In this document: piece after piece, positions 1-64,000 of the stretch
Numbering within the stretch: position 1 is the stretch's first letter
How the letters are laid out: the number at the start of each line of letters is the position of its first letter
Assembly: GCF_007993755.1 (NCBI RefSeq)
Contig: NZ_CP042467.1
Coordinates: 4,054,001-4,118,000, forward strand
DNA: 64,000 nt
From: Microvenator marinus
GTDB lineage: Bacteria > Myxococcota_A > Bradymonadia > Bradymonadales > Bradymonadaceae
Direction of reading: 5' to 3'
Program-made: the position numbers and the translations under genes
The notes under the pieces: model-generated
The model's database searches: none
What the model was told of the DNA's origin: nothing
What the model saw: the letters and a program-made list of their open reading frames with translations, nothing else

Positions 1-102
1 CAGAACGCTGAAGAGAAAAACACAAAACTAACCTACGACGCCAAGACCAAATGCGCGATCACTTTGCCCGAACCAAGAGTGAACACTTTGCCCGAGCCTT
101 GA
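1..102 (+). other. possible 3' end of an upstream ORF
   Basis: Frame 1 is open from the window edge to a TGA at 100-102 (33 codons). It ends with two near-identical LPEP tracts, which come from the direct repeat in the DNA. No family is recognisable from so short a tail. It may be the end of a gene that starts outside the window, or chance. Confidence 0.25.
60..95. repeat. short direct repeat CACTTTGCCCGA x2
   Basis: CACTTTGCCCGA occurs at 60-71 and again at 84-95, 24 nt apart, just upstream of the antitoxin-like gene. It could be an operator pair or debris of a mobile-element end. Two copies cannot settle this. Confidence 0.4.
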
Positions 103-132
103 CAAAACAAAGTATTCACATTTGTGTATAAG
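99..132 (+). promoter_or_regulatory. weak candidate promoter for the AbiEi-like gene
   Basis: A consensus -35 hexamer TTGACA lies at 99-104, and an AT-rich TATAAG-like element lies at 127-132. The spacing of about 22 nt is too long for a standard sigma-70 promoter, so this is only a candidate. A good ribosome-binding site, AGGAAG (151-156), follows and favours an ATG start at 158 over the one at 143. Confidence 0.3.
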
Positions 133-157
133 TGTGTAGGAAATGCACGAAGGAAGA

Positions 158-577
158 ATGAAACACTACACTGAGATAGCCCAACTGGCTGCAGATAAGG
201 GAATCATCAGCGCCAGCGATGTTGAAGAACTGGGGATTTCACGCAACTACCTTTACGCAATGTGCCGCGAAGGACTGCTCGAGAGGACAGCGCGTGGGCT
301 CTATGTGCTTGCCGACTCGGACGTGAGCGCCCACTTCGGTCTTGCTGAGATCTCAAAGAGAATTCCTGGCGCAGTGATCTCACTCATTTCAGCGCTCAAC
401 TTTCACGAACTCACTACCCAAATCCCGCACGAGGTTTGGCTTTCCATTCCGCGCGATACGTGGCTGCCAGGTGTTGCTGCGCCAAGCGAACTCAACGACT
501 CATTGTGCCGTTCAGAACTTTTGGGATTTCAGCGGCGAACTCCAGATGCTAGCATCCAAGCTCACTCCAAACCTTGA
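158..577 (+). CDS. AbiEi-family antitoxin-like protein, truncated
   Basis: The N-terminal part resembles type IV toxin-antitoxin AbiEi proteins. A winged-helix segment (about residues 5-55, with SASDVEELGISRNYLYAM) is followed by the family's LTTQIPHEVWL and IPR core. The start at 158 is chosen because AGGAAG sits 1-2 turns upstream; ATG 143 is in frame but has a weak site. Normal family members continue with a V-R-F-SG core and a further helical domain. Here that core is lost from the frame and the ORF ends with unrelated residues. A frame shift near 485-500 would bring an FSGEL sequence back into register, so this looks like a decaying remnant. No AbiEii nucleotidyltransferase toxin gene follows; a leucine-rich-repeat gene overlaps the end instead. 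Confidence 0.6.
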   Translation: MKHYTEIAQLAADKGIISASDVEELGISRNYLYAMCREGLLERTARGLYVLADSDVSAHFGLAEISKRIPGAVISLISALNFHELTTQIPHEVWLSIPRDTWLPGVAAPSELNDSLCRSELLGFQRRTPDASIQAHSKP

Positions 578-584
578 GAATTCC

Positions 585-3386
585 ATGACTAGCTCAACAT
601 CCCTTGAGGACGCCCTCGCGTTCCCTCTCAACGTGGAATCCCTTTCACTTCAGTGCAAAGATCTGGACGAGATCTCGGCGCGGATTGGGGAACTGAAGAA
701 TCTTCGCTCGCTGAGGCTCGATAATGTTCACGCGGGCCTGATATTTCCAGAGAGCATCAAAGGGCTGACGAACCTCGAAAAGCTAGACATCTCGGGGGCT
801 CATGATGCGTCGGTGCCGTTCCCGCCCATCTTCTTGGAGATGCCCATCACGGACCTTGAGTTACGAGATTTCCGTGTGCGCGAAGCCTTTGCGCTAAAGG
901 ATCAGGTGAAGCGGCTGCGGCTGCGAAGTTACTTTATTTTTGACGATATCGGACCACTCTGTGCGAACTTCACCAAGCTAGAGCACCTGGAGATCTGGGG
1001 ACGCCTTGGAATGAACCAGGCGGGGAATCCTGGGGTGCTGAAGTTTCCCGCAGCGATCGCCAATCTGGCGGAGCTCGCGGAGCTGGAGGTGGTCTATGCG
1101 GGCATGCGCGAGCTGCCTGTGGAGATGGCTGAGCTCTCGAAGCTGCGCGTAATACGTCTGCGTAATCAAGCGTTCGAGGTGTTTCCGCTCGCGCTGACAA
1201 CCGTGCCGAACCTGGAAGACCTCGAGTTCGCCCAGATGAACAAGTTGAGCTCGTTTCCGGCGGAGCTTGCGAATATGGCGTCGCTCCGGCGGCTGGACCT
1301 CAACCACTCATGGAACCAACCCGACGAGTCGGCGGACTTTATGGATTCACTCTTTGAGGATAGCGATGTGGAGGTCGATCCGCTCCCCAACGCGATCGGT
1401 CAGATACCGCACCTCGAGGAACTGATCTTGGACCACTGCAAAGTCGATTCGCTGGATTCGATCGCGCGCCTCACGGAGCTGAGGACGCTGTCCCTCGCCT
1501 GGGCGCAGCTTGGAGACATCCAGCCGCTCGCCGCGATGAAGCGGCTCACCAACTTGAATCTCGAACACGTTCCGGTGAGCGATCTGAGCCCTCTCTCCGC
1601 GCTGCAGAGCCTGGAAGTTCTGGACATCAGCCGCACCCACGTCTCCGACTTTGGTCCCCTGGCCGAGCTCCAGAATTTGCGGACGCTCGATATCTCGTCC
1701 TGTGCGGCAGACAACCGGAACCCGCAAAAGGCGCTGGAGGTACTGATCGATCTCCCAAATCTGCTCGAGGTGAAGTCGGACAAGCTCGAGGAAGGCGCGT
1801 GGCAGAAGCTTCGGGCGTCGGAGCCGTCCGATCCAGCCCAGATCATTGCTGCGCTGCAATCTGACGATTTCGATGAGTTCATGACCGCGCTGCGTAAGGT
1901 AATCGCCTACTCCGACGAGCGCAGCACCGACGATCACAACGCGCTCGTAGACCTCTTCGGGCTCGACGTCGACGACTACGACGTCGCGCCCGTTGGGTTC
2001 CCTCCGCTCGACGATGCGATCGACCGTTGGGGCAAGGAAATCCCTGCGATGGACCTGGCCCGGCTCGCCCGCGCGACCTTCATCTGCACAAGCGATGGTT
2101 GGGTCGCGACTCTGAAGGCACTTCGACTTCTGATCCAGAGCAAGGACCTCGAGGCACAGCTCCTCTTCGTTCAAGGGTGGGAGCGCGCGACGCGCAATTA
2201 CGACGGAGGACATCGATTCTGGGAGGACGGTGTACACGACCAACTCATCGACGAGCTCTGGGAGCTCTTTCAGCCAGAAGCAATCGCTGCGCTGATGCTC
2301 GCGCTCGACAGCGACCAACTCGACTCCGAGTACGGTGACGCGATGGATGTACTCTTCGCGCCAGCGTTGAAGGGGTTGAAGACCTATGACGAGGACCTCA
2401 TAGAACACCTGAGAGAGTACGCCCTCTCCAATATCGACAGCTCTTACGGGGCGTCCCCGACAGCTACACTCGCCATGATCGAGGAATGCATTCCACACGC
2501 GATCGAGCCTATTCAGGTCGCCCTGCGTCAGATTGCATCGGATATGCGCTCAAGCATCGAGGGGGGTACGGAGATCAAGGAAGCCAGCGAAGCTACGGAA
2601 GAGCCCCAATCTGAAAATACCGAAGAGGCTAGGCCGACCCCCCAGGCAGTCCTCGCGAACCTCCAGACTGCGTTCAATGAGCCGGGGGTGAGTAGCCTCA
2701 TCTCAGCACTTGAACTGGCCACCGAACTCGGCGACTACGCCCGTGTGCGGGACGGTGCCGCCGCGTTTACCAATAACAAGCTCATCGTATGTCTGCGGGC
2801 GGGTGAGGTAGCTGAGGGCGTCAAACTGGCTGAGGCGTATGATGAGTTCGTCGAGGAGACTGGCCTGCCGAGCGGTATGATGCGTAACGAGATCGCCACC
2901 AACACACTGATCCTCGCCGTGCACTCGGGGGACGAGAATGTCGAGCGATTCGCCATTGACCGGCTGCTCCCAGATCATATCGGTCATACCGGGCTCGCGT
3001 ACAATTTGTCGTGCTACTGGGCGACAAAGGGCAACCGCGACAAGATGCTCGAAGCGATCACGCTCTCGATCGAGCTCGGCAAAGAGCCTGAGCGCTTCCT
3101 CGCGGATACGGACTTCGAGCCGTTCTGGGAAGAGCCCGATTTCTTGAAAGCGCTCGGGCGTGAGCCGGCCGCTGAGAGCCATGCGCGACGGTTCGAGTTT
3201 CACGACGCGAAGTCTGCCAAATTCTGGAGCATTGAGGTGGTTGGGGCGGAGCTCAATCTCGCGTGGGGCAAGGTTGGCACGGCGGGACAGTCAAAGACGA
3301 AGAGTTTCTCCGACGCTGCTGCTGCGGAGAAAGAGGCCGAGAAGCTCATCAAGTCGAAGACCACCAAAGGCTATGAAGAGGTCTGA
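585..3386 (+). CDS. leucine-rich repeat protein with C-terminal WGR domain
   Basis: A large cytoplasmic protein of about 933 residues with no signal peptide. The first 400 or so residues are leucine-rich repeats of the L-x-x-L-x-L-x-x pattern (for example LKNLRSLRLDNV, LTNLEKLDIS, LAELAELEV). They are followed by a helical region, an acidic linker rich in Glu/Thr, and a second helical block. The last 65 residues match a WGR domain, with the W-S-I-E core and the AWGKVGTAGQ signature. WGR domains occur in nucleic-acid-associated proteins and in many bacterial proteins of unknown role. The start is uncertain: ATG at 585 or 546 are both plausible, while the longer frame from 471 overlaps the antitoxin-like gene. 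The partner or substrate cannot be named from sequence. Confidence 0.8.
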   Translation: MTSSTSLEDALAFPLNVESLSLQCKDLDEISARIGELKNLRSLRLDNVHAGLIFPESIKGLTNLEKLDISGAHDASVPFPPIFLEMPITDLELRDFRVREAFALKDQVKRLRLRSYFIFDDIGPLCANFTKLEHLEIWGRLGMNQAGNPGVLKFPAAIANLAELAELEVVYAGMRELPVEMAELSKLRVIRLRNQAFEVFPLALTTVPNLEDLEFAQMNKLSSFPAELANMASLRRLDLNHSWNQPDESADFMDSLFEDSDVEVDPLPNAIGQIPHLEELILDHCKVDSLDSIARLTELRTLSLAWAQLGDIQPLAAMKRLTNLNLEHVPVSDLSPLSALQSLEVLDISRTHVSDFGPLAELQNLRTLDISSCAADNRNPQKALEVLIDLPNLLEVKSDKLEEGAWQKLRASEPSDPAQIIAALQSDDFDEFMTALRKVIAYSDERSTDDHNALVDLFGLDVDDYDVAPVGFPPLDDAIDRWGKEIPAMDLARLARATFICTSDGWVATLKALRLLIQSKDLEAQLLFVQGWERATRNYDGGHRFWEDGVHDQLIDELWELFQPEAIAALMLALDSDQLDSEYGDAMDVLFAPALKGLKTYDEDLIEHLREYALSNIDSSYGASPTATLAMIEECIPHAIEPIQVALRQIASDMRSSIEGGTEIKEASEATEEPQSENTEEARPTPQAVLANLQTAFNEPGVSSLISALELATELGDYARVRDGAAAFTNNKLIVCLRAGEVAEGVKLAEAYDEFVEETGLPSGMMRNEIATNTLILAVHSGDENVERFAIDRLLPDHIGHTGLAYNLSCYWATKGNRDKMLEAITLSIELGKEPERFLADTDFEPFWEEPDFLKALGREPAAESHARRFEFHDAKSAKFWSIEVVGAELNLAWGKVGTAGQSKTKSFSDAAAAEKEAEKLIKSKTTKGYEEV

Positions 3387-3432
3387 AAATCGACTCCGTG
3401 ACCAACACGGCTTTACCGTGCACCTGCATGCC

Positions 3433-4038
3433 TCAACCCGCCCACTCTTCAGGTGCAAACCACGTGAGGTTAGTGATACCAGCAGCTTCGATTGCTAACT
3501 TCACACGCTCATGAACAAGAACTGCCGTAATGTTCTCTGCTAGTCGAAACAACAAGAGTTCTTGCGTTTTGGCTTCATCAATAGAGAGAGTGTGGAAATC
3601 CATCGAGTTCATAGTCTCGGTAACGTCAGGGTTTGTCATCGATTTCTGTAGATCGGCAGCCGCCACCAATCCCACTATATTAAACGCGAGGTAGTGATCA
3701 GCTGGCGGTGGGGTCTCGCCCAAAGTCGTCTCGATTCGCGTCTCATAGGTCTGGAGATTGTCAACGCCTGCTGCCTGAAGAGCCGCAGTCAGTCTTCTAC
3801 TCATGAGAGGTATCGGCACCCAGAGAAGTTCAGCGTAAATCCGTGGGGGAGGCTCAATCTCCGGTTCGGTCTGTATTTCGATGGGCTCGGTCGGCGGACG
3901 AAAGCCTTCGCGCCTGTCCTGAACTGAAAAAAGCACCCCTGCTTCCCAACGCCGGTCATTAGCAGGATAAGGAACCAGAATGTTGTAGAATTCTGCTTCA
4001 AGTGGCGGATGGCAGTCCAAAACAAAGTATTTTGACAT
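3433..4038 (-). CDS. Imm11-family (MXAN_0049-type) immunity protein
   Basis: The 201-residue product has the hallmarks of the Imm11 family found in polymorphic toxin systems: IPLMS followed by a helix reading LQAAGVDNLQ, a DHYLAFNIVGLVAAADL core, an LLLFRLAEN segment, VLVHERVKLAIEAAGI, and a terminal PEEWAG. Family members are cytosolic and are thought to neutralise a cognate nuclease-type toxin. An AAAGGAG ribosome-binding site lies inside the end of the small ORF just upstream (stop 3 nt before this ATG), so the two are likely cotranslated. No recognisable full-length toxin is adjacent, so this may be an orphan immunity gene. It converges on the LRR-WGR gene. Confidence 0.8.
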   Translation of the reverse strand: MSKYFVLDCHPPLEAEFYNILVPYPANDRRWEAGVLFSVQDRREGFRPPTEPIEIQTEPEIEPPPRIYAELLWVPIPLMSRRLTAALQAAGVDNLQTYETRIETTLGETPPPADHYLAFNIVGLVAAADLQKSMTNPDVTETMNSMDFHTLSIDEAKTQELLLFRLAENITAVLVHERVKLAIEAAGITNLTWFAPEEWAG

Positions 4039-4041
4039 CTC

Positions 4042-4272
4042 CTACTCCTTTGTGTCCATGCACCCTTGACCCACCTTTTCTATAGTTACTTCGGTGTAGT
4101 CAGGACCGTATGGAGCGCATTGGATCGAACAGAACTTCATGGCACTCACGTCTTGACGGGTGTTCTTTCTGACAGAGACCGCCAAGCTACCAACCTGAAA
4201 GATATAATTCGAGTTGTTCTTTGCTACTCGGGTGATCGGAGTTGGTTTTTTGAATTTGGAAACCAAAGCCAC
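4042..4272 (-). CDS. small ORF coupled to the Imm11 gene, unknown
   Basis: The 76-codon frame starts with GTG and ends with TAG three bases before the Imm11 ATG; the Imm11 ribosome-binding site overlaps its final codons. The product has two central Cys (C-S-I-Q-C) and a third near the C-terminus. I recognise no family. It could be the end of a decayed toxin or a small partner protein. The position and coupling support translation of at least its 3' part; the true start is unclear. An A7 run at 4279-4285 just upstream separates it from a hydrophobic stretch in another frame. Confidence 0.4.
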   Translation of the reverse strand: MALVSKFKKPTPITRVAKNNSNYIFQVGSLAVSVRKNTRQDVSAMKFCSIQCAPYGPDYTEVTIEKVGQGCMDTKE

Positions 4273-4325
4273 ACCCCTAAAAAAAGGACGATAAACTCAA
4301 TTGCGGTAAATGGATTTAAAGAACT

Positions 4326-4823
4326 ATGAAGACCGGAAACAAGGCCAACATAGACATTCTAGGCCCCAATCAAAGGTTGTTTGCAACCTGGACTCGATAT
4401 TGTCACCCTGTACTACCGAAATCACCAGTTAGTTTTACCGAGATATCTCGGCTTAAGGTAGTCTATTGTGCCTTATTTCAAGGTAATGATTCGAACCAGC
4501 GATTGTTGTTATTCGACAAATACGCTGTCAACGTACATCCATTACCGACAGTATCTGCCCCAAAGAATTCTGACGAAACTCTGTGTTACGCTGTTAAAAG
4601 GAATTTGAACAATGAAAGTGAAATTGGCGACCCAGTAACACCAGCGGAAGCCTTTGCAAGTAAGGAATGGATAGTTCCAAGAGTCGGAGAAACCAGCAAG
4701 GATTTTCAGCTGATAAAAATCGAGCGCTTGAGCAGAACGACTTATACCTATGGTGGGGACGGTAAATTATCGAACATTGAAATCGAAGATGCATCAGGAT
4801 ACCGCGTTGATGTTCAATCATGA
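4326..4823 (+). CDS. hypothetical protein, first of a coupled pair
   Basis: A 165-residue protein with no clear family. The N-terminal half (TRYCHPVLPKSP through LLLFDKYAV) and the C-terminal YTYGGDGKLSNIEIEDASGY strand pair look like a small beta-rich domain. The C-terminal part is reminiscent of toxin- or rhs-associated immunity-like proteins, but I cannot assign it. Its TGA overlaps the ATG of the next gene in an ATGA junction at 4820-4823, good evidence that both are translated together. The surrounding DNA is visibly more AT-rich than the neighbouring housekeeping genes, suggesting acquired DNA. Confidence 0.55.
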   Translation: MKTGNKANIDILGPNQRLFATWTRYCHPVLPKSPVSFTEISRLKVVYCALFQGNDSNQRLLLFDKYAVNVHPLPTVSAPKNSDETLCYAVKRNLNNESEIGDPVTPAEAFASKEWIVPRVGETSKDFQLIKIERLSRTTYTYGGDGKLSNIEIEDASGYRVDVQS

Positions 4824-5317
4824 GCTCGTCCCAGAATCTTGAGACCACGATGATGACTGAAGAGAAAAGACGTTATGTCTTGCTTATGATCGAAGACCTC
4901 TTTGAGGCCCACTTCGTTCGGGCGATGGAAACAACCGATCTGGCCAAAACCCTCCACGGGTTCGACCCCAAATCTGCTGCATCGTTCCGAGCCGAATTGT
5001 CGAAGGTGTTCAAGTCCGACTTTGGTCCCGACGATACGCTCCAGACCGCCGTCGAGGCAGCCTATGAAGCGAGCAAGGACACGCTCCTGACGGCGGATGC
5101 AGTCGTCGCTCAACCCCCGAAGAATGATCCCTTCGGGGCGGACTCACTTCTCCGGTCGTGGTCCGAGGCATTGACGACATTGTGCAGTTGGTACGCGGGA
5201 GTTGGCATACCTGCGCGTTGTATACAAACCTTGAAGTCGTGTGCGTGCCGGATAGCCCAGGCCTCTTTGACGCTGTTCCGCAAAAGATGCCGGAGCTCAA
5301 AGGCGCGACACATCTGA
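4820..5317 (+). CDS. hypothetical helical protein with out-of-frame tail
   Basis: The first 105 or so residues form a soluble, charged, mostly helical domain (EEKRRYVLLMIEDLFEAHF, then SFRAELSKVFKSDFG and AVEAAYEASKDTL) with no signal peptide. I do not recognise it. From about position 5140 the natural coding frame changes: the RCC1-repeat gene is read in another frame across 5140-5317, and the residues of this ORF there (Arg/Cys/Ser-rich) look like a shadow. The gene has therefore probably lost its own 3' end by deletion or frameshift. It overlaps the preceding gene by ATGA. Confidence 0.5.
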   Translation: MSSSQNLETTMMTEEKRRYVLLMIEDLFEAHFVRAMETTDLAKTLHGFDPKSAASFRAELSKVFKSDFGPDDTLQTAVEAAYEASKDTLLTADAVVAQPPKNDPFGADSLLRSWSEALTTLCSWYAGVGIPARCIQTLKSCACRIAQASLTLFRKRCRSSKARHI

Positions 5318-5853
5318 CCAACCACGGACGAGTCACGTGTGGGCATTTTGAGGACGGTAGCAAGAAGTGTTTGTCAGCCAACTACAGACCGTACGAAGGC
5401 AGGGAAATCCGACTTTTTGAAGAGCAGCCAGATTTGCCCCCCGATCGATGGGGCACACATGGGTGCGCCCTTGCGAAGGACGGGAGAGTCACGTGTTGGC
5501 AGGCACCGAATCCCTATCTTGGCCCATGGTGCGGCTTGAGCGAAAACCCGACGCCTGTTCCCGTTCGCAATGCTATCCAGCTGGTGATGGGCGCGAATCA
5601 TGCCTGCGCGCTAATCGATGACGGCAGAGTAAAGTGTTGGGGAGAAAATGATTCTGGGCAGATTGGAGATGGCCTCGGGCCGGATTCCGAGTGTTCGCCA
5701 TCTACTGTGCAAGGCTTGGACAAGGTTGTCCGCCTGCAGGCATCAGACAATCATAAGTGCGCATTTCAAGAAAATGGCCAGGTCCAATGCTGGGGTGAAC
5801 ACGCTTGGCTATATCTGCACCCTGACGAAATCGTGGAGTTGCCGTTGGACTAA
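5128..5853 (+). pseudogene. RCC1-repeat protein fragment lacking its 5' end
   Basis: The frame open from 5128 (just after a TGA at 5125-5127) to the TAA at 5851 encodes RCC1-like beta-propeller blades. The recurring unit is a V-x-L-x-x-G-x-x-H-x-C-A-L strand followed by a G-x-V-x-C-W-G strand: SWHTCAL, THGCALAKDGRVTCW, NHACALIDDGRVKCWGEN, NHKCAFQENGQVQCWGE. Secreted members of this group normally carry a lipoprotein or Sec signal and six or seven blades. Here there are about five and no signal. The first possible start is a GTG at 5158, inside a blade. This looks like the 3' remnant of a larger gene joined out of frame to the upstream ORF. Confidence 0.6.
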
Positions 5854-5857
5854 GCGC

Positions 5858-7081
5858 TCAGGCCGTCACGATGCGCAGCTCGTCGGCCGTCCCTGCCAAT
5901 TTTCCGCGAATCAACGTGCCCGGCTCGTGGTTGTCCGGCACGCGCACGCGAAGATAATCCTCGCTAAGCCCGAGCCCGCCTTCCTCAACCACCACCGCCA
6001 CGTCTTGCCCGATTCTTCGCGTAATGTACGCATCGCCCTTTCGTTGCACCGCGTCGCGAAGCTCTTGCGAGCGCCTCGACTTCTCGGTGCGCGGCACCTG
6101 GTCGTCCATATCGGCCGCCACCGTCCCGCTTCGCATCGAGTACGGGAACACGTGCAGATACGTGTACGGAAGCTCCTCCACCAACGCCAGCGTCTCCGCA
6201 TGCATCTCGGCCGACTCGCCCGGAAAGCCCACGATGATGTCCGCGCCGAGGCCCATATACGGCAGGCGCTCCGTGATTTCCTTGACCCTGACGCGGTAGC
6301 GCTCGCGCGTGTGCCAACGCCGCATCTTTCTCAAGACCGGGTCGCTCCCGGACTGCATCGGGATATGCAGATGGGGCGTGATGCCGCCGTCCTGCATGAG
6401 TTCCACCAGTCGGTCGTCAATCTCGGTGGCCTCAATCGAGCCAAGCCTGAACCGCACGCCGGGCACCCGCGTCACGAGCGCCTCCATGAGCGTGGAAAGC
6501 TTGTCCTTGGGGCTAAAGTCGATGCCCCAATGCCCAATATGTACGCCGGTAATCACGAGTTCGGAATGCGCATCGGCCAGAATCTCGGCCTCGACCAACA
6601 ACTCCTCGAGCGAGCGCGAACGGCTCTTGCCGCGCGCAATCCGCGTAGCGCAAAACGAACAACGCCTATCGCACCCATCCTGCACCTTGAGCCAACCCCT
6701 CGAGCGAACCTTGCTCGCCCGTAGTTCCTGCCCAATCGCCTCTTCGTGGAGCGAATCGGCCAGAACCCGCACCACCTCTTGTGGATCTTGGCCTGGCACC
6801 ACGCCAAACACCTCCGGCATGGCCTGGTACTCGTCGGCGCGCATCGCGGCCGAACAACCCGCAACCACCACCCGAACCTCAGGATTCTCGCGGTGAAGCT
6901 TACGAATCGCCTTCCTGGCCTCGGCGTCCGCGGCGTTGGTCACGGTACACGTATTGAGCACCACGGTGTCTGCCACCTCGGCGTCCACCGCCTCGGCGCC
7001 ACGCGCCTCGAGCGCCATTCTGAATTGCTCGGTGTCGTACTGGTTGGCCTTGCAACCATGCGTGATGAAATGAACTTTCAT
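5858..7081 (-). CDS. mtaB: tRNA t6A37 methylthiotransferase MtaB
   Basis: A radical-SAM methylthiotransferase that converts t6A37 to ms2t6A37 in tRNAs reading ANN codons. The N-terminal UPF0004 domain carries the three cluster-binding cysteines C10 (THGCKANQYDT), C45 (NTCTVTNAADAEARK) and C76 (GCSA). The radical-SAM CxxxCxxC is C137-C141-C144 (GCDRRCSFC). A C-terminal TRAM-like RNA-binding segment closes the protein. The THGCK-N-Q motif and the length of about 407 residues fit MtaB rather than MiaB or RimO. The start at 7081 (MKVHFITHGC) is chosen over the longer frame to 7153 because it places the family's first strand at the N-terminus. It converges on the RCC1 fragment with a 4-nt gap. Confidence 0.92.
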   Translation of the reverse strand: MKVHFITHGCKANQYDTEQFRMALEARGAEAVDAEVADTVVLNTCTVTNAADAEARKAIRKLHRENPEVRVVVAGCSAAMRADEYQAMPEVFGVVPGQDPQEVVRVLADSLHEEAIGQELRASKVRSRGWLKVQDGCDRRCSFCATRIARGKSRSRSLEELLVEAEILADAHSELVITGVHIGHWGIDFSPKDKLSTLMEALVTRVPGVRFRLGSIEATEIDDRLVELMQDGGITPHLHIPMQSGSDPVLRKMRRWHTRERYRVRVKEITERLPYMGLGADIIVGFPGESAEMHAETLALVEELPYTYLHVFPYSMRSGTVAADMDDQVPRTEKSRRSQELRDAVQRKGDAYITRRIGQDVAVVVEEGGLGLSEDYLRVRVPDNHEPGTLIRGKLAGTADELRIVTA

Positions 7082-7239
7082 AGACGTCTTGGGGGTAGGG
7101 GGTAGCACCCAGTCTGGCGCATCCCTACATGAGAATGACCGAACTTTCCACACCTCTTCAATCCTCTGACTTGACTTGATCCACTCATATTGCGACCCTT
7201 GCCGCCCGAAACACGGACGTTTCCAACTAAGGATGACTC

Positions 7240-8529
7240 ATGGCAGGAACGCCACGTGGCCGGTTGAGGCCGCACCGAAAACGCTCGAAAGCCCCGCTCA
7301 TACTTGGGACTCTGGCGGCTGCGGGCCTTTTAAGCTGGGCCACATGGCCGGACGAGACCCCGAGTCTTGCGCTTAGCGCGAACGCCTCCGCCCCTCAGAT
7401 TGAGGCCGCTTTTCCTGAGCCGCCGCCCGCGCCCGAGACCCCTGAGCCTGTGGTCCCCGAGGCCCCTGAATTCACCAGAATTGAGAATGTGCTCGAAAAG
7501 AACCAGACCATGGGGGCCGCGCTGGCAAAGCTTGGAATCGATGCCGGCGAGTCGCATCGGTTGATTGAGGCGGCCTCGGCTAAGATTGATTTTAGGAAGT
7601 CGCGGCCAGGCGATATCTGGACCGTTGAACTCGACAAAGACAACTCAGTTCGCGAGTTCGAATACCAGGCCTCGCCTGAGAATCGCTGGATTGTGCGCCG
7701 CACCGAAGACGGTTTTGTGGCCGAAGACGTTCAGGTTGACCGCGAAATCAAAATCGAGACCGTGCGCGGCAAAATCGACTCCAGCCTCTGGCTCGCCTTC
7801 GACACCCAGGGTGCGTCTGGCGCGCTCGCCCAGCGTTTCACCGAGCTCTTTCAGTACACCATCGACTTCAACTCCGAGACCCAGCCCGGCGACGAATTCT
7901 CCGTGATCTACGAAAAAGTCTTCGTGGATGGCGAATACCTGAGGGACGGAAAGGTGCTCGGGGCCAAGTATTCCGGGCAGGTCGGGACCTATTACGGCTT
8001 CTTCCACTACGACCCGGAGAACTCCGGCTACTTTGACGAAAACGGCGACAACCTCAAACGTCAGTTCCTCAAAAGCCCGCTCGCCACCGTGCGCATCACC
8101 AGTAATTTCGGCCGGCGTTTCCATCCGGTCTTAAAGAAGATGAAGCTCCACGCAGGCGTGGATTATGGCGCCCCAACCGGGACTCCGGTACACGCTGTGG
8201 CTGACGGAACGGTCATCTATGCAGGTTGGAAGGGTGCGAACGGAAAACTCGTGTCGCTCCGCCACGCGAATGGGTTTGTCACGCATTACGCTCACCTCTC
8301 ACAGATCACCAAAAAGCTTCGGCCGGGTGTGAGGGTCAAGCAAAAGGACCAGATTGGCCGCGTGGGCACCACAGGCCGCTCCACCGGACCGCACCTGCAC
8401 TTCGGCATGACTCAACACGGAAAGGTCATTAATCCCCTGACTGTGGATTTTGCGCGCGCTGAGCCGCTCAAAGGTGCTGAGCGGCAGGCATTTAAGGAAA
8501 AGGCCGAGAGCCTGAAGGCTCAATTATAG
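7240..8529 (+). CDS. M23-family murein endopeptidase, membrane anchored
   Basis: A 429-residue cell-wall hydrolase. A basic N-terminus precedes a single transmembrane segment (about residues 19-34), then a Pro/Glu-rich spacer, an OapA/LysM-like domain (IENVLEKNQTMGAALAKLG, about 80-160), a second SH3-like region, and the LytM/M23 catalytic domain. Zinc ligands are visible as H304 and D308 (HAGVDYGAP) and as H385-x-H387 (PHLHFG). It is predicted to cut peptidoglycan cross-bridges in the periplasm during growth or division. All catalytic residues are present, so it should be an active enzyme rather than an EnvC-type activator. AAGGA precedes the ATG. Confidence 0.9.
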   Translation: MAGTPRGRLRPHRKRSKAPLILGTLAAAGLLSWATWPDETPSLALSANASAPQIEAAFPEPPPAPETPEPVVPEAPEFTRIENVLEKNQTMGAALAKLGIDAGESHRLIEAASAKIDFRKSRPGDIWTVELDKDNSVREFEYQASPENRWIVRRTEDGFVAEDVQVDREIKIETVRGKIDSSLWLAFDTQGASGALAQRFTELFQYTIDFNSETQPGDEFSVIYEKVFVDGEYLRDGKVLGAKYSGQVGTYYGFFHYDPENSGYFDENGDNLKRQFLKSPLATVRITSNFGRRFHPVLKKMKLHAGVDYGAPTGTPVHAVADGTVIYAGWKGANGKLVSLRHANGFVTHYAHLSQITKKLRPGVRVKQKDQIGRVGTTGRSTGPHLHFGMTQHGKVINPLTVDFARAEPLKGAERQAFKEKAESLKAQL

Positions 8530-8536
8530 GGCTTAA

Positions 8537-9157
8537 TTAAAGCTCTACGTAGCGCTCAAGGCTGACGCGAAGCGAAAGACGGGCGCGGTGCAGACGGCTT
8601 TTAACAGCCGGGACACTCAAGTCCATTTCGTCCGCAATCTCCTGAAGGCTCAGGCCGTCGAGCTCTTTCGCCACAAAAACATCTTTGTATTTGGGTTCAA
8701 GTTCTTCAACGGCAGCTGCGATTTTGCCGCGCAGCTCCTTGTTCTCAGCGGCCTCGTCACCTCGCACGTTATGTGCCGAGAGGTCGGTCCAGACAAAATC
8801 CATCTCGTCTGAGATCGGGAGGCCTTCCATCGAAACTTCCGCACGACGCTTCTTCTTACGAAGCCGCATTAGCGCGGTGTTCACCGCGATCCGGTAGATC
8901 CAAGAGCTCAACGCCGCATCACCCTTGAACGAGTCAAGCTTGCGGTACGCGTTCATAAACGCGTCCTGAGTCACGTCCTGGGCCTCTTCTTCGTTCTTTA
9001 CGATACGCATGGCCACGCGGAACACAGTCTCGCGGTACTCGCGAACAATCTGGTCGAATGCAGCTGCATCTCCTTTCAGCGTGCGTTGCACGATATCTGA
9101 GTCGGCGGCGAATCGTTGAGCGGGGGTCATTTCATGGGTTGTTGTCGTATTCATCAC
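8537..9157 (-). CDS. ECF-type RNA polymerase sigma factor
   Basis: The 206-residue protein has sigma-70 region 2 (about residues 28-100: DAAAFDQIVREYRETVF, the DVTQDAFMNAYRKLDSF helix and WIYRIAVNTALMRLRKKKRR) and region 4 (about 150-200: EELEPKYKDVFVAKELDGLSLQEIADEM, then the recognition helix SVPAVKSRLHRAR). It resembles RpoE/SigW-like ECF factors. No anti-sigma gene with a ZAS motif is next to it, so the cognate regulator must be elsewhere, or control is transcriptional. Two ATGs are adjacent (9157 and 9154). Its upstream region carries the TTGGATAT site cluster. Confidence 0.9.
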   Translation of the reverse strand: MMNTTTTHEMTPAQRFAADSDIVQRTLKGDAAAFDQIVREYRETVFRVAMRIVKNEEEAQDVTQDAFMNAYRKLDSFKGDAALSSWIYRIAVNTALMRLRKKKRRAEVSMEGLPISDEMDFVWTDLSAHNVRGDEAAENKELRGKIAAAVEELEPKYKDVFVAKELDGLSLQEIADEMDLSVPAVKSRLHRARLSLRVSLERYVEL

Positions 9158-9291
9158 ATGTCCTTTTGTGGAACGAGTGTCGTTATCTATTCAGCATCAA
9201 TACATATGCTTGATCCGTGCCAACTTTCTATCAAGTGGCGCTTCCCCGCATGTTGACTGGGTTAGGTGCGAAAACGGGTCAAATGTCCGGT

Positions 9292-9349
9292 TTGGATATA
9301 TCCAAGATGGAAGTCATTGTTGGATATTGGATATCCGTTACGTATCCAA
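9292..9349. promoter_or_regulatory. cluster of TTGGATAT / ATATCCAA sites
   Basis: TTGGATATATCCAA at 9292-9305 is a perfect 14-bp palindrome. TTGGATAT recurs at 9320-9327 and 9327-9334, the second overlapping a GGATATCC palindrome (9329-9336). TATCCAA at 9343-9349 pairs with TTGGATA at 9327-9333. This lies in the 199-nt gap between the UspA stop and the ECF sigma start, both leftward, so it is in the sigma-factor upstream region. A repeated dyad of this kind is typical of a multi-site operator. The regulator is unknown. Confidence 0.55.
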
Positions 9350-9356
9350 ATTGGAG

Positions 9357-10253
9357 CTATTTCATCAGGAGGATGGAAGTTGGCATGCGCTTGACCACGC
9401 CCCACGCCACTGAGCCAAGGAGCGCATCCTCAAGCCTGGAGCGCCCGTGCGTTCCGAGGACCACCAGTCCCGCACCCGTGTCTTCCACAAAATCCTCGAT
9501 GCCCATCGCCGCATATCCAACTCGCAAATGTGCTTCTACCGCAACGCCCTCAACGGCTTTTGCAGCCTCGAGCGTGCGCGCGAGTTCCTTCTCAGACCAA
9601 TCTCGGAGCGCCTTCATCGATAGGCTCTCCGGGCTGATGCTCATCGCGGCGAGGTCGGTAGAAGGCGGCATGGGCGCAGGCATGACGTGTAGGAGATGAA
9701 CTTTCGCGCCGTACGCCTTCGCAAGCCGCATCGCCTCCAGCACAAAAAGTCCTTCGCCCTCCGAAAAGTCAACCGCCACAACCCATTCATCGGGATTGCC
9801 CGAATCTTTGGCAATCAGGGTGCGGGTATGTGGCCGGTGCGCGAGCCTCTCAGCAACACTTCCGAGCGCAAATCGTGTTGTTGCGCCAAGCGGTGCACCA
9901 ACACATAAGAAATCATGGCCCGCCGCATATCTAGAAAGCTCTCGGTCAGCGCGCCCTTCGAGAATCACGCACGTATAGGGCACGCTCAGGTGCTTTGCAG
10001 CAAACTCCGAGATATCCGACTCAATCCGCGCGCAAATCTCTGGATCCTCCGCCAAAGACTTAGGCCCGCTACCAAGCGGATCCGCGCTCATGATGCCGCG
10101 CATCAGTCCGCCCACGTCTCCGGCATCCCAGAATTCAGGCTCCAGAACAAAGACCACTTCAAGAGTGCCACCGAGACGCTTGACCAGTCTTTCAGCCACT
10201 TTTGCGGCACTTGCACTTTCTGGGGATAAATCTACGGCCAGGGCAATTTTCAT
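9357..10253 (-). CDS. tandem-domain universal stress protein (UspA family)
   Basis: 298 residues with two Usp domains (about 1-145 and 155-298). Each begins with a hydrophobic strand ending in Asp (MKIALAVDLS; EWVVAVDFSEGEG) and ends with an ATP-binding-type loop: GAPLG...LGSVAERL in the first and GTHGRSRLEDALLGSVA in the second. Tandem Usp proteins are cytoplasmic and bind ATP or act in stress signalling; no client is apparent. It starts directly after the RapZ stop (no gap), making it the last gene of the leftward array. Confidence 0.88.
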   Translation of the reverse strand: MKIALAVDLSPESASAAKVAERLVKRLGGTLEVVFVLEPEFWDAGDVGGLMRGIMSADPLGSGPKSLAEDPEICARIESDISEFAAKHLSVPYTCVILEGRADRELSRYAAGHDFLCVGAPLGATTRFALGSVAERLAHRPHTRTLIAKDSGNPDEWVVAVDFSEGEGLFVLEAMRLAKAYGAKVHLLHVMPAPMPPSTDLAAMSISPESLSMKALRDWSEKELARTLEAAKAVEGVAVEAHLRVGYAAMGIEDFVEDTGAGLVVLGTHGRSRLEDALLGSVAWGVVKRMPTSILLMK

Positions 10254-11147
10254 CTATTTCCTCTCCACATCTCGATGTCGCGTCTGAACATTCCATCCTC
10301 GTCCGCGCCACCTTGCAGCGATAGCCTCGGTCAGCGCCACCGACCGGTGCTTTCCGCCTGTACATCCAATTCCAACCGTCAAATACGCTTTGCCTTCGCG
10401 CTCGTAGAGGGGCAACAACGTTTCACCCACTTGTCGCAATAGTTGCAACACCGTGGCGGTCTCCGGCGCCCCAAGAACGTAATCACGAACATCGGTCTGC
10501 AAACCCGTTTTCTCCCGCATTCCCTCTACGAAATACGGATTCGGCAAAAACCTGACGTCAAAAACCAAATCACACTCGGGCGGAAGGCCATACTTAAATC
10601 CAAACGAGAGCACCGTAATCTGAAGCCCAATCACCGACTTTTCGCCAAAATGCTCACCGACCAGGGCCTTGAGCGTATGAACCGTGTGCGCCGACGTGTC
10701 GATCACGAGGTCCGCCTGGTCCCTGAGCCCCATCAGGAGCTCGCGCTCGCGCTTGATGCCGTCGCGCACCGTGCCGCCCTCGGAGAGTGGGTGAGGGCGC
10801 CTCGTCTCGCTATATCGCTGGATCAGGCGCTCATCGTCGGTATCCAAAAAGAGCACCTCAACCTTCATGCCCTCGGCACGAAGCTGCGCGATCATCGGCT
10901 CGGCCTCGTGCAAAAACGTGCGCTCTCGCGTGTCCACCACAAACGCGAAGTTCTGGATGCCAGGCCCAGACTTGTTCTGATGCGTAAGCTCCAGAACCTT
11001 TGGGAAGAGCGGGACAGGAAGATTATCAATGCAGAAGAAGCCCAGGTCTTCCAGCGCCTTGACCACTGTGGATTTCCCCGAGCCACTAAGGCCGGTCACC
11101 ACCACTACCTTCGGGAGCATGTCCCGAGCCTCGCTCGTTTCTTCCAT
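10254..11147 (-). CDS. rapZ: RapZ-family (YvcJ) nucleotide-binding RNase adapter
   Basis: About 297 residues. The Walker A motif GLSGSGKS (residues 19-26) is followed by a Walker B-like strand and the family's C-terminal signature GCTGGKHRSVALTEAIA. In Escherichia coli RapZ guides RNase E to the small RNA GlmZ; in other bacteria the homologue YvcJ binds nucleotides and affects the cell envelope. The ATG at 11147 overlaps the stop of the upstream DUF2752 gene by one base (TAATG), which argues against the longer ORF start at 11165. No PTS genes, its frequent neighbours, are present here. Confidence 0.92.
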   Translation of the reverse strand: MEETSEARDMLPKVVVVTGLSGSGKSTVVKALEDLGFFCIDNLPVPLFPKVLELTHQNKSGPGIQNFAFVVDTRERTFLHEAEPMIAQLRAEGMKVEVLFLDTDDERLIQRYSETRRPHPLSEGGTVRDGIKRERELLMGLRDQADLVIDTSAHTVHTLKALVGEHFGEKSVIGLQITVLSFGFKYGLPPECDLVFDVRFLPNPYFVEGMREKTGLQTDVRDYVLGAPETATVLQLLRQVGETLLPLYEREGKAYLTVGIGCTGGKHRSVALTEAIAARWRGRGWNVQTRHRDVERK

Positions 11148-11551
11148 TAGATTCCCATTGTCCAAAGGTAGAGCCAGTTTAGCACAGGAAGTCCTAAGAT
11201 GCCGATTTTTAACGCACGATCGGCCCTCGGCCCGAGATTGAGATCGAACGTGCGGCCGCCCAAAAACGCCCCAAAACTCACGAGACCCCAGAGGCCAATC
11301 ACCAGATAAAGCCCAATGATCAGCGGCTGGAGCACGAGCGCATCAAGTATCCGCCCGTCAAGCAACGCACGGGTGGCGCGCGTTCCACCGCAGGTCAGAC
11401 ACGGAAGCCCCCAGAGGAGTTTGGTAAAGCAGCCCGGTCCGCGTGGCGCATTTTGCAGCATCCACACGATACCAGGGATCAGGCAAAGGCCGGCCAAGAG
11501 TAGCGCCCCGACAGGGATTTCCCCTAGACGTCGGCGCCTGAGTCTTAGCAA
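11147..11551 (-). CDS. DUF2752 membrane protein
   Basis: A 134-residue protein with three hydrophobic segments (about 15-32, 70-95 and 110-130). It carries the family's CLTCGGTRATRALL motif (P-C-x-x-CGGTRA) between segments 1 and 2. Function is unknown; the paired cysteines and the conserved motif suggest a small inner-membrane protein, perhaps metal- or redox-linked. It overlaps the end of arsM by 7 nt and RapZ by 1 nt, so it is cotranslated. Confidence 0.85.
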   Translation of the reverse strand: MLRLRRRRLGEIPVGALLLAGLCLIPGIVWMLQNAPRGPGCFTKLLWGLPCLTCGGTRATRALLDGRILDALVLQPLIIGLYLVIGLWGLVSFGAFLGGRTFDLNLGPRADRALKIGILGLPVLNWLYLWTMGI

Positions 11552-12609
11552 CAGGAACCCTTTGTGGCGGGCGCCTCAGCGCTTGCCACCTCGCGTGTCG
11601 TGGTTGAGAACGGAGACGACTCACCGCACCCCGGGAAGAGACCAAAATGGCGGCTGAAATCACCGATGAACTCAAAGTGCTCCGCAAATCGCGTGTCTTT
11701 GAGCATCCGCCAAGTGTTTCCACAGACCGGAAACACGCGTCCCGTCTCAATGCTGTGGTGTCCGTCCAAAACAAACGCATGAGGACTTGTCTCAATCGTG
11801 CCTTTGTAGATCACGGCCTGCCCGTAGTCCTCGCATGACGAGTCCAACTCACCCAGTTTGAAGAGTCGGTACGTCGCCGAGTAGAACTCAAAACCCTCAA
11901 CCAGACGACTTAACTCCGCATCCTCAACATCTAGTGGTCGCTCCTCAACCAGCCTCGGATCCTCAAAACCCGCGCGCTTTGCCAGAGTCAAAAAGTCGTT
12001 CCAGTACAAGGCGCCACCAAGGCATTCGCCATAGAGCACCGGATGGGTTGACAGTTTTTGAGGCAGACGTCTGCTCGAGTAAACGTCGGAGAAATAAAAC
12101 TCTCCGCCTTCCTTCAGTAGTCGATGGACCCCGGCGAGCACCGCGGGTTTGTCAGGGGAGAGGTTGACCACGCAGTTCGAGACGATGACGTCGAAGGAGC
12201 CCGCCTCGAGCTCGGGAATCTCGTCGAGCTTCTCGATATATCCCTTAAAGAACTCGACGTTTCGAAATCCAAAGGCCTCCGCGTGGAAGTCCAAGGTACC
12301 GCGAGCCACGTCGAGCTGCTCGTCCGTCATATCGACGCCAACCACTGAACCTTCTGGCCCCACCAATTGCGCAAGTGCATAGACGTCACGGCCAGAGCCC
12401 GAGCCAAGGTCCAAGACTCTCTTGCCCCGCAACACGTCTGGGGCCACAAGCCCACAACCGTAGTACTTGGCCAACACATCGGGGTGAATCTTCGAGAGCA
12501 AGGGCTTAAGCCAGTCCGGCACCGCGCTCGCGTCGCAGCAGGCCGAGGTCTTGAGGTCCGCCGTGCTCCCGAGCTGCTTTCCATAATAGTCTTGAACGAT
12601 CGCGTGCAT
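11545..12609 (-). CDS. arsM: arsenite S-adenosylmethyltransferase ArsM
   Basis: A 354-residue SAM-dependent methyltransferase. The Rossmann SAM motif is VLDLGSGSGRD, followed by the acidic strand GVDMTDEQL. Cysteines expected to bind As(III) are present: C24-C25 near the N-terminus, the Cys in VSNCVVNLS and the Cys in YGECLGGALY. A C-terminal Cys pair, GSCC, ends the protein. It would convert trivalent arsenic to methylated, partly volatile species in the cytoplasm. No arsR, acr3 or arsC is adjacent, so it sits outside a classical ars operon and its control is unclear. It lies 2 nt downstream of a small lipoprotein gene. Confidence 0.93.
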   Translation of the reverse strand: MHAIVQDYYGKQLGSTADLKTSACCDASAVPDWLKPLLSKIHPDVLAKYYGCGLVAPDVLRGKRVLDLGSGSGRDVYALAQLVGPEGSVVGVDMTDEQLDVARGTLDFHAEAFGFRNVEFFKGYIEKLDEIPELEAGSFDVIVSNCVVNLSPDKPAVLAGVHRLLKEGGEFYFSDVYSSRRLPQKLSTHPVLYGECLGGALYWNDFLTLAKRAGFEDPRLVEERPLDVEDAELSRLVEGFEFYSATYRLFKLGELDSSCEDYGQAVIYKGTIETSPHAFVLDGHHSIETGRVFPVCGNTWRMLKDTRFAEHFEFIGDFSRHFGLFPGCGESSPFSTTTREVASAEAPATKGSCC

Positions 12610-12611
12610 CT

Positions 12612-12905
12612 CTATTCCTCTTCAGAATTATCGAAAATCTCACTTGGCGGCACTACTTCTTCTTCCGAAGTCATGGTCTCGCGCTCAGCCTGATCCCCGC
12701 GACATTGCTGGTCACACGTCCGGCGGCGGTCGGCACACGCCGTAAAGTCGCCCGGATTGGCGTTGGTGCACTGACTGAATTCGGCACCGCAGATATCGAT
12801 GCAGCGCGGCTGGCCCGTCTCCATCGCACCTTGAGACCCCGAACAACCTGCGAACGCAAGGACTGAAAGTCCCAGCAACATTCCAAAAATACTCTTCATG
12901 TCCAC
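12612..12905 (-). CDS. small cysteine-containing lipoprotein
   Basis: 97 residues with a short basic/hydrophobic signal and a lipobox (VLAFAGC, lipidated C21). The mature part has a CIDICGAEFSQC / CADRRRTCDQQC cysteine pattern (six Cys) and a very acidic C-terminal tail. No named family is recognised. It is predicted to be an envelope lipoprotein with disulfides. Its 5' end overlaps the M20 peptidase gene by 10 nt, and it is 2 nt upstream of arsM. Confidence 0.75.
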   Translation of the reverse strand: MDMKSIFGMLLGLSVLAFAGCSGSQGAMETGQPRCIDICGAEFSQCTNANPGDFTACADRRRTCDQQCRGDQAERETMTSEEEVVPPSEIFDNSEEE

Positions 12906-14077
12906 TCCCTGCCGAGCTCCAATAGAGCCGACGACATCGCTTTGACCCCGAGTCCGATGCAGGCTTCGTCTACATCGAAATACGGCGTGTGAATCATATG
13001 TGTAATCCCTCGCGCCTCGTTGCGCACGCCGAGAAAAAGATAGGTGGAAGGAACGCGTCTCGAGAAAGAGGCAAAATCCTCGGCGCCCATCTGCGGTAAA
13101 TGCGGAACGAGCACATCCGCGCCAACACTTTCGCGCATCTTCTGAACTACGCGCCGCTCGAGCTCCACATCATTCGCCGTGAGCCGTGCCCCGGGGGTAA
13201 TCTTGAGTTCCGCTTCAGCGCCAAAAGCACGCGCTAAAGAGCGCACCATGTCATGCGCCTCGCGAATGACTTGCTCCGCCACCGAATCCGAAAGAGTGCG
13301 AAGAATTCCGGTCAGCTCAGCGGTGTCGGCGATGATATTGTAGCTATTGCCAGCCTCGAGTTTCCCAATGCTCAACACCGCCGCATCCCGCGCGTCCACG
13401 CGGCGCGCAATCAGGGACTGGAGGGCCGTCACTAGGTGCGCGCCAACCACCACGGCGTCGATGCCCTCGTGCGGGTAGGCTGCATGAGTTTTCTTCCCGC
13501 GCACCACAATCTCAACCAGGTCCGAGCGCGCCCAAACAGGCCCTTGCGTGTACCCAATCTTGCCGACTTCCAGAGTCGGCATCACGTGGAACGCAAAGGC
13601 CGCATCTACCTTCGGGCCTTCGAGCACACCTTCAACCACCATGCGCTCTGCACCAATCGGCTCGTCCTCCGGCGAAGCCTCCTCAGCGGGCTGGAACACA
13701 AACTTGATTCGCCCGTGCAGCCTATCCTGCTCCCCGACGAGTTGCCGGGCTACGCCCACGCCCAAGGTCGTGTGCACGTCGTGCCCACAAGCGTGCATGA
13801 CGCCCGGATTCTGGCTCTTGTACGGGTGTTCGCTTAGCTCATGGATGGGCAGCGCATCGATGTCCGCCCTGAACAAAAACGTGGGCCCGGGCTTTGCCCC
13901 CTCCAAAACCGCGACAACCCCCGTATCCGCCATACGCGCGGACTTCAGGCCAATTTCCGCCAAGGCCGATTCGATGCGTCCTTGTGTGCGCGACTCCTTA
14001 AACGAGAGTTCAGGATTGGCGTGCAAATCGCGCCGAAACGCGCTCAAAAATTCAGATTCTTCTGCCGTAACATTCAT
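12896..14077 (-). CDS. M20-family amidohydrolase (IAA-amino acid/hippurate hydrolase-like)
   Basis: 393 residues of the M20D amidohydrolase type. Visible motifs are RRDLHANPELSF near the N-terminus, the metal-site MHACGHDVHTT (Cys, His, Asp), the catalytic PAEEASPEDEP with a paired Glu, and a late metal ligand in GAEDFASFS. Such enzymes remove an acyl or aromatic group from N-acyl-amino acids using a dinuclear metal site; the exact substrate is not readable. No signal peptide is evident. The ATG overlaps the stop of the MYXO-CTERM gene by 4 nt. Confidence 0.9.
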   Translation of the reverse strand: MNVTAEESEFLSAFRRDLHANPELSFKESRTQGRIESALAEIGLKSARMADTGVVAVLEGAKPGPTFLFRADIDALPIHELSEHPYKSQNPGVMHACGHDVHTTLGVGVARQLVGEQDRLHGRIKFVFQPAEEASPEDEPIGAERMVVEGVLEGPKVDAAFAFHVMPTLEVGKIGYTQGPVWARSDLVEIVVRGKKTHAAYPHEGIDAVVVGAHLVTALQSLIARRVDARDAAVLSIGKLEAGNSYNIIADTAELTGILRTLSDSVAEQVIREAHDMVRSLARAFGAEAELKITPGARLTANDVELERRVVQKMRESVGADVLVPHLPQMGAEDFASFSRRVPSTYLFLGVRNEARGITHMIHTPYFDVDEACIGLGVKAMSSALLELGREWT

Positions 14078-15606
14078 CTTCTTCTCCGGGCGCGACTTCG
14101 CCCAACAAAGCTAAACACCGCAAAACCTATTGCCAAAAAGAGGTTTCCACTTCCGCCTGCCCCGCATCCGCATCCAGCCTCATCCAAGACCGCGTCTACG
14201 GCATCGTCAATTCCTACGTCTTCCAGAATCGCGTTCGGGTCCCAATCGGGCACGTCTTCAAACTCGAGCGAGTACTCGATGATGCGCTCCTGGTTGGCGG
14301 TCACGAGTCGCACGCCTTCAGAAGTTGCCAAGATGCCCAGAGGCTCCAGAGGAGTCGTGCTCGTCAGGCGTGCAATGCCAGGTGTGCCACCATTTTCGTC
14401 AATCAGACGCAGGTAGTAGTCGTTCTCCCAACGATAGGTGATGATGGCCCAATCCGGCGAGACCTGTAAGTCTAGAGGGGGGCCAAGGAAGACAAAATCG
14501 CCATTTCTGAAGCGATACGTCGTCTCAAAATTGGCTTCCCAGAGCGTGGCCGCATCGTCGTTGGTGGCCGCAATAAAGGCCGGGATATCGTCGGTGACTT
14601 CGGGCACCCCTTCGATCCACATCAAATACGTGGTCCCGGGAAGGTAGGCGATGCGCCTGAGCGTTTTGCCCTCCCATTCACCGGCCAGCGGCTCGTATCG
14701 CGCCACGTTTGAGCGACCATCCCACGTATGAAAGACCGTTCCGTCGAGCCCGAGCGTGTCTTGCACAATCAGGAAATCACCGCCGCTTCGAACCACCCCA
14801 CCCACTGGAATGCCCACGCCCGAAGACCCCAGTGTAAAGCCGTTCCGAGTAATGTTGCCCGTGTTCGGGTTCAGAAGATGATGTTGGCCAAGATAGCGAA
14901 CGTCTTGTCCGATGGTCACCGTGCCAATAGAACTACCGAGCACTCGGTCGATAGCCGGGCTGTAGAGCAGGGGAGCGATGGCCCCAAAGTACTCGCCTCG
15001 AAACTCACCTGGGCCTCCCGGAGCACCCTCGGCGTCCACGAGCCGCCGATCCGGTACTCTCCATCGCTCGGTGCCGTCAAACTCCACAAAGACCGTGTGT
15101 CCGTCGATCTCCTCCATCGCGGTCGGGTCCTCAACCCGCAGCAAAAAGCCTTCCGGGTGGGTCCCAAAAGCGGTGCAAGCCGTTGCCCCGTTATTTACTG
15201 AGTACGAATAAGCTCGCGCGCCCTCAGCGGTTGCGCGGATCACCATGCAGCGCGTGGAGTCACCCGAGCTTGCATTGTTGACGAGATAAGTGGTGGGGCC
15301 GTCGGCCACCAAAAGGGCGCCCTGCGGGTTGAAACCCGAGGGGAGCGTAAGCTCGCGCGGTGAGTCGAGCGTCACCGCCACGTCAGCCGCTAGCGGGGCG
15401 GCCGCGAGGAATGCGGCGAATCCGATTAAAGCTGGAAGATGAGATAGCGCAAGATCAACTCCATATCCTGATTGAGCGTGGCCTGGCGCTTGTTGTGGAA
15501 GGAGGTGAAGACCACCGTCCCGCCGCTCGGCGCCTTCCAGGTGACCAGAAGTGGCGCTGCGCTTTGCGTTGCGCCTGCTGTTGAGCAATTTGAAGGAGTT
15601 GAGCAT
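14074..15606 (-). CDS. exported protein with MYXO-CTERM-like anchor; start unresolved
   Basis: The mature region looks like a beta-rich extracellular protein (about 430 residues, WD/YncE-like strands). It ends with GCGCGAGGSGN, a hydrophobic segment (LFLAIGFAVFSFVG) and a cluster of Arg, the pattern of MYXO-CTERM surface-anchoring tails. A signal-like stretch (ALIGFAAFLAAAPLAA) begins right at the stop of the upstream gene, but that frame has no ATG, GTG or TTG near it. The only in-frame ATG is at 15606, 60 codons inside the previous gene. The true start could be a rare codon or hidden by an indel. Confidence 0.6.
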   Translation of the reverse strand: MLNSFKLLNSRRNAKRSATSGHLEGAERRDGGLHLLPQQAPGHAQSGYGVDLALSHLPALIGFAAFLAAAPLAADVAVTLDSPRELTLPSGFNPQGALLVADGPTTYLVNNASSGDSTRCMVIRATAEGARAYSYSVNNGATACTAFGTHPEGFLLRVEDPTAMEEIDGHTVFVEFDGTERWRVPDRRLVDAEGAPGGPGEFRGEYFGAIAPLLYSPAIDRVLGSSIGTVTIGQDVRYLGQHHLLNPNTGNITRNGFTLGSSGVGIPVGGVVRSGGDFLIVQDTLGLDGTVFHTWDGRSNVARYEPLAGEWEGKTLRRIAYLPGTTYLMWIEGVPEVTDDIPAFIAATNDDAATLWEANFETTYRFRNGDFVFLGPPLDLQVSPDWAIITYRWENDYYLRLIDENGGTPGIARLTSTTPLEPLGILATSEGVRLVTANQERIIEYSLEFEDVPDWDPNAILEDVGIDDAVDAVLDEAGCGCGAGGSGNLFLAIGFAVFSFVGRSRARRRR

Positions 15607-16811
15607 AGCTGTACGTCCGCGCGAATCTGGTTGACGGTCTGAGGGCCCACGCCTTCAAGAACCACCCAATTGGTGTTTACCACAGCTGGTGGGTTGTGTG
15701 GGAACGCGATTGTGGCGGTATTTCTTCCAAGGATCGTCTGGAGGTCAGTCGTAAGCACGTCTGCCGTCACAGTTTGTGGCGCAAAGCCCATCTTCGAGCC
15801 ATTGCCATCGCCTTCTACCCCGAGCATATCCAAGACGTCTCCGAAGGCCATTTCCACCCATGGGAAGGCCCAATCAGACGCGTAGATGCTGCCGCCGTTG
15901 TTCACAAAATCTCGCAAATTGTTCACGATCTGAGGTCTCGGGTCTTGTTGGAACGGGAAGAGCGGCCCGAGGCGACCGTAGAGCTCACCACAGTTCAAGA
16001 AGATGATATCGTAATTAGCCATCTCGTTGGCGTTCGTAAGGAACGTCCTCGCGGCCGTCAGGTCCATGTTGTCGTCGCCCTTCATGTCGTAAGTCAGGTT
16101 CAAACCTGTCACGAGGTCTTCCACCGCATCGTAGGCGCCGCCGACCACAGCGATATTCACCGCCGCGCCATCCAAACACACCTTGTCCACAGCCGAGCTC
16201 AAATCCGTGACCTCGCCGGCTCTAACAAAGACACCACTATCGCCGCTGAATGAGCCCGTGCTGATATTGAGATTATGAGCACCACTCGGAACATCGGCGA
16301 ACTCATAGGTGCCGTCGGCCGAGGTTCGGACCACCATCTCAAAAGGCTGGCCCGTGGCGCAATCCGTGCCGGTGATCGTCACGTCGGCTGCGGCGAGTAC
16401 GTCGCCTGATGGAGTACACGCGAGGCCAATAACTCCACCGGTTCCGCACTCAAGTGGCGGCATATCGGGGATGTCCATATCGTCTCCGCCCATATCCGGC
16501 TCGTTATTATTGGGCGAAGTCTGGTTGTTGGTCTCGGTCGGATTGTTCGGATTGGTGGTCTGATTGTTCGACGCGTTGTTTGGGTCTGGATTATTCTGAT
16601 TATTCTCGTCGTTATTTGGGTCACCCCCGCCCTGCGTATTGTTCTGAGGCGTCGAGATAGGCATGCACGTCCCCGTGATGGGGCTGTAGCGTTCTCCAAA
16701 CTCACAAATTGGACGATCGCCTGTGGTACCGGTACTTTCGTCGTCCGAACAGCCAAGGCTTAGAGCCAAACCAAACATCAATATCCACGCGAACTTCATC
16801 TTCGTTCTCAT
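15426..16811 (-). CDS. lipoprotein with Asn-rich linker, regulatory-like domain and GATase-like domain
   Basis: 461 residues. A signal peptide with lipobox (LALSLGC) is followed by a Cys pair, then a long Asn/Pro/Asp-rich spacer (about residues 55-115). Next come a carboxypeptidase-regulatory-like beta domain (GVIGLACTPSGDVLAAADVTITG; TSADGTYEFADVPSG) and a C-terminal domain resembling class I GATase/ThuA folds (DIIFLNCGELYG, VNNGGSIYASDWAF, GGTVVFTSFHNKRQ). The protein is expected on the outer membrane, with the linker reaching outward. Function is not known. It is the first gene of the leftward array; ATG 16799 is an alternative start. Confidence 0.75.
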   Translation of the reverse strand: MRTKMKFAWILMFGLALSLGCSDDESTGTTGDRPICEFGERYSPITGTCMPISTPQNNTQGGGDPNNDENNQNNPDPNNASNNQTTNPNNPTETNNQTSPNNNEPDMGGDDMDIPDMPPLECGTGGVIGLACTPSGDVLAAADVTITGTDCATGQPFEMVVRTSADGTYEFADVPSGAHNLNISTGSFSGDSGVFVRAGEVTDLSSAVDKVCLDGAAVNIAVVGGAYDAVEDLVTGLNLTYDMKGDDNMDLTAARTFLTNANEMANYDIIFLNCGELYGRLGPLFPFQQDPRPQIVNNLRDFVNNGGSIYASDWAFPWVEMAFGDVLDMLGVEGDGNGSKMGFAPQTVTADVLTTDLQTILGRNTATIAFPHNPPAVVNTNWVVLEGVGPQTVNQIRADVQLCSTPSNCSTAGATQSAAPLLVTWKAPSGGTVVFTSFHNKRQATLNQDMELILRYLIFQL

Positions 16812-16971
16812 TTTCTCAAGTTAAATTGCGACCAGAGCCGCAGAACCCTAGCAAAGTGCGCACTTACGTGCAAATTGCAGAAAGTAGATTAGGCACTGTC
16901 CTCTAGAGTCCGGTTGTGCAAGACTTTGCGCTGCAAATTCAGTTAAGCGGGACACTCATCACAGATAGCTC

Positions 16972-17634
16972 ATGTATCCAGGATACCAACAACCCACAGG
17001 GCGGAAGCTTCTTCTCCCTTTTCTACTGTTCGCGCTAGGCTGTTCAGGCTGCGCAACGTCACAACAGTGTGCTGTCGAGAGTCCCCAAACCTGCAGGATG
17101 CACGGGATTCAGCACCAGACTGGGCGCGGCGCGCCTCAAGACCCGTTGCTCTCAGAAAGGTATTTTCGAACCGGATGCGAGGGCGGAGATACCGAAAGTT
17201 GCTGGGAACTAGGATTGGTGTTGCGCGATCGAGGAATGGCTGAAGAGAGTCATTCCATAATCGCTAAGAACTGCGAGAATGACCACGCCAAGAGCTGCGA
17301 GCTCTTAGGAGATCTCGGTGGCGATATCCCGAGTTTGGCAAGCTACATTGTTATGGCATCCATTCCGCAGGCAACATTGTCCTTTCAGGAAGTCTCGGAG
17401 GTTTTTGCGAGATCCGCACCAGCTTTGCGAGATTGCCAATCAAGCCACCGCGCACTTGGCGATTTAGCCATAACATTGACTCTAGATGAGAGCGGCAACG
17501 TCACGCACACAGAGCTCGGCTTCGATCAAGAAAACGAATCGCTCTTTGTTTGTGTCCGAAAGGCGCTAAACGCTCTGAAGTTTCCACCTCAACAAGAGAA
17601 GACGAAGATCAGAAGGACGTTTCGGTTCAAATAG
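16972..17634 (+). CDS. lipoprotein with Sel1-like helices and C-terminal AgmX/TonB-like domain
   Basis: 220 residues. A signal peptide ends at a lipobox (LGCSGC). Cys-rich Sel1/TPR-like helices follow (YFRTGCEGGDTESCWELG; CENDHAKSCELLG). The C-terminal 70 residues read ITLTLDESGNVTHTEL...FVCVRKALNALKFPP, the pattern of the TonB-C/AgmX-PglI C-terminal domain common in Myxococcota. It is an envelope protein of unknown role. It stands alone, divergent from the long leftward array and separated from it by 160 nt. Confidence 0.7.
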   Translation: MYPGYQQPTGRKLLLPFLLFALGCSGCATSQQCAVESPQTCRMHGIQHQTGRGAPQDPLLSERYFRTGCEGGDTESCWELGLVLRDRGMAEESHSIIAKNCENDHAKSCELLGDLGGDIPSLASYIVMASIPQATLSFQEVSEVFARSAPALRDCQSSHRALGDLAITLTLDESGNVTHTELGFDQENESLFVCVRKALNALKFPPQQEKTKIRRTFRFK

Positions 17635-17653
17635 GTCGGAGTCGAAAAACCGT

Positions 17654-18145
17654 TTATGCAGCGAAGATGTGCTCGATTTCCTCGGTGACCGTCTCTTTGC
17701 TCGCGTCCTTGGCGATCGAGAGTTCCTGCACGAGGAGCCGCCGAGCTGTGTCCAGCATTTTCTTCTCGCCGTGGCTCAGGACCTTAGTGAACTTTAGAAG
17801 ATTGAGGTCGCGCAAGACCTCGGCGATTTCGAACGGGCTACCCGTCTGGATCTTTTCCAGATAGGCCCGATAACGCCGATTCCATGTCTGCGTATTCAGA
17901 TCAACGTCTCGCTCGCGAAGGATGTCATAAACTTCCTCAAGCTGCTTTCCGTTGATGATGCCCCTTAAACCTACGTCATCGACCTTTCCGACCGGGATCA
18001 TGATCTTCTTATCCGAGTCTAAGACTCGTAGGATATAGAAGGTCTGAGTCGTTCCCATGATCTCTTTGGAGTCTATCGCGATGACTTCGGCAACTCCCTG
18101 ACCTGGGTAGACTGCTTTATCACCAACCCTGAATTCCGTTGCCAT
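17654..18145 (-). CDS. cdnL: CarD/CdnL-family RNA polymerase-binding regulator
   Basis: About 163 residues. The N-terminal beta domain (FRVGDKAVYPGQGVAEV...FYILRVLDSDKKIMIPV, residues 4-60) is the RNAP beta-subunit-binding Tudor-like fold of CarD_CdnL_TRCF proteins. The C-terminal helical half (WNRRYRAYLEKIQTGSPFEIAEVLRDL) includes the conserved Trp that wedges into the upstream edge of the promoter bubble in CdnL. It stabilises open complexes, especially at rRNA promoters. It lacks the HMGA-like tail of myxobacterial CarD, so CdnL is the better name. The start at 18145 follows AAAGGAG; the longer ORF to 18178 is rejected. Confidence 0.92.
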   Translation of the reverse strand: MATEFRVGDKAVYPGQGVAEVIAIDSKEIMGTTQTFYILRVLDSDKKIMIPVGKVDDVGLRGIINGKQLEEVYDILRERDVDLNTQTWNRRYRAYLEKIQTGSPFEIAEVLRDLNLLKFTKVLSHGEKKMLDTARRLLVQELSIAKDASKETVTEEIEHIFAA

Positions 18146-18293
18146 GGATCTCCTTTGCAGACCTGCAGTATACAACACACACTACGTTCGAAACAATTTT
18201 GACTCGTGGACTCCCCGGGCACACGAAGCCCGAGTATGTTAGTCCCGAGAGCCAAAATTTACAAGATTGGAGAGGAAGAGAAGTGAAGTTGGA

Positions 18294-18623
18294 TCACTTC
18301 ACGCCGTGTTGACGGGCGAGATCGAGAAGCTTCGGCACGCCGAAACCCGAGATTTTACGCTGGTAATCCGCGTTCAGGCCGTTGAATCGTGCACGGGTAA
18401 TCTTCTCAGCGAGCGCCTCTACGCTGCCAAATTTCTTCTCGAGAGTTTGCTGTGCGTCCCAGAGACGAAGCAATTTCGCGTTGCTCATCGTGCTCACACG
18501 ATGCTCGAATGCTGCCTGCTCTTCTTCTTCAGGCTTGGTCAAGAAGGCGCTAACTTTAGCGGCCAACTCTTTTTTTGAACCAAATTCTTTCTTGGTACGC
18601 TGCAAAGGGCTAAGTTTCGACAT
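18294..18623 (-). CDS. conserved hypothetical protein, basic and helical
   Basis: The real start is probably the ATG at 18623 (MSKLSPLQRTKKEFG), preceded by GGAG; the longer ORF to 18803 crosses an intergenic region. The 109-residue product is rich in Lys, Arg, Glu and Leu, with helix-forming repeats (KLLRLWDAQQTLEKKFGSVEALAEKI) and no signal or membrane segment. I do not recognise a family. It is a compact soluble helical protein, perhaps nucleic-acid associated because of its charge. It sits alone between cdnL (same strand) and the divergent PpiC gene. Confidence 0.6.
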   Translation of the reverse strand: MSKLSPLQRTKKEFGSKKELAAKVSAFLTKPEEEEQAAFEHRVSTMSNAKLLRLWDAQQTLEKKFGSVEALAEKITRARFNGLNADYQRKISGFGVPKLLDLARQHGVK

Positions 18624-18785
18624 GATAGGTCTCCATGAGTCGTGTCGGCCGCCTTGGGTTTGCTCCCTTCCTTGGAGAGGGATGGGAATCCGCTGGGCAA
18701 CTGACCGTGTTGATGTATCGTCGGCTTCGACGTACATGAACCACACACCACGTGCGGTCCGAAATTGAGCGCGCCTTCTAACAGA

Positions 18786-20327
18786 ATGATCATGACCCCG
18801 CAATTGTTTTTATTCGCCACCTTCATCGCGCTTGCCGCGATTGTATCGAGCTGCAAAGAGGATACGCCCTCTCAACCGGCCGAGCCCGCCGAGCCCGCGC
18901 CCAAAATCGCGGAGCCCCCAAAGGAAGTTGAGCGACCAAAACCCAATATCAAACATCTGGAGGGCGAGCCCCCGGGGCCCGAGACCAAGATCGCCGAACT
19001 CGGCGAGTTTTCCGTGAATGTGGCTGAGTTCGAAAAGGCCGCTCGAATCGGGGCGCTCTTTGGCCCACGCGCCTCACAAGGCGATTATCAGGCAGTCCCT
19101 CCTGAGCAACTCGCTATCCCGACCGTCCAGTTTACTACCGTGCGATCAGTGCTCGCTTCCAAGGTGATCTCAAAAGAGGCCAAAAGCCGAAACCTTGAGG
19201 TTTCCAAAGACGAGATCACTAAACTCTACAATTCCAAGCCGGAGTTTGCGGGTCTCGCATTCCTCATCAAGAACACCTCTGAAGATAAGCCACTCGAGGG
19301 CGAGCTCGCGAAGCTCAGCATCGAACCTGAGGATTTCTGGGCTATCGGCGAAGAAGTCCTCTTGCGCGAGAAACTCGCCGATGCGCTCGTCTCTGAAATC
19401 ACCGAAGAAGACGTTTGGCAGGCATGGTCATTCGATAACACGCGGTCCCAGGTGGCGGCCCTCATGCTCTCCAACACTCCATCGACCGACGAAATCGACG
19501 CGTTTGTCGAGAAGAAGTCCCAAAAAATCGAGGAATTCTTCAAGGAAAATGAGCGCCGTTTTCGCCCGCCTGAGCGCGTGATCCTGGATATCTTGAACGG
19601 GCCCGCAGACAAACTCCAGGCGGCTGAGGCCGACCTCGAGACCCAAAGTGCGGACGCCGTGGCTCTGAAGCATAATTTGACCCTGCGCTCCGGAATTCGG
19701 ATGGGCCGCCGAGAGAATTCCGAGGCATTCCGAGCCGAAATTGGCGATCATGGCTATAAATCTGGCTCTTCTCCGTACTTGTGGAAGGTCGTCGATCGCG
19801 AAAAGACCGGAGAGGCCGAGCTCACACGTCCCCTGAAACGAGAGATCGCAGCTGAAATATTGAGGACCCAAGACCTTACCCCTGATGTAAAAAAGCGCCT
19901 CAAGGCCGGGCAACGCCTCATGAAGAAGCTCAAAGACGACGAAGACACCATCATCAAGGTCAAATCTCAACTCGCCGCAAAAGGCCTTGAACTCCACCTC
20001 ATCGAGCCCATGGTGAAGTCGCCTTCTGGCAGTATGCCGGTCTTCGGACTCGCGCCCGAGGTGGTGGAGAAGGCCTTTGAACTCAAAGAAGGCCGCACCT
20101 CTCAGCCCTTTATCTCGCGTGAGCGCGGCTTCGTGATCCACGTCCTAAAACGCTACGCCCCGGATAAAGAAGTCTTCGACTCAGAGAAGAAAGAACTCAT
20201 TGAAAGGTATAAGAAAGAGCTTCGGCCAGTGGTCGTAGATCGTTACGTACAGGGCATGTTAGGCACTTCACAACTTGACCTTCACCCGCTAGGAGTGAAG
20301 TTTGGCATCGTGCAGAAGGACCCATGA
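18786..20327 (+). CDS. PpiC-type peptidyl-prolyl isomerase lipoprotein
   Basis: 513 residues from ATG 18786 (ATG 18792 is also possible). The signal peptide ends in a lipobox (IVSSC), followed by a Pro/Glu-rich linker. The N-terminal half resembles the SurA/PrsA chaperone helices. The C-terminal part contains a parvulin-like rotamase domain (PVFGLAPEVVEKAFELKEGRTSQPFISRERGFVIHVL). It would act in the periplasm on folding of exported proteins. A second, more degenerate rotamase-like segment lies around residues 260-330. It overlaps the deaminase gene downstream by ATGA. Confidence 0.8.
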   Translation: MIMTPQLFLFATFIALAAIVSSCKEDTPSQPAEPAEPAPKIAEPPKEVERPKPNIKHLEGEPPGPETKIAELGEFSVNVAEFEKAARIGALFGPRASQGDYQAVPPEQLAIPTVQFTTVRSVLASKVISKEAKSRNLEVSKDEITKLYNSKPEFAGLAFLIKNTSEDKPLEGELAKLSIEPEDFWAIGEEVLLREKLADALVSEITEEDVWQAWSFDNTRSQVAALMLSNTPSTDEIDAFVEKKSQKIEEFFKENERRFRPPERVILDILNGPADKLQAAEADLETQSADAVALKHNLTLRSGIRMGRRENSEAFRAEIGDHGYKSGSSPYLWKVVDREKTGEAELTRPLKREIAAEILRTQDLTPDVKKRLKAGQRLMKKLKDDEDTIIKVKSQLAAKGLELHLIEPMVKSPSGSMPVFGLAPEVVEKAFELKEGRTSQPFISRERGFVIHVLKRYAPDKEVFDSEKKELIERYKKELRPVVVDRYVQGMLGTSQLDLHPLGVKFGIVQKDP

Positions 20328-21670
20328 GAACAATCATCAAGGATACGACAATCGTCACCATGAACGACCACATGGAAGTGGTTAAGGGTGATATCCTTTG
20401 GGAATCAAAAGCGGCTGATGGCTCGCCGGGGCGCATCCTGCAGGTAGGCGGCCAAATACAGCCGGAACCTTTCGATCAGGTCATCGATGGGAGCGGCTCG
20501 GCCGTCATTCCAGGGTTTGTACAGACTCATATCCATCTTTGTCAGGTGCTCCTGCGCAACAACGCCGATGATATGGTGCTCATCGACTGGCTCAAGAAAC
20601 GTGTCTGGCCTTACGAGGCATCGCTCGACCCTGATTCCTTGAGGACTTCAGCCCGACTTGGCCTGGCCGAGCTCGTGCTCGGAGGCACCACTACGCTCCT
20701 AGATATGGGCACGGTCAACCACACCGAGAGTATCGTCGAGGCCATTCAAGAGTCTGGAATTCGTGCGTTTTTTGGTAAGTGTCAGATGGATTACGGCGAC
20801 GAAGTCCCCAAGGCCATGCTCGAGAACACAGCCGCCAGCATGAAAGAGGCTATCGCCCTGGCTGAGCGCTGGGATGGCGCCGAGAACGGCAGGATTCGCT
20901 ACGCCTTTGCGCCAAGGTTTGCCGTCTCGTGCACAGAGAGTCTCATGCGGCAGATCGTGGAAGCCGCCCGCGATCTGGACGTCTATATCCATACCCACGC
21001 CTCAGAGACCGAGTTCGAGAATGAATTTACGCGCGAGCACCACGGTGTCTCCAATATGGCGTACCTTGAGAGTATCGGCATCTGCGGCGCCAAGACCGTG
21101 CTTGCCCACGGCGTACACGTCAGTGACGAGGACTGCGAACTTCTCAAGCGCACGGACACCGCGATTTGCCACTGCCCATCCGCGAATCTCAAGCTCGCGA
21201 GCGGGATCGCAAATATCCCGCGCTACGACCAATATGGCATCCGCGTTGGGCTCGGCGCAGACGGGGCCCCCTGCAATAATAATCTCGACGCTTTCATAGA
21301 GATGAGGCTCGCGGCCCTTCTGCAAAAGCCGATTCACGGCCCAACCGCCATGCCAGCCGAACGCGTTCTACGACTCGCGACGCGAGACGGCGCGCGGGTC
21401 CTCGGAATTGACGACCAGGTCGGGAGTCTTGAGGTTGGAAAATGCGCCGATGTGGTCATGATCGAGCTCGACAATGACCCCGGCACAAATCCTGGCGGAA
21501 GCGTCTATTCAAGAATCGTCTACGCCGCCCATAGAGCGAACGTCCGGCACGTCTTCGCGTCTGGAAATCAAGTGGTCAAAGACCGCGAGTTGTTGACCCA
21601 AGACGTGCCCAAAATGCTTCATGAAGCCCGCGCCGCCATCAAAACTGTACTCGGGCGTATGGAGGCCTGA
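20324..21670 (+). CDS. amidohydrolase of the SAH/MTA/5'-deoxyadenosine deaminase family
   Basis: 448 residues of the metal-dependent deaminase branch of the amidohydrolase superfamily. Ligand motifs visible are HxH in FVQTHIHLCQ, the His in YIHTHASETE, the His in VLAHGVHVSDED and the late Asp in GLGADGAPCNNN. Members deaminate adenosine-containing by-products (S-adenosylhomocysteine, methylthioadenosine, 5'-deoxyadenosine) or related purines. The exact substrate is not certain. The ATG overlaps the PpiC stop (ATGA), and its TGA overlaps the next ATG (21670). Confidence 0.88.
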   Translation: MRTIIKDTTIVTMNDHMEVVKGDILWESKAADGSPGRILQVGGQIQPEPFDQVIDGSGSAVIPGFVQTHIHLCQVLLRNNADDMVLIDWLKKRVWPYEASLDPDSLRTSARLGLAELVLGGTTTLLDMGTVNHTESIVEAIQESGIRAFFGKCQMDYGDEVPKAMLENTAASMKEAIALAERWDGAENGRIRYAFAPRFAVSCTESLMRQIVEAARDLDVYIHTHASETEFENEFTREHHGVSNMAYLESIGICGAKTVLAHGVHVSDEDCELLKRTDTAICHCPSANLKLASGIANIPRYDQYGIRVGLGADGAPCNNNLDAFIEMRLAALLQKPIHGPTAMPAERVLRLATRDGARVLGIDDQVGSLEVGKCADVVMIELDNDPGTNPGGSVYSRIVYAAHRANVRHVFASGNQVVKDRELLTQDVPKMLHEARAAIKTVLGRMEA

Positions 21671-22461
21671 TGCAGATTCGTGAGTTTGCCGAGCGCGTAC
21701 TTTTTGCCGAGACACTCGAGGAGAAGCTTCGGGCCCCAGACTTCGCGCGGATACGCGACGACCAGCCGGGCGAACCACGAGCATGGACCACGCCGGGAAG
21801 GCCACCAGAGCTCGAGATTTCTCCTAAGCGCACTCGGCGCCGCCTCCCTCACCCGGACTCGCTAGACGACCCTCAAATGCGGGTGCGCTGCCTGCACACG
21901 TTTGCGAACCACGAGCTGATGGCGCTCGAACTCATGGCGTGGGCGCTGCTCGCGTTCCCAGACGCGCCCGCCGTGTTCCGGCGCGGACTCCTGAAAATCC
22001 TCGTCGACGAACAGCGCCATTTCCAAGTCTACGCCGATCGTATCTCTGAGCTCGGCTCTTATTTTGGAGAACAGCCCATCAACGACCACTTCTGGCGATG
22101 CGCGCCGTCGCTCGATACGCCGCTGAAGTTCGTCTCGGCCATAAACCTCACGTTCGAACAGGCAAACCTCGACTTTGCCCCCGAATACGAAGCCCATTTC
22201 AGGCGAGTGGGCGATCACGAATCCGCCAAGATCATGGAGATGATCGCCGCGGACGAAGTGCATCACGTGGGATTTGGCGCTGCCTACTTGAGAAAAGAAA
22301 CACCCGAAGATCGCGCCATGTTCGACGTTTGGTGCGAGAATCTGACCTTTCACAACACTCCTGCGCGAGCCCGAGGAGAGCAGATGAACGTAGATTTACG
22401 CCTGGCAGCCGGGCTCGATGACGAATTCATTGGCCGCATGCGTGGCTACTCCAAAACCTAG
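21670..22461 (+). CDS. DUF455 ferritin-like protein
   Basis: 263 residues. Di-iron-type ferritin-like motifs are present: the Glu in ANHELMALELMAW, the ExxH equivalent DEQRHFQVY, a later Glu, and DEVHHVGFG. DUF455 proteins are predicted oxidoreductase-like four-helix bundles of unknown substrate. It is cotranslated with the deaminase. A 'PHPDSLDDPQMR' segment before the bundle is typical of the family. Confidence 0.85.
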   Translation: MQIREFAERVLFAETLEEKLRAPDFARIRDDQPGEPRAWTTPGRPPELEISPKRTRRRLPHPDSLDDPQMRVRCLHTFANHELMALELMAWALLAFPDAPAVFRRGLLKILVDEQRHFQVYADRISELGSYFGEQPINDHFWRCAPSLDTPLKFVSAINLTFEQANLDFAPEYEAHFRRVGDHESAKIMEMIAADEVHHVGFGAAYLRKETPEDRAMFDVWCENLTFHNTPARARGEQMNVDLRLAAGLDDEFIGRMRGYSKT

Positions 22462-22545
22462 CGCGTGCCTTGGTACTCGGCCTTGTTTTCAGCGCGGTCT
22501 CGGGTTAATTGTTTGGCATAGCGACTACCAGAATAGAGAGACCCG

Positions 22546-25500
22546 ATGAGTCGTCCCGACCCTTTGATTGGTCGAGTTTTGCGGGGAACCATCGAGATCC
22601 GCCGTCTTATCGGAAAGGGCGGCATGGGCGCGGTCTATGAGGGCTATCAGTCTCACCTCGACCGCCGCGTGGCCGTGAAGGTGATGACGCCTGAGCATGC
22701 CAGAAATCCAATCGCAGCCGAGTATTTTATTCGCGAGGCGCGCCAGTCTTCCGCGCTGCGGCACCCAAACATCATCCAGATCATCGACTTCGGGCAGGAA
22801 GAAGACGTGCTCTTCATGGCTATGGAGTTCGTGCCCGGGGTCCCGCTCTCGTCCTTGATGAGAGAGCAGCGCCTGAGCGACGAGCGAATCTCCAAGATCA
22901 TGCAGCAGGTGCTCTCCGCGCTCGAAGAAGCACACGCCAAAGGCATCGTTCACCGCGATCTTAAGCCCGACAATATTATGGTCGAGCAAACTCGCGACGG
23001 TGATTTTGTAAAGATTTTGGATTTCGGCATCGCGCAGTCCAAGGCTTCTCAGCCAGCGGGGCCGCTTACACAGGCGGGCGCGCTTGTCGGAACGCCAAAT
23101 TATATGAGCCCCGAACAAGCCGAAGGTAAAGAGATCGACGGGCGCAGCGACCTCTTCTCCATGGGCATCATTCTCTACGAATTGCTCACCAAGAAACTGC
23201 CGTTTCGCGGAGATTCTGTGCCGCGCATCCTGATTGAGGTGATTCAAAAAGACCCACCCGCTCCAGCTACGCTGAATCCCGACGTCAACCCGCTCCTCGA
23301 GGTGATTTGCAAACGCGCGCTCGAGAAGAATCGGGAGCTTCGCTACCAGAGTGCAACCGAGTTCCGGCAGGCGTTTCTAGGTGAAACGCAGAAGAAGGCC
23401 GAACCAGCCGCTCAGTTCATCTTCAAACGAAAGCCTCGCACGTCTCCACGCATCACTGATGACGAGACGATCCAGCTCAGCAAACACACCGAGGATCTCG
23501 CCAACGACAGCTCCGAGGTCGTGGACACGAATCGCCTCTTTGATACCGAAACCAGGTCTGCGCCGGTCAGTGCCCCTGAACCATCTGTCTCGCGGTTTGG
23601 CGTAGACCTCAACGACCTGAAGAAGGATCTCGTCGGAGAGCGCCAAACCGTGTGTTCACTGGTAATTCAGCACCGAGCTCTTACGCGTGAAGACCCGGAG
23701 GTTATGGCAGATGCGCGTGACCTCCTCGAGAATATCACGCGGAGCGTGGCTGAGCGTTGGGGCGGCCTTGTGCAGGGCCGAAGCGGCGCCTTCATCACGG
23801 TTCTCTTTGGAACCGAGACCTACGACCCTCAAGCAGCGGTCAAGGCCTCCCAGGCTGCGATGGATCTGCGCGGCAACCTCAAGCGAAATCTCCCTGACTT
23901 TTTGGAGTTTGGCCTTGGCATCGACGCCGGAGAACTCTACGTGCCAGGGCTCGACTGGTCCAAGGCGAGCGGTGAGTCGTTGGATACGGCGTTCGAGTTG
24001 GCGCAAGGTGCGCACGCCTCGGAGATTCGGGTTGCGGCATCCATCGTGCCGCTTCTCGAAAGCTTTTATAAGCTCGGTGATTCAAGAGATGGCGCCCGCT
24101 CTATCCTAGGCCTGAGCGACGCAGAAGCGCTCGACCGAAACGAGTCCTTCGAGGGCCTCGTCGGCCGCGATATACAGGTTGCCGGCGTACTCGCCTTTGT
24201 CTCGGAAGTGGCGCGCGGCAAGGGTGGGGTGCTCTTGATGCAAGGGGCTGCCGGCATGGGCAAATCGGCGATGCTTCACGAGGCGGGGCGCATGGCTCAG
24301 GAACGCGGCGGGCTCGTCTTTAAGGCGTGGTCTAAGTATGAGGGGGCCCAAGAGGTCCGCAATATCTTGGCCCAGTGGATCCGCGCCATCGCAAGGTACC
24401 ATGGGCGCTCTAAAGATATTGATGTGCTCGGCCAAGAACTCGGAATGACCCCCGAAAGCGCTCGTCTGCTCAGGGCTTTTGTAGAAAACCGGCTGGCTGA
24501 GGCGACTTCCGGTCTCTCAAATCAACAACTAGACGACGGAGCCTCGTCGCTTCAGGCCGTAGATGCCGCGTTTCGACAATTGCTCAAAGGCCAGGCAAAA
24601 CGCCGGCTCCCGCTACTTCAGCTAGACGAAGTTCACGACCTGAGCCCAGAGCTCAAAACCTGGCTGGAGCGTTTTTCCAGAACGATCGCAGACCAAAATA
24701 TCGGACTCATGGTGGGCTTCAGGAGCAAACATCCAGAAGAGGTGGACTTCGCCCGAACCATCTACCTCGAAGCGCTCGAAGATTCTGCGTCGCGCGCCAT
24801 TTTAAAGGTGAACCTCCCAGTGGAGGTGGGCGCGGCCTTGAGGGCTGAGTTGGTCAAGCTCGCGGCCGGCGTGCCGCTTCATCTGATGGAGCTCATCAGG
24901 ATCGTCAAGTCGAGGAAGGCGATGACTCTTGAGGAAGCTCAGGCGCACCTCTCAAAGGCACCAGATGTAAGAACGAGCCTTCTCACGCGCCTCTACGACC
25001 TCGAAAAACCCGCGCAGAATCTGATGGCGCTCCTCGCCGTGCTCGGCAACCAGACCCGCGGCGACGTGCTCCTCGAGATCGCGCTTGAAGCATGGCAACC
25101 CGAGCAAGAACTCGAAAAATTATGGCGCTCAGGGCTCCTGAGCATTGAAGGCGAGTCCGAGGAACCTGAGATATTCTTTAACCCTCCGGTCTTTGGCGAC
25201 GTGGTTTACGAACAGATGTCGCTCAAGATGCGCGCGCAGGTTCATCAACGTGCGTCGGACTACTTTGAGGGGCGTCTTTCGACCGAGAAAAACACGGCGC
25301 TCAAGCGGCACTGGCGGCTCAAGGCGGCACACCACCTCTTGGCCGCTGGCCGAAGCGACGACGCGCTGACTCGCCTCGAAGAAGTCTTGCGAGACGCTGA
25401 GTTTGGCCACGAGTACGAAGTCGCTGTGGACGTTATTAAGTCCATCAAGAAACTCCTGCACCAGAGCCCGCGGCGCTTTGAGTTCACGCTTAAAGAGGTC

Positions 25501-26271
25501 CGGCTGCTCGAGGCGCTGGGCCGAACCCGTGAGGCGATCCAGATTGCGCTCGCGCTCGATAAAGAAGACTGCTCGCCACACGTTCAGATCGGCACCAAAT
25601 GGGAGCTCGCGAGGCTCTGGCTCAAGGAGCAAGACCCAGATCCGGTGGAGCGAATGCTCAAGAAGACGCTCATCGAGGCGCGCCGCATGGCCCACGAAAA
25701 CCCTAGCGTTGATAGCCTCGCCCTCCTCATTCGCGGTCTACAGCTGCTCGCGGCTGCCCAGGAGCGTGGGCAAAAGTTCCAGCAAGCCGCCGATACCCTG
25801 CTTGAAGCGATCGAGCTCACAGAACGTCATCAGATCCCGTCCACCACCGATTGGGGGGCAAGGCTGCTCTGGGAGCCGTTGAATCAGCTTGGGCGCATCC
25901 GGCTCAGGCTCAAAGAGTTGCCGGGCGCCGAGAGCCTCTTCGAGCTTGCGATGCGCGCCGCTCTAGACTCGAACGACCGCCGCGGTGTCATGCAGGTCAA
26001 AGCCAATAGCAGCGTGCTCCTCGCTGAGCAAAACCGGGTTGATGCCGCGATCCGAACACTCCAAGACGCCCTTAAAATTGCTCGAGAGCTCAACGATCTG
26101 CAGACCTTAGCCCAACTTCGGCATAACGAGGGGCTCATGGCGCTCAAACAACGCAGGAGAGACCGCGCCGAGGAAGCGTTCAACGAGAGCCTTCAAATCA
26201 GCGAGTCCCTAGACTTTAGAGAGGGTATCGGCCTCAACGTCAAAGCGCTCACGATGCTGAGGGAAAAATGA
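22546..26271 (+). CDS. Ser/Thr kinase with cyclase-like, AAA-type ATPase and TPR regions
   Basis: 1241 residues, cytoplasmic. The Hanks-type kinase at about 10-280 is intact: glycine loop GKGGMGAVYEG, VAVK Lys45, HRDLKPDN (Asp138), DFG (Asp159) and MSPEQAEGKEIDGRSD. A nucleotide-cyclase-like domain follows (about 365-510: TVCSLVIQH, GAFITVLFGT, FGLGIDAGELY); it lacks a clear set of catalytic metal residues. The ATPase module has Walker A GAAGMGKS (567-574) and Walker B LLQLDEVH, then helical winged and TPR-like repeats to the end. The order matches kinase/cyclase fusion regulators of myxobacteria. It is coupled by ATGA to a PEGA lipoprotein. Confidence 0.9.
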   Translation: MSRPDPLIGRVLRGTIEIRRLIGKGGMGAVYEGYQSHLDRRVAVKVMTPEHARNPIAAEYFIREARQSSALRHPNIIQIIDFGQEEDVLFMAMEFVPGVPLSSLMREQRLSDERISKIMQQVLSALEEAHAKGIVHRDLKPDNIMVEQTRDGDFVKILDFGIAQSKASQPAGPLTQAGALVGTPNYMSPEQAEGKEIDGRSDLFSMGIILYELLTKKLPFRGDSVPRILIEVIQKDPPAPATLNPDVNPLLEVICKRALEKNRELRYQSATEFRQAFLGETQKKAEPAAQFIFKRKPRTSPRITDDETIQLSKHTEDLANDSSEVVDTNRLFDTETRSAPVSAPEPSVSRFGVDLNDLKKDLVGERQTVCSLVIQHRALTREDPEVMADARDLLENITRSVAERWGGLVQGRSGAFITVLFGTETYDPQAAVKASQAAMDLRGNLKRNLPDFLEFGLGIDAGELYVPGLDWSKASGESLDTAFELAQGAHASEIRVAASIVPLLESFYKLGDSRDGARSILGLSDAEALDRNESFEGLVGRDIQVAGVLAFVSEVARGKGGVLLMQGAAGMGKSAMLHEAGRMAQERGGLVFKAWSKYEGAQEVRNILAQWIRAIARYHGRSKDIDVLGQELGMTPESARLLRAFVENRLAEATSGLSNQQLDDGASSLQAVDAAFRQLLKGQAKRRLPLLQLDEVHDLSPELKTWLERFSRTIADQNIGLMVGFRSKHPEEVDFARTIYLEALEDSASRAILKVNLPVEVGAALRAELVKLAAGVPLHLMELIRIVKSRKAMTLEEAQAHLSKAPDVRTSLLTRLYDLEKPAQNLMALLAVLGNQTRGDVLLEIALEAWQPEQELEKLWRSGLLSIEGESEEPEIFFNPPVFGDVVYEQMSLKMRAQVHQRASDYFEGRLSTEKNTALKRHWRLKAAHHLLAAGRSDDALTRLEEVLRDAEFGHEYEVAVDVIKSIKKLLHQSPRRFEFTLKEVRLLEALGRTREAIQIALALDKEDCSPHVQIGTKWELARLWLKEQDPDPVERMLKKTLIEARRMAHENPSVDSLALLIRGLQLLAAAQERGQKFQQAADTLLEAIELTERHQIPSTTDWGARLLWEPLNQLGRIRLRLKELPGAESLFELAMRAALDSNDRRGVMQVKANSSVLLAEQNRVDAAIRTLQDALKIARELNDLQTLAQLRHNEGLMALKQRRRDRAEEAFNESLQISESLDFREGIGLNVKALTMLREK

Positions 26272-26591
26272 AGGTGTTCTTGCTGCTCTTCGCCTTCGCT
26301 CTTACGGGCTGCGCCACGAACACAGGTGCCGGCACAAAGGCGCGTGGTTTGCTTCGCCTCGAGGTCGAGCCAAATCACGCCGATATCTTCGTCAATGAAG
26401 AATATCGTGGGCAAGTGAAGTCGTGGCACGATCAAACTCTTGTGCTTCCCGTGGGTATGCACAGGCTTCAGCTTGTGGCAAAAGGGTACTTCAGCCAGCG
26501 TTTTGATATCCAGATTGTTGCCGATGAACTCGTGACTCTTCGGTTGGATATGGAGGAGGAAATTGAGACGCTTGATGAGGAGCCTTTGTGA
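26268..26591 (+). CDS. PEGA-domain lipoprotein
   Basis: 107 residues. The signal peptide ends in a lipobox (FALTGC, Cys15). The mature part is a PEGA beta domain: RLEVEPNHADIFVNEEYRG, then a VLPVGMHRLQLVAKGYFSQRFDI strand pair. PEGA domains are small beta-sandwiches, frequently coupled to bacterial Ser/Thr kinases. It overlaps both neighbours, by ATGA with the kinase and GTGA with the next gene, so the three are stoichiometrically linked. Confidence 0.85.
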   Translation: MKVFLLLFAFALTGCATNTGAGTKARGLLRLEVEPNHADIFVNEEYRGQVKSWHDQTLVLPVGMHRLQLVAKGYFSQRFDIQIVADELVTLRLDMEEEIETLDEEPL

Positions 26592-28267
26592 GCGAGCTAC
26601 GTAATATCATATCCAAGACGCCGGAGCTTTTGAGCGCCCTCGATGACGTCAATGTCCTCTTCGTGAGCATTGCGGGCACCGGGCGCTTTGAGTACGTCAA
26701 GCTCGGTCGGCGCAGGAAGGGTACGGTCTCGGTGGCTGAGGCGGAAATGCGCCAGCTTGCCGCGCTCCTCAAGTCCGGCCAACACGTCGAAGGTGAGTGG
26801 GTCGCGCGTATGTTTGGCGGGGTAGGGCCGGGTGCGATTTTGATCGAGAGGCGGCCGGTCGCCATCGTGGAGCGACTTGCGCAAAATGTTCTCAACGCGC
26901 TCAGACTCAGCGTGAAGCGTGAGGGAGACGGTGTGGTGATCGGGCCTCCGGGCGCCTCAAAATCAAGCGTGCTCCTCTGGTTATCTACACAGATCACCGA
27001 TGAAACCGTTCTTTTTGTCAGTGAAAATCCTCCTGCTGAGCTTCCCGGCGCCCATGTTACGCACGTCTTCCCTCCAAACGCCGACACGGCGAGGGATTTT
27101 GAGCGATTGCTTCGCGTCTCGCCCGTGGTCTTTTGGGACCGAATCCGTGATTTAAGAGATTTACAGACCCTAAGCGCGTGTTTTGGACGTAAGTGGTTTT
27201 CGCTCGACCGCTCCACGCCGGAGTTGTCGGCGTCGTTCTTTGAGTCCGCTAAGGCAGCAGGGGTCATGCTCGACCTTGCGACCGTCCTTGCGCTCAGCGT
27301 TTCAGTCATTGGCCGCCCAGAAGTTCGGTCCTTTGCATTCAAAGAGTCCATGGGTTGGAACAACCTTCATGGGCCAGACGCACTCTCGTGGGTTGAAGGC
27401 ACGGTGAAATCCGCAGACCCGACCGAGCTTCTTGAAGCTCCAAAGCTCGAGAGTTCACTTGAGGAGAAGTCCGCAGGGGCTGGGATTCGAAAGCGTCCGG
27501 GTCATCCGACTATGGACTTCGATAATCCGCTCACCGTTCCAGTGGATGCGCTCGAAGAGATCTCAAGCGTGGATCCGCCAAGTGTTCCTGAAGTCACTCG
27601 GCAATACCCACACACGCCCCTTCCTGAGCCGTTCTCGTCGGGACCTCATAGGCCGCTCGAACGCTCCAAGTTTCAGCCCGACGCAGCAACATCGAGCGCT
27701 TCCAACGACATACTCGAACGCATCATGCCCATGTTGCGTGACGAGCCCATGCCCGAGGTCAATCTGGAAGACCTGCGCATCACTATGCACGAGGACGTTG
27801 ACCCGGATGATTTGGACGTCTCGCGCGAACAAGACACCGCGTCGCATCGCGCAGCCGAGTTCGACCTTCGGGAATACGCTGATGAATACCACGAGCGCAT
27901 GAAGGACCAGGATTTCCCGGATGTCACAGGCGAGGTTATGGACCTTGATGATGACTACGACGATGATTACGAGGACGACTTCGGAAACGATTTCTCCCAA
28001 ATCTCAGAGGTCTTCCAAGACGATTTGGCCGAGATTCTCACCGAAGATGAAATCGCAACTTCCGTAGCCTCCGCAACCGATTACGCCCTCAATTCATGGC
28101 AGAGCAAGAACTTCTCACCCGACCCCGAGACCTCGCCCACCGGAAGATTCTCGGACCCTATCGAGCTTGAGAGCATCCAAGACGTGGAACGCGAGGATGC
28201 GACCGAAGAAGTCAATCTAAACGACAAGCTCAAACTCATCCGTGAGCGGTTCCAAAGAAAAGATTAG
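26588..28267 (+). CDS. P-loop protein with long acidic tail (secretion-ATPase-like, degenerate)
   Basis: 559 residues, GTG start overlapping the PEGA stop. The first 250 residues resemble the PilT/VirB11-type ATPase fold: a P-loop-like GPPGASKSS (119-127) follows VVI, then strands ending in LFVSENP. The family's second acidic box and arginine fingers are not clear, so activity is uncertain. From about 265 on it is a disordered linker, Pro- and Ser-rich, containing DLDDDYDDDYEDDFGND near 455-470, and ends in a short Arg/Lys helix. The role is unknown; context suggests it works with the upstream kinase. Confidence 0.65.
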   Translation: MSELRNIISKTPELLSALDDVNVLFVSIAGTGRFEYVKLGRRRKGTVSVAEAEMRQLAALLKSGQHVEGEWVARMFGGVGPGAILIERRPVAIVERLAQNVLNALRLSVKREGDGVVIGPPGASKSSVLLWLSTQITDETVLFVSENPPAELPGAHVTHVFPPNADTARDFERLLRVSPVVFWDRIRDLRDLQTLSACFGRKWFSLDRSTPELSASFFESAKAAGVMLDLATVLALSVSVIGRPEVRSFAFKESMGWNNLHGPDALSWVEGTVKSADPTELLEAPKLESSLEEKSAGAGIRKRPGHPTMDFDNPLTVPVDALEEISSVDPPSVPEVTRQYPHTPLPEPFSSGPHRPLERSKFQPDAATSSASNDILERIMPMLRDEPMPEVNLEDLRITMHEDVDPDDLDVSREQDTASHRAAEFDLREYADEYHERMKDQDFPDVTGEVMDLDDDYDDDYEDDFGNDFSQISEVFQDDLAEILTEDEIATSVASATDYALNSWQSKNFSPDPETSPTGRFSDPIELESIQDVEREDATEEVNLNDKLKLIRERFQRKD

Positions 28268-28272
28268 TCCGT

Positions 28273-28300
28273 TTGACACCAGCGAGCGGGTGCTTAGGTT
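28273..28300 (+). promoter_or_regulatory. candidate sigma-70 promoter of the superoxide dismutase gene
   Basis: TTGACA at 28273-28278 matches the -35 consensus; TAGGTT at 28295-28300, 16 nt downstream, is a weak -10. It lies in the 76-nt gap before sod, which has the ribosome-binding site AGAGAGG. Confidence 0.35.
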
Positions 28301-28343
28301 CCCGACTCCTTGATTTAACCACACTCTAACTAGAGAGGATTTT

Positions 28344-28949
28344 ATGGCTTTCGAACTTCCATCACTCCCTTACTCGTACGACGCGCTTGAGCCAAATATC
28401 GACGCTCGCACCATGGAAATTCACCATGGCAAGCATCACGCTGGCTATACGAACAACCTCAACGCTGCCCTCGAAAAGCATCCTTCACTCGCTGGAAAGG
28501 CCATCACGGACCTTCTGAGCGATCTCAATGCTATCCCAGAGGACATTCGTGGTGCCGTGCGTAACAACGGCGGTGGCTACTACAACCACGACCTCTTCTG
28601 GAAGATGATGAAGCCAGGCGGAGGCGGTGCGCCTACCGGCAAGGTCGGCGAAGCAATTCTTGCCAAATGGGGCGATTTCGACAAGTTCAAGGCTGAGTTC
28701 AAAGCCGCTGCTGGCTCACGTTTCGGTTCGGGCTGGGGTTGGCTTGTGGTCAACAAGGCCGGCGAACTCGAGATCACCAGCACGCCGAACCAGGACAATC
28801 CTGTGTCGGAAGGCAAGAAGCCAATTCTGGGCGTCGATGTTTGGGAGCACGCGTACTACCTGAACTACCAGAACCGACGTCCTGACTACCTTGAGGCGTT
28901 CTTCAACGTCATCAACTGGGACTTCGTCAACGAACTCTACGCGGCCTAG
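28344..28949 (+). CDS. sodA: Mn-type superoxide dismutase
   Basis: 201 residues, the normal length. Metal ligands are His27 ([12 protein letters not shown]), His82 ([11 protein letters not shown]), Asp165 and His169 ([11 protein letters not shown]). The GGGYYNH and late QDNP (Gln150) signature are typical of Mn-preferring rather than Fe-preferring enzymes. It converts superoxide to peroxide and oxygen in the cytoplasm. No signal peptide. Codons are strongly biased to GCT/GCC, CGT and AAG, as in highly expressed genes. The transcript probably ends at the hairpin at 28960. Confidence 0.95.
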
Positions 28950-28959
28950 GGCGCGCGCG

Positions 28960-28987
28960 AACACGCGGGCTCCTTACCCCGCGTGTT
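28960..28987 (+). terminator. hairpin terminator-like element after sod
   Basis: AACACGCGGG (28960-28969) pairs with CCCGCGTGTT (28978-28987), a perfect 10-bp stem with an 8-nt loop. No T-tract follows. It shares the CGCGGG core with three other intergenic hairpins in the window. The remaining intergenic stretch to 29239 (about 250 nt) shows no gene. Confidence 0.55.
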
Positions 28988-29239
28988 CCCCTTCCTCTAT
29001 TCTGTCCAACAAAAATGTCCAAGGGGGATTCCGCTCGGCTAATTACGGTTTCCGTCCGCGATAAAACTGACGTAAAATGAGCCGCTCAAGGGTGTTTGGA
29101 TTACTGCGTCATCCAGTGACGCACCACCGTCAAATCTTTGTCTACAAAAAAGCACAAATCCGCTTGAATGCGCTGCTCCAGATTGATACCCTGCCTTTAG
29201 TCGTCAATCGATAAAAACTTACCCCCAGTGGAGTACGCG

Positions 29240-31297
29240 ATGAAACCCTTATCGGTGGTCATGGTCGTCAGTGTGGGCATCCTTGCATCTTGTGCAAGCG
29301 AAGAGCCTGAAACCTCAATCAGCACAAAGCAGCTTGCCTTGACTCAGACCGAAGGTTCGGTCTCGGGAACGCCGGGAACAGCATGCGGTGAGCCGGTTTT
29401 CGCAAATAGCCTCGCGCTGCCGAGCGACGTAGCTGAGGTGGTTGGAAACCACCTCACAATCACCGATGTGCTGGTAGATCATCCGTTGATTTCACCCAAC
29501 GATGACGGCGTTCACGACGACAGCCGGTTTGTGGCGAAGGCCATCGTAGAGCCGCTTGCAAACCCGGGCCTCGCGCTCGAGTGGGCCTTGCAGATTCGGT
29601 CCACGGAATCCTGCGAAATCGTGGCTGAATTGACGGGCCAAGAAGATATCGTTTTTGACGACGGCGGGGAACGTGTGGAGTCGTGGGACGCGGCGAATCA
29701 CCGGGAGCTTGTAAATCAGGCCCCGGGATTCTCCGTGGCCTGCGACGCCTGGGCCGGACCCGCGGGGGATTGTCTGGTTTGGGATACCAACCAGTTCGGT
29801 TGGCCATTCACTGGCTTGCAAGGCAATGGGAAAATTTTGGGGGTCCCAAGTGCTCTTGACTCAACGTTCTTGGGGCTTCTCGGGGGAGAGATTCAAATCG
29901 ACCTCGATTCACCCTCAAAGATGGGGACTATCGATTTTCTGGAAGGGTCGGGCGCCGGTGGAGCACTTGTCCGAGTTGATTACGCAGATAACACCCACTC
30001 ACTACACTTGATCTACGGTTCCAACACTACAGTGGTGCCCCAAGATAAGGCTGTATCCAGTATTCATGCGGCAACAGCCGGGCTCACCGGAATCAAATCA
30101 CTCGTCTTTGAGGGCGCGCCGAGCGCACCCGCAGAGACTGAAATCCTCGCCCTCTGGGAGGCTCAGGACGACCTTGGAGAGCTCGTTGAGAGCGGTACAT
30201 ATATCTTCAACTTCGCTGCCACTCTAGTGGACGCTACCGGAACGGAGCTCGAGAACCTGAGCAGCGAGGCTATCGGACTTGTGGTGGATTCTGGGCCCGC
30301 CAACTACCAAGAGGCCGCGCTCCTTGAAGCCTGTGATCCCAATGAAGACCCCTGGGAATGTTTGTGCCCAGAACATGCGTTGGGCTGCGAAGACGCCGCG
30401 TATGAAGATCTGGTCACCTTTGAAGATCCATCGCTCGCCGGTTCACAATTCATCAACACGACCATCGACGAAGTCACGGGCCGCTATCACGTGGTGGCAG
30501 ATCTGCAGTCCTTCAACGGTGGTGGTCTGATCCCGAAATCAACGGGAGTTTGGGATAACGAGAGTGAGATCCGATTCTTCATCTCCGAGCTCACCGGTGT
30601 ACCACCCTCGATGGACGAGAGGCTCTTCAACTTCGACTTCACACAGATCGGAGTCTCTACACCGGTCACCGAGGATGGCTTTACGTTCAACTCGCTGAAC
30701 AACGTGCTCTTCGACCTCATCACGGACGAAAACAACCAGATCACAGTGGCTGGAAACACCGTCTCTCTCTCCGAGTTCCTGAACTCCACGCTACTCGCCT
30801 CAGCCGATTATCAGATTGAAACCCCTAGGATTGGCCAAGAGTGCACCGAGAGCGCGAATTTCAATGGCAACCAGACCATCTCCTCGAGCCTTTGCACCAT
30901 CGCATCGGGCGTGATTCTGGACGACACCACCGAGCTTGGAATCTACACATTTCAGACCTCGGCCTTTGCACTTAAGGTGGATGACACGCTTGCCGTCAGA
31001 CGCGAGCAAACCTGCGAGAACGGTTGTGTTTGGAGGACCTATCAAGATGTTGGTACATTTAGTGTAGACAGCGTTTTCTACACTGATGACGGCTTCGAAG
31101 TGAGTCAGGCCTATACCGAGTCCATCGTCTTCCAGGGTCCTGCCATCACAAGATTAATAGACCGTGGCTCAGATTTTGGTATTCTTAGCGGACAATGTGC
31201 CCGCGCGGTGGTAGAAGCCGCAGACCTTCGTATTCGCATGGTCGCAGCCGACGGCGCAGTCGGTGACGATTGTATTGTGAATGGTTTGCTCGAGTGA
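29240..31297 (+). CDS. large secreted lipoprotein of unknown function
   Basis: About 685 residues from ATG 29240 (GTG 29228 in frame also possible). The signal peptide ends at ILASC. The mature part starts with a Thr/Ser-rich segment, then a Big/FlgD-type region with the motif SPNDDGVHDDSRF near residue 80, then several beta domains and four Cys pairs (ECLCPEHALGC). I know no named family. It is likely an outer-membrane or secreted surface protein. It is separated from the downstream kinase by 39 nt and may be in the same transcript. Confidence 0.7.
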   Translation: MKPLSVVMVVSVGILASCASEEPETSISTKQLALTQTEGSVSGTPGTACGEPVFANSLALPSDVAEVVGNHLTITDVLVDHPLISPNDDGVHDDSRFVAKAIVEPLANPGLALEWALQIRSTESCEIVAELTGQEDIVFDDGGERVESWDAANHRELVNQAPGFSVACDAWAGPAGDCLVWDTNQFGWPFTGLQGNGKILGVPSALDSTFLGLLGGEIQIDLDSPSKMGTIDFLEGSGAGGALVRVDYADNTHSLHLIYGSNTTVVPQDKAVSSIHAATAGLTGIKSLVFEGAPSAPAETEILALWEAQDDLGELVESGTYIFNFAATLVDATGTELENLSSEAIGLVVDSGPANYQEAALLEACDPNEDPWECLCPEHALGCEDAAYEDLVTFEDPSLAGSQFINTTIDEVTGRYHVVADLQSFNGGGLIPKSTGVWDNESEIRFFISELTGVPPSMDERLFNFDFTQIGVSTPVTEDGFTFNSLNNVLFDLITDENNQITVAGNTVSLSEFLNSTLLASADYQIETPRIGQECTESANFNGNQTISSSLCTIASGVILDDTTELGIYTFQTSAFALKVDDTLAVRREQTCENGCVWRTYQDVGTFSVDSVFYTDDGFEVSQAYTESIVFQGPAITRLIDRGSDFGILSGQCARAVVEAADLRIRMVAADGAVGDDCIVNGLLE

Positions 31298-31336
31298 GAC
31301 GTCTAGTCTGATCTCAAGCAGTAACGTGAGATCGCC

Positions 31337-34300
31337 TTGGATGATACGCCCCTTCCCAGCCTGAGTTCTCTGGACTTCCCGTCCATCACACTTCCGCGAG
31401 AACTCGGCACAATAGAATCCTCAGAAATCAGCGCCACCCTTGGCCCATTCATGCTCAGCCATCTCATCGGCCGAGGCGGCATGGGCGTGGTTTTTGCGGG
31501 CACACATATCGAGCAAAATGTACCGGTGGCTATCAAGGTCATCACCCGAAAAGGGGCTGAACACCCGCGATTCAGGCAGGCACTTCGAAACGAGGTTCAA
31601 GCCGTCGCCACGCTAAATCACCCAGGTATTGTGCGCGTTCTCGACCACGGCGACATCCAAAAGGCCACCGAAATTTCGTCTAAAGGTGAGCTCCGGGCGC
31701 AAACTCCGTACTACGTCATGGAGTATTTGGAGCACGGAACCCTGCAGGATATCTGCGGCCGCGTGACCTGGAAACAGGCTAAGGCACTCCTGCTAAGCAT
31801 CCTCGACGCACTCGCCCACGCGCACGCCATGGGCGTCATCCACCGCGATATCAAGCCCGGAAATATACTTCTCGCTCAGTTCGCCGGTCGTGCGCTGCCG
31901 AAACTCGCCGACTTTGGACTTGCCTATGCCATCGAGAAATCCGAGCGTGCGGCGCGTTCCATCGGTACGCCTCCCTATATGGCGCCCGAGCAGATCGCCC
32001 AGCCCTGGCGCCAGCATGGCCCATGGACCGATATCTACGCGCTGGGCTGTGTGGCATTTGAGCTGATGACCGGCTACCGCGCTTTTGCCGTTGGAAGTAT
32101 CAAAGACATCTTTGATGCCCACCTGACCGGCGATCGCCGTGATTTTAAGCCCATCGTTCGCGTACCGGAGGCATTCGAAGCATGGATGGACAAGGCGCTC
32201 AGCCCGCGCGTGGAGGATCGTTTCCAGAACGCTGCCGAAGCCAGCCGCGCCCTCGCCACCCTGGACGAGCGCGGGCTCAAGGACGTGCAGCCACCCATGG
32301 CCACAGACCTTCCAATTGCCGGTATGACCCCAGTGCTGGATACGTTCTGGGCCGGCGATAAGCGCCAAGACACCTTCCAACGCGCTTGGAGCACGTTTAC
32401 GCCTTCCCTCAAGGAAGAAAGCCCGATTCCCGCTGTCTGGAACACGCCTCGATACGAGCCCACACCACCCAACTTGGCCGGAGCCGGGCTTGGACTTTTC
32501 GGACTGAGAATTACCCCACTTGTTGGACGAATCGCCGAGCTCGACCAGCTTTGGAGCGGACTTCGTCACGTGGCGAGCACTGGTCAAATGGATGTCGCGA
32601 GCGTCAAGGGGCCGCAAGGTGTGGGCCGTACGCGTTTTGGAAATTGGTTTGTGCAGAGAGTCATGGAGCTCGGGGTCGCGAACGTCCTCAAGTCCTCACA
32701 CCGTCGTGAGATGCCAACGGAAGGGCTCAAGGAGCTCGCCCGCCGCTACTTCCGAACCCACGGTCTGACCACTGCAGAGACCAAAGAGGCCCTTGCCCAA
32801 GAGCTCAAGAGGCTAAGCCTTGATACCGAATACAATCAGCGCGCCTTTCTAGAGCTCGTCTCCCAAACCCCGCTCATCGAGGAGACGCCCTTCGAGTTTT
32901 CGTCGGCAAAACAACGCTACCTCTTGGTCGAGCAGCTCTTGAGGAAAGCCAGCGCCCGTGGTCCCATCGTGCTCTGGATGGACGATATCCACTTTGATGC
33001 GGCTTCCGTGGATTTCCTTGCACACCTCTGGAAGGCCACTCGGAGCGCCCCGATCCCACTCTTTGTAGTGCTCACGTACCCGGACGATGCCGTCAACCAG
33101 CTGCCTGAGCTCGAGAAGCTACCGCCGGCCGCAGTGGACATTGAGCTCGGGCACCTAAACCAGCGCGAACAAGTGCGCCTCATCCAAGATCTCCTTCATC
33201 TCGAAGATGACCTGGCGCTTGAGTTAGCCGAGCGTACCGAAGGAAACCCCGCACTGGCCGTGGAGATCGTCTCGAATTGGGTCGCGCGAAACAGCCTGAA
33301 CGTGGGACCCAAGGGATTTACTCTAAAACTCAAGAAGATCGAGATTCCGTCATCGCTTCGCGATGTGTGGGAGGCGCGTATCTCGGGCGTGAGCGAGACC
33401 TGCGAACAGGCCCTTCCGGCCCTGGAAATTGCGGCACTTCTTGGCCAAGAGGTCGATCTAAAAGAGTGGGAGGAGCTCTGCGAGACTCATGACCTCGACC
33501 CCGATCCAAACCTTTTACCCGAACTCGCCCGTCAGCGCCTCATCAGTCTGAATGCGACCGGCTTTGAGTTTCAGCACGTTTTGATTCGAGAGGTTTTGCA
33601 GCATCGAGCCGTTAAAGAGGGCCGCTGGGTAGAGTACGCGAAGTCCGCATTGCAACTACTCAAGCGCTTCTATGACTCCGACCGCCCCGAGATTGCCGAA
33701 CGTGTTGGGGACTACGCCCGCGCAGCACACCTGCCTCTTGAGGCGATCGAGCCGTGGATGAATAGCGCGCGTCGATGGCGAGGCATGGGGGCATTTCAGT
33801 CCACGCAGCACGTCTTGATGAAGGTTCTGAACCTCTTTGCTGACATTGAGCTCAGCCCTGAAGATCCACGATGGGGACAAGTTTGGGCGATTCGTGCTCG
33901 CACACTCTTGAATCAGTCGAGGCCAACCGATGCCCTTCAATGGACCCAGAGCGTCTTGGAGTCAGGGTTCGAGGGCTGGGAGTCCGCGCGACTCGATGCA
34001 TTGGTCACTAAGGCTTTGGCCGAGCAATGGCTCGGGAAGCCTACATCGGAGGCCTCTTTAACGCAGGCCTTCGAGGCGTTTTCAGCAGCGCCCATCAAAG
34101 ACCCAACTGTGGGCGGTACTCTGGCGCATGGTCTGATTTCGGCGAGAAGATTCGACGATGCCAAGGCGCTCCTAGAGCGACTCATCGAAGAGCGCAGCGC
34201 CCCGCGGGACCTTGCGATGAATCACCACCATATGGGCCGGCTCGCCGTCTACGCTGAAGAATGGGCGTTAGGACTTGAGCACAACCAGGCGGCGCTCGAG

Positions 34301-34873
34301 CGTTTCCAGTCGATCGGCCACTACGCAGGTGTTGCCCAGAGCCTTGAGTATCTCGGTGAGGTTCATCGCAAACGTGGAAACCTCGAGGAGGCCGCGCGGA
34401 TCTACACGCAATGCATCGATCTTCAACGTGCCATCGGCTTTCCGACCGTGATTTCCGAGATCAACCTTGGCTCGATCCTGCTTGAGGACGGTGCGTACGA
34501 AGAAGCTGAGCGCCTCTATCTCTTAGCCACCGACACTCTGCGAAGGCTTGGCCAGCGGCGTATCGAGATGGCCGCACTCTGTGGAGTTTTGGCTGCTGCA
34601 TCCGGCGCTGAGAGGTGGTCTTCCGCGCGAAGCCTGCTCGGCTCGATCCAGGAGATGATGGACGAGCAGATGGAGAGAGAGCCCGAGATTGCATTGTTGC
34701 TGGAAAAGGCAGGTGATATTCTGGTCGGGCAAGGTCGGACGAACGAGGCCGAGTCTTCGTTTTCACTAAGCGTGAGGCAGTTCGCCTTTTTGGAGAAGAT
34801 CCAAGATGCTGAGAGGGTGACCTCTAAGATCGAAGATCTGGACGACTTGAGCTTGGAATTCAAAGACTTGTGA
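31337..34873 (+). CDS. Ser/Thr kinase-AAA ATPase-TPR protein (paralogue A)
   Basis: 1178 residues; the start codon is apparently TTG (31337), as no better in-frame start precedes the kinase. Kinase domain about 40-325: GRGGMGVVFAG, VAIK Lys67, HRDIKPGN (Asp171), DFG Asp192, APEQ. A Thr/Pro-rich linker follows, then an AAA_16/STAND-like module with a degenerate P-loop GPQGVGRT (Arg431 in place of the catalytic Lys) but an intact Walker B-like VLWMDDIHFD. The last 500 residues are TPR helices. The missing P-loop Lys suggests the ATPase part may bind but not hydrolyse nucleotide. Paralogue of the next kinase gene. Confidence 0.88.
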   Translation: MDDTPLPSLSSLDFPSITLPRELGTIESSEISATLGPFMLSHLIGRGGMGVVFAGTHIEQNVPVAIKVITRKGAEHPRFRQALRNEVQAVATLNHPGIVRVLDHGDIQKATEISSKGELRAQTPYYVMEYLEHGTLQDICGRVTWKQAKALLLSILDALAHAHAMGVIHRDIKPGNILLAQFAGRALPKLADFGLAYAIEKSERAARSIGTPPYMAPEQIAQPWRQHGPWTDIYALGCVAFELMTGYRAFAVGSIKDIFDAHLTGDRRDFKPIVRVPEAFEAWMDKALSPRVEDRFQNAAEASRALATLDERGLKDVQPPMATDLPIAGMTPVLDTFWAGDKRQDTFQRAWSTFTPSLKEESPIPAVWNTPRYEPTPPNLAGAGLGLFGLRITPLVGRIAELDQLWSGLRHVASTGQMDVASVKGPQGVGRTRFGNWFVQRVMELGVANVLKSSHRREMPTEGLKELARRYFRTHGLTTAETKEALAQELKRLSLDTEYNQRAFLELVSQTPLIEETPFEFSSAKQRYLLVEQLLRKASARGPIVLWMDDIHFDAASVDFLAHLWKATRSAPIPLFVVLTYPDDAVNQLPELEKLPPAAVDIELGHLNQREQVRLIQDLLHLEDDLALELAERTEGNPALAVEIVSNWVARNSLNVGPKGFTLKLKKIEIPSSLRDVWEARISGVSETCEQALPALEIAALLGQEVDLKEWEELCETHDLDPDPNLLPELARQRLISLNATGFEFQHVLIREVLQHRAVKEGRWVEYAKSALQLLKRFYDSDRPEIAERVGDYARAAHLPLEAIEPWMNSARRWRGMGAFQSTQHVLMKVLNLFADIELSPEDPRWGQVWAIRARTLLNQSRPTDALQWTQSVLESGFEGWESARLDALVTKALAEQWLGKPTSEASLTQAFEAFSAAPIKDPTVGGTLAHGLISARRFDDAKALLERLIEERSAPRDLAMNHHHMGRLAVYAEEWALGLEHNQAALERFQSIGHYAGVAQSLEYLGEVHRKRGNLEEAARIYTQCIDLQRAIGFPTVISEINLGSILLEDGAYEEAERLYLLATDTLRRLGQRRIEMAALCGVLAAASGAERWSSARSLLGSIQEMMDEQMEREPEIALLLEKAGDILVGQGRTNEAESSFSLSVRQFAFLEKIQDAERVTSKIEDLDDLSLEFKDL

Positions 34874-34883
34874 TTTCTTTGTC

Positions 34884-34904
34884 TACGCGGGCTATGTCCG
34901 CGTA
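34884..34904 (+). terminator. hairpin terminator-like element between the two kinase genes
   Basis: TACGCGG (34884-34890) pairs with CCGCGTA (34898-34904) around a 7-nt loop, 11 nt after the TGA of kinase paralogue A. No T-tract. It shares the CGCGG core with other hairpins here. The rest of the gap to 35085 is AT-rich and likely holds the next promoter. Confidence 0.45.
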
Positions 34905-35085
34905 AGATGAACTTTGCAATACCGATGTAAAACTTATTTGTTATAATATGGGGCAGAATTCAATTTCCCAAAATTTTGCCTTTAGTCTCTTTAGCACTCC
35001 ATTTCCCTTATCAACTTTCACGTTGTGTACTTTTGCCCGATCTAACCAACGAGGACAGAGCCCTCGTTGACAATGAGATTAATAG

Positions 35086-38000
35086 TTGAAAATTGGCGCC
35101 TTCCAAGTCGGTAGTCCTGTTGGGGAGGGGGCCATGGGTCAAGTGTTTGCTGGCGTGCACGAGGCCACGCAAACACCGGTCGTGTTGAAATTTCTTAATG
35201 CAGAGATCGAGGCGCAGGTCCCGTGGGCCAACCTCGACCGAGAGATTCGTGCGCAAGCTGGCCTCGACCACCCGAATATTGTCGTGATCGTGGATTTCGG
35301 TCGGGTCAATGATATCGAAGCTGCGGCATCCAACGGGAAGTTTTCACTCGGACAAGCCTATATCGTCATGGAAAAGGGCGAGCTCGGCTCGCTTGAGCGC
35401 CGGCTCGCCAAACCCGTCTCATGGCTCTTTGTAAAACGCGTCTTGCTAGCCGTGCTCGACGGCCTGGCCCACGCCCACGCGCGGGGTGTCATTCACCGAG
35501 ATATCAAGCCTGCAAACGTGATCGGCTTCGAGAACCCGATGCGGTGGAAGCTCACCGACTTCGGCATTGCACACCACGCCCAAGACGGCACCGAGAATCA
35601 GGCCACAGTCGTCGGGACCCCGCAGTACATGGCGCCCGAGCAGTTCATGGGAGCAGCCCATGATTTTGGGCCGCCAACCGACCTCTACGCCCTCGGGTGT
35701 GTGGCATGGCAAATGGTGACGGGTGTCACGCCATTTCTCGAAGAGGGCTTGATGGCGCTCGCGAACGCCCACTCGATGAAGGAGCTACCTCCGCTTGAGG
35801 CTAAAATCCACATTCCGGATGGTTTTGAAGCATGGGTGAAGAAACTTCTGGCGAAATCACCCTGGGAGCGATTCCAATTCGCTGCGGACGCGGCGTGGGA
35901 GCTCTCAAAGCTATCGGATCTCGAGGCCAATACGTCGAGCTCACTCTCGCTTCCGGCGCCCTCGCTCCACACCCTTGGCTGGGATGAAGAGACCACCACA
36001 TTGGTCTCCGAGCCGCCTGAAATGCTAGTCGGCGTGGCGGACCCAACCAAAGGACCTCCGCCACCGTGCCCATTCCCGGGCGATTGGCGCCGTTTCGTCA
36101 TGGCCTCGGTCAATCCGCTCTTCGGCCTGAGCTCAGCGCTCTTCAACGTGCGCCCGGCCGAGCTCGTCGCAAGAGAGCAGGAGCGCGACCGCCTCTGGAA
36201 TATGATCGCGCGCACCTCGCGCTCTAAACGCGCCCATATCTGCGTCCTCAAAGCCCCGATTGGCCGCGGTAAAACCGTGCTCGCCCAGTGGTTTGCCGAA
36301 CGCCTCTTGGAGTCCGGTGCCGCCAATGTCGTGCGGGTCAAACAGAGTCAGTCACCCTACGCAGCCGTCATGGAACATATGTCCTTGCCCGGCGGCGAGC
36401 AGGCTTCAAAGGTGCGCACACTGGCGCAACGCCTGGGCATTGGGCCAGAAGATATTCGCCTGAAATGGTGGCTTGAGATGCTCGATGACGCGCGCGTTCC
36501 AGAAGCTGCAGCATCGTACATCCAGGCGCAAGCCAAATTCCGGCCGCTCCTCTTCTGGGTCGATGATATCGAAGAGAACGAAGAAGCACTCGGCGTTATC
36601 GACAAGATCTTGGAATCTCAGGATTCGACGTCTCGCCCGGTCTTCATCCTCGCCTGCGTGGACACCGACGGGCTTGTCGCACGCGCATCCATCGAGTCGT
36701 GGCTTCGGTCTGTGGAGGCCCATCCACTGGCAAGCGTGATTGAACTCGCGCCGCTCACGGCGCTCGAGGTCACCCAAGTGGTCGAAAGCCTCCTGATTCT
36801 AGATGAGTCCGCCAAGATGAGTCTGCTCCTGCGCGCCGGTACAGACCCAACTCTGGTCACACATCTCGTCCAAGACTGGATTCGCAACGGCTGGCTCGAG
36901 CTCCAAAAGAACCGTGTATTCAGCCTCAATGTCGACGTCTCCACCGCCTCTACGAGCGATAGCAGCTGGGAAGAGCGCACTAGAAGCGCCCTTCAGGCCC
37001 TGAACTCTACTGAGCGCTCTTGCATTTTGGCCGCGGCGGTATTGGGGCTCAACGTCTCAAAAGACGAGTGGGCAACGCTACTCTCGCGCCTCTCCCTCAC
37101 TGCGCATGGGGTTTTGGTTCCGAGCCTCGTGGATGCCGGCCTTGCCGTGTGGTCCGAAAAAGGTTGGTCTTTTACGCATCCGTACGTGCGTGAAGCTGTA
37201 TTCAAGCTTTCGCCTCCGCCCGCCGTAAGGCAATGGCATATCGAGGCCGCCAAAATGCTCAGAGATCGCACCGACCTCGATGCGCTCTCGCGACTCGCCC
37301 ACCACCTCTTTGAGGCCCAGGAGTTCAGCGCCGCCGTTCGGGCGCACGATAAAGCGGCCAAGCTCTCTTCAAAACGGGGAAATCTGCTCCTCGCGTGCCA
37401 ACACACTCAGGCTTACCTTCAGATACTATCGGCCTTTCCCGACCGCGAAGACGAGGCGCTGCTCGCAAAACTGCGTTTTAGCGAACTTACACGCCGCCGT
37501 CTCGGGTACTACCTTGCGGAGGAAGAGGAGAATCTCCAGCAGATTATCGCTCGCGCCAGTGAGGCTAAATGGCCCGAAGTCGAGTTCCACGCGCTTCAAA
37601 CCTACGGAGACTTCCTCACGAATCAGCGACGATGGGATGAGTCTAAGGCCGTTCTGAACGCTTCGATTCGGCTCGGCGAGAAAAACGGTTGGAATCTTTG
37701 GAAGAGTGTGGCGCGCTTGGCGGATTGCCACTTCTATGCGGGTGAGCTCCAGGAGTCTTACGACACCTACGTTAAGGCCCTCGATTACGTGGAGACCGAG
37801 GATAACCTCGCGTGGTGTCATTTTGGAGTAGGGTACGTGCTCTTGCTCCAAGGGCATCACAGTAAAGCGCGTGAACATCTCACCGAGGCTAAAGCTCTCT
37901 ACGACTCGCAAGGAGACCCGCTCAGCGCCGCAGCGGTCAAGAGTTCAATCGCCGACCTCGACCGTTATGAGAAGCGCTATGACGTCGCGTTGACGAAGTA

Positions 38001-38445
38001 TCATGAATGTCTTGACGTTCAGAATCAGTCAGGGCGAGTCGCGCCCACGCTGCACGTCAACATCGCCCAGACTGCCTTCGCTAAGGGCGATGTTGAGCTC
38101 GGGATTCTACACGCCAACAAGGTCCTTCGCGTGCTCGGGCTCGAAAAGGTTGACAGACTCTACCCTCAGATTCCGCTCCTCGTTGCGGCCGCCGAAGGCG
38201 ATTGGAAAAGCTACGAACGCCTGGTGAAGATCCTGAACGAGAAGAGCAAAGGCAGTGTTAACGAATTCGATTTCGCGGACGCCGCTGAGGTTCTTGCACG
38301 CTTGCTTGAGGCCCGCGGCGACGCCATGCGCGCCTACGAAGCCTACCAACTCGCCGGTGCACTATGGAAAGCACATGGCGATCACGGTAGGGGCGTGCTT
38401 TGCGAGCTTGAGGCCGAGCGCCTCGTCATGATGGACCCTTCTTAA
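35086..38445 (+). CDS. Ser/Thr kinase-AAA ATPase-TPR protein (paralogue B)
   Basis: 1119 residues. The start is TTG at 35086; the previous in-frame codon is a TAG, so there is no other choice. Kinase motifs: GEGAMGQVFAG, Lys35 in VVLK, HRDIKPAN (Asp139), DFG Asp158, APEQ. The second half has an ATPase with P-loop APIGRGKT (Lys396) and Walker B LLFWVDDIEEN, then TPR-like repeats. Compared with paralogue A, the P-loop lysine is kept. It overlaps the convergent GNAT-like gene by about 20 nt at its 3' end. Confidence 0.88.
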   Translation: MKIGAFQVGSPVGEGAMGQVFAGVHEATQTPVVLKFLNAEIEAQVPWANLDREIRAQAGLDHPNIVVIVDFGRVNDIEAAASNGKFSLGQAYIVMEKGELGSLERRLAKPVSWLFVKRVLLAVLDGLAHAHARGVIHRDIKPANVIGFENPMRWKLTDFGIAHHAQDGTENQATVVGTPQYMAPEQFMGAAHDFGPPTDLYALGCVAWQMVTGVTPFLEEGLMALANAHSMKELPPLEAKIHIPDGFEAWVKKLLAKSPWERFQFAADAAWELSKLSDLEANTSSSLSLPAPSLHTLGWDEETTTLVSEPPEMLVGVADPTKGPPPPCPFPGDWRRFVMASVNPLFGLSSALFNVRPAELVAREQERDRLWNMIARTSRSKRAHICVLKAPIGRGKTVLAQWFAERLLESGAANVVRVKQSQSPYAAVMEHMSLPGGEQASKVRTLAQRLGIGPEDIRLKWWLEMLDDARVPEAAASYIQAQAKFRPLLFWVDDIEENEEALGVIDKILESQDSTSRPVFILACVDTDGLVARASIESWLRSVEAHPLASVIELAPLTALEVTQVVESLLILDESAKMSLLLRAGTDPTLVTHLVQDWIRNGWLELQKNRVFSLNVDVSTASTSDSSWEERTRSALQALNSTERSCILAAAVLGLNVSKDEWATLLSRLSLTAHGVLVPSLVDAGLAVWSEKGWSFTHPYVREAVFKLSPPPAVRQWHIEAAKMLRDRTDLDALSRLAHHLFEAQEFSAAVRAHDKAAKLSSKRGNLLLACQHTQAYLQILSAFPDREDEALLAKLRFSELTRRRLGYYLAEEEENLQQIIARASEAKWPEVEFHALQTYGDFLTNQRRWDESKAVLNASIRLGEKNGWNLWKSVARLADCHFYAGELQESYDTYVKALDYVETEDNLAWCHFGVGYVLLLQGHHSKAREHLTEAKALYDSQGDPLSAAAVKSSIADLDRYEKRYDVALTKYHECLDVQNQSGRVAPTLHVNIAQTAFAKGDVELGILHANKVLRVLGLEKVDRLYPQIPLLVAAAEGDWKSYERLVKILNEKSKGSVNEFDFADAAEVLARLLEARGDAMRAYEAYQLAGALWKAHGDHGRGVLCELEAERLVMMDPS

Positions 38446-39577
38446 ACGCGCCCTGCGCGTCCAAAAGCTCGATATTTCGCTCAACGCCTTGGCGCTCGTG
38501 CTCGAGGAATCGACCAATGGCGTCGCTTAGCCGTGGGTCGGCGATCCAATGTGCGGAATGGGTAGCCGTCGCCTCAAATCCTCGGTCGTGTTTGTGCTCT
38601 CCACCTGCGCCTGGCTCAAAGACCTGCACGCCGTTTTGGATGCACCACTCGATGCTCGTGTACATGCAGACCTCAAAATGCGCGAACTCCACGTCGCGCT
38701 CGGCTCCCCAGTAGCGGCCGTAGAGCCGATCACCCTTGCGGATATTGAACGCCCCGCCAAAAATCTCGCCGTTTTGTTCGGCAAAGACAATGTGCAGGTG
38801 TTCAGGCATCTGCTTCAAGATCTCTTTGAAGAACGCCCGGGTCAGGTACTGCGAGCCCCAGTAGAATTTATGAACCGTGTTCCGATAGTATTTGTACATA
38901 CGGTCCATCAATTCCGGCGTCAGCTCGTCTCCGCCTAGAATTCGCGTCGCAACCCCGTTTTCTCCAAGTATTCTGCGCTCCCGCCTGATATTCGCTCGCC
39001 GCTTGGACTTCAATTCACCCAAGAAATCATCAAAGGTCTCGTAGCCGTGATTCTTCCAGTGGTACTGAATTCCCTGCCGCTGCAAGAGCCCCATCTCGCC
39101 CATCGCCTCCCACTCGTCCTCTAGGACAAAGTTGAAGTGCAGAGACGAAAGCCCAATCTCCTTGGCCAACTCAATGGCGGCATTGACCAGGGTCTCGCGC
39201 GTCTTCAGCCGCTCTTGAGCACTGAGATGAGGCGCCACCAAAAGCCGCACCCCGGTCACCGGTGAAAACGGAGAGGCGACGACGCCTTTCGGGTAGTAGG
39301 GGATGCCAGCACGATGCGCCGCATCTGCCCAACTCCAATCAAAAACGAACTCGCCCTGGGAATGCGTCTTGAGGAAGAGTGGAGCAGCGCCCACGAGCCC
39401 GCCAGAGGCGTTTTTGAGCGTGAGGATGAGTGGATACCAGCCTGACTCTTGGTCGAGGCATCCGGAGCGTTCTAGGGCGACTAGGAAGCCCCATTCCATG
39501 AAGGGCGAGCCTTCTCCCACCAGCGCATTCCACGCTGCCTTCTCAATGCCTTCAATTCGTTTGTGAGTCTCAATCAT
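38426..39577 (-). CDS. FemAB/peptidoglycan-recognition-like GNAT protein (DUF482-type)
   Basis: About 383 residues with two GNAT-like halves. The segment from LFLKTHSQGEFVFDWSWADAAHRAGIPYYPK into VASPFSPVTGVRLLV is the family's signature, as is ELKSKRRANIRRERRI in the second half. The proteins are annotated as peptidogalycan biosynthesis or recognition proteins; the biochemical reaction is not firmly known. The start at 39577 (MIETHKR) is chosen because the longer ORF to 39637 overlaps the SMR gene. It may be cotranscribed with gdx (52-nt gap). Confidence 0.8.
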   Translation of the reverse strand: MIETHKRIEGIEKAAWNALVGEGSPFMEWGFLVALERSGCLDQESGWYPLILTLKNASGGLVGAAPLFLKTHSQGEFVFDWSWADAAHRAGIPYYPKGVVASPFSPVTGVRLLVAPHLSAQERLKTRETLVNAAIELAKEIGLSSLHFNFVLEDEWEAMGEMGLLQRQGIQYHWKNHGYETFDDFLGELKSKRRANIRRERRILGENGVATRILGGDELTPELMDRMYKYYRNTVHKFYWGSQYLTRAFFKEILKQMPEHLHIVFAEQNGEIFGGAFNIRKGDRLYGRYWGAERDVEFAHFEVCMYTSIEWCIQNGVQVFEPGAGGEHKHDRGFEATATHSAHWIADPRLSDAIGRFLEHERQGVERNIELLDAQGAFKKGPS

Positions 39578-39629
39578 AATTAGAACCCCTCGTGTGATGC
39601 TTCCTAACCCACACAGATTCAGTTCGAGC

Positions 39630-39944
39630 TCACGCACTCACCTTGAGACCAACGATCGAAACCACAAGCAGGATCAAAAAGAAGACCCGCGATGGATTTA
39701 AAGGCTCGTCAAAGAGAACAACTCCACCAATGGTCGCGCCAACCACGCCAATTCCGACCCAGACCCCGTAGGCCGTTCCAATCGGCAAGGTTTTGGCTGC
39801 CTGAGCCAACATCCACATGCTCGCAACGATCGCCGTGGCGGTCAGAATGCTTGGCCCCACCCGAGTAAAACCTTCTGTGTATTTGAGTCCGAGCGTCCAG
39901 ACGACTTCGAGCAATCCCGCAACGACCAATACGAACCAAGCCAT
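39630..39944 (-). CDS. gdx: SMR-family guanidinium exporter Gdx (SugE type)
   Basis: 104 residues with four transmembrane helices. The conserved Glu sits in helix 1 (LLEVVWTLGLKYTEGFTR), and helix 3 reads LPIGTAYGVWVGIGVVGA, the Gdx/SugE pattern rather than EmrE. Gdx exports guanidinium in exchange for protons and works as a dual-topology dimer. It has a GGAGG ribosome-binding site 4 nt before ATG, and immediately upstream is a guanidine-III riboswitch, which supports the substrate assignment. Confidence 0.93.
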   Translation of the reverse strand: MAWFVLVVAGLLEVVWTLGLKYTEGFTRVGPSILTATAIVASMWMLAQAAKTLPIGTAYGVWVGIGVVGATIGGVVLFDEPLNPSRVFFLILLVVSIVGLKVSA

Positions 39945-39955
39945 GGTGCCTCCAT

Positions 39956-39995
39956 AGCCCGTCGTTCCTACCTGGTACGGGTCTCCTCGTCAGGG
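39956..39995 (-). promoter_or_regulatory. guanidine-III (ykkC-III) riboswitch
   Basis: Read on the minus strand, the leader contains CCTG, then ACGAGG, then a CCCGTACC segment, then AGGT, AGGA and GACGGGCT. This matches the conserved pattern of the ykkC-III aptamer, including ACGAGG, CGUACC and GACGG in the right order. The CCTG/CAGG pseudoknot helix and the CCCGT/ACGGG helix can both form. It ends 2 nt before the GGAGG of gdx, so ligand binding should act on translation initiation of the exporter. The aptamer is about 40 nt, as in known examples. Confidence 0.85.
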
Positions 39996-40016
39996 CTCGA
40001 TAGAGCAGGTTGAAGG

Positions 40017-41345
40017 CTACAACGAGTAGCCAATTGTCACGGTGCCGATATGCAATGTGTCGGAAGACGAGATCGGGTCTGGATCAGAAGGTGAACCGAC
40101 GACCACCGGCTCTGGATGACTCGGCGAAATCATGCGGAAATTATAACCGACCTTAACGCCGATCGATTCCGAGAGATTGAAACCGAGTCCGGCTTTACCC
40201 TCGAATCCGAGCGTCAAACCATCAACCTCACCAAATGCACTGTCGGAATTGTTCACGCCAAACGCTGGCAACACACCACCGCCACCAAAGAGTGTGATCA
40301 CACCCGCTGAGTAATTGGCCATAAGCCCGATACGCCCCGACATGTACTGGTTACCCGTGTAGAACGGATTCTTCGCGATCGTGATACTCCACGCTTCGGC
40401 ACCGCCGTATACATCCAGCATGAACTCTGGAGAGAAGGCCTTGGTGAACACGAGCTCAGCACCGATCTGCGCGTAATCACTGGCGTACTCGGTTTCCTGA
40501 TCGAACAAGGTAGTGAAAGGCGCGTACCCTCCGAAGACCGCGATGCCGAATGCCGAACTCCCCTCGGAAAATACAGCGGCCGTGTACTCAAGGCGAGCTG
40601 AAATGCCTACAAATGGACTCTTATGGTCGAGCTCAAAGCCGTCCTCCGAGGTCATGTTGAACGAGCGCGAACCAATCAACGCGCCAAAATCCACGCTAAA
40701 CCCGGGCTCAAGCCCAAACTCGCCCTGGCGCTTTGCAATCACGGACTCCTTAATCGAGTCGCTTTCTTCCTCCTCTTCGACTTCCTCTTCTTCCTCAACT
40801 TCGGCCACTTCCTCAGGCTCGTCGTCCTGATAGGCATCCCAGCCACCCTCATCACGGAAAGCCACCACTTTAGGCACCAGCGTACCGAACGCTTCTTTCA
40901 GAATATCACGAGCCTGTGCCTTTGTTGGCCGCCCACGCTTAATATCTCTGCGCACGTCGGCGACTTCTTCACCGCTCGGGCCGATCACTACCACCTGGAG
41001 TTTTCGCCCTTTGGAGAAAACGTCCAAAATCATGATCGACTCAATATCGAGCTTCTTCATGACCTGTCTGAATTCTTTAGCGCTCGATTGACGGCGCTTT
41101 CCGTTGCGGAAGTCTTTACGCGACACGCCCACAGCGTCCGCCGCATCCCAGATCTTGTCGGAGTCCTTGACCTTAATGTCTGGACTGGCCTCCAAGTACT
41201 CTAGGATCAGGTCGTAGGCATTCTGCCCACCGGACACTGAAGCATCCACAAACGCCATGCGCAGCGGGTCCGCTGCCCACGCACTCGCGGGGAAGAATAC
41301 GCAGAGCACGACGAACAAAGCCAAGAATCGTCGGAGATTTTGCAT
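40017..41345 (-). CDS. exported protein with C-terminal beta-barrel-like domain
   Basis: 442 residues. A Sec signal (FLALFVVLCVFFPASAWA) is followed by a periplasmic helical domain (about 25-165), a very acidic segment (residues 170-200, mostly Glu), and a C-terminal 230-residue stretch of alternating strands with aromatic ends (FGIAVFGGYAPF, AGLGFNLSESIGVKVGYNF) closing in a Leu-ended strand (GTVTIGYSL), consistent with an outer-membrane barrel. Family is not recognised. Confidence 0.7.
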   Translation of the reverse strand: MQNLRRFLALFVVLCVFFPASAWAADPLRMAFVDASVSGGQNAYDLILEYLEASPDIKVKDSDKIWDAADAVGVSRKDFRNGKRRQSSAKEFRQVMKKLDIESIMILDVFSKGRKLQVVVIGPSGEEVADVRRDIKRGRPTKAQARDILKEAFGTLVPKVVAFRDEGGWDAYQDDEPEEVAEVEEEEEVEEEEESDSIKESVIAKRQGEFGLEPGFSVDFGALIGSRSFNMTSEDGFELDHKSPFVGISARLEYTAAVFSEGSSAFGIAVFGGYAPFTTLFDQETEYASDYAQIGAELVFTKAFSPEFMLDVYGGAEAWSITIAKNPFYTGNQYMSGRIGLMANYSAGVITLFGGGGVLPAFGVNNSDSAFGEVDGLTLGFEGKAGLGFNLSESIGVKVGYNFRMISPSHPEPVVVGSPSDPDPISSSDTLHIGTVTIGYSL

Positions 41346-41404
41346 AGATAAGGCTCAGGACTAAAGGACTGACATACAACATTTGCAGTCCCCGGAGTGT
41401 AATC

Positions 41405-41423
41405 AAAAATGGCGACTTCGCCA
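41405..41423 (-). terminator. rho-independent terminator of the E2 gene
   Basis: On the minus strand TGGCG, AAGT loop, CGCCA, followed directly by TTTTT (41409-41405). It lies 20 nt after the E2 stop and upstream of the barrel-like gene. Confidence 0.75.
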
Positions 41424-41442
41424 ATTCAGAGTCGCATTCAGA

Positions 41443-42720
41443 TCAAACTTGCCAGTTTTCAATCACTTCGCGCATCCGAAGCATGAATCTATCGGCCGTC
41501 GCGCCATCCACAACGCGATGATCGAAGCTCATGCACCAGATCGAAGTCGGCCGAACCATGATCGCGTCCGTCTTCTGATCCACCACAACCCGCTTCTTAA
41601 TCGCACCCGTCGCCATGATCGCGGTTTGAGGCTGATTGATAATCGGCACGCCAAACTCAGAGCCGAAGATTCCAGGGTTCGTCAGGGTGAACGTACCACC
41701 TTTGACCTCGTCCGGCTTAAGGCGCTTGGTCCGCGCACGCTCCGCAAGGTCTGTGACTGCTCGGGCAACGCCAAGCAAACTCATCTCATCCACATTGCGA
41801 ATCACTGGTACGATCAGGCTCTCGCCCTGATCCACAGCCATGCCGATATTGATATCGCCTCGGTAGATCACGTGATCTCCGTCGAGTGACGAATTCACCA
41901 TCGGGAAGGCAGCCAGCGCTTCGGCGGCGGCCTTAATCAAGAATGCCGTGAACGTCAGGCGCACACCACGATCTGCGAATTCAGCGCTCATGGCCTTCTT
42001 TGCCGCCCAAACGTTCGTGAAGTCCACCTCGTGGACCGTCTGAGCGTGGGCGGAGGTCTGACGGCTCGCGATCATATGCCGCGCAATCGCGAGGCGCTGC
42101 GGTGAGAGCGGCTCGATACGGTCGCGTCCGCCGATATCTACAGGCGTGTGATGCGGCTGGATAGGCTTGCCAGCAGGGCGCGCGGCGGTCGTACCACCCA
42201 CGTGTTTTCCTGCCTCGATGTATTCCATAATGTCTTGCTTGGTCACGCGGCCTGAGAGCCCAGATCCCGCGATGGAAGAGATGTCCTGAATGCCATGCTC
42301 AGCAGCGATCTTTCGTACCAGCGGCGTGGACTTCGTGCGGCGCAGCTCTTCGATACTCTCGTTGCCGCTCGTTTCAACCTTAGGCGCGCTCACGGGAGCG
42401 GCGACCTGCGGGGCACTCGCGCCATTCGCGCCATTTGGGGCTGGCTTCTCCTCAGCCTCTGGTGCGGCCGTGATCTTTCCATCGGTGTCCAAGATAGCCA
42501 CTACGTGGTTGATCTCAACGGTCTGACCGGGCTGAACCCGGATCTCCACCAAAATACCATCCGTAGGGCTTGGAATCTCAGCATCCACCTTATCTGTGGT
42601 GATCTCAAAAAGAGGTTCATCGCGCTCCACACGCTCCCCAATCTGCTTAAGCCATTGCGTCAACGTCCCTTCGGCTACCGATTCGCCCATCTGGGGCATG
42701 ACTACTTCTGTGCGCATTGC
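41443..42720 (-). CDS. 2-oxoacid dehydrogenase E2 (dihydrolipoyl acyltransferase)
   Basis: About 425 residues with the standard E2 layout: an N-terminal lipoyl domain (lipoylated Lys in ITTDKVDAE), an Ala/Pro/Asn-rich linker, an E1/E3-binding peripheral subunit domain (STPLVRKIAAEHGIQD, about 125-165), and the CoA acyltransferase domain with the active-site FDHRVVDG near the end. It transfers an acyl group from lipoamide to CoA in a branched-chain 2-oxoacid or 2-oxoglutarate complex; sequence alone does not say which. E1 and E3 genes are not next to it. The start at 42720 (MRTEVVMPQMGES) fits the lipoyl domain. A terminator-like hairpin sits 13 nt upstream. Confidence 0.92.
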   Translation of the reverse strand, partial: AMRTEVVMPQMGESVAEGTLTQWLKQIGERVERDEPLFEITTDKVDAEIPSPTDGILVEIRVQPGQTVEINHVVAILDTDGKITAAPEAEEKPAPNGANGASAPQVAAPVSAPKVETSGNESIEELRRTKSTPLVRKIAAEHGIQDISSIAGSGLSGRVTKQDIMEYIEAGKHVGGTTAARPAGKPIQPHHTPVDIGGRDRIEPLSPQRLAIARHMIASRQTSAHAQTVHEVDFTNVWAAKKAMSAEFADRGVRLTFTAFLIKAAAEALAAFPMVNSSLDGDHVIYRGDINIGMAVDQGESLIVPVIRNVDEMSLLGVARAVTDLAERARTKRLKPDEVKGGTFTLTNPGIFGSEFGVPIINQPQTAIMATGAIKKRVVVDQKTDAIMVRPTSIWCMSFDHRVVDGATADRFMLRMREVIENWQV

Positions 42721-42732
42721 GAACCTCTCAAC

Positions 42733-42762
42733 GAAAAATGCCACGTGATCTCACGTGGCATT
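42733..42762 (-). terminator. strong hairpin plus T-tract upstream of the E2 gene
   Basis: On the minus strand AATGCCACGTGA pairs with TCACGTGGCATT (12 bp, 2-nt loop), followed by TTTTTCG. It lies about 40 nt after the stop of the Cys-rich lipoprotein gene and ends 13 nt before the E2 ATG, so it may terminate that gene or attenuate E2. Confidence 0.75.
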
Positions 42763-42802
42763 GTCTACTTCAAGGTGATGGACGGCCGCAAGTCTCTTAG
42801 CC

Positions 42803-43858
42803 TTATGGAGAGTCTTGACCAAGGCACGCGGCGAGCGCGTCGGTCTGTGCAAAACCGCATTGGCCGTTGGAATTGCAGCCGCACGAGGTCGTTGGCTCGT
42901 CGTAACATGCGTATTCAGGAAGGTATTCACACGTGGTCGCGATCTGTTGAGACGCGCAGATCTGACCGCTGCAGCCCGTTCGGAAGCAGTCCGCGTCCGT
43001 GACACACTCGTTTCCGGTCAGCGCTTCGCATTGGATCGTGACACCGCACATCGTCTCCGTATGACAGCCAGCTGGGTCGCTACAAGTCTGGACTTCACGA
43101 TATCCGGCTGGGCACACAGGGTAGGCGAGGCAGTCAACCGCGGTCTCTTGGCAGTAGATCGTGTGACCGCAAATCGAATGCTCAGTGCAGGTCGTCGGGT
43201 CCACATTCGGGTCACAGCCATCAACTTCCAAAGTCCCTTCGGGGCACACGGGATAAGCTTCGCATTGGTAGATTGGCTGCTCGCAAAGGATCGTCGCGCC
43301 GCACTCCGTCACTTCATGGCAGTCTCCAAGGTTGGTGTCGCCGTAGGAACAAGCCTGAACCTCTTCGTAGCCCTCGGGACACACTGGGATAGCTGCACAC
43401 TGCACAGAGTCCATGCAGATGATCGTGCTGCCACAAAGTGACTCTTCCACACATGACGCGTCAGCCGGGCAGGTCTCAACTTCCACATAGCCGGGCTGGC
43501 ATGAAGGGTAGGCAAGGCATGAACTGAGCTGATCCTCGGCGCAGTAGATGGTCACGCCACACATCGAGCTCTCTTCGCAATCCTCGATTCCCTCGCACGA
43601 TTCGACTTCGATCTCGTCGTCAGCGCACACAGGAATCGCCAGGCAGTTTACGGCACAATCCGGATCTGCGTTGGGGCAAAACTCGTCGCAGATGCCGTCT
43701 CCGTACCACCCATAGGCTTCGCAGAGATCGCGCGCATCACCTTTCTGGACCCGCTCCGCTTCCTCCTTGGTTAGACGCGATCCGTCCTCCGAAGGAGGCG
43801 CGATACATCCGGTCAAAATCACTCCCAAACATCCAATCAATAAGCTGAGTTTCTTCAT
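42803..43858 (-). CDS. Cys-rich repeat lipoprotein with eight-cysteine-cluster domain
   Basis: 351 residues with a lipobox (VILTGC, Cys17). About five repeats of 35-45 residues follow, each built on AxPxCPEGYxEVxxC...C...LCGxTIxC. The C-terminal 70 residues have an eight-cysteine pattern (CVTDADCFRTGCSGQICA...CEYLPEYACY...CGCNSNGQCGF) seen in exported proteins of Bradymonadales-type bacteria. Many disulfides are expected, so it should be a stable surface protein. Function is unknown. Start ATG 43858. Confidence 0.8.
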   Translation of the reverse strand: MKKLSLLIGCLGVILTGCIAPPSEDGSRLTKEEAERVQKGDARDLCEAYGWYGDGICDEFCPNADPDCAVNCLAIPVCADDEIEVESCEGIEDCEESSMCGVTIYCAEDQLSSCLAYPSCQPGYVEVETCPADASCVEESLCGSTIICMDSVQCAAIPVCPEGYEEVQACSYGDTNLGDCHEVTECGATILCEQPIYQCEAYPVCPEGTLEVDGCDPNVDPTTCTEHSICGHTIYCQETAVDCLAYPVCPAGYREVQTCSDPAGCHTETMCGVTIQCEALTGNECVTDADCFRTGCSGQICASQQIATTCEYLPEYACYDEPTTSCGCNSNGQCGFAQTDALAACLGQDSP

Positions 43859-44006
43859 TCGGGTCTCCTAATCACGCCGTTTTCTAATCTTGGAGACATA
43901 TTATTCAGCTTTCGTGCCAAACACCGCTTGCCGCTAGTTTGCTGGACTTCGCGTGGTTTAGCTCCCCAGGTGTCTCAGTTTTCCGAGAGATCGAAGAACT
44001 CGAGAT

Positions 44007-44534
44007 CTAGAAATTTGATGCGCCTCGGCCCGCGGCGACACCCGCGTCGACAAGGCGATGGGCAATGACCTCGAGTAGCTCGAAAATCCGCATGATGGCA
44101 CGATCGTTTTCCGGCCTCGATTCACGAGACGTCATCAGCTCAAAGGCCTTGGCGAAGAGGTCTTCCACCAATTTGCCGCAAGCACTCAAGAACTCTTTGC
44201 GCCAGGACTCGAAAGCAGGAGTCGAACCCAAGGACTTCAGAATCCCTTCGAGTTGAACCACCGTCTCCAGAATCTCACCGGCATCCGGCAAACTCTGTCC
44301 GAGCTCTCGAAACTCCTCGAGAATGTCTTCGAAAAGCCCAACGAGGTCGGGTGCGTCTTCTTCACCAAGGCTCGACACCAAGAATCGAATCTTGAGCCCC
44401 GCGGCTAAAAGCGATTGCGCAAGACCCAAGAGCTTTGGAGTGCCCAGATTACCCAGGATCCCCATCAGTTCGATGAGTCGCGTGTGCCAACGCCCCGAGT
44501 CGAGCTCCTCTGAAACTTCTGAAAGGTCCATCAT
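44007..44534 (-). CDS. hypothetical helical protein
   Basis: 175 residues, mostly amphipathic helix (LIELMGILGNLGTPKLLGLAQSLLAAGLKIRFLV; LVGLFEDILEEFREL). No signal peptide and no recognised family. Its ATG follows the stop of the upstream lipoprotein gene directly (zero gap), so it is the last gene of the four-gene leftward set. ATG 44534 or 44531. Confidence 0.6.
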   Translation of the reverse strand: MMDLSEVSEELDSGRWHTRLIELMGILGNLGTPKLLGLAQSLLAAGLKIRFLVSSLGEEDAPDLVGLFEDILEEFRELGQSLPDAGEILETVVQLEGILKSLGSTPAFESWRKEFLSACGKLVEDLFAKAFELMTSRESRPENDRAIMRIFELLEVIAHRLVDAGVAAGRGASNF

Positions 44535-46325
44535 TCAGTCCACAACCAGCGGTTTTTTCATCTCCATCTGCCAGCGTATCATTTCCAATTCGCCCTGGGT
44601 ATGGGGCGAAATCCGAGCCTCAATCGCACCCAACCTCTGCGCGATCCTGCCGTACTCGATCTCTGAGTACGCAGACTGCTCCGACAAAAACCGCACGAGC
44701 CAAATCGGCTCCGCCCTGAAGAACGCGATATCGTCCTCGCCGCGGTCTTGAAATTGCGGATCCCCCGGCGTTGTCTCGCGATCATTGACTTCCTGCGCAA
44801 AGAAGAGATTCTTCGAAGGAAGAAAGACTGTGCTCCCCGAACTCCCCGTCAAACTCAGGCTTTCGACGCTATCCGGCACAACTCCCGCCACGGGGTTCGG
44901 GGCGGCCTCACCGTTGAGGTGTGCGTGCAAGATCTGGAAAAAACTCGCCACATCGCGTGCCGCGTCCTGTCTGCGATCGGCAGGCCGTTCCTTGAGGTGC
45001 GCCAAGATCTGGAGGTTCTGATTTTGCGAGATCTCCAGCACATCTGCACCGTCTAGCGCACCCACCAAACTCGCCCACGGCTCCGAAAACGCCTCAGGAG
45101 CCGCATCCAAGAGGTTTCCGGCGATCAGAGCTAGGCTCCTGAAAAGCGTGAACATGTAGACGAAGTCTTCGGGGTCTTCATTGTCTATGAACTGCAAGCC
45201 CCGCTCGGCATCCGGGAGCTTGAGGTAGCGTGCCCGCTCGTCGTTCAAGGGTCTCAAGTCCATGAAGAAGCCGATGTCTGAGGTGCCGGAATCGATGCCA
45301 CCCAAGGCGCTCGAACGCATTCGCGGCGCGCCATCCCCGAGCAGAAAGTCCATCGAGAACCCCGACGAGCTCAAGGTATATCGCGACATCGGAAGCTCTT
45401 GGCTTCGCACCTCAAACGCCTGAGACCCGCGAATAGCCTGGGCCACAAGCTTGCTCAAATAGGCGGAACGCTCGTCGATGCTGACTCGGTTCGAAAGGCC
45501 GAGCGCGCGCGAATACGCGGTGGCTCGCGCAAAAGTCGCCGCCGTTTCTTGATGAACCGAGATTGAGATCAACGAAGACTCCGGAAAAACCGGAGCCTTA
45601 GGAGCACCTCTTTTGAACCCCCGCGCACGCTTGAGCGCGCTTATCGCCTCGCGCTCCCGGGTCTCGGTGGTGGAATGAGTCGAGACAAAAACCACGTCGA
45701 TCTCCGATTGGACCGGCCCAACATTAACCCATATCCAGGGAAAGGACGTATCCGAAGGTCCCCAGATTCCTTCCTCCCGCAGTGTGTACGACGCGGTCTT
45801 GAGCGCATCCGAGACAAAATTCCTAAGAACATTCTCCGTGTGCGTCGGTACGATCATTCGAAACCCGAGGACCGGCGCGTTTACCGTGGGCTGTTGGCCC
45901 GCCTCAATCGCATCCATCCATCCGTCTTGAACTACCGGATGGACCGCCAGAACGATGGGACGCTCAGCATCGACTCCTATTCCATGCCAGGTCGCATCGA
46001 GCGTCGGATCACCGCCTGCGGTCGAGGAAAACAACTTCCAATAGAGGTTCGCCATTCGAATCATGCTCGCCCCTTGGGCGCCCCAATTTTCAGGTTCCGC
46101 GGAGAACCAGTCCAGCACGAATTTCACGCTCTTCAGGAGGTCGCGCCCATGAATCTCAGCCACGATCGGGGAGTTTTCGGGAAGAATCTCGACGAGTCCT
46201 CCCCACGGTTCTTCAACAATTGGTGCTTGGGCTGCCTTTTGAGTGGCACACGCGCTCAAGACGCATATGCAAAAGAAAAGGATAGAGCTGAGCGTCAGAA
46301 GGCTTTTGATCTTGGTTCGAATCAT
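44535..46325 (-). CDS. lipoprotein of unknown function
   Basis: About 596 residues from ATG 46325 (a longer frame to 46421 overlaps the SixA gene and is rejected). The signal peptide ends in a lipobox (CVLSAC). The mature protein is mixed alpha/beta with a W-G-G-x-x-x-x-x-P-E-N-S-P-I-V motif near the start, resembling DUF3352-like exported proteins, but this is uncertain. It sits between SixA and the helical protein in a coupled array. Confidence 0.65.
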   Translation of the reverse strand: MIRTKIKSLLTLSSILFFCICVLSACATQKAAQAPIVEEPWGGLVEILPENSPIVAEIHGRDLLKSVKFVLDWFSAEPENWGAQGASMIRMANLYWKLFSSTAGGDPTLDATWHGIGVDAERPIVLAVHPVVQDGWMDAIEAGQQPTVNAPVLGFRMIVPTHTENVLRNFVSDALKTASYTLREEGIWGPSDTSFPWIWVNVGPVQSEIDVVFVSTHSTTETREREAISALKRARGFKRGAPKAPVFPESSLISISVHQETAATFARATAYSRALGLSNRVSIDERSAYLSKLVAQAIRGSQAFEVRSQELPMSRYTLSSSGFSMDFLLGDGAPRMRSSALGGIDSGTSDIGFFMDLRPLNDERARYLKLPDAERGLQFIDNEDPEDFVYMFTLFRSLALIAGNLLDAAPEAFSEPWASLVGALDGADVLEISQNQNLQILAHLKERPADRRQDAARDVASFFQILHAHLNGEAAPNPVAGVVPDSVESLSLTGSSGSTVFLPSKNLFFAQEVNDRETTPGDPQFQDRGEDDIAFFRAEPIWLVRFLSEQSAYSEIEYGRIAQRLGAIEARISPHTQGELEMIRWQMEMKKPLVVD

Positions 46326-46329
46326 CTCG

Positions 46330-46860
46330 TCATTGCGCCATGCCCCGGCCGATTGTCTCAAGGACTTCAGATGGATAGACGCCAAGCACCACCGCGTGAG
46401 GCGTCTGTGGCCCACGCGCAAAAGGGAATGGCTCCATGATCTGCAAATGAATCAGTGTTCCAGGGCGAATATTAAAAAACGAGACGTCGTGTCCCGCCAC
46501 TAACTTCGATACAACCGCCGTGATATTCGGATTATGCCCAAAAACAGCCACTTGGCCGGCGGTGCTCGAAAGCAGTCGCTGAACGGTCTCGGCTGGACTT
46601 GCCGCGGGAATTAAGTCCGAACAAAGCTCAGGCTCGAGCTCAAGCCCCACACCATCTAAAACCAATTTACACGTCTGCCGAGCCCTTAGATACGGGCTCA
46701 CAAGGACTTCGTCGGGCTTAAAACCAAGCGTCGAAATCCCCCGTGCCGCTTGAATGATCCGCGCCTTACCCTCTTCGCTCAGCGACCGCTCCCTATCGCC
46801 TTCAGGCGACCATTCCTCGGCAACACCGTGTCTCATCAGGAAGAGTTCGAACTCCTTCAT
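46330..46860 (-). CDS. sixA: SixA-type histidine phosphatase
   Basis: 176 residues of the histidine phosphatase clan, with catalytic LMRHGVAEE (RHG near residue 10) and the second histidine in VFGHNPNI, the GHNP signature of SixA. SixA dephosphorylates phosphohistidine on HPt domains or PTS proteins. It starts within the TGA of the thrombospondin-3 lipoprotein gene (ATGA at 46857-46860). Confidence 0.85.
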
Positions 46861-48425
46861 TCGCAGGCGTCCCCGATGCCGTCTCCGTCGGTATCAGTTT
46901 GGTTCGGATTGAAGTCGAACGGGCAGTTATCGCAAGCGTTCCCGATGCTGTCCCCGTCCGTGTCCGATTGAGAACCGTTGGCCAAATCAGGGCAGTTGTC
47001 CTGGTTGTTTGGAACCCCGTCTCCATCTCGGTCAGGATCGCAGGCATCCCCCAGACCGTCGTCATCTAGGTCCTCCTGCTCCGGGTCGAAGACGCTCGGG
47101 CACACGTCACACGCATCGCCCACGCCGTCCAAGTCGGTATCAAATTGTTGAGGGTTTGCAAGGGAAGGGCATACGTCGCAGGAATCTCCAACCCCGTCTT
47201 GGTCAATATCTGACTGCAGAGGGTTCTGAATGCCGAAACAGTTATCGCAGGCATTTCCAACGCCATCACCATCGGCGTCTGCCTGAGTCGGGTTCGGGAT
47301 GGATACACAATTGTCTTGAGCGTCCGCAACGCCGTCTCCATCTCGGTCAGCATCGCACACATCCCCTACCATATCCCCATCAATATCCGATTGGTTCTGA
47401 TTGGAGGCGTTTGGACAATTATCGCACGCGTCTCCGAGCGAATCCGTGTCCGAGTTTAACTGGACTTCATTGTCGATGTCGGGGCAGTTATCACAGGCGT
47501 CTCCGAGCGAGTCCCCGTCGGAATTCATCTGATTCGGATTCGCGTTATCGACGCAATTATCACACGCATCCCCAACGCCGTCGCCGTCTGCGTCTGCCTG
47601 ATCGTTGTTGGAGATCTCGGGGCAATTATCAATCGGATCAGGAATGCCATCCCCGTCTGAATCCACATCACACAGGTCTCCAACGCCGTTCCCATCGCTG
47701 TCTGATTGGTCCGGGTTCGCTAAATCGGGACAATTGTCTTCGCCATTTAAGACGCCATCGCCATCGCGGTCGTCGTCACATGCGTCGCCCTCACCGTCCT
47801 CATCGAGGTCTTCCTGAGCTGGATTCGGAACAAACGGGCAGTTGTCGTCGTCATTGACGACTTCGTCCGAGTCGATATCGGGGTCACATGCGTCTCCGAC
47901 GCCGTCCTCGTCTGTATCCTCCTGAGCATTATTGGAGACTTCCGGGCAGTTATCGACGTCATTCTCAACACTATCCCCGTCCAAGTCCGGGTCGCATGCG
48001 TCACCCTCGCCATCTTCGTCGAGGTCCTCTTGTTCCGGATTTTCTATCGACGGGCAGTTGTCCTCGTCGTTGGCGATGCCATCGCCATCGAGATCGTCAT
48101 CGCACGCATCCCCTTGGCCGTCGTCGTCCGAATCGTTCTGGTCTGGGTTTGCGATATCCAGGCAGTTGTCGTCCGCGTCAGGCACGCCATCGTCATCAGT
48201 GTCGACGGGGGCGTCCGGCTCTTCGTCCGGCACGTCCATATCCGACTCGTCCGGCTCATCCATGTCCACGATTGGAAACGGCTTCTGGCAGATCCCAAGC
48301 AAGCAGACATCACCCTCAAAACACTCCGAAGTCGTCCGGCACTGATCGTCTGTGAACTCAGGTTTACATGCGCTCAGAGTCAACAACACAAGAACGAGCG
48401 AAATTAGGAATCTAGTTTTGTTCAC
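46857..48425 (-). CDS. thrombospondin type-3 repeat lipoprotein
   Basis: About 520 residues. The start is GTG at 48425 ([10 protein letters not shown]); the ATG at 48449 only adds a non-signal stretch. The lipobox is LTLSAC. Then come about 14 Asp-rich calcium-binding repeats of the TSP3 type (DxDxDGxxDxxDNCP, repeated with D-NCPxxxNPxQxDxDxDGxGDACD). The repeats should bind many Ca2+ and form a rigid rod on the cell surface. The frame on the opposite strand is a shadow. TATAAT occurs right at the start codon. Confidence 0.85.
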
Positions 48426-48540
48426 ATTATACCCGTCACAAGTCGGCAAACTCTATCCTACGAAGTTTTCGCAGATCGCCAACCACAAGTTTTTGACGCT
48501 CACCTCTTGACTCGCCTCTATCGGCGAGCAATATTGCAGC

Positions 48541-48554
48541 TGAACATGTGTTCA
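48541..48554. promoter_or_regulatory. SOS-type operator upstream of uvrB
   Basis: TGAACATGTGTTCA (arms TGAACA/TGTTCA) contains GAAC-N4-GTTC, the core of LexA/DinR boxes in Bacillus-type systems. It lies 22 nt before the uvrB ATG, and an additional GCAATATTGC palindrome is at 48528-48537. LexA specificity in this lineage is not known to me. Confidence 0.5.
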
Positions 48555-48575
48555 TGAGTGGCGAGTGCAAAGATT

Positions 48576-50579
48576 ATGAAGACACCATTTCGAATAGAAG
48601 CCCCTTTCTCTCCGGCCGGCGACCAACCTCTCGCTATTGAACAACTTGTGGAGGGCCTGAAAGGAGAAGAGAAGCATCAAACGCTCTTGGGGGCTACTGG
48701 TACAGGTAAAACCTACACCATCGCCAATCTTATTCAACAATATGCCCGTCCAACGCTCATCATGGCGCCAAATAAGACGCTGGCGGCTCAGCTCTTCAAC
48801 GAATTTAGTGAGTTCTTCCCCCATAATGCGGTCGAGTATTTCGTCTCGTATTACGACTATTACCAGCCTGAAGCCTATATCCCGTCCTCTGACACCTACA
48901 TTGAGAAGGACTCCTCGATTAACGAGCGCATTGACTGGTTGCGCCACCGCGCCACGAGCTCCCTCTTTGGTCGTGACGACGTGATCATCATCGCCAGCGT
49001 GTCGTGCATCTACGGCCTCGGGTCGAGTGAGGCTTACTACGGTATGTTGATATGGCTCGAAGAGGGCATGCGGATTGAGCGAAACGCACTTTTGCGAAAA
49101 CTAGTCGATATTCAGTACGAAAGAAATGACCGCGACTTCCACCGCGGTACCTTCCGTGTTCGTGGCGATATCGTCGAGATCTTCCCAGCCTCTGAGAATG
49201 AAGTCGCGATACGTGTAGAGATGTTCGGAGACGAGATCGAAAAGATCTGGCTCATCGATCCTTTGCGCGGCAAACGGCTTGAAGAGCTCTCCAAAATTGC
49301 CATCTATCCAAACTCCCACTACGTCATCACCCCTGACCGAAAGAAGATCGCGATCGACAGTATCCGGGTTGAACTCAAAGAGACGCTCGAAACCATGATT
49401 TCCGAAGGCAGACTCATCGAGGCTCAACGGCTCGAGCAACGTACTCAACATGATCTGGAAAACTTGATTACTCAAGGTACGTGTAATGGCGTGGAAAACT
49501 ATTCGAGACATTTCTCTGGCAGAGCTCCAGGCGAAGCGCCACCGTGTTTGCTCGACTACTTTCCCAAAGATTTCCTCATGATTATCGACGAGTCACACGT
49601 CACTGTGCCTCAGATCGGCGGCATGTTCCGCGGTGACCGCGCTCGTAAAGACACCCTGGTCAACTACGGTTTCAGGCTCCCAAGTGCGCGTGACAATCGC
49701 CCGCTCAAATTCGACGAATGGGAATCCAAGATCCACAAAGTCGTCTTTGTTTCAGCCACCCCCGGAGATTACGAGCTCGAAAAAACTCAAGGTGTCGTCG
49801 TGGAGCAGATCATTAGGCCCACAGGCCTTTTGGACCCGCGAATCGAGATTCGCCCCGCCACGGAGCAGGTGGATGATGCCTATGGTGAAATCGTCAAAAG
49901 GGTGGAGAAAAACGAGCGCGTACTCGTCACGACCTTGACCAAGTCCATGTCTCAGGACCTTACGGAATACCTGATGGATCTCGGGATCAAGACCCGGTAT
50001 CTCCACAGCGATATCAACACCATCGAGAGAATGAACATCATTCGTGACCTCCGAAAGGGTGAGTTCGATGTGCTCGTGGGCATCAATCTTCTCAGAGAGG
50101 GGCTCGACTTGCCTGAGGTAAGTCTTGTGACCATTCTCGATGCCGATAAAGAAGGTTTTTTGAGAAGTACACGGAGCCTTATCCAGACCATCGGACGTGC
50201 CGCACGAAATATAAACGGTACGGTCATCCTTTACGCCGATACCATAACCAAGAGCATTCAAGAGGCCGTAGAGGAGACCAATCGTCGCCGGCAGATTCAA
50301 GAGGAGTACAACCAGAAACACGGGATTACCCCACAGACCATTCGAAAGCGGATCTACGACTTAGAAAGCCACGTGGATATGCCGGAGGAAGACGATAAAC
50401 CTATCGATGAGGTCAAGGCGCCAGAGGATGCCACGGTGGTCGATATGGAAAAGATCGTCGCCAATCTCAGGCAGAAAATGCGCGAAGCGGCGGACCAACT
50501 CCAATTCGAGAAGGCCGCCAGTATTCGCGACCAGATTCGCCGGCTCGAAGTCCAACTCGCCGCTAGAGAAGCGGGTTAG
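48576..50579 (+). CDS. uvrB: UvrABC excinuclease subunit B
   Basis: About 667 residues from ATG 48576 (GTG 48558 in frame also possible). Motifs: PAGDQP near the N-terminus, Walker A GATGTGKT, beta-hairpin [20 protein letters not shown], helicase motifs [13 protein letters not shown] and [14 protein letters not shown], and the UVR domain at the C-terminus ([28 protein letters not shown]). It recognises and opens damaged DNA in nucleotide excision repair. Stands alone, divergent from the TSP3 lipoprotein. Confidence 0.96.
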
Positions 50580-50626
50580 GCCAGCCTCTTGCAGTTCAAA
50601 TGGCTTTCCTCTATGGTCCTTGGCGC

Positions 50627-51295
50627 ATGATGACTTCGTCTCATATACGGGCACTCGCCACCTTGATGCTTAAAGTCCTGGCTTTCGCCATCGCCTTCTC
50701 AAGCACCAATGCCTACGCCCTTTTTTGGGAAGGCGAGAGCCTTTGTGGTCAAGAGATCAAAGAGGCTCCGGTCAGTTCAGCAATCTCTTGGATCACCGAA
50801 AATGATCTCGATGAGGTCGCTCAAGAGGCAGAGCCATGCTCTTCGCCCGAGGAAATCCTAAACGAAGCAGACTTCAGTGTGTGTTTTGAAGATGCAGGTG
50901 CTCCGATGTCCACGCTGCCTGCTGCTATCGCTGAGATGCAGTCGGAGCGTGCGTCCAAACATTTTGCGAATGTCGCACTGGCAATGGTCCGTGAAAAGGT
51001 GGCTGAGAACGCCCCCCGGTCAGAACCTGAGCCACCACGCGCCCATTTGCCTAAGTACGCGCTCAAAGCTCCAATCAAAGAGTGCCTCTCCTATGAGATC
51101 GAGTGTGAAAGTGCGCCGCACCCCATGGTCACAATCAGCCTCGAAATGCATGCGCCGATCAACCTGGTGCCTGAAACGGCGGTGAGCTTCTCACCTCCAG
51201 TTGCGGTCCAAAGAGCGAATCCAATGCGCTCAAATCCGGGACTTCGCTTCGTCTGGAGCACCTCGGACGTACCCACCCCACCCCCAAATGCTTGA
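50627..51295 (+). CDS. exported protein of unknown function
   Basis: About 222 residues from ATG 50627 (50600 also possible). Signal peptide reads LKVLAFAIAFSSTNAYA. The mature part has six scattered Cys, a Glu-rich first half and an amphipathic region. No family recognised. It follows uvrB at 48 nt and ends just before a hairpin at 51303. Confidence 0.55.
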   Translation: MMTSSHIRALATLMLKVLAFAIAFSSTNAYALFWEGESLCGQEIKEAPVSSAISWITENDLDEVAQEAEPCSSPEEILNEADFSVCFEDAGAPMSTLPAAIAEMQSERASKHFANVALAMVREKVAENAPRSEPEPPRAHLPKYALKAPIKECLSYEIECESAPHPMVTISLEMHAPINLVPETAVSFSPPVAVQRANPMRSNPGLRFVWSTSDVPTPPPNA

Positions 51296-51302
51296 TGCGG
51301 TC

Positions 51303-51326
51303 GAGGGTGCAGTTTAACTGCCCCTC
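51303..51326 (+). terminator. hairpin after the exported protein gene
   Basis: GAGGG-T-GCAGT / ACTGC-CCCTC forms a bulged 10-bp stem with a 3-nt loop, a few bases after the stop. No T-tract. Confidence 0.4.
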
Positions 51327-51383
51327 ATCACACAAAGACCCTAGATGAATCCCAAGCTTTCGAGTAGAAGGCTCGGGCTCAAG

Positions 51384-51389
51384 TATAAT
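51384..51389 (+). promoter_or_regulatory. candidate -10 box of the triple-DsbA gene
   Basis: TATAAT at 51384-51389 is a perfect -10 hexamer, 41 nt upstream of the ATG. The -35 is unclear. A strong AAAGGAG ribosome-binding site precedes the ATG at 51430. Confidence 0.45.
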
Positions 51390-51429
51390 TGCAGTTTAGT
51401 TAAACAAACGTTTCTAAAGGAGAAACACT

Positions 51430-53454
51430 ATGGCACATGATGCCCAAGGTTCGAGCGGATCAAATCTGCTCGTGATGGTCGCGATCGCATTGATCGCATT
51501 CGCAGGCGGTTACGTCATCGGAAACAAAGGCGCAGAATCAGTTCAACCTGGTGCTGCTGTCGAAGCTGGCGCTCAAGGCGCTGCAGCACTTGCTCGCGGC
51601 GGCGTTGCTGGCGATTCCGACAAGATTCCTATCGGAGACAGCCCCGTGTTCGGAAACCCTTCAGCGCCTATCGCTGTGGTGGAGTTCTCGAGCATGCAAT
51701 GTCCGTTCTGTGCACGTGGTTCAGAGACGCTCAAGCAGCTGCAGCAAAAGTACCCAAACGACGTCAAATTGGTCTTCAAGCACTACCCACTTGGATTCCA
51801 AGCTGAGTCTCCGGCACTCTCCAAAGCCCTCATCGCTGCTGGCGAGCAAGGCAAATTCTGGGAGATGAAAGAGAAGGTTTTCGCAAACGTGTCTAAGCAC
51901 AAAGGCGTAAACGTTAAAGAAGTGACTTCGGGATACGCAAAAGAGCTCGGCCTTGATGTGGCCAAGTTCCAAGCCGCTTTCGACAACCCAAAAAACGACG
52001 AAATCATCAAGCGTGACCAAGATCTTGGTAACTCGATTGGCGTTCGTGGAACCCCACACTTCTTCGTCAACGGTGAGCGCGTCTCTGGCGCACAACCACT
52101 CGCGAAATTCGAAGAAATCGTCAAAGCACAGCTTGAGCAAGTCAAAAAGCACACTGCAGCAGGCGTTGCCAAAGACCAAGTTTACGGCAAAATGGTTGCC
52201 GAGAACTTCAAGGACACCCCATCTGCGCCATCGGCTGACAAGCCAGCTGCACCAGCAACCGTAGTCAATATGGTTCCTGTTCGCGCTAATGATCCGATGA
52301 AAGGAAACACCAAGGATCCCCTGGTGACCATCGTCGAGTTCTCAGACTTCCAATGCCCATTCTGCAGCCGTGTTAACCCAACACTTGAGCAGGTCATGAA
52401 GAACTACGGCGAGCAAGTCCGTATTGTCTTCAAGCAGAACCCACTACCATTCCACCAGGAAGCTCCTGCTGCCCACGAAGCTGCTTTGGCCGCTCATGAG
52501 CAAGGAAAGTTCTGGGAAATGCACGACCTTCTCTTCGCTAACATGCAGTCTTTCAAAGGTGCTGATATGCGCGAGCTCACCACGGGCTACGCTCAACAGC
52601 TGGGCTTGAACGTCAACAAGTTCAAGGCATACCTCGACTCCGGTAAAGGCAAGCAAATCGTCAAGGAAGACCTTGAGCTCGGCTCCAAAGTTGGCGCTCG
52701 TGGAACCCCTAACTTCTTCGTGAACGGCGTTCAGTTGGTCGGCGCAAAGCCATACCCAGCGTTCGAAGCTGAAATCAAGAAGCAGATCGCACTTGCTGAG
52801 AAGCTCAAGAAAGAGCGTAACCTTAAGGGTGAGGCTCTTTACGAAGCCGTTGTTGCTGAAAACAAGAAGAACGCTCCTGCAGCAGCAGCACCAACACCAG
52901 CTCCAGCAGCCGCACCAGACAAGGTCGACCCAAGCAAGCTTAACATCGGAAACGCTGTTACTCGCGGACCTAAGAACGCACCTGTCACCATCTTCGCTTT
53001 CTCTGACTTCCAATGCCCATTCTGCGCACGCGCAGCTGGTACCATCGAAGAAGTCATGAAGGAGTACGATGGCAAAGTGCAGTTGGTCTTCAAAGCTTAC
53101 CCACTTCCATTCCACCAGGAAGCTCCTGCCGCTCACCGCGCAGCTCTCGCTGCTGCAAAGCAAGGCAAGTTCTGGGAAATGCACGACAAACTCTTCGCAA
53201 CCATGAAAGAGTTCAAGACCGCAGGTCACTTCGAGAAAGTGGCTCAAGAGCTTGGCTTGAATATGGAGAAGTTCAAAGCTGACTTCAACAGCGATGAGCT
53301 CAAGAAGCAGGTCGATGCCGAAATGGCAGAAGGCTCAGCTGTTGGCGTTCGTGGAACCCCAGCATTCTTCATCAACGGCAATCGCGTCGTTGGTGCTCAG
53401 CCGCTTCCTAAGTTCAAGGAAGTCATCGACGCTGAACTTGCCAAGAAGAAGTAA
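51430..53454 (+). CDS. membrane-anchored protein with three tandem DsbA-like thioredoxin domains
   Basis: 674 residues. A transmembrane anchor (about 14-30) leads into a Gly/Ala-rich linker and three copies of a DsbA/thioredoxin-4 type domain, each with an active-site CPFC: C91-C94, C309-C312 and C529-C532. Each copy also has the cis-proline loop (RGTPHFFVNG, RGTPNFFVNG, RGTPAFFING). Copies 2 and 3 are nearly identical in places, even at DNA level (CATTCCACCAGGAAGCTCCTG at two sites), so they duplicated recently. It should oxidise or isomerise disulfides in the envelope, fitting a lineage with many Cys-rich exported proteins. Codon use is that of a highly expressed gene. Confidence 0.9.
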   Translation: MAHDAQGSSGSNLLVMVAIALIAFAGGYVIGNKGAESVQPGAAVEAGAQGAAALARGGVAGDSDKIPIGDSPVFGNPSAPIAVVEFSSMQCPFCARGSETLKQLQQKYPNDVKLVFKHYPLGFQAESPALSKALIAAGEQGKFWEMKEKVFANVSKHKGVNVKEVTSGYAKELGLDVAKFQAAFDNPKNDEIIKRDQDLGNSIGVRGTPHFFVNGERVSGAQPLAKFEEIVKAQLEQVKKHTAAGVAKDQVYGKMVAENFKDTPSAPSADKPAAPATVVNMVPVRANDPMKGNTKDPLVTIVEFSDFQCPFCSRVNPTLEQVMKNYGEQVRIVFKQNPLPFHQEAPAAHEAALAAHEQGKFWEMHDLLFANMQSFKGADMRELTTGYAQQLGLNVNKFKAYLDSGKGKQIVKEDLELGSKVGARGTPNFFVNGVQLVGAKPYPAFEAEIKKQIALAEKLKKERNLKGEALYEAVVAENKKNAPAAAAPTPAPAAAPDKVDPSKLNIGNAVTRGPKNAPVTIFAFSDFQCPFCARAAGTIEEVMKEYDGKVQLVFKAYPLPFHQEAPAAHRAALAAAKQGKFWEMHDKLFATMKEFKTAGHFEKVAQELGLNMEKFKADFNSDELKKQVDAEMAEGSAVGVRGTPAFFINGNRVVGAQPLPKFKEVIDAELAKKK

Positions 53455-53464
53455 TCCGCTTCTG

Positions 53465-53490
53465 GCAACGCGGGCTTCTGCCCGCGTTGC
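53465..53490 (+). terminator. hairpin terminator between convergent genes
   Basis: GCAACGCGGGC (53465-53475) pairs with GCCCGCGTTGC (53480-53490) around a TTCT tetraloop, an 11-bp perfect stem, between the DsbA gene and convergent rsmG. Shares the CGCGGGC core with three other hairpins. Confidence 0.65.
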
Positions 53491-53502
53491 TCGCATCTCA
53501 CA

Positions 53503-54078
53503 CTAGCTAGAAAACTTCCACGTAATCACGCGTCGGGCTTGTCCCTCGCTTGATTCGTAGGCCATTGTGCCAACCTGCTCCACTGGCAACTCATTGGCCA
53601 GCTCCAGCAGGGAAGCCTCATCCGCGGCACTTATCATCGAAATGATATGTCCACCGGACTTGGTCCACGCCAGGGCATCTTTTAGGAACGCCGTGGGCTC
53701 TTCAAAGGCCTTGGAAACCACCCAGTCAAAGGGCGCGTAATCAGGGCTCTGAACAAAGTCCTCGATGCGCTCTGCCACAACGTCTACGCGTTCTCGAAGA
53801 CCTAGACGCTGAGCCGCAATCGTCATGAACTGTGTACGCTTCTTTCGTGGTTCCACGAGCGTGTAATGCGCCTCAGGATACGCGATTGCCAGAGGAAGCC
53901 CGGGCAGGCCTGCGCCACTTCCCACGTCTAGCACCCGTCCATACGGGGCAACGTGGATGGCTGCTTTGAGACTGTCCTCAATCAAATCATAGCGAATGGT
54001 CTTTCGATCCATCGGCCCAATCAGGTTACTCGAGGCGTTGAAATGCAAAAGTAAATCTATGTACTGCTCGGTACTCAT
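53503..54078 (-). CDS. rsmG: 16S rRNA (guanine527-N7)-methyltransferase RsmG
   Basis: About 191 residues. The SAM motif VLDVGSGAGLPGLPLAIAYPEAHYTLVE and the RKKRTQFM strand are diagnostic. It methylates N7 of G527 in 16S rRNA. The ATG at 54078 overlaps the NUDIX stop (ATGA); the longer frame to 54093 is rejected. The usual Gid/Soj neighbours (mnmG, parA/parB) are not here. Confidence 0.92.
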   Translation of the reverse strand: MSTEQYIDLLLHFNASSNLIGPMDRKTIRYDLIEDSLKAAIHVAPYGRVLDVGSGAGLPGLPLAIAYPEAHYTLVEPRKKRTQFMTIAAQRLGLRERVDVVAERIEDFVQSPDYAPFDWVVSKAFEEPTAFLKDALAWTKSGGHIISMISAADEASLLELANELPVEQVGTMAYESSEGQARRVITWKFSS

Positions 54079-54602
54079 CGCGCAAAATACCAACCGGCAA
54101 CCACCAACGAGTGTTTGATGGTTCGGTCCTTGATCAAGGAATCCATCTGACCACGTGGCACAAGCTTGACCTCGATCTCCTCATGTTCATCCATATCGGT
54201 GGCATGAGTTTTTCTGGCTCCACGTCCCACGAGCGTCCAACAGCGATTATTTTGAATGGCGGGGTTTGGCTCGACACAGCCCACAATCTCCCAAGACTCG
54301 CAGGTAAATCCAGTCTCTTCCCTAAGTTCTCTCGCGGCAGCTTCCAATGGGCTTTCGCCATCATCGATCGCGCCGCCCGGCACTTCCAGAGTCACTTCGT
54401 CGGTTCCATGCCGGTATTGTTCGATCAGAACCAGTTCGTCTTCGGGGGTGAACACAAAGACGTTGACCCAGTCTTGAATCTTAACCACATAGAAGTCCCC
54501 AGTCCGGCCTGCTTCAGACGTTCGAGTGACGCGCTCCAGTTCAAAGATCGGAGTTTCGGCCACAACCTTCGCATCAAGGGTTTTCCACGGCTTTATGGCC
54601 AT
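54075..54602 (-). CDS. NUDIX hydrolase (ADP-ribose pyrophosphatase-like)
   Basis: 175 residues. The Nudix box GGAIDDGESPLEAAARELREETGFT fits GX5EX7REUXEEXGU completely. It resembles ADP-ribose/nucleoside-diphosphate sugar pyrophosphatases; the N-terminal strands AKVVAETPIFELERVTR are typical. Its ATG overlaps the TAA of the lyase gene by one base (TAATG), so it is cotranslated. Confidence 0.85.
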   Translation of the reverse strand: MAIKPWKTLDAKVVAETPIFELERVTRTSEAGRTGDFYVVKIQDWVNVFVFTPEDELVLIEQYRHGTDEVTLEVPGGAIDDGESPLEAAARELREETGFTCESWEIVGCVEPNPAIQNNRCWTLVGRGARKTHATDMDEHEEIEVKLVPRGQMDSLIKDRTIKHSLVVAGWYFAR

Positions 54603-55486
54603 TAGAGTGAACGGCGCTGCGTGAGATTGAAGCCGATATCGTCTTCAAGCCATTGTGTGGTCTCGCGCAATGAATCCCTTGAAATCCCGGTAGGTCGGCC
54701 GAGCGATTCCAGCAGGTTCACAAGAGTCTGGGTGGCAAGGTTCCCAGGCGCGCCAGGCGCATAAGGGCAGCCACCAAGTCCTCCAACCGAACTATCAAAC
54801 GCCCGAATTCCGGAGAGGTAGCCGGCAAACGCGTTGGTCTGGCCTAGCCCGCTTGTGTCGTGAAGGTGGAGGGCAACTCTGTCTGAGTCCCAGCGCTCCA
54901 CGGCGCGTTTCGAGCCCTCTTGAACTTGCAAGGGTCGACCCATTCCCGTCGTGTCACCGAGCGAAATCTGTTGTGCTCCAAGTTCCAGCAATCGGTCGCC
55001 GATTTTCAGCACGCGGTCAAAGTCCACTTCACCTTCAAATGGGCAGCCAAATACGGTGGAGATATACGCGCGAATCTGCAGCTTCTCGCTCAGGGCCAGC
55101 TTGAAGAGCTCTTCCATCGCGACCAAACTTTCAGAAATGCTTCGGTTGATATTCTTTTGGTTGTGCGTCTCACTCGAGGACATGAAGAACGCGACGTGCT
55201 TGATGCCGGCGTCAATGGCGCGCTCAAGTCCACGCATGTTTGGGACGAGAGCCCAATAAGCCACACCGGGCTTCTTCTCGATGGTGCGCGCAACTTCGTC
55301 CGTGTCGGCCATCTGAGGCACCCATTTCGGATGCACAAAACTTCCGATTTCTACGTGCTTTAGGCCCCCATCGACCAACTTATGAATCAGCGCGACTTTC
55401 TGTTCTACTGGGAGAAGGACAGACTCATTTTGGAGACCATCGCGGGGTCCCACCTCGAATACAGAAACGTCGTTTTGCACCAGCAC
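54602..55486 (-). CDS. HMG-CoA lyase family protein
   Basis: 294 residues, GTG start. TIM-barrel lyase/aldolase family: GPRDGLQNE with the catalytic Arg and Asp, then EIGSFVHPKWVPQM, LHLHDTSGLG with metal-binding His, and GGLGGCPYAPGAPGN with the catalytic Cys. It splits 3-hydroxy-3-methylglutaryl-CoA to acetoacetate and acetyl-CoA in leucine catabolism, or a related acyl-CoA. No other leucine-degradation genes are next to it. Confidence 0.9.
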   Translation of the reverse strand: MLVQNDVSVFEVGPRDGLQNESVLLPVEQKVALIHKLVDGGLKHVEIGSFVHPKWVPQMADTDEVARTIEKKPGVAYWALVPNMRGLERAIDAGIKHVAFFMSSSETHNQKNINRSISESLVAMEELFKLALSEKLQIRAYISTVFGCPFEGEVDFDRVLKIGDRLLELGAQQISLGDTTGMGRPLQVQEGSKRAVERWDSDRVALHLHDTSGLGQTNAFAGYLSGIRAFDSSVGGLGGCPYAPGAPGNLATQTLVNLLESLGRPTGISRDSLRETTQWLEDDIGFNLTQRRSL

Positions 55487-55515
55487 ACCTGTTCTTAGGG
55501 TCGCTCAGATATAGC

Positions 55516-56523
55516 TCAATCGAGCACGACCTTAAAGATGAGTTTGTCCTCATTCGAAATCACAAGCTTTAGGGGCAAGCTGAGCAAAGATTGTGGAACC
55601 TCAAACACCACAACTCGCTCGCGTGTCTTCCTTGGCGTTAGCGAAAGATTGAGTTGACCGGTGCGGTCCGCGTCCAAGATTGCGCGCTGCGCACGCTCAT
55701 CGCTTTCTATGAGGGTCGCGCCGGTGACGAGACGCATGGTGGCGGGGTCGGTGTCGTGTAGGGTCTTCGTTCGATTTTCGATTTCGTACTCAACCACCAC
55801 AAAATCCGAGCCCTTCATCGCTGTCCAACGGTCCTTTCCGCGCCCAACCATCGACTCGCGCGAGACACGCTTTATCTTGTAGCGAAAACCATCGAGCGTG
55901 TAGCGCCGTCCTACCGACTTCAAGTCTTGTTGCCGCTCGATAAGCTCGCCGACCATGCTGAGTTGGTCTCGCACGCTGTAGTGGAGCACCGAAAACCCGG
56001 TGTCGCCCACGGTGAGCCCGGCATAGGAGGTGTCTAGATTCCAAAGTTCGTCGAGGATCTTCGACTCGTCTGGCGTCATCTCGACGCTCTTCTCTTTATT
56101 GATGGACCGCAGTGGAGCAACGAGCGCCTTGGCGCCGCGGTCCGACTCCTGGTCAACGGTGACCGTAACCATGAAAATCTTGCGGTTTCGCGTGTGAATT
56201 GCGAGCTCACCACTCTCCGAAATGCCCGTGTCGCCGTAATCTGAACACTTCCAGACCATGAATTCATCGTCGATCGCTGAGGCGTGCCAGCCGCTCTTGC
56301 ACTCGGGAAGGGAGTCTTCGCTGCTGAGTGGACGCTCGTAGATGTCTGCGAAATCCGTGGGCCATTTGACGGCTTCTTCCTGCGGTGCCTCGGGCTCAGG
56401 TTGCTCTTCAGGTTCGGTTTCTGGCTCCTCGATCGCTGGCGCAAGCTCAGGCCGAGTAGGCTGCGGTGCCTCCGATTTGCACGCTCCCGCCAAAAGTAAA
56501 AGACTCACGATCCATCGACTCAT
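55516..56523 (-). CDS. lipoprotein of unknown function
   Basis: 335 residues. Lipobox LLLAGAC (Cys15), then a Pro/Glu-rich linker (about 20-50), a Cys pair, and a mixed alpha/beta region. A DUF4352-like C-terminal beta-sandwich is suggested by FVVVEYEIENRTKTLHDTDPATMRLVTG, a strand pattern common in such domains. Function unknown. Confidence 0.65.
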   Translation of the reverse strand: MSRWIVSLLLLAGACKSEAPQPTRPELAPAIEEPETEPEEQPEPEAPQEEAVKWPTDFADIYERPLSSEDSLPECKSGWHASAIDDEFMVWKCSDYGDTGISESGELAIHTRNRKIFMVTVTVDQESDRGAKALVAPLRSINKEKSVEMTPDESKILDELWNLDTSYAGLTVGDTGFSVLHYSVRDQLSMVGELIERQQDLKSVGRRYTLDGFRYKIKRVSRESMVGRGKDRWTAMKGSDFVVVEYEIENRTKTLHDTDPATMRLVTGATLIESDERAQRAILDADRTGQLNLSLTPRKTRERVVVFEVPQSLLSLPLKLVISNEDKLIFKVVLD

Positions 56524-56562
56524 AACGCGGATGCTACTTCAAAATTACTCTTGAGGCACCTG

Positions 56563-57285
56563 TCAACGAGGGCCCGCGTTGACACGGTTCCCGATCACGC
56601 GACCATTCACCATTCGATTGAGCTCTACAGTCCCCGCATCGAGGTCGAGACTGACCCATTGCGGCTCACGTTCCCAACAACCGCTATTGACCAGCACCAC
56701 ACCTTCAATACGACACGCCCTCAAGAGATGGGTGTGGCCCGTAATCAGGATTTGGGCGGGGGAAACACGATTGTAGGCCAGTAGCCCGCGAAGATTTGCG
56801 TCCAGATTGCGTTGCGACTCCAAGAGGACAGGTACCGCACCGAGCGCGCGACCAAGCTCATCCACTCCGAGGCGTGCCGCCCAACCAGACACCCAGTTTG
56901 CGCTCGCGGCGAGCCCAGGGATGCGCTTGATTCCGCCGTCGAACTGGTGTCCGTGTAGAAGCGTCGCGAGCACACGTCCCTTAAAACTCAGGACTTCCTT
57001 CGAACCCAGTTCTCGGCGCGCAAAATCATGGTTTCCGAACACCGCTTCATAGGCCTCGAGCCGCTCCAACACCTCTCCGAACTCCCGAAGCATCAGCTCA
57101 CGGTGTGCCCGCCATGCGCCAAGAAGTGCCGGTCGGCTTAGATCGTAGAGGTCTCCGCCCACGACAAGACGATCGTGTGTCCTCTCCAGTTCATCCAAAA
57201 CCTCCCCAATTTGCGCAATCGGGACGCCACATCGGTTCAAACCCCCGGGGGCAAGATGTATGTCGGAAATGAGAGCAATCTTCAT
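56563..57285 (-). CDS. calcineurin-like metallophosphoesterase
   Basis: 240 residues from ATG 57285, which overlaps the GNAT stop by ATGA. Motifs: DxH (SDIHLAPGG), GGDLYD, GNHD and a C-terminal GHTH. It resembles UDP-2,3-diacylglucosamine-type or broad phosphatases; substrate unknown. The longer frame to 57480 runs inside the neighbouring gene and is rejected. Confidence 0.88.
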   Translation of the reverse strand: MKIALISDIHLAPGGLNRCGVPIAQIGEVLDELERTHDRLVVGGDLYDLSRPALLGAWRAHRELMLREFGEVLERLEAYEAVFGNHDFARRELGSKEVLSFKGRVLATLLHGHQFDGGIKRIPGLAASANWVSGWAARLGVDELGRALGAVPVLLESQRNLDANLRGLLAYNRVSPAQILITGHTHLLRACRIEGVVLVNSGCWEREPQWVSLDLDAGTVELNRMVNGRVIGNRVNAGPR

Positions 57286-57872
57286 CGAATCGGCCGAACC
57301 CAGAACACCATAGGCTTCGCAGACGCTCTTGCTTCGTTGTGTTCCTTCCATTCGAAAGTCGTATGGATTTCGGGGTGTTTGAGATAACCTCGGCGCCCCC
57401 AAAACGCATCCAGGGGCTGGTAGTTTTCTGGCCGGTCGGGGTGGTCGACGGGGCGCTCTACAGCACAGAATGCGGTCCACTTAAACTCTTGGAGCTCGCG
57501 GGCGTATTTCTCGCGCTCTTCAAAAAACCGCGTCCCCATTCCGTGCCCTCTAAACGGCTTCTTCAGAACCGACTCCCCAAAATAGAACACGTCTTTTGGA
57601 TCGATATCACTTGCACCAAACGCGTCTTGGAAGGCGTCTTCGGCGTCCATAAGCGGCAGCCCTGTTGAGATACCCACCACCGATTTCTCGTCGAGCACCA
57701 CGACAAACACGCTACGTTCCGACTCAGCGTAGGACGCCAAATAGGACTTCTCGTAGTCGAGGTCACCATCGTAGAGATAAGGGAATTCGCTGAAGACCTC
57801 GATGCGAAGCCGTGCAGCATCTGGTATGTAGGGTAAAATCTCTTGGCCGCGGAGGCGCTTTATGGTGACCAT
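57282..57872 (-). CDS. GNAT-family N-acetyltransferase
   Basis: 196 residues of GNAT fold: a substrate-entrance segment, then a VFYFGESVLKKPFRGHGMGTRFFEEREKYA core in which RGHGMG binds CoA. The substrate is not apparent. It is cotranslated with the metallophosphoesterase. Confidence 0.8.
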   Translation of the reverse strand: MVTIKRLRGQEILPYIPDAARLRIEVFSEFPYLYDGDLDYEKSYLASYAESERSVFVVVLDEKSVVGISTGLPLMDAEDAFQDAFGASDIDPKDVFYFGESVLKKPFRGHGMGTRFFEEREKYARELQEFKWTAFCAVERPVDHPDRPENYQPLDAFWGRRGYLKHPEIHTTFEWKEHNEARASAKPMVFWVRPIR

Positions 57873-57949
57873 GATCTCTCGTCGTTTTTGCCCGGCGATT
57901 TTGCGTCATGCCTCGCCTCTTGTCGAGACTTCAATCATGAGGAACCCCT

Positions 57950-58465
57950 ATGTCGCTTTTTGTCGTGGATGTTGAGGCCGATGGACCTTGTCCTGGCTTG
58001 TTTTCGATGGTGTGTTTTGGAGCCGTTAAGGTCTCTCCTGAGCTCCAGACCACTTTTTATGGGCAAACACGACCGATCACGGACGACTACAAGCCGGACG
58101 CGTTGAAAATCAGCGGTTTTTCGCGCGAGGAACATCTGGAGTTTCCCGATCCCGCCGAGACCATGGAAGCCTTCGCAAAATGGGTGGAAGCTGAGTCCAA
58201 GGGGCGTCCCATCTTCATGTCAGACAATCCGGCGTTTGATTGGCAGTTCATCAACTACTACTTCCATAAGTATCTGGGGCATAATCCCTTTGGTTATTCA
58301 GCTCGGCGTATCGGCGACCTCTATTGCGGGCTGCAAAAGGACTTCTTTGCCGGTTGGAAACATCTGCGAAAGACCACTCACGACCACCACCCGGTCAACG
58401 ATGCAAAAGGCAACGCGGAGGCCTTGCTCGCGCTTGTGGATATGGGGCTTAAGCTACCGAGTTGA
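57950..58465 (+). CDS. DEDD-family 3'-5' exonuclease
   Basis: 171 residues. The catalytic acids are Asp7 and Glu9 (VDVEADG), an Asp in SDNPAFDWQF and an Asp in HHPVNDAKGNAEAL (with a His four residues before, DEDDh type). This is the exonuclease fold used in RNA or DNA trimming; small single-domain versions may degrade short oligonucleotides. AGGAA precedes the ATG. Confidence 0.85.
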   Translation: MSLFVVDVEADGPCPGLFSMVCFGAVKVSPELQTTFYGQTRPITDDYKPDALKISGFSREEHLEFPDPAETMEAFAKWVEAESKGRPIFMSDNPAFDWQFINYYFHKYLGHNPFGYSARRIGDLYCGLQKDFFAGWKHLRKTTHDHHPVNDAKGNAEALLALVDMGLKLPS

Positions 58466-58474
58466 CCCCCAGTA

Positions 58475-58495
58475 CAAGCGGCTTGTAGCCGCTTG
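58475..58495 (+). terminator. hairpin after the exonuclease gene
   Basis: CAAGCGGCT (58475-58483) pairs with AGCCGCTTG (58487-58495), 9 bp with a 3-nt loop, 10 nt after the stop. Confidence 0.55.
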
Positions 58496-58563
58496 AGACG
58501 GGCGTTGTAGCAAAACGGTCCAACAAGAATTTGAGGAAGTTGGATAAAATGCGAGACTCATCC

Positions 58564-58584
58564 CACGCGGACGGAGCCCGCGTG
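58564..58584. terminator. hairpin between convergent genes
   Basis: CACGCGG (58564-58570) pairs with CCGCGTG (58578-58584) around acggagc, immediately before the stop of the leftward beta-helix gene. It shares the CGCGG core of the other hairpins and could serve both convergent genes. Confidence 0.5.
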
Positions 58585-58586
58585 TA

Positions 58587-60182
58587 CTACTGAAGCCCAA
58601 GTCGGCGTCGTCTCTGATCCTCATAGAGTGAGCTCGGGACCAAATCTCCTCCACGGCCTTGACCCTCAAGCCAGTCCAAAGGCGCGTTGTCCGAACGCCA
58701 AACTTCAACCTCTGGCGTTGTGCCAATCACGTAGCCCCAGCCGAACTGATCTGTACGAATCATGCCGCTACCGCGAGTGTTCCAGAAGACGCAGTCCGCG
58801 CACCCAGGTCCCGATTCTGGCAAGGTTTCAGCGGACCAAGTCCCAAGCAGGCGGCTCGCGTCAACCAGATTCGCGGTAGCCAGCGGGCCGTCGAATTGAC
58901 TTTGACCCTCGGCGGATTCCACCCTCAACCAAACGTTGCCGCTCGACCCAAACCCACCGCTCACGCCAAAGTTTGGAGCGCCGCCCTCGGTGTTGACCAG
59001 AGAGACTAATATCTCGTTTGAACGCCGAACCTCCACCAAACTCCCAAGACCTTCGGAGATGGAATTCGAGAGCCTTGAGTTTGAGACTGTGATCGACGAC
59101 GAATCCATCACGAGTAAGCCGCCACCGGCCAGGTGACCGCCGGAATCGTCGGCTTCGAAGGAGTTCACCTCGTCGATGAGGCCGTCGTAGGCGTGCTGGA
59201 TTGAGATCGCAAAAGTCTCTTCGTCAACGCCACGCGCCGCAGTCGAGATATCGATCGAGCGTACACCCACCCGGTCCAATTCTCCCAAAATCTTTTGGAC
59301 CTTTGCTCCGTCTGCGGCCCGAATAACCTGACGGATCGGGATATCGAGCCGGAGCGTTGACGACCCTTCATCCACCTCGAAGACTGTTCGCCTGTGAATC
59401 ACCTGGTAGTCGCCAAGCCATTCTGCCCACTCGTCTTCCATCCCGTACGACGCCAGGAACTCCGGCGTGATGGTCTGCCCGATATAGATTCGGTCGCCGA
59501 ACGAGAAGTCGGATACATCGGAGACGCTGATGACCTCGGTGTACTTGATGGTATCGCGCGTCAGGTCGACTTCCGTGGTCACGACCGGTTTTCCTTCGAA
59601 GCGAATTTGCCCACCTTCCTGAGGGTTCGAAAACCAGATCTGAGGGCGCCCATTTCCCTGAATGAGCACGCCCGGAGTTTGGATCTCCAAGACCTCGTCT
59701 ACCCGGTAGATGCCAGGATCAACTACGAGAGTTCCACCGTTTTCCAGGGACGCAAGGGCTCCCTTGAATGCAGCGGTAGACAGCGCCTCTCCGGTCGGAT
59801 CCGGCTCGAAATCACTCAGCCGCACATAGGGTTCGGGGTCTTTCCAAGGGGCCTCGCCGCGACGGAAACCTGCGTACGAAAAGTCGTGAAGTCCACGTCC
59901 AGCCTCGTCCACAGTGGTCGGGAGCCAATTCTCTTGGTAGAGCGCCGAGCGCCACGGGCCAGGAGGAATGATGTCCATGTCGGAATCGTCGCCCAAATCG
60001 GCGTCAACGTCCGGGCCCGCGTCAACATTGGGAAGGTCCGGCGTGCTATCTTCTTCCGCGGCCATATCGAGCGGACCGAGGTCTGGTGCCACGTAGCGGT
60101 CCTCTGCCTGATTACACGCGGTCATCAGCCAGATAATTCCCACCGCAATTTTGCGCCCATTGCTCAAAGAACTCTCCTGCAA
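58587..60182 (-). CDS. lipoprotein with pectate-lyase-like beta-helix
   Basis: 531 residues. The signal peptide ends in LMTAC; an Asp/Glu/Pro-rich linker (residues 30-75) follows. The rest has the right-handed beta-helix pattern of the pectin/pectate lyase superfamily: SLENGGTLVVDPGIYRVDEVLEIQTPGVLIQGNG and repeated V-x-V-S-x-S strands. No catalytic residues could be assigned, so the substrate (a polysaccharide?) is unknown. Surface exposure is likely. Confidence 0.7.
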   Translation of the reverse strand: MQESSLSNGRKIAVGIIWLMTACNQAEDRYVAPDLGPLDMAAEEDSTPDLPNVDAGPDVDADLGDDSDMDIIPPGPWRSALYQENWLPTTVDEAGRGLHDFSYAGFRRGEAPWKDPEPYVRLSDFEPDPTGEALSTAAFKGALASLENGGTLVVDPGIYRVDEVLEIQTPGVLIQGNGRPQIWFSNPQEGGQIRFEGKPVVTTEVDLTRDTIKYTEVISVSDVSDFSFGDRIYIGQTITPEFLASYGMEDEWAEWLGDYQVIHRRTVFEVDEGSSTLRLDIPIRQVIRAADGAKVQKILGELDRVGVRSIDISTAARGVDEETFAISIQHAYDGLIDEVNSFEADDSGGHLAGGGLLVMDSSSITVSNSRLSNSISEGLGSLVEVRRSNEILVSLVNTEGGAPNFGVSGGFGSSGNVWLRVESAEGQSQFDGPLATANLVDASRLLGTWSAETLPESGPGCADCVFWNTRGSGMIRTDQFGWGYVIGTTPEVEVWRSDNAPLDWLEGQGRGGDLVPSSLYEDQRRRRLGLQ

Positions 60183-60271
60183 TGCTTCGATTCCAACCCT
60201 AGGGAAAAGTTACGTTCGCAGCCAGAATTGTGCATTTTGTACCCAAATACGCATCAAATGCCTGTTGAGGG

Positions 60272-60298
60272 TTGAATTCAAGAGAATTTGCCTATAGT
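60272..60298 (+). promoter_or_regulatory. candidate promoter of the RIO kinase gene
   Basis: TTGAAT at 60272-60277 and TATAGT at 60293-60298 are 15 nt apart, about 55 nt before the start codon. AAGGAG precedes the ATG at 60353. The spacing is short for sigma-70. Confidence 0.35.
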
Positions 60299-60352
60299 CA
60301 GTCCGGGATTTTGCGACACCGGTCCAACACATAAGGAGTAGGAGCCAGTGGT

Positions 60353-61297
60353 ATGAAGATGCCCAAACGGCTAGAGCCGTTGGTCTCAGAGGGAATCATC
60401 CAAGAGGTGATCAGACCCCTCAAGAGTGGCAAAGAAGCTCAAATTTTTCTCGTCGTTGCCGGCGGTGAAGAACGAGTTGCCAAAGTTTATAAGGAACAAG
60501 CTCATCGCAGTTTTAGCCAGCGTGCCGACTATACCGAGGGACGTAAGGTCCGAAACTCGCGTGATAAGCGTGCGATGGAGAAACGCACCAACTACGGCCG
60601 CGCTCAGGAAGAAGAGCAGTGGCTGGAAGTTGAGGCGAAGACTATCTACATCCTTAAAGATGCCGGGGTACGGGTGCCCGCGCCCTATATCTTCATGGAC
60701 GGCGTGCTCGTCATGGAGTACGTGCGCGACGATTTCGGCAACCCCGCGCCGCGCCTTGCCGAGACTCATTTAGGGGTGGAGGAGAAGAAGCGCGTCTTTA
60801 GAGACCTCCTGACTCAGACCGCGCGTATGCTTTCGGTCAATATCGTGCACGGTGACCTCTCGATCTACAACGTGCTCTACGACGGCAAGAATCCGATCAT
60901 CATCGACTTCCCCCAGGCCATCGACAGCACCGCAAACTCGAACGCAAAGAGGATTTTCATCCGTGATGTGCAAAGCCTCGCGTCGCACTTCTTGCGCGAC
61001 TCGAATCAAGCTCGAAAGTTCAAGTTCGGCGAAGAAATCTGGAAGATGTATCAGCGAGGCGAACTCTCGCATGATATGGATTTCGACGATTTGATGAATC
61101 GAGCCTACGGTCCGGAAGAAGAGGAGTCGATTGTTGATGAGCCTGTACTGCCTCTGGGCCGTCGGGCAGTTGTGATGACCCCTTCAGCCCCCGCGCGCAA
61201 CACTCAACGCCCGCGTCATGACGCCCCGAAATCCGGTACTCCGAGGAAGGACAATCGGAATAAGCCGCGGCGAGGACCAGGTAATCGCAAGAAATAG
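60353..61297 (+). CDS. RIO1-type serine kinase
   Basis: 314 residues. RIO signature: SGKEAQIFLVVAGG glycine-loop, Lys in VAKVYK, catalytic VHGDLSIYNVLY (Asp) and IIIDFPQAID metal loop. The C-terminal 60 residues are basic and rich in Arg/Lys/Pro/Asn, suggesting RNA or ribosome binding. RIO kinases act in ribosome assembly in archaea and eukaryotes; the bacterial ones are less known. Apparently a single-gene unit. Confidence 0.9.
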   Translation: MKMPKRLEPLVSEGIIQEVIRPLKSGKEAQIFLVVAGGEERVAKVYKEQAHRSFSQRADYTEGRKVRNSRDKRAMEKRTNYGRAQEEEQWLEVEAKTIYILKDAGVRVPAPYIFMDGVLVMEYVRDDFGNPAPRLAETHLGVEEKKRVFRDLLTQTARMLSVNIVHGDLSIYNVLYDGKNPIIIDFPQAIDSTANSNAKRIFIRDVQSLASHFLRDSNQARKFKFGEEIWKMYQRGELSHDMDFDDLMNRAYGPEEEESIVDEPVLPLGRRAVVMTPSAPARNTQRPRHDAPKSGTPRKDNRNKPRRGPGNRKK

Positions 61298-61384
61298 CGA
61301 CCTGAATCTTCCTGAAACACAGCCTGAAACTCTGGAATCCGCTGCGAAGAGTGTTATGACTCTAAGGTAGATGAAGGAGTTGCT

Positions 61385-62869
61385 ATGCGAAGTTTATTGT
61401 TTTTGGTGGTTTTTGCTCTCGGTTGTGGCGATGAGATCGTCAAGAAGACGCCCGATACGCCCAACCCAAACAATTCTGAGAATAATCAGACCAATAACGA
61501 GCCTGGCTCAAACAACCTGACCGTCACTCAGAACAATTCCAACAATACAACGGGTCCCGACAACCCAGTCTCCAACAACTCGCCGGGTACCAACAATTCG
61601 CCGGGTTCCAACAACTCGAACAACTCGAACAACTCGAACAACACCAATAATCAAACTGTCGATCCCCCCGCGTTATGCGGTGATGGGCTAGTTCAGCAAG
61701 GCGAACAATGTGACGGCCTTCCGTTGGTCTCCTGCGAAGACCTCGGCTTCTCCGGAGGCAGCGTCACGTGCTCAAGCTCTTGCCAACATGTGGTACAAGG
61801 CTGCTTCCACGAGCGTTGCGGCGATGGCGTTGTTAACGATTCCGAGGAGTGTGATGGCGCGCCGGGAACTACGTGTTCAGCCCTTGGATTTGATGGCGGC
61901 ACAATCACCTGCTCGTCACAGTGCACATTGAACGTGAACGCGTGTACGTCCTGTGGTGACGGTGTGCGCGAAGGCAATGAGTCTTGCGATGACGGTGCTC
62001 AGAACGGTCAGTACGGACGGTGTAAGGCCGATTGCTCGGGGCCTGGGCCCAGGTGTGGTGACGGCGTGCGAAACGGGAACGAGGTCTGTGACGATGGCGC
62101 CCAAAACGGCCAATACAACCGTTGTAATTCCACCTGTACGGGCCTCGGCGCCACCTGCGGTGATGGCGTCGTCAACGGAAACGAGGTGTGTGATGACGGC
62201 TCGGAGAACGGGCAGTATGGCAAATGCAACGCATCTTGCACCGCTCTCGGACCACGCTGTGGCGATGGCATTGTCAATGGTGCAGAACAATGTGATGGGA
62301 CGACCAACGCGACCTGCACCATCTTCGGAACTGGTACGCCCACATGTGATTCGAGCTGCAATGTTGATTATACCGGTTGTGTGATTGAACCACCTGAACC
62401 GGGCGATTTCCGAATCACCGAGATCATGGCGGACCCTGCGAATCGTTACGACAGCGAAGGTGAGTGGTTTGAGGTTCGGAACCTGACCACAGGGCACCGA
62501 AACCTTCATAATTGTGTGGTTGAGAGCCAGACTTCTACGGGCGCTGAATCGTTCACTATCAACCAATCCATCGAAGTTTCGCCCTGGGGCTATGTGACTT
62601 TTGCGCGCCACGTGAATGTGGGCTTCACCGCAGACTTCATCTACGGCGCGCAGATCAACCTGAATAACACCAATGACACTTTGACGCTCAAGTGTCCGTC
62701 CTGGGCGGGCTCCTCGTTCTTCGACGAAATCGACTCCACCCAATACTCGTCCCCGCCTACCGGCGCTACGTGGAGCCGTGACGACTGGGGCATCTGGTGC
62801 TCCGCGGTCACGCCATTCGCGACCGGAGACCTGGGTACGCCAGGGGCTGATAATCCCGAGTGTCCGTGA
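61385..62869 (+). CDS. DUF4215-repeat lipoprotein with C-terminal lamin-tail domain
   Basis: 494 residues. The lipobox is FALGC (Cys14). An Asn-rich linker (25-95) is followed by six Cys-rich repeats of DUF4215 type (CGDGVxNGxExCDDG...). The C-terminal 150 residues are a lamin-tail (LTD) domain (EPGDFRITEIMADPANRYDSEGEWFEVRNLT). Likely an outer-surface protein. A rho-independent terminator follows at 62921. Confidence 0.8.
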   Translation: MRSLLFLVVFALGCGDEIVKKTPDTPNPNNSENNQTNNEPGSNNLTVTQNNSNNTTGPDNPVSNNSPGTNNSPGSNNSNNSNNSNNTNNQTVDPPALCGDGLVQQGEQCDGLPLVSCEDLGFSGGSVTCSSSCQHVVQGCFHERCGDGVVNDSEECDGAPGTTCSALGFDGGTITCSSQCTLNVNACTSCGDGVREGNESCDDGAQNGQYGRCKADCSGPGPRCGDGVRNGNEVCDDGAQNGQYNRCNSTCTGLGATCGDGVVNGNEVCDDGSENGQYGKCNASCTALGPRCGDGIVNGAEQCDGTTNATCTIFGTGTPTCDSSCNVDYTGCVIEPPEPGDFRITEIMADPANRYDSEGEWFEVRNLTTGHRNLHNCVVESQTSTGAESFTINQSIEVSPWGYVTFARHVNVGFTADFIYGAQINLNNTNDTLTLKCPSWAGSSFFDEIDSTQYSSPPTGATWSRDDWGIWCSAVTPFATGDLGTPGADNPECP

Positions 62870-62920
62870 TTTGTGCGTGAAATGACCTTAAGGTGTTCAT
62901 AAAACGTCCATGCGTCTCTG

Positions 62921-62947
62921 TCGGCCCCATAAAAAGGGCCGATTTTT
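62921..62947 (+). terminator. rho-independent terminator
   Basis: TCGGCCC (62921-62927) pairs with GGGCCGA (62936-62942), then TTTTT. It lies 52 nt after the DUF4215 lipoprotein stop. Clear intrinsic terminator. Confidence 0.85.
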
Positions 62948-63007
62948 CGTTAGATACGTTGGTACTCAAATTGCGTTAGAACTCGCTGAATTGTTTTTGG
63001 AGTACCT

Positions 63008-64000
63008 ATGGAACCCTTCGAAATCGCAATATTTCTATTTGGCGCATCCCTCTTGGCGATACCTATCGCCACGATATGGCTGGTCTTCAAGGTTTGGGAG
63101 CTGACCGCGAATATCAAGAGTCTTCAGCGGCGAATGGAAGATGTTGAGACTGGTCAACTCACCGCGCCCACGCCGCGCCAAGTTCTTCCGCCCGAACCGC
63201 AAAGGTTGGCGCCCGAGCCATTGCCTGCGCCTGTCGCGCCTGAAACTCCGCCCGAGCCTGAAACTCCGCCTGAGCCGGAAACTCCGCAAGAGGTCCCAGT
63301 AGAGCCCCAGCCGGAGCCGGTCCTAGAAGAGCCAGTCGCGGAAGAGCCAGTCGACGAAGTCGTCGAGGCAGAGAGTCCTCAGGCGCCTCTGGCGGCAAAG
63401 CCATCCAAGTTCAATCCGCGATTTGAGAAGCCGCCAGGGTCCCAAACCCCGGAAGCTGAGGCGCCTGCTCAACCAAACCCACCACGAGAGCCACAGCCCG
63501 AACAACGGCAGCGTCCGGTCCCGCCAGCCAAACAACCCGAAGCTCCACAAGGCCCCGGCCTCATCAATATCCTCCAGGAGAACGTGCTCGCCGTTATCGG
63601 CGTGCTCGTGATCTTCGTAGGTCTTGCGGCACTCATCAGGTATGGGGCGAGCGAAGGCTGGTTCTCGTTCCCAATCGAGTTCAGGCTAGCCGGCATCGCC
63701 GCCTTTGGCATCGCGGGAACGGCCATCGGATGGTGGCAGAGGAACACGCGGCGAGCATTTGGCCTCAGCCTTCAAGGCGGTGGCGTAGGTGTTCTCCTGA
63801 TGACCACCTTCGCGGCCTTCAGATTCTACGAGCTTCTCGATCCCACGCTTGCGTTAGGAATGGCGATCATCCTCGTGACCGCACTCGGTATCATGGCCGT
63901 GGCCCAAAACGCGAGCGGGCTTGCGGTGCTAGCCATCCTCGCGGGTTTTGCCTCTCCGCTGCTCATCTCCACGGGCTCAGGCAATCACGTCGCGCTCTTT
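63008..64000 (+). CDS. DUF2339-family membrane protein (5' part, runs off the window)
   Basis: The frame from ATG 63008 is open to the end of the window (331 codons), so only the N-terminal third is visible. It has an N-terminal transmembrane segment, a coiled coil, a long Pro/Glu-rich stretch (about residues 60-185), and then a series of hydrophobic helices beginning with NILQENVLAVIGVLVIFVGLAALI and continuing with LAGIAAFGIAGTAIGWW and GLSLQGGGVGVLLMTTFAAF, the pattern of DUF2339 proteins (up to 20 membrane helices). GGAG precedes the ATG. Confidence 0.85.
   Translation, partial: MEPFEIAIFLFGASLLAIPIATIWLVFKVWELTANIKSLQRRMEDVETGQLTAPTPRQVLPPEPQRLAPEPLPAPVAPETPPEPETPPEPETPQEVPVEPQPEPVLEEPVAEEPVDEVVEAESPQAPLAAKPSKFNPRFEKPPGSQTPEAEAPAQPNPPREPQPEQRQRPVPPAKQPEAPQGPGLINILQENVLAVIGVLVIFVGLAALIRYGASEGWFSFPIEFRLAGIAAFGIAGTAIGWWQRNTRRAFGLSLQGGGVGVLLMTTFAAFRFYELLDPTLALGMAIILVTALGIMAVAQNASGLAVLAILAGFASPLLISTGSGNHVALF

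Follow-up and report, generated by a model that had tools for sequence, protein, structure and literature searches.

A Three-Headed DsbA-like Array in Microvenator marinus: a Predicted Envelope Thiol-Disulfide Oxidoreductase with Relatives across Myxococcota

Introduction

How disulfides are handled in the envelope of bacteria without DsbB and VKOR is an open question. It is raised in a particular form by a gene within a 64,000-nucleotide stretch of the Microvenator marinus genome (the window; part of a single-contig genome of 5.85 Mb), which encodes three DsbA-like domains in one chain (the array). Is this architecture peculiar to the locus, how old are its repeats, and with which partners might it work? 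The family to which the genome belongs includes good genomes in which to ask, ones that lack a recognised oxidase and encode intact multi-headed arrays together with a Cys-containing protein strictly linked to them. A naturally occurring counterpart of the ScsC trimer, joined covalently, would also provide a clean test of whether isomerase activity arises simply from tethering DsbA-like heads.

Results and Discussion

Three DsbA-like Domains Follow One Predicted Anchor

The array gene occupies positions 51430–53454 of the + strand, exactly as given in the first-pass annotation, and encodes 674 residues. Three stretches of the protein match each of the Pfam models Thioredoxin_4 (PF13462) and DSBA (PF01323), with scores (263.7 and 247.8 bits) far over the Pfam cut-offs, and each of the three copies is separately over the Pfam cut-off in a profile search of the genome. 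The NCBIfam model NF041057 scores 307.9 bits on the whole protein (cut-off 190), a value summed over three domains; the best single domain scores 123.3 bits, which is under the cut-off.

Domain 1 spans 51640–52157 (CPFC at 51700, Thr-cisPro motif GTPH at about 52054), domain 2 spans 52270–52827 (CPFC at 52354, GTPN at about 52708), and domain 3 spans 52950–53451 (CPFC at 53014, GTPA at about 53359), all on the + strand. In the protein the CPFC motifs are at residues 91, 309, and 529, and the GTP motifs at 207–209, 425–427, and 642–644 (cis-Pro 209, 427, and 644), bearing out the earlier proposal of three CPFC domains of the DsbA type, each with a cis-Pro loop, in a single chain. The AlphaFold model of the array (37 sequences) has a mean pLDDT of 88.9, with mostly 90–98 in the folded parts of the heads and low confidence at the N terminus and in parts of the linkers; its pTM of 0.59 leaves uncertain how the three heads lie relative to one another. 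The secondary structure of the model, together with Foldseek matches to DsbA structures, indicates a thioredoxin fold with a helical insertion. Foldseek comparison with the PDB returned DsbA, TsdA, ScsC, alpha-DsbA, and BdbD structures; sequence and fold matches there include Corynebacterium DsbA/TsdA and ScsC, and by sequence the closest solved structure is that of an actinobacterial DsbA rather than of ScsC.

Ahead of the domains, 51430–51603 (+) encodes a hydrophobic, anchor-like helix (residues 12–30) followed by a flexible linker (residues 31–58, low confidence) in the AlphaFold model, in agreement with the single N-terminal membrane anchor described at first pass. No Arg or Lys precedes the helix. 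Anchors of the same kind are found in the arrays of other family members; lipoprotein-like signals are present in neighboring paralogues of the family, and ordinary positively charged N termini in many relatives outside it. We infer that the array domains are in the periplasm, outside the cytoplasm.

The three-domain arrangement is conserved across 37 aligned relatives and is not due to chance; over these proteins, down to 38% identity, the active-site cysteines are invariant or nearly so. In the three-domain members of the family CxxC is kept in 57 of 57 domains, and pattern matching identified a cis-Pro loop in 54. By sequence, the three heads would be catalytically competent, and the inactive domains that the first-pass annotation had envisaged as counterevidence were not what these comparisons revealed. 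The sequence, predicted fold, and conserved active sites of the array give good support to its reading as a multi-headed thiol-disulfide oxidoreductase. In some arrays elsewhere individual heads deviate: domain 1 has lost its Cys pair in L057 (3680–6535) and L085 (3647–6403) with the head still in the chain, and domains 2 and 3 of L086 (256–2316) read CPFS, both likewise remaining in the chain.

DsbA Arrays Are Widespread in Myxococcota

The best named relative, at 52% identity, comes from a Lujinxingiaceae metagenome bin, and many Myxococcota rank next. A search across the class put the genome in one family with 20 others. The best 80 matches in named genomes are all multi-domain arrays, nearly all labelled Myxococcota or Deltaproteobacteria, and the fetched loci contain 71 three-domain, 29 four-domain, two six-domain, and one seven-domain ORFs (some duplicates of one contig included). 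These two sets of matches rule out a unique architecture. Across the phylum the number of heads varies between 2 and at least 7: L038 (3884–8920) has seven CPFC DsbA domains in one ORF of 1679 residues, and L033 (3884–7387) has at least six consecutive ones, also in a single ORF. Several loci have two or three neighboring array genes, e.g. three three-domain genes in a row in L144, and adjoining genes with 2+3+2 domains in L077 and L090. Matches to NF041057 at E ≤ 0.001, counting single domains too, occur in all 239 sampled genomes of the phylum. The first-pass view of the three-domain protein as unusual is thus not sustained by the search for the same architecture, since arrays of three to four (up to at least seven) domains are widespread in Myxococcota and the domain is already covered by NCBIfam.

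We found no study on point of tandem DsbA proteins, Myxococcota disulfide pathways, or the Rcas_1661 family in open-access full text, a scope outside which most subscription papers lie. The array is older and far commoner than first held and, judged by its motifs, catalytically intact, with no published function in the literature searched. Clustering of array neighbors across the whole phylum gave few real conserved ones, antisense shadow ORFs being dominant. A TlpA/ResA-like thioredoxin gene lies beside some arrays outside the family (L050, L055, L058, L059, L065, L067, L068, and L070).

L062 (3701–6700), from a Myxococcales bin of Lake Baikal, is a four-domain array in which in-frame TGA codons (4112 and 6059) take the place of the first active-site Cys in domains 1 and 4 (UPFC), and the same strong hairpin, GAGGGTCGGTCCGACCCTC, follows each of the two. 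These features suggest an array protein with two selenocysteines; DsbA-like proteins with a single selenocysteine are already listed (PMC13188914).

The Three Copies Are Old and Distinct

Copies 2 and 3 had been described as sharing near-identical DNA blocks, which overstates their likeness. Protein identity between them is 55% and DNA identity 63% (copies 1 and 2, 45% and 56%; copies 1 and 3, 44% and 56%), and their longest common exact blocks, of 23, 21, and 21 nt, lie over the most conserved motifs. Where copies 2 and 3 have the same residue, the codon is identical at 63 of 95 sites; the codon usage of the gene itself predicts 52, so that any excess is slight.

A tree was built of 154 domains; its deeper branches are poorly supported. 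In it the window's second domain pairs with domain 2 of L139 (support 0.99), its third with domain 3 of the same locus (0.93), and its first with domain 1 of L018 (0.90), the last within a group of first domains. Copies 2 and 3 therefore each cluster with the same-position domain of another, sister genus and not together, and this separate treatment of the domains, which the first-pass annotation had proposed as a check, does not favor the close mutual relationship that it had assumed. The low DNA identity and the position-wise tree rule out that copies 2 and 3 were recently duplicated or subject to gene conversion; the grouping by position with counterparts in the sister genus indicates that the triplication is old. 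Arrays of other classes may have arisen by separate multiplication.

These data bear on whether the array is a simple concatemer, i.e. independent heads on one anchor that would raise the local dose of catalyst without cooperating. The variable number of heads across the phylum is as expected of such a protein, as is the loss or alteration of heads in some arrays (L057 and L085 without CxxC in domain 1; L086 with CPFS in domains 2 and 3). Within the family, however, the positions are distinct in the domain tree, and the residue after the cis-Pro is mostly position specific (His in domain 1, Asn or Gly in domain 2, Ala in domain 3), which would be needless for equal, interchangeable heads. Position-specific residues and clustering by position across genera together imply that the heads are old and have been kept distinct, and we consider a concatemer improbable.

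The Genome Has DsbD-Type Proteins and No Recognised DsbB or VKOR

No match to DsbB (PF02600) or VKOR (PF07884) was found in the single-contig genome using the Pfam models at E ≤ 0.001, a search that a divergent oxidase would escape. The same searches were positive in controls: among 239 genomes of the phylum, they detected VKOR in 159 and DsbB in 24. Among the 12 family genomes of at least 90% completeness, DsbB is found in none and VKOR in four; eight have neither, two of which are single-contig assemblies (the window's genome and G008). A search for Erv/ALR oxidases was silent in the genome and controls alike. DsbD_TM (PF02683) is present in 12 of 12 of the same family genomes. The window's own genome encodes two DsbD_TM proteins, one of 457 residues with an N-terminal thioredoxin, the other of 758 residues with DsbD_N (PF11412), DsbD_TM, and Thioredoxin_7, so reducing power is available, although these proteins may be engaged in cytochrome c maturation or in other reductive work unrelated to the array. 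Two further DsbA-like lipoproteins are encoded elsewhere in the genome, one with two heads (CGFC and CPFC; L016, 3457–4881), the other with just one (CPHC) and encoded next to a gene resembling that for threonyl-tRNA synthetase (L017, 2884–3819).

With DsbB and VKOR missing, the classical oxidase pathway is incomplete here, leaving isomerase or reductase work or an unrecognised re-oxidant. The latter would be needed if the array were an oxidase or oxidase relay, with its heads donating disulfides to exported proteins and being re-oxidised by an unrecognised enzyme or small molecule. The CPFC sites are of the DsbA type and the closest solved relatives are the actinobacterial DsbA/TsdA oxidoreductases; moreover, the VKOR proteins examined in the phylum carry their own DsbA-like domain, and such fusions indicate that oxidative folding exists in relatives. 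Set against this are the lack of DsbB and VKOR matches in the window's genome and in eight of the 12 good family genomes and, for a relay between heads in particular, the fact that the presence of three heads is the one observation pointing to it. An oxidase role is in our view rather unlikely.

The first-pass annotation had also linked the array to many Cys-rich surface proteins encoded nearby. Four Cys-rich, secreted-looking ORFs are indeed present in the window, but control DNA sampled elsewhere in the genome (400 kb) has 1.76 such ORFs per 64 kb, so that they are not clearly denser in the window, and the link is suggestive at most; the counts come from a crude secretion filter, with genome-wide statistics from sampled regions. 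Local enrichment of Cys-rich targets was rejected as a claim, four versus 1.76 expected being too few. The window's Cys-rich products include a predicted lipoprotein of 351 residues with 46 Cys (13%) and no Pfam family (42806–43858, −), and two Cys-rich lipoprotein-like proteins (46860–48425, −, and 61385–62869, +), of which one contains ten stretches of thrombospondin type 3 repeats and one matches DUF4215.

A Four-Cysteine Companion Is Encoded Directly Upstream

The gene preceding the array (50600–51295, +) encodes a companion protein of 231 residues with a signal-peptide-like N terminus, five Cys, and no match to a Pfam family. The two genes may be co-transcribed, as the 134-nt gap between them (51296–51429) contains no hairpin on the + strand that resembles a terminator. 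Companion homologues lie upstream of the array in the family and have the motifs PC...N.CFE....P.STLP and C(5-9)C.S.PP. By profile search, 19 of 21 family genomes have a companion, in one copy each, versus none of the 36 other genomes of the class. In all 19 loci (in two of which the array is cut by a contig end) the next same-strand DsbA-type ORF adjoins the companion gene, at −88 to 424 nt in stop-to-stop coordinates, and four of the companion's cysteines are invariant in all 19. A structural model of the companion from a three-sequence alignment is unreliable (pLDDT 40).

Of the new clues to function, this linkage is the strongest, and the companion is probably a dedicated partner or substrate of the array. 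A stricter version, in which the array would be a maturation factor for the companion alone (a two-gene system) and not a general envelope enzyme, accords with the directly upstream position in 19 of 19 loci, the single copy per genome, and the restriction to the family within its class. Arrays lacking a companion, however, are found all through Myxococcota, and other DsbA-like genes are present in the genome, making so exclusive a pairing highly improbable.

A Tentative Model for Array Function

ScsC and WpDsbA2 are trimeric, and isomerase activity has been linked to the bringing together of DsbA-like domains (PMC8900818). Caulobacter and Proteus ScsC are both trimeric, and for Wolbachia DsbA2 the proximity of three domains has been suggested to suffice (PMC8900818). 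By analogy, a fused three-headed protein accompanied by DsbD, without a recognised DsbB or VKOR, would fit an ScsC-like mode better than that of a classical DsbA oxidase, and we infer isomerase rather than oxidase activity for the array, with DsbD as reductant.

The reading that we favor, tentatively and with slightly less than even confidence, is a membrane-anchored envelope oxidoreductase whose three DsbA-like heads would work in an isomerase-like mode, as in trimeric ScsC or PDI, reduced by DsbD and with the companion as partner or substrate. Three heads on flexible linkers would share one membrane anchor; so tethered, by covalent fusion in place of trimerisation, they could act on one misfolded Cys-containing substrate and rearrange its disulfides. 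The DsbD/ScsB-type proteins of the genome would supply the reducing power, and the secreted four-Cys companion would serve as dedicated partner or substrate. A bolder extension, which we find rather doubtful, is that the covalent DsbA arrays of Myxococcota are PDI-like disulfide shufflers in general and that in the family, without DsbB or VKOR, the four-Cys secreted partner supplies or receives the disulfides.

Comparison with Known Systems

Each array domain matches the profile of NF041057 (Rcas_1661 family thioredoxin-like (seleno)lipoprotein), but that model describes a single-domain lipoprotein of 247 positions. The VKOR-DsbA fusions of Myxococcota resemble the array in having a membrane-attached DsbA-like domain in the same phylum; in contrast to the array, they carry their own oxidase, and none was found in the window's genome. 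PDI and the archaeal protein disulfide oxidoreductase (PDO) have, like the array, several redox-active thioredoxin folds per chain, but their domains are classical thioredoxin domains, whereas those of the array are of the DsbA type with a helical insertion. The eukaryotic folding sensor UGGT also has tandem thioredoxin-like folds in one chain and was matched in the fold search over about 600 columns; its whole-chain superposition with the array is poor (TM 0.18, rmsd about 20), and the thioredoxin-like domains of UGGT are not catalytic redox sites.

The trimeric DsbA-like isomerases, i.e. Proteus and Caulobacter ScsC, Wolbachia alpha-DsbA2, and Salmonella BcfH, have DsbA-like domains in threes, as does the array, with a DsbD/ScsB-type reductase in the genome. 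Several catalytic domains in one particle, as in ScsC and DsbC, are achieved in the array through fusion, not oligomerisation. The array heads are non-identical and part of one chain, and in the AlphaFold model a membrane-anchoring hydrophobic helix and a low-confidence linker stand in place of an N-terminal oligomerisation (trimerisation) domain. As it does not have the ScsC oligomerisation domain, we do not file the array as ScsC or DsbC; by analogy, it may work like ScsC without being ScsC.
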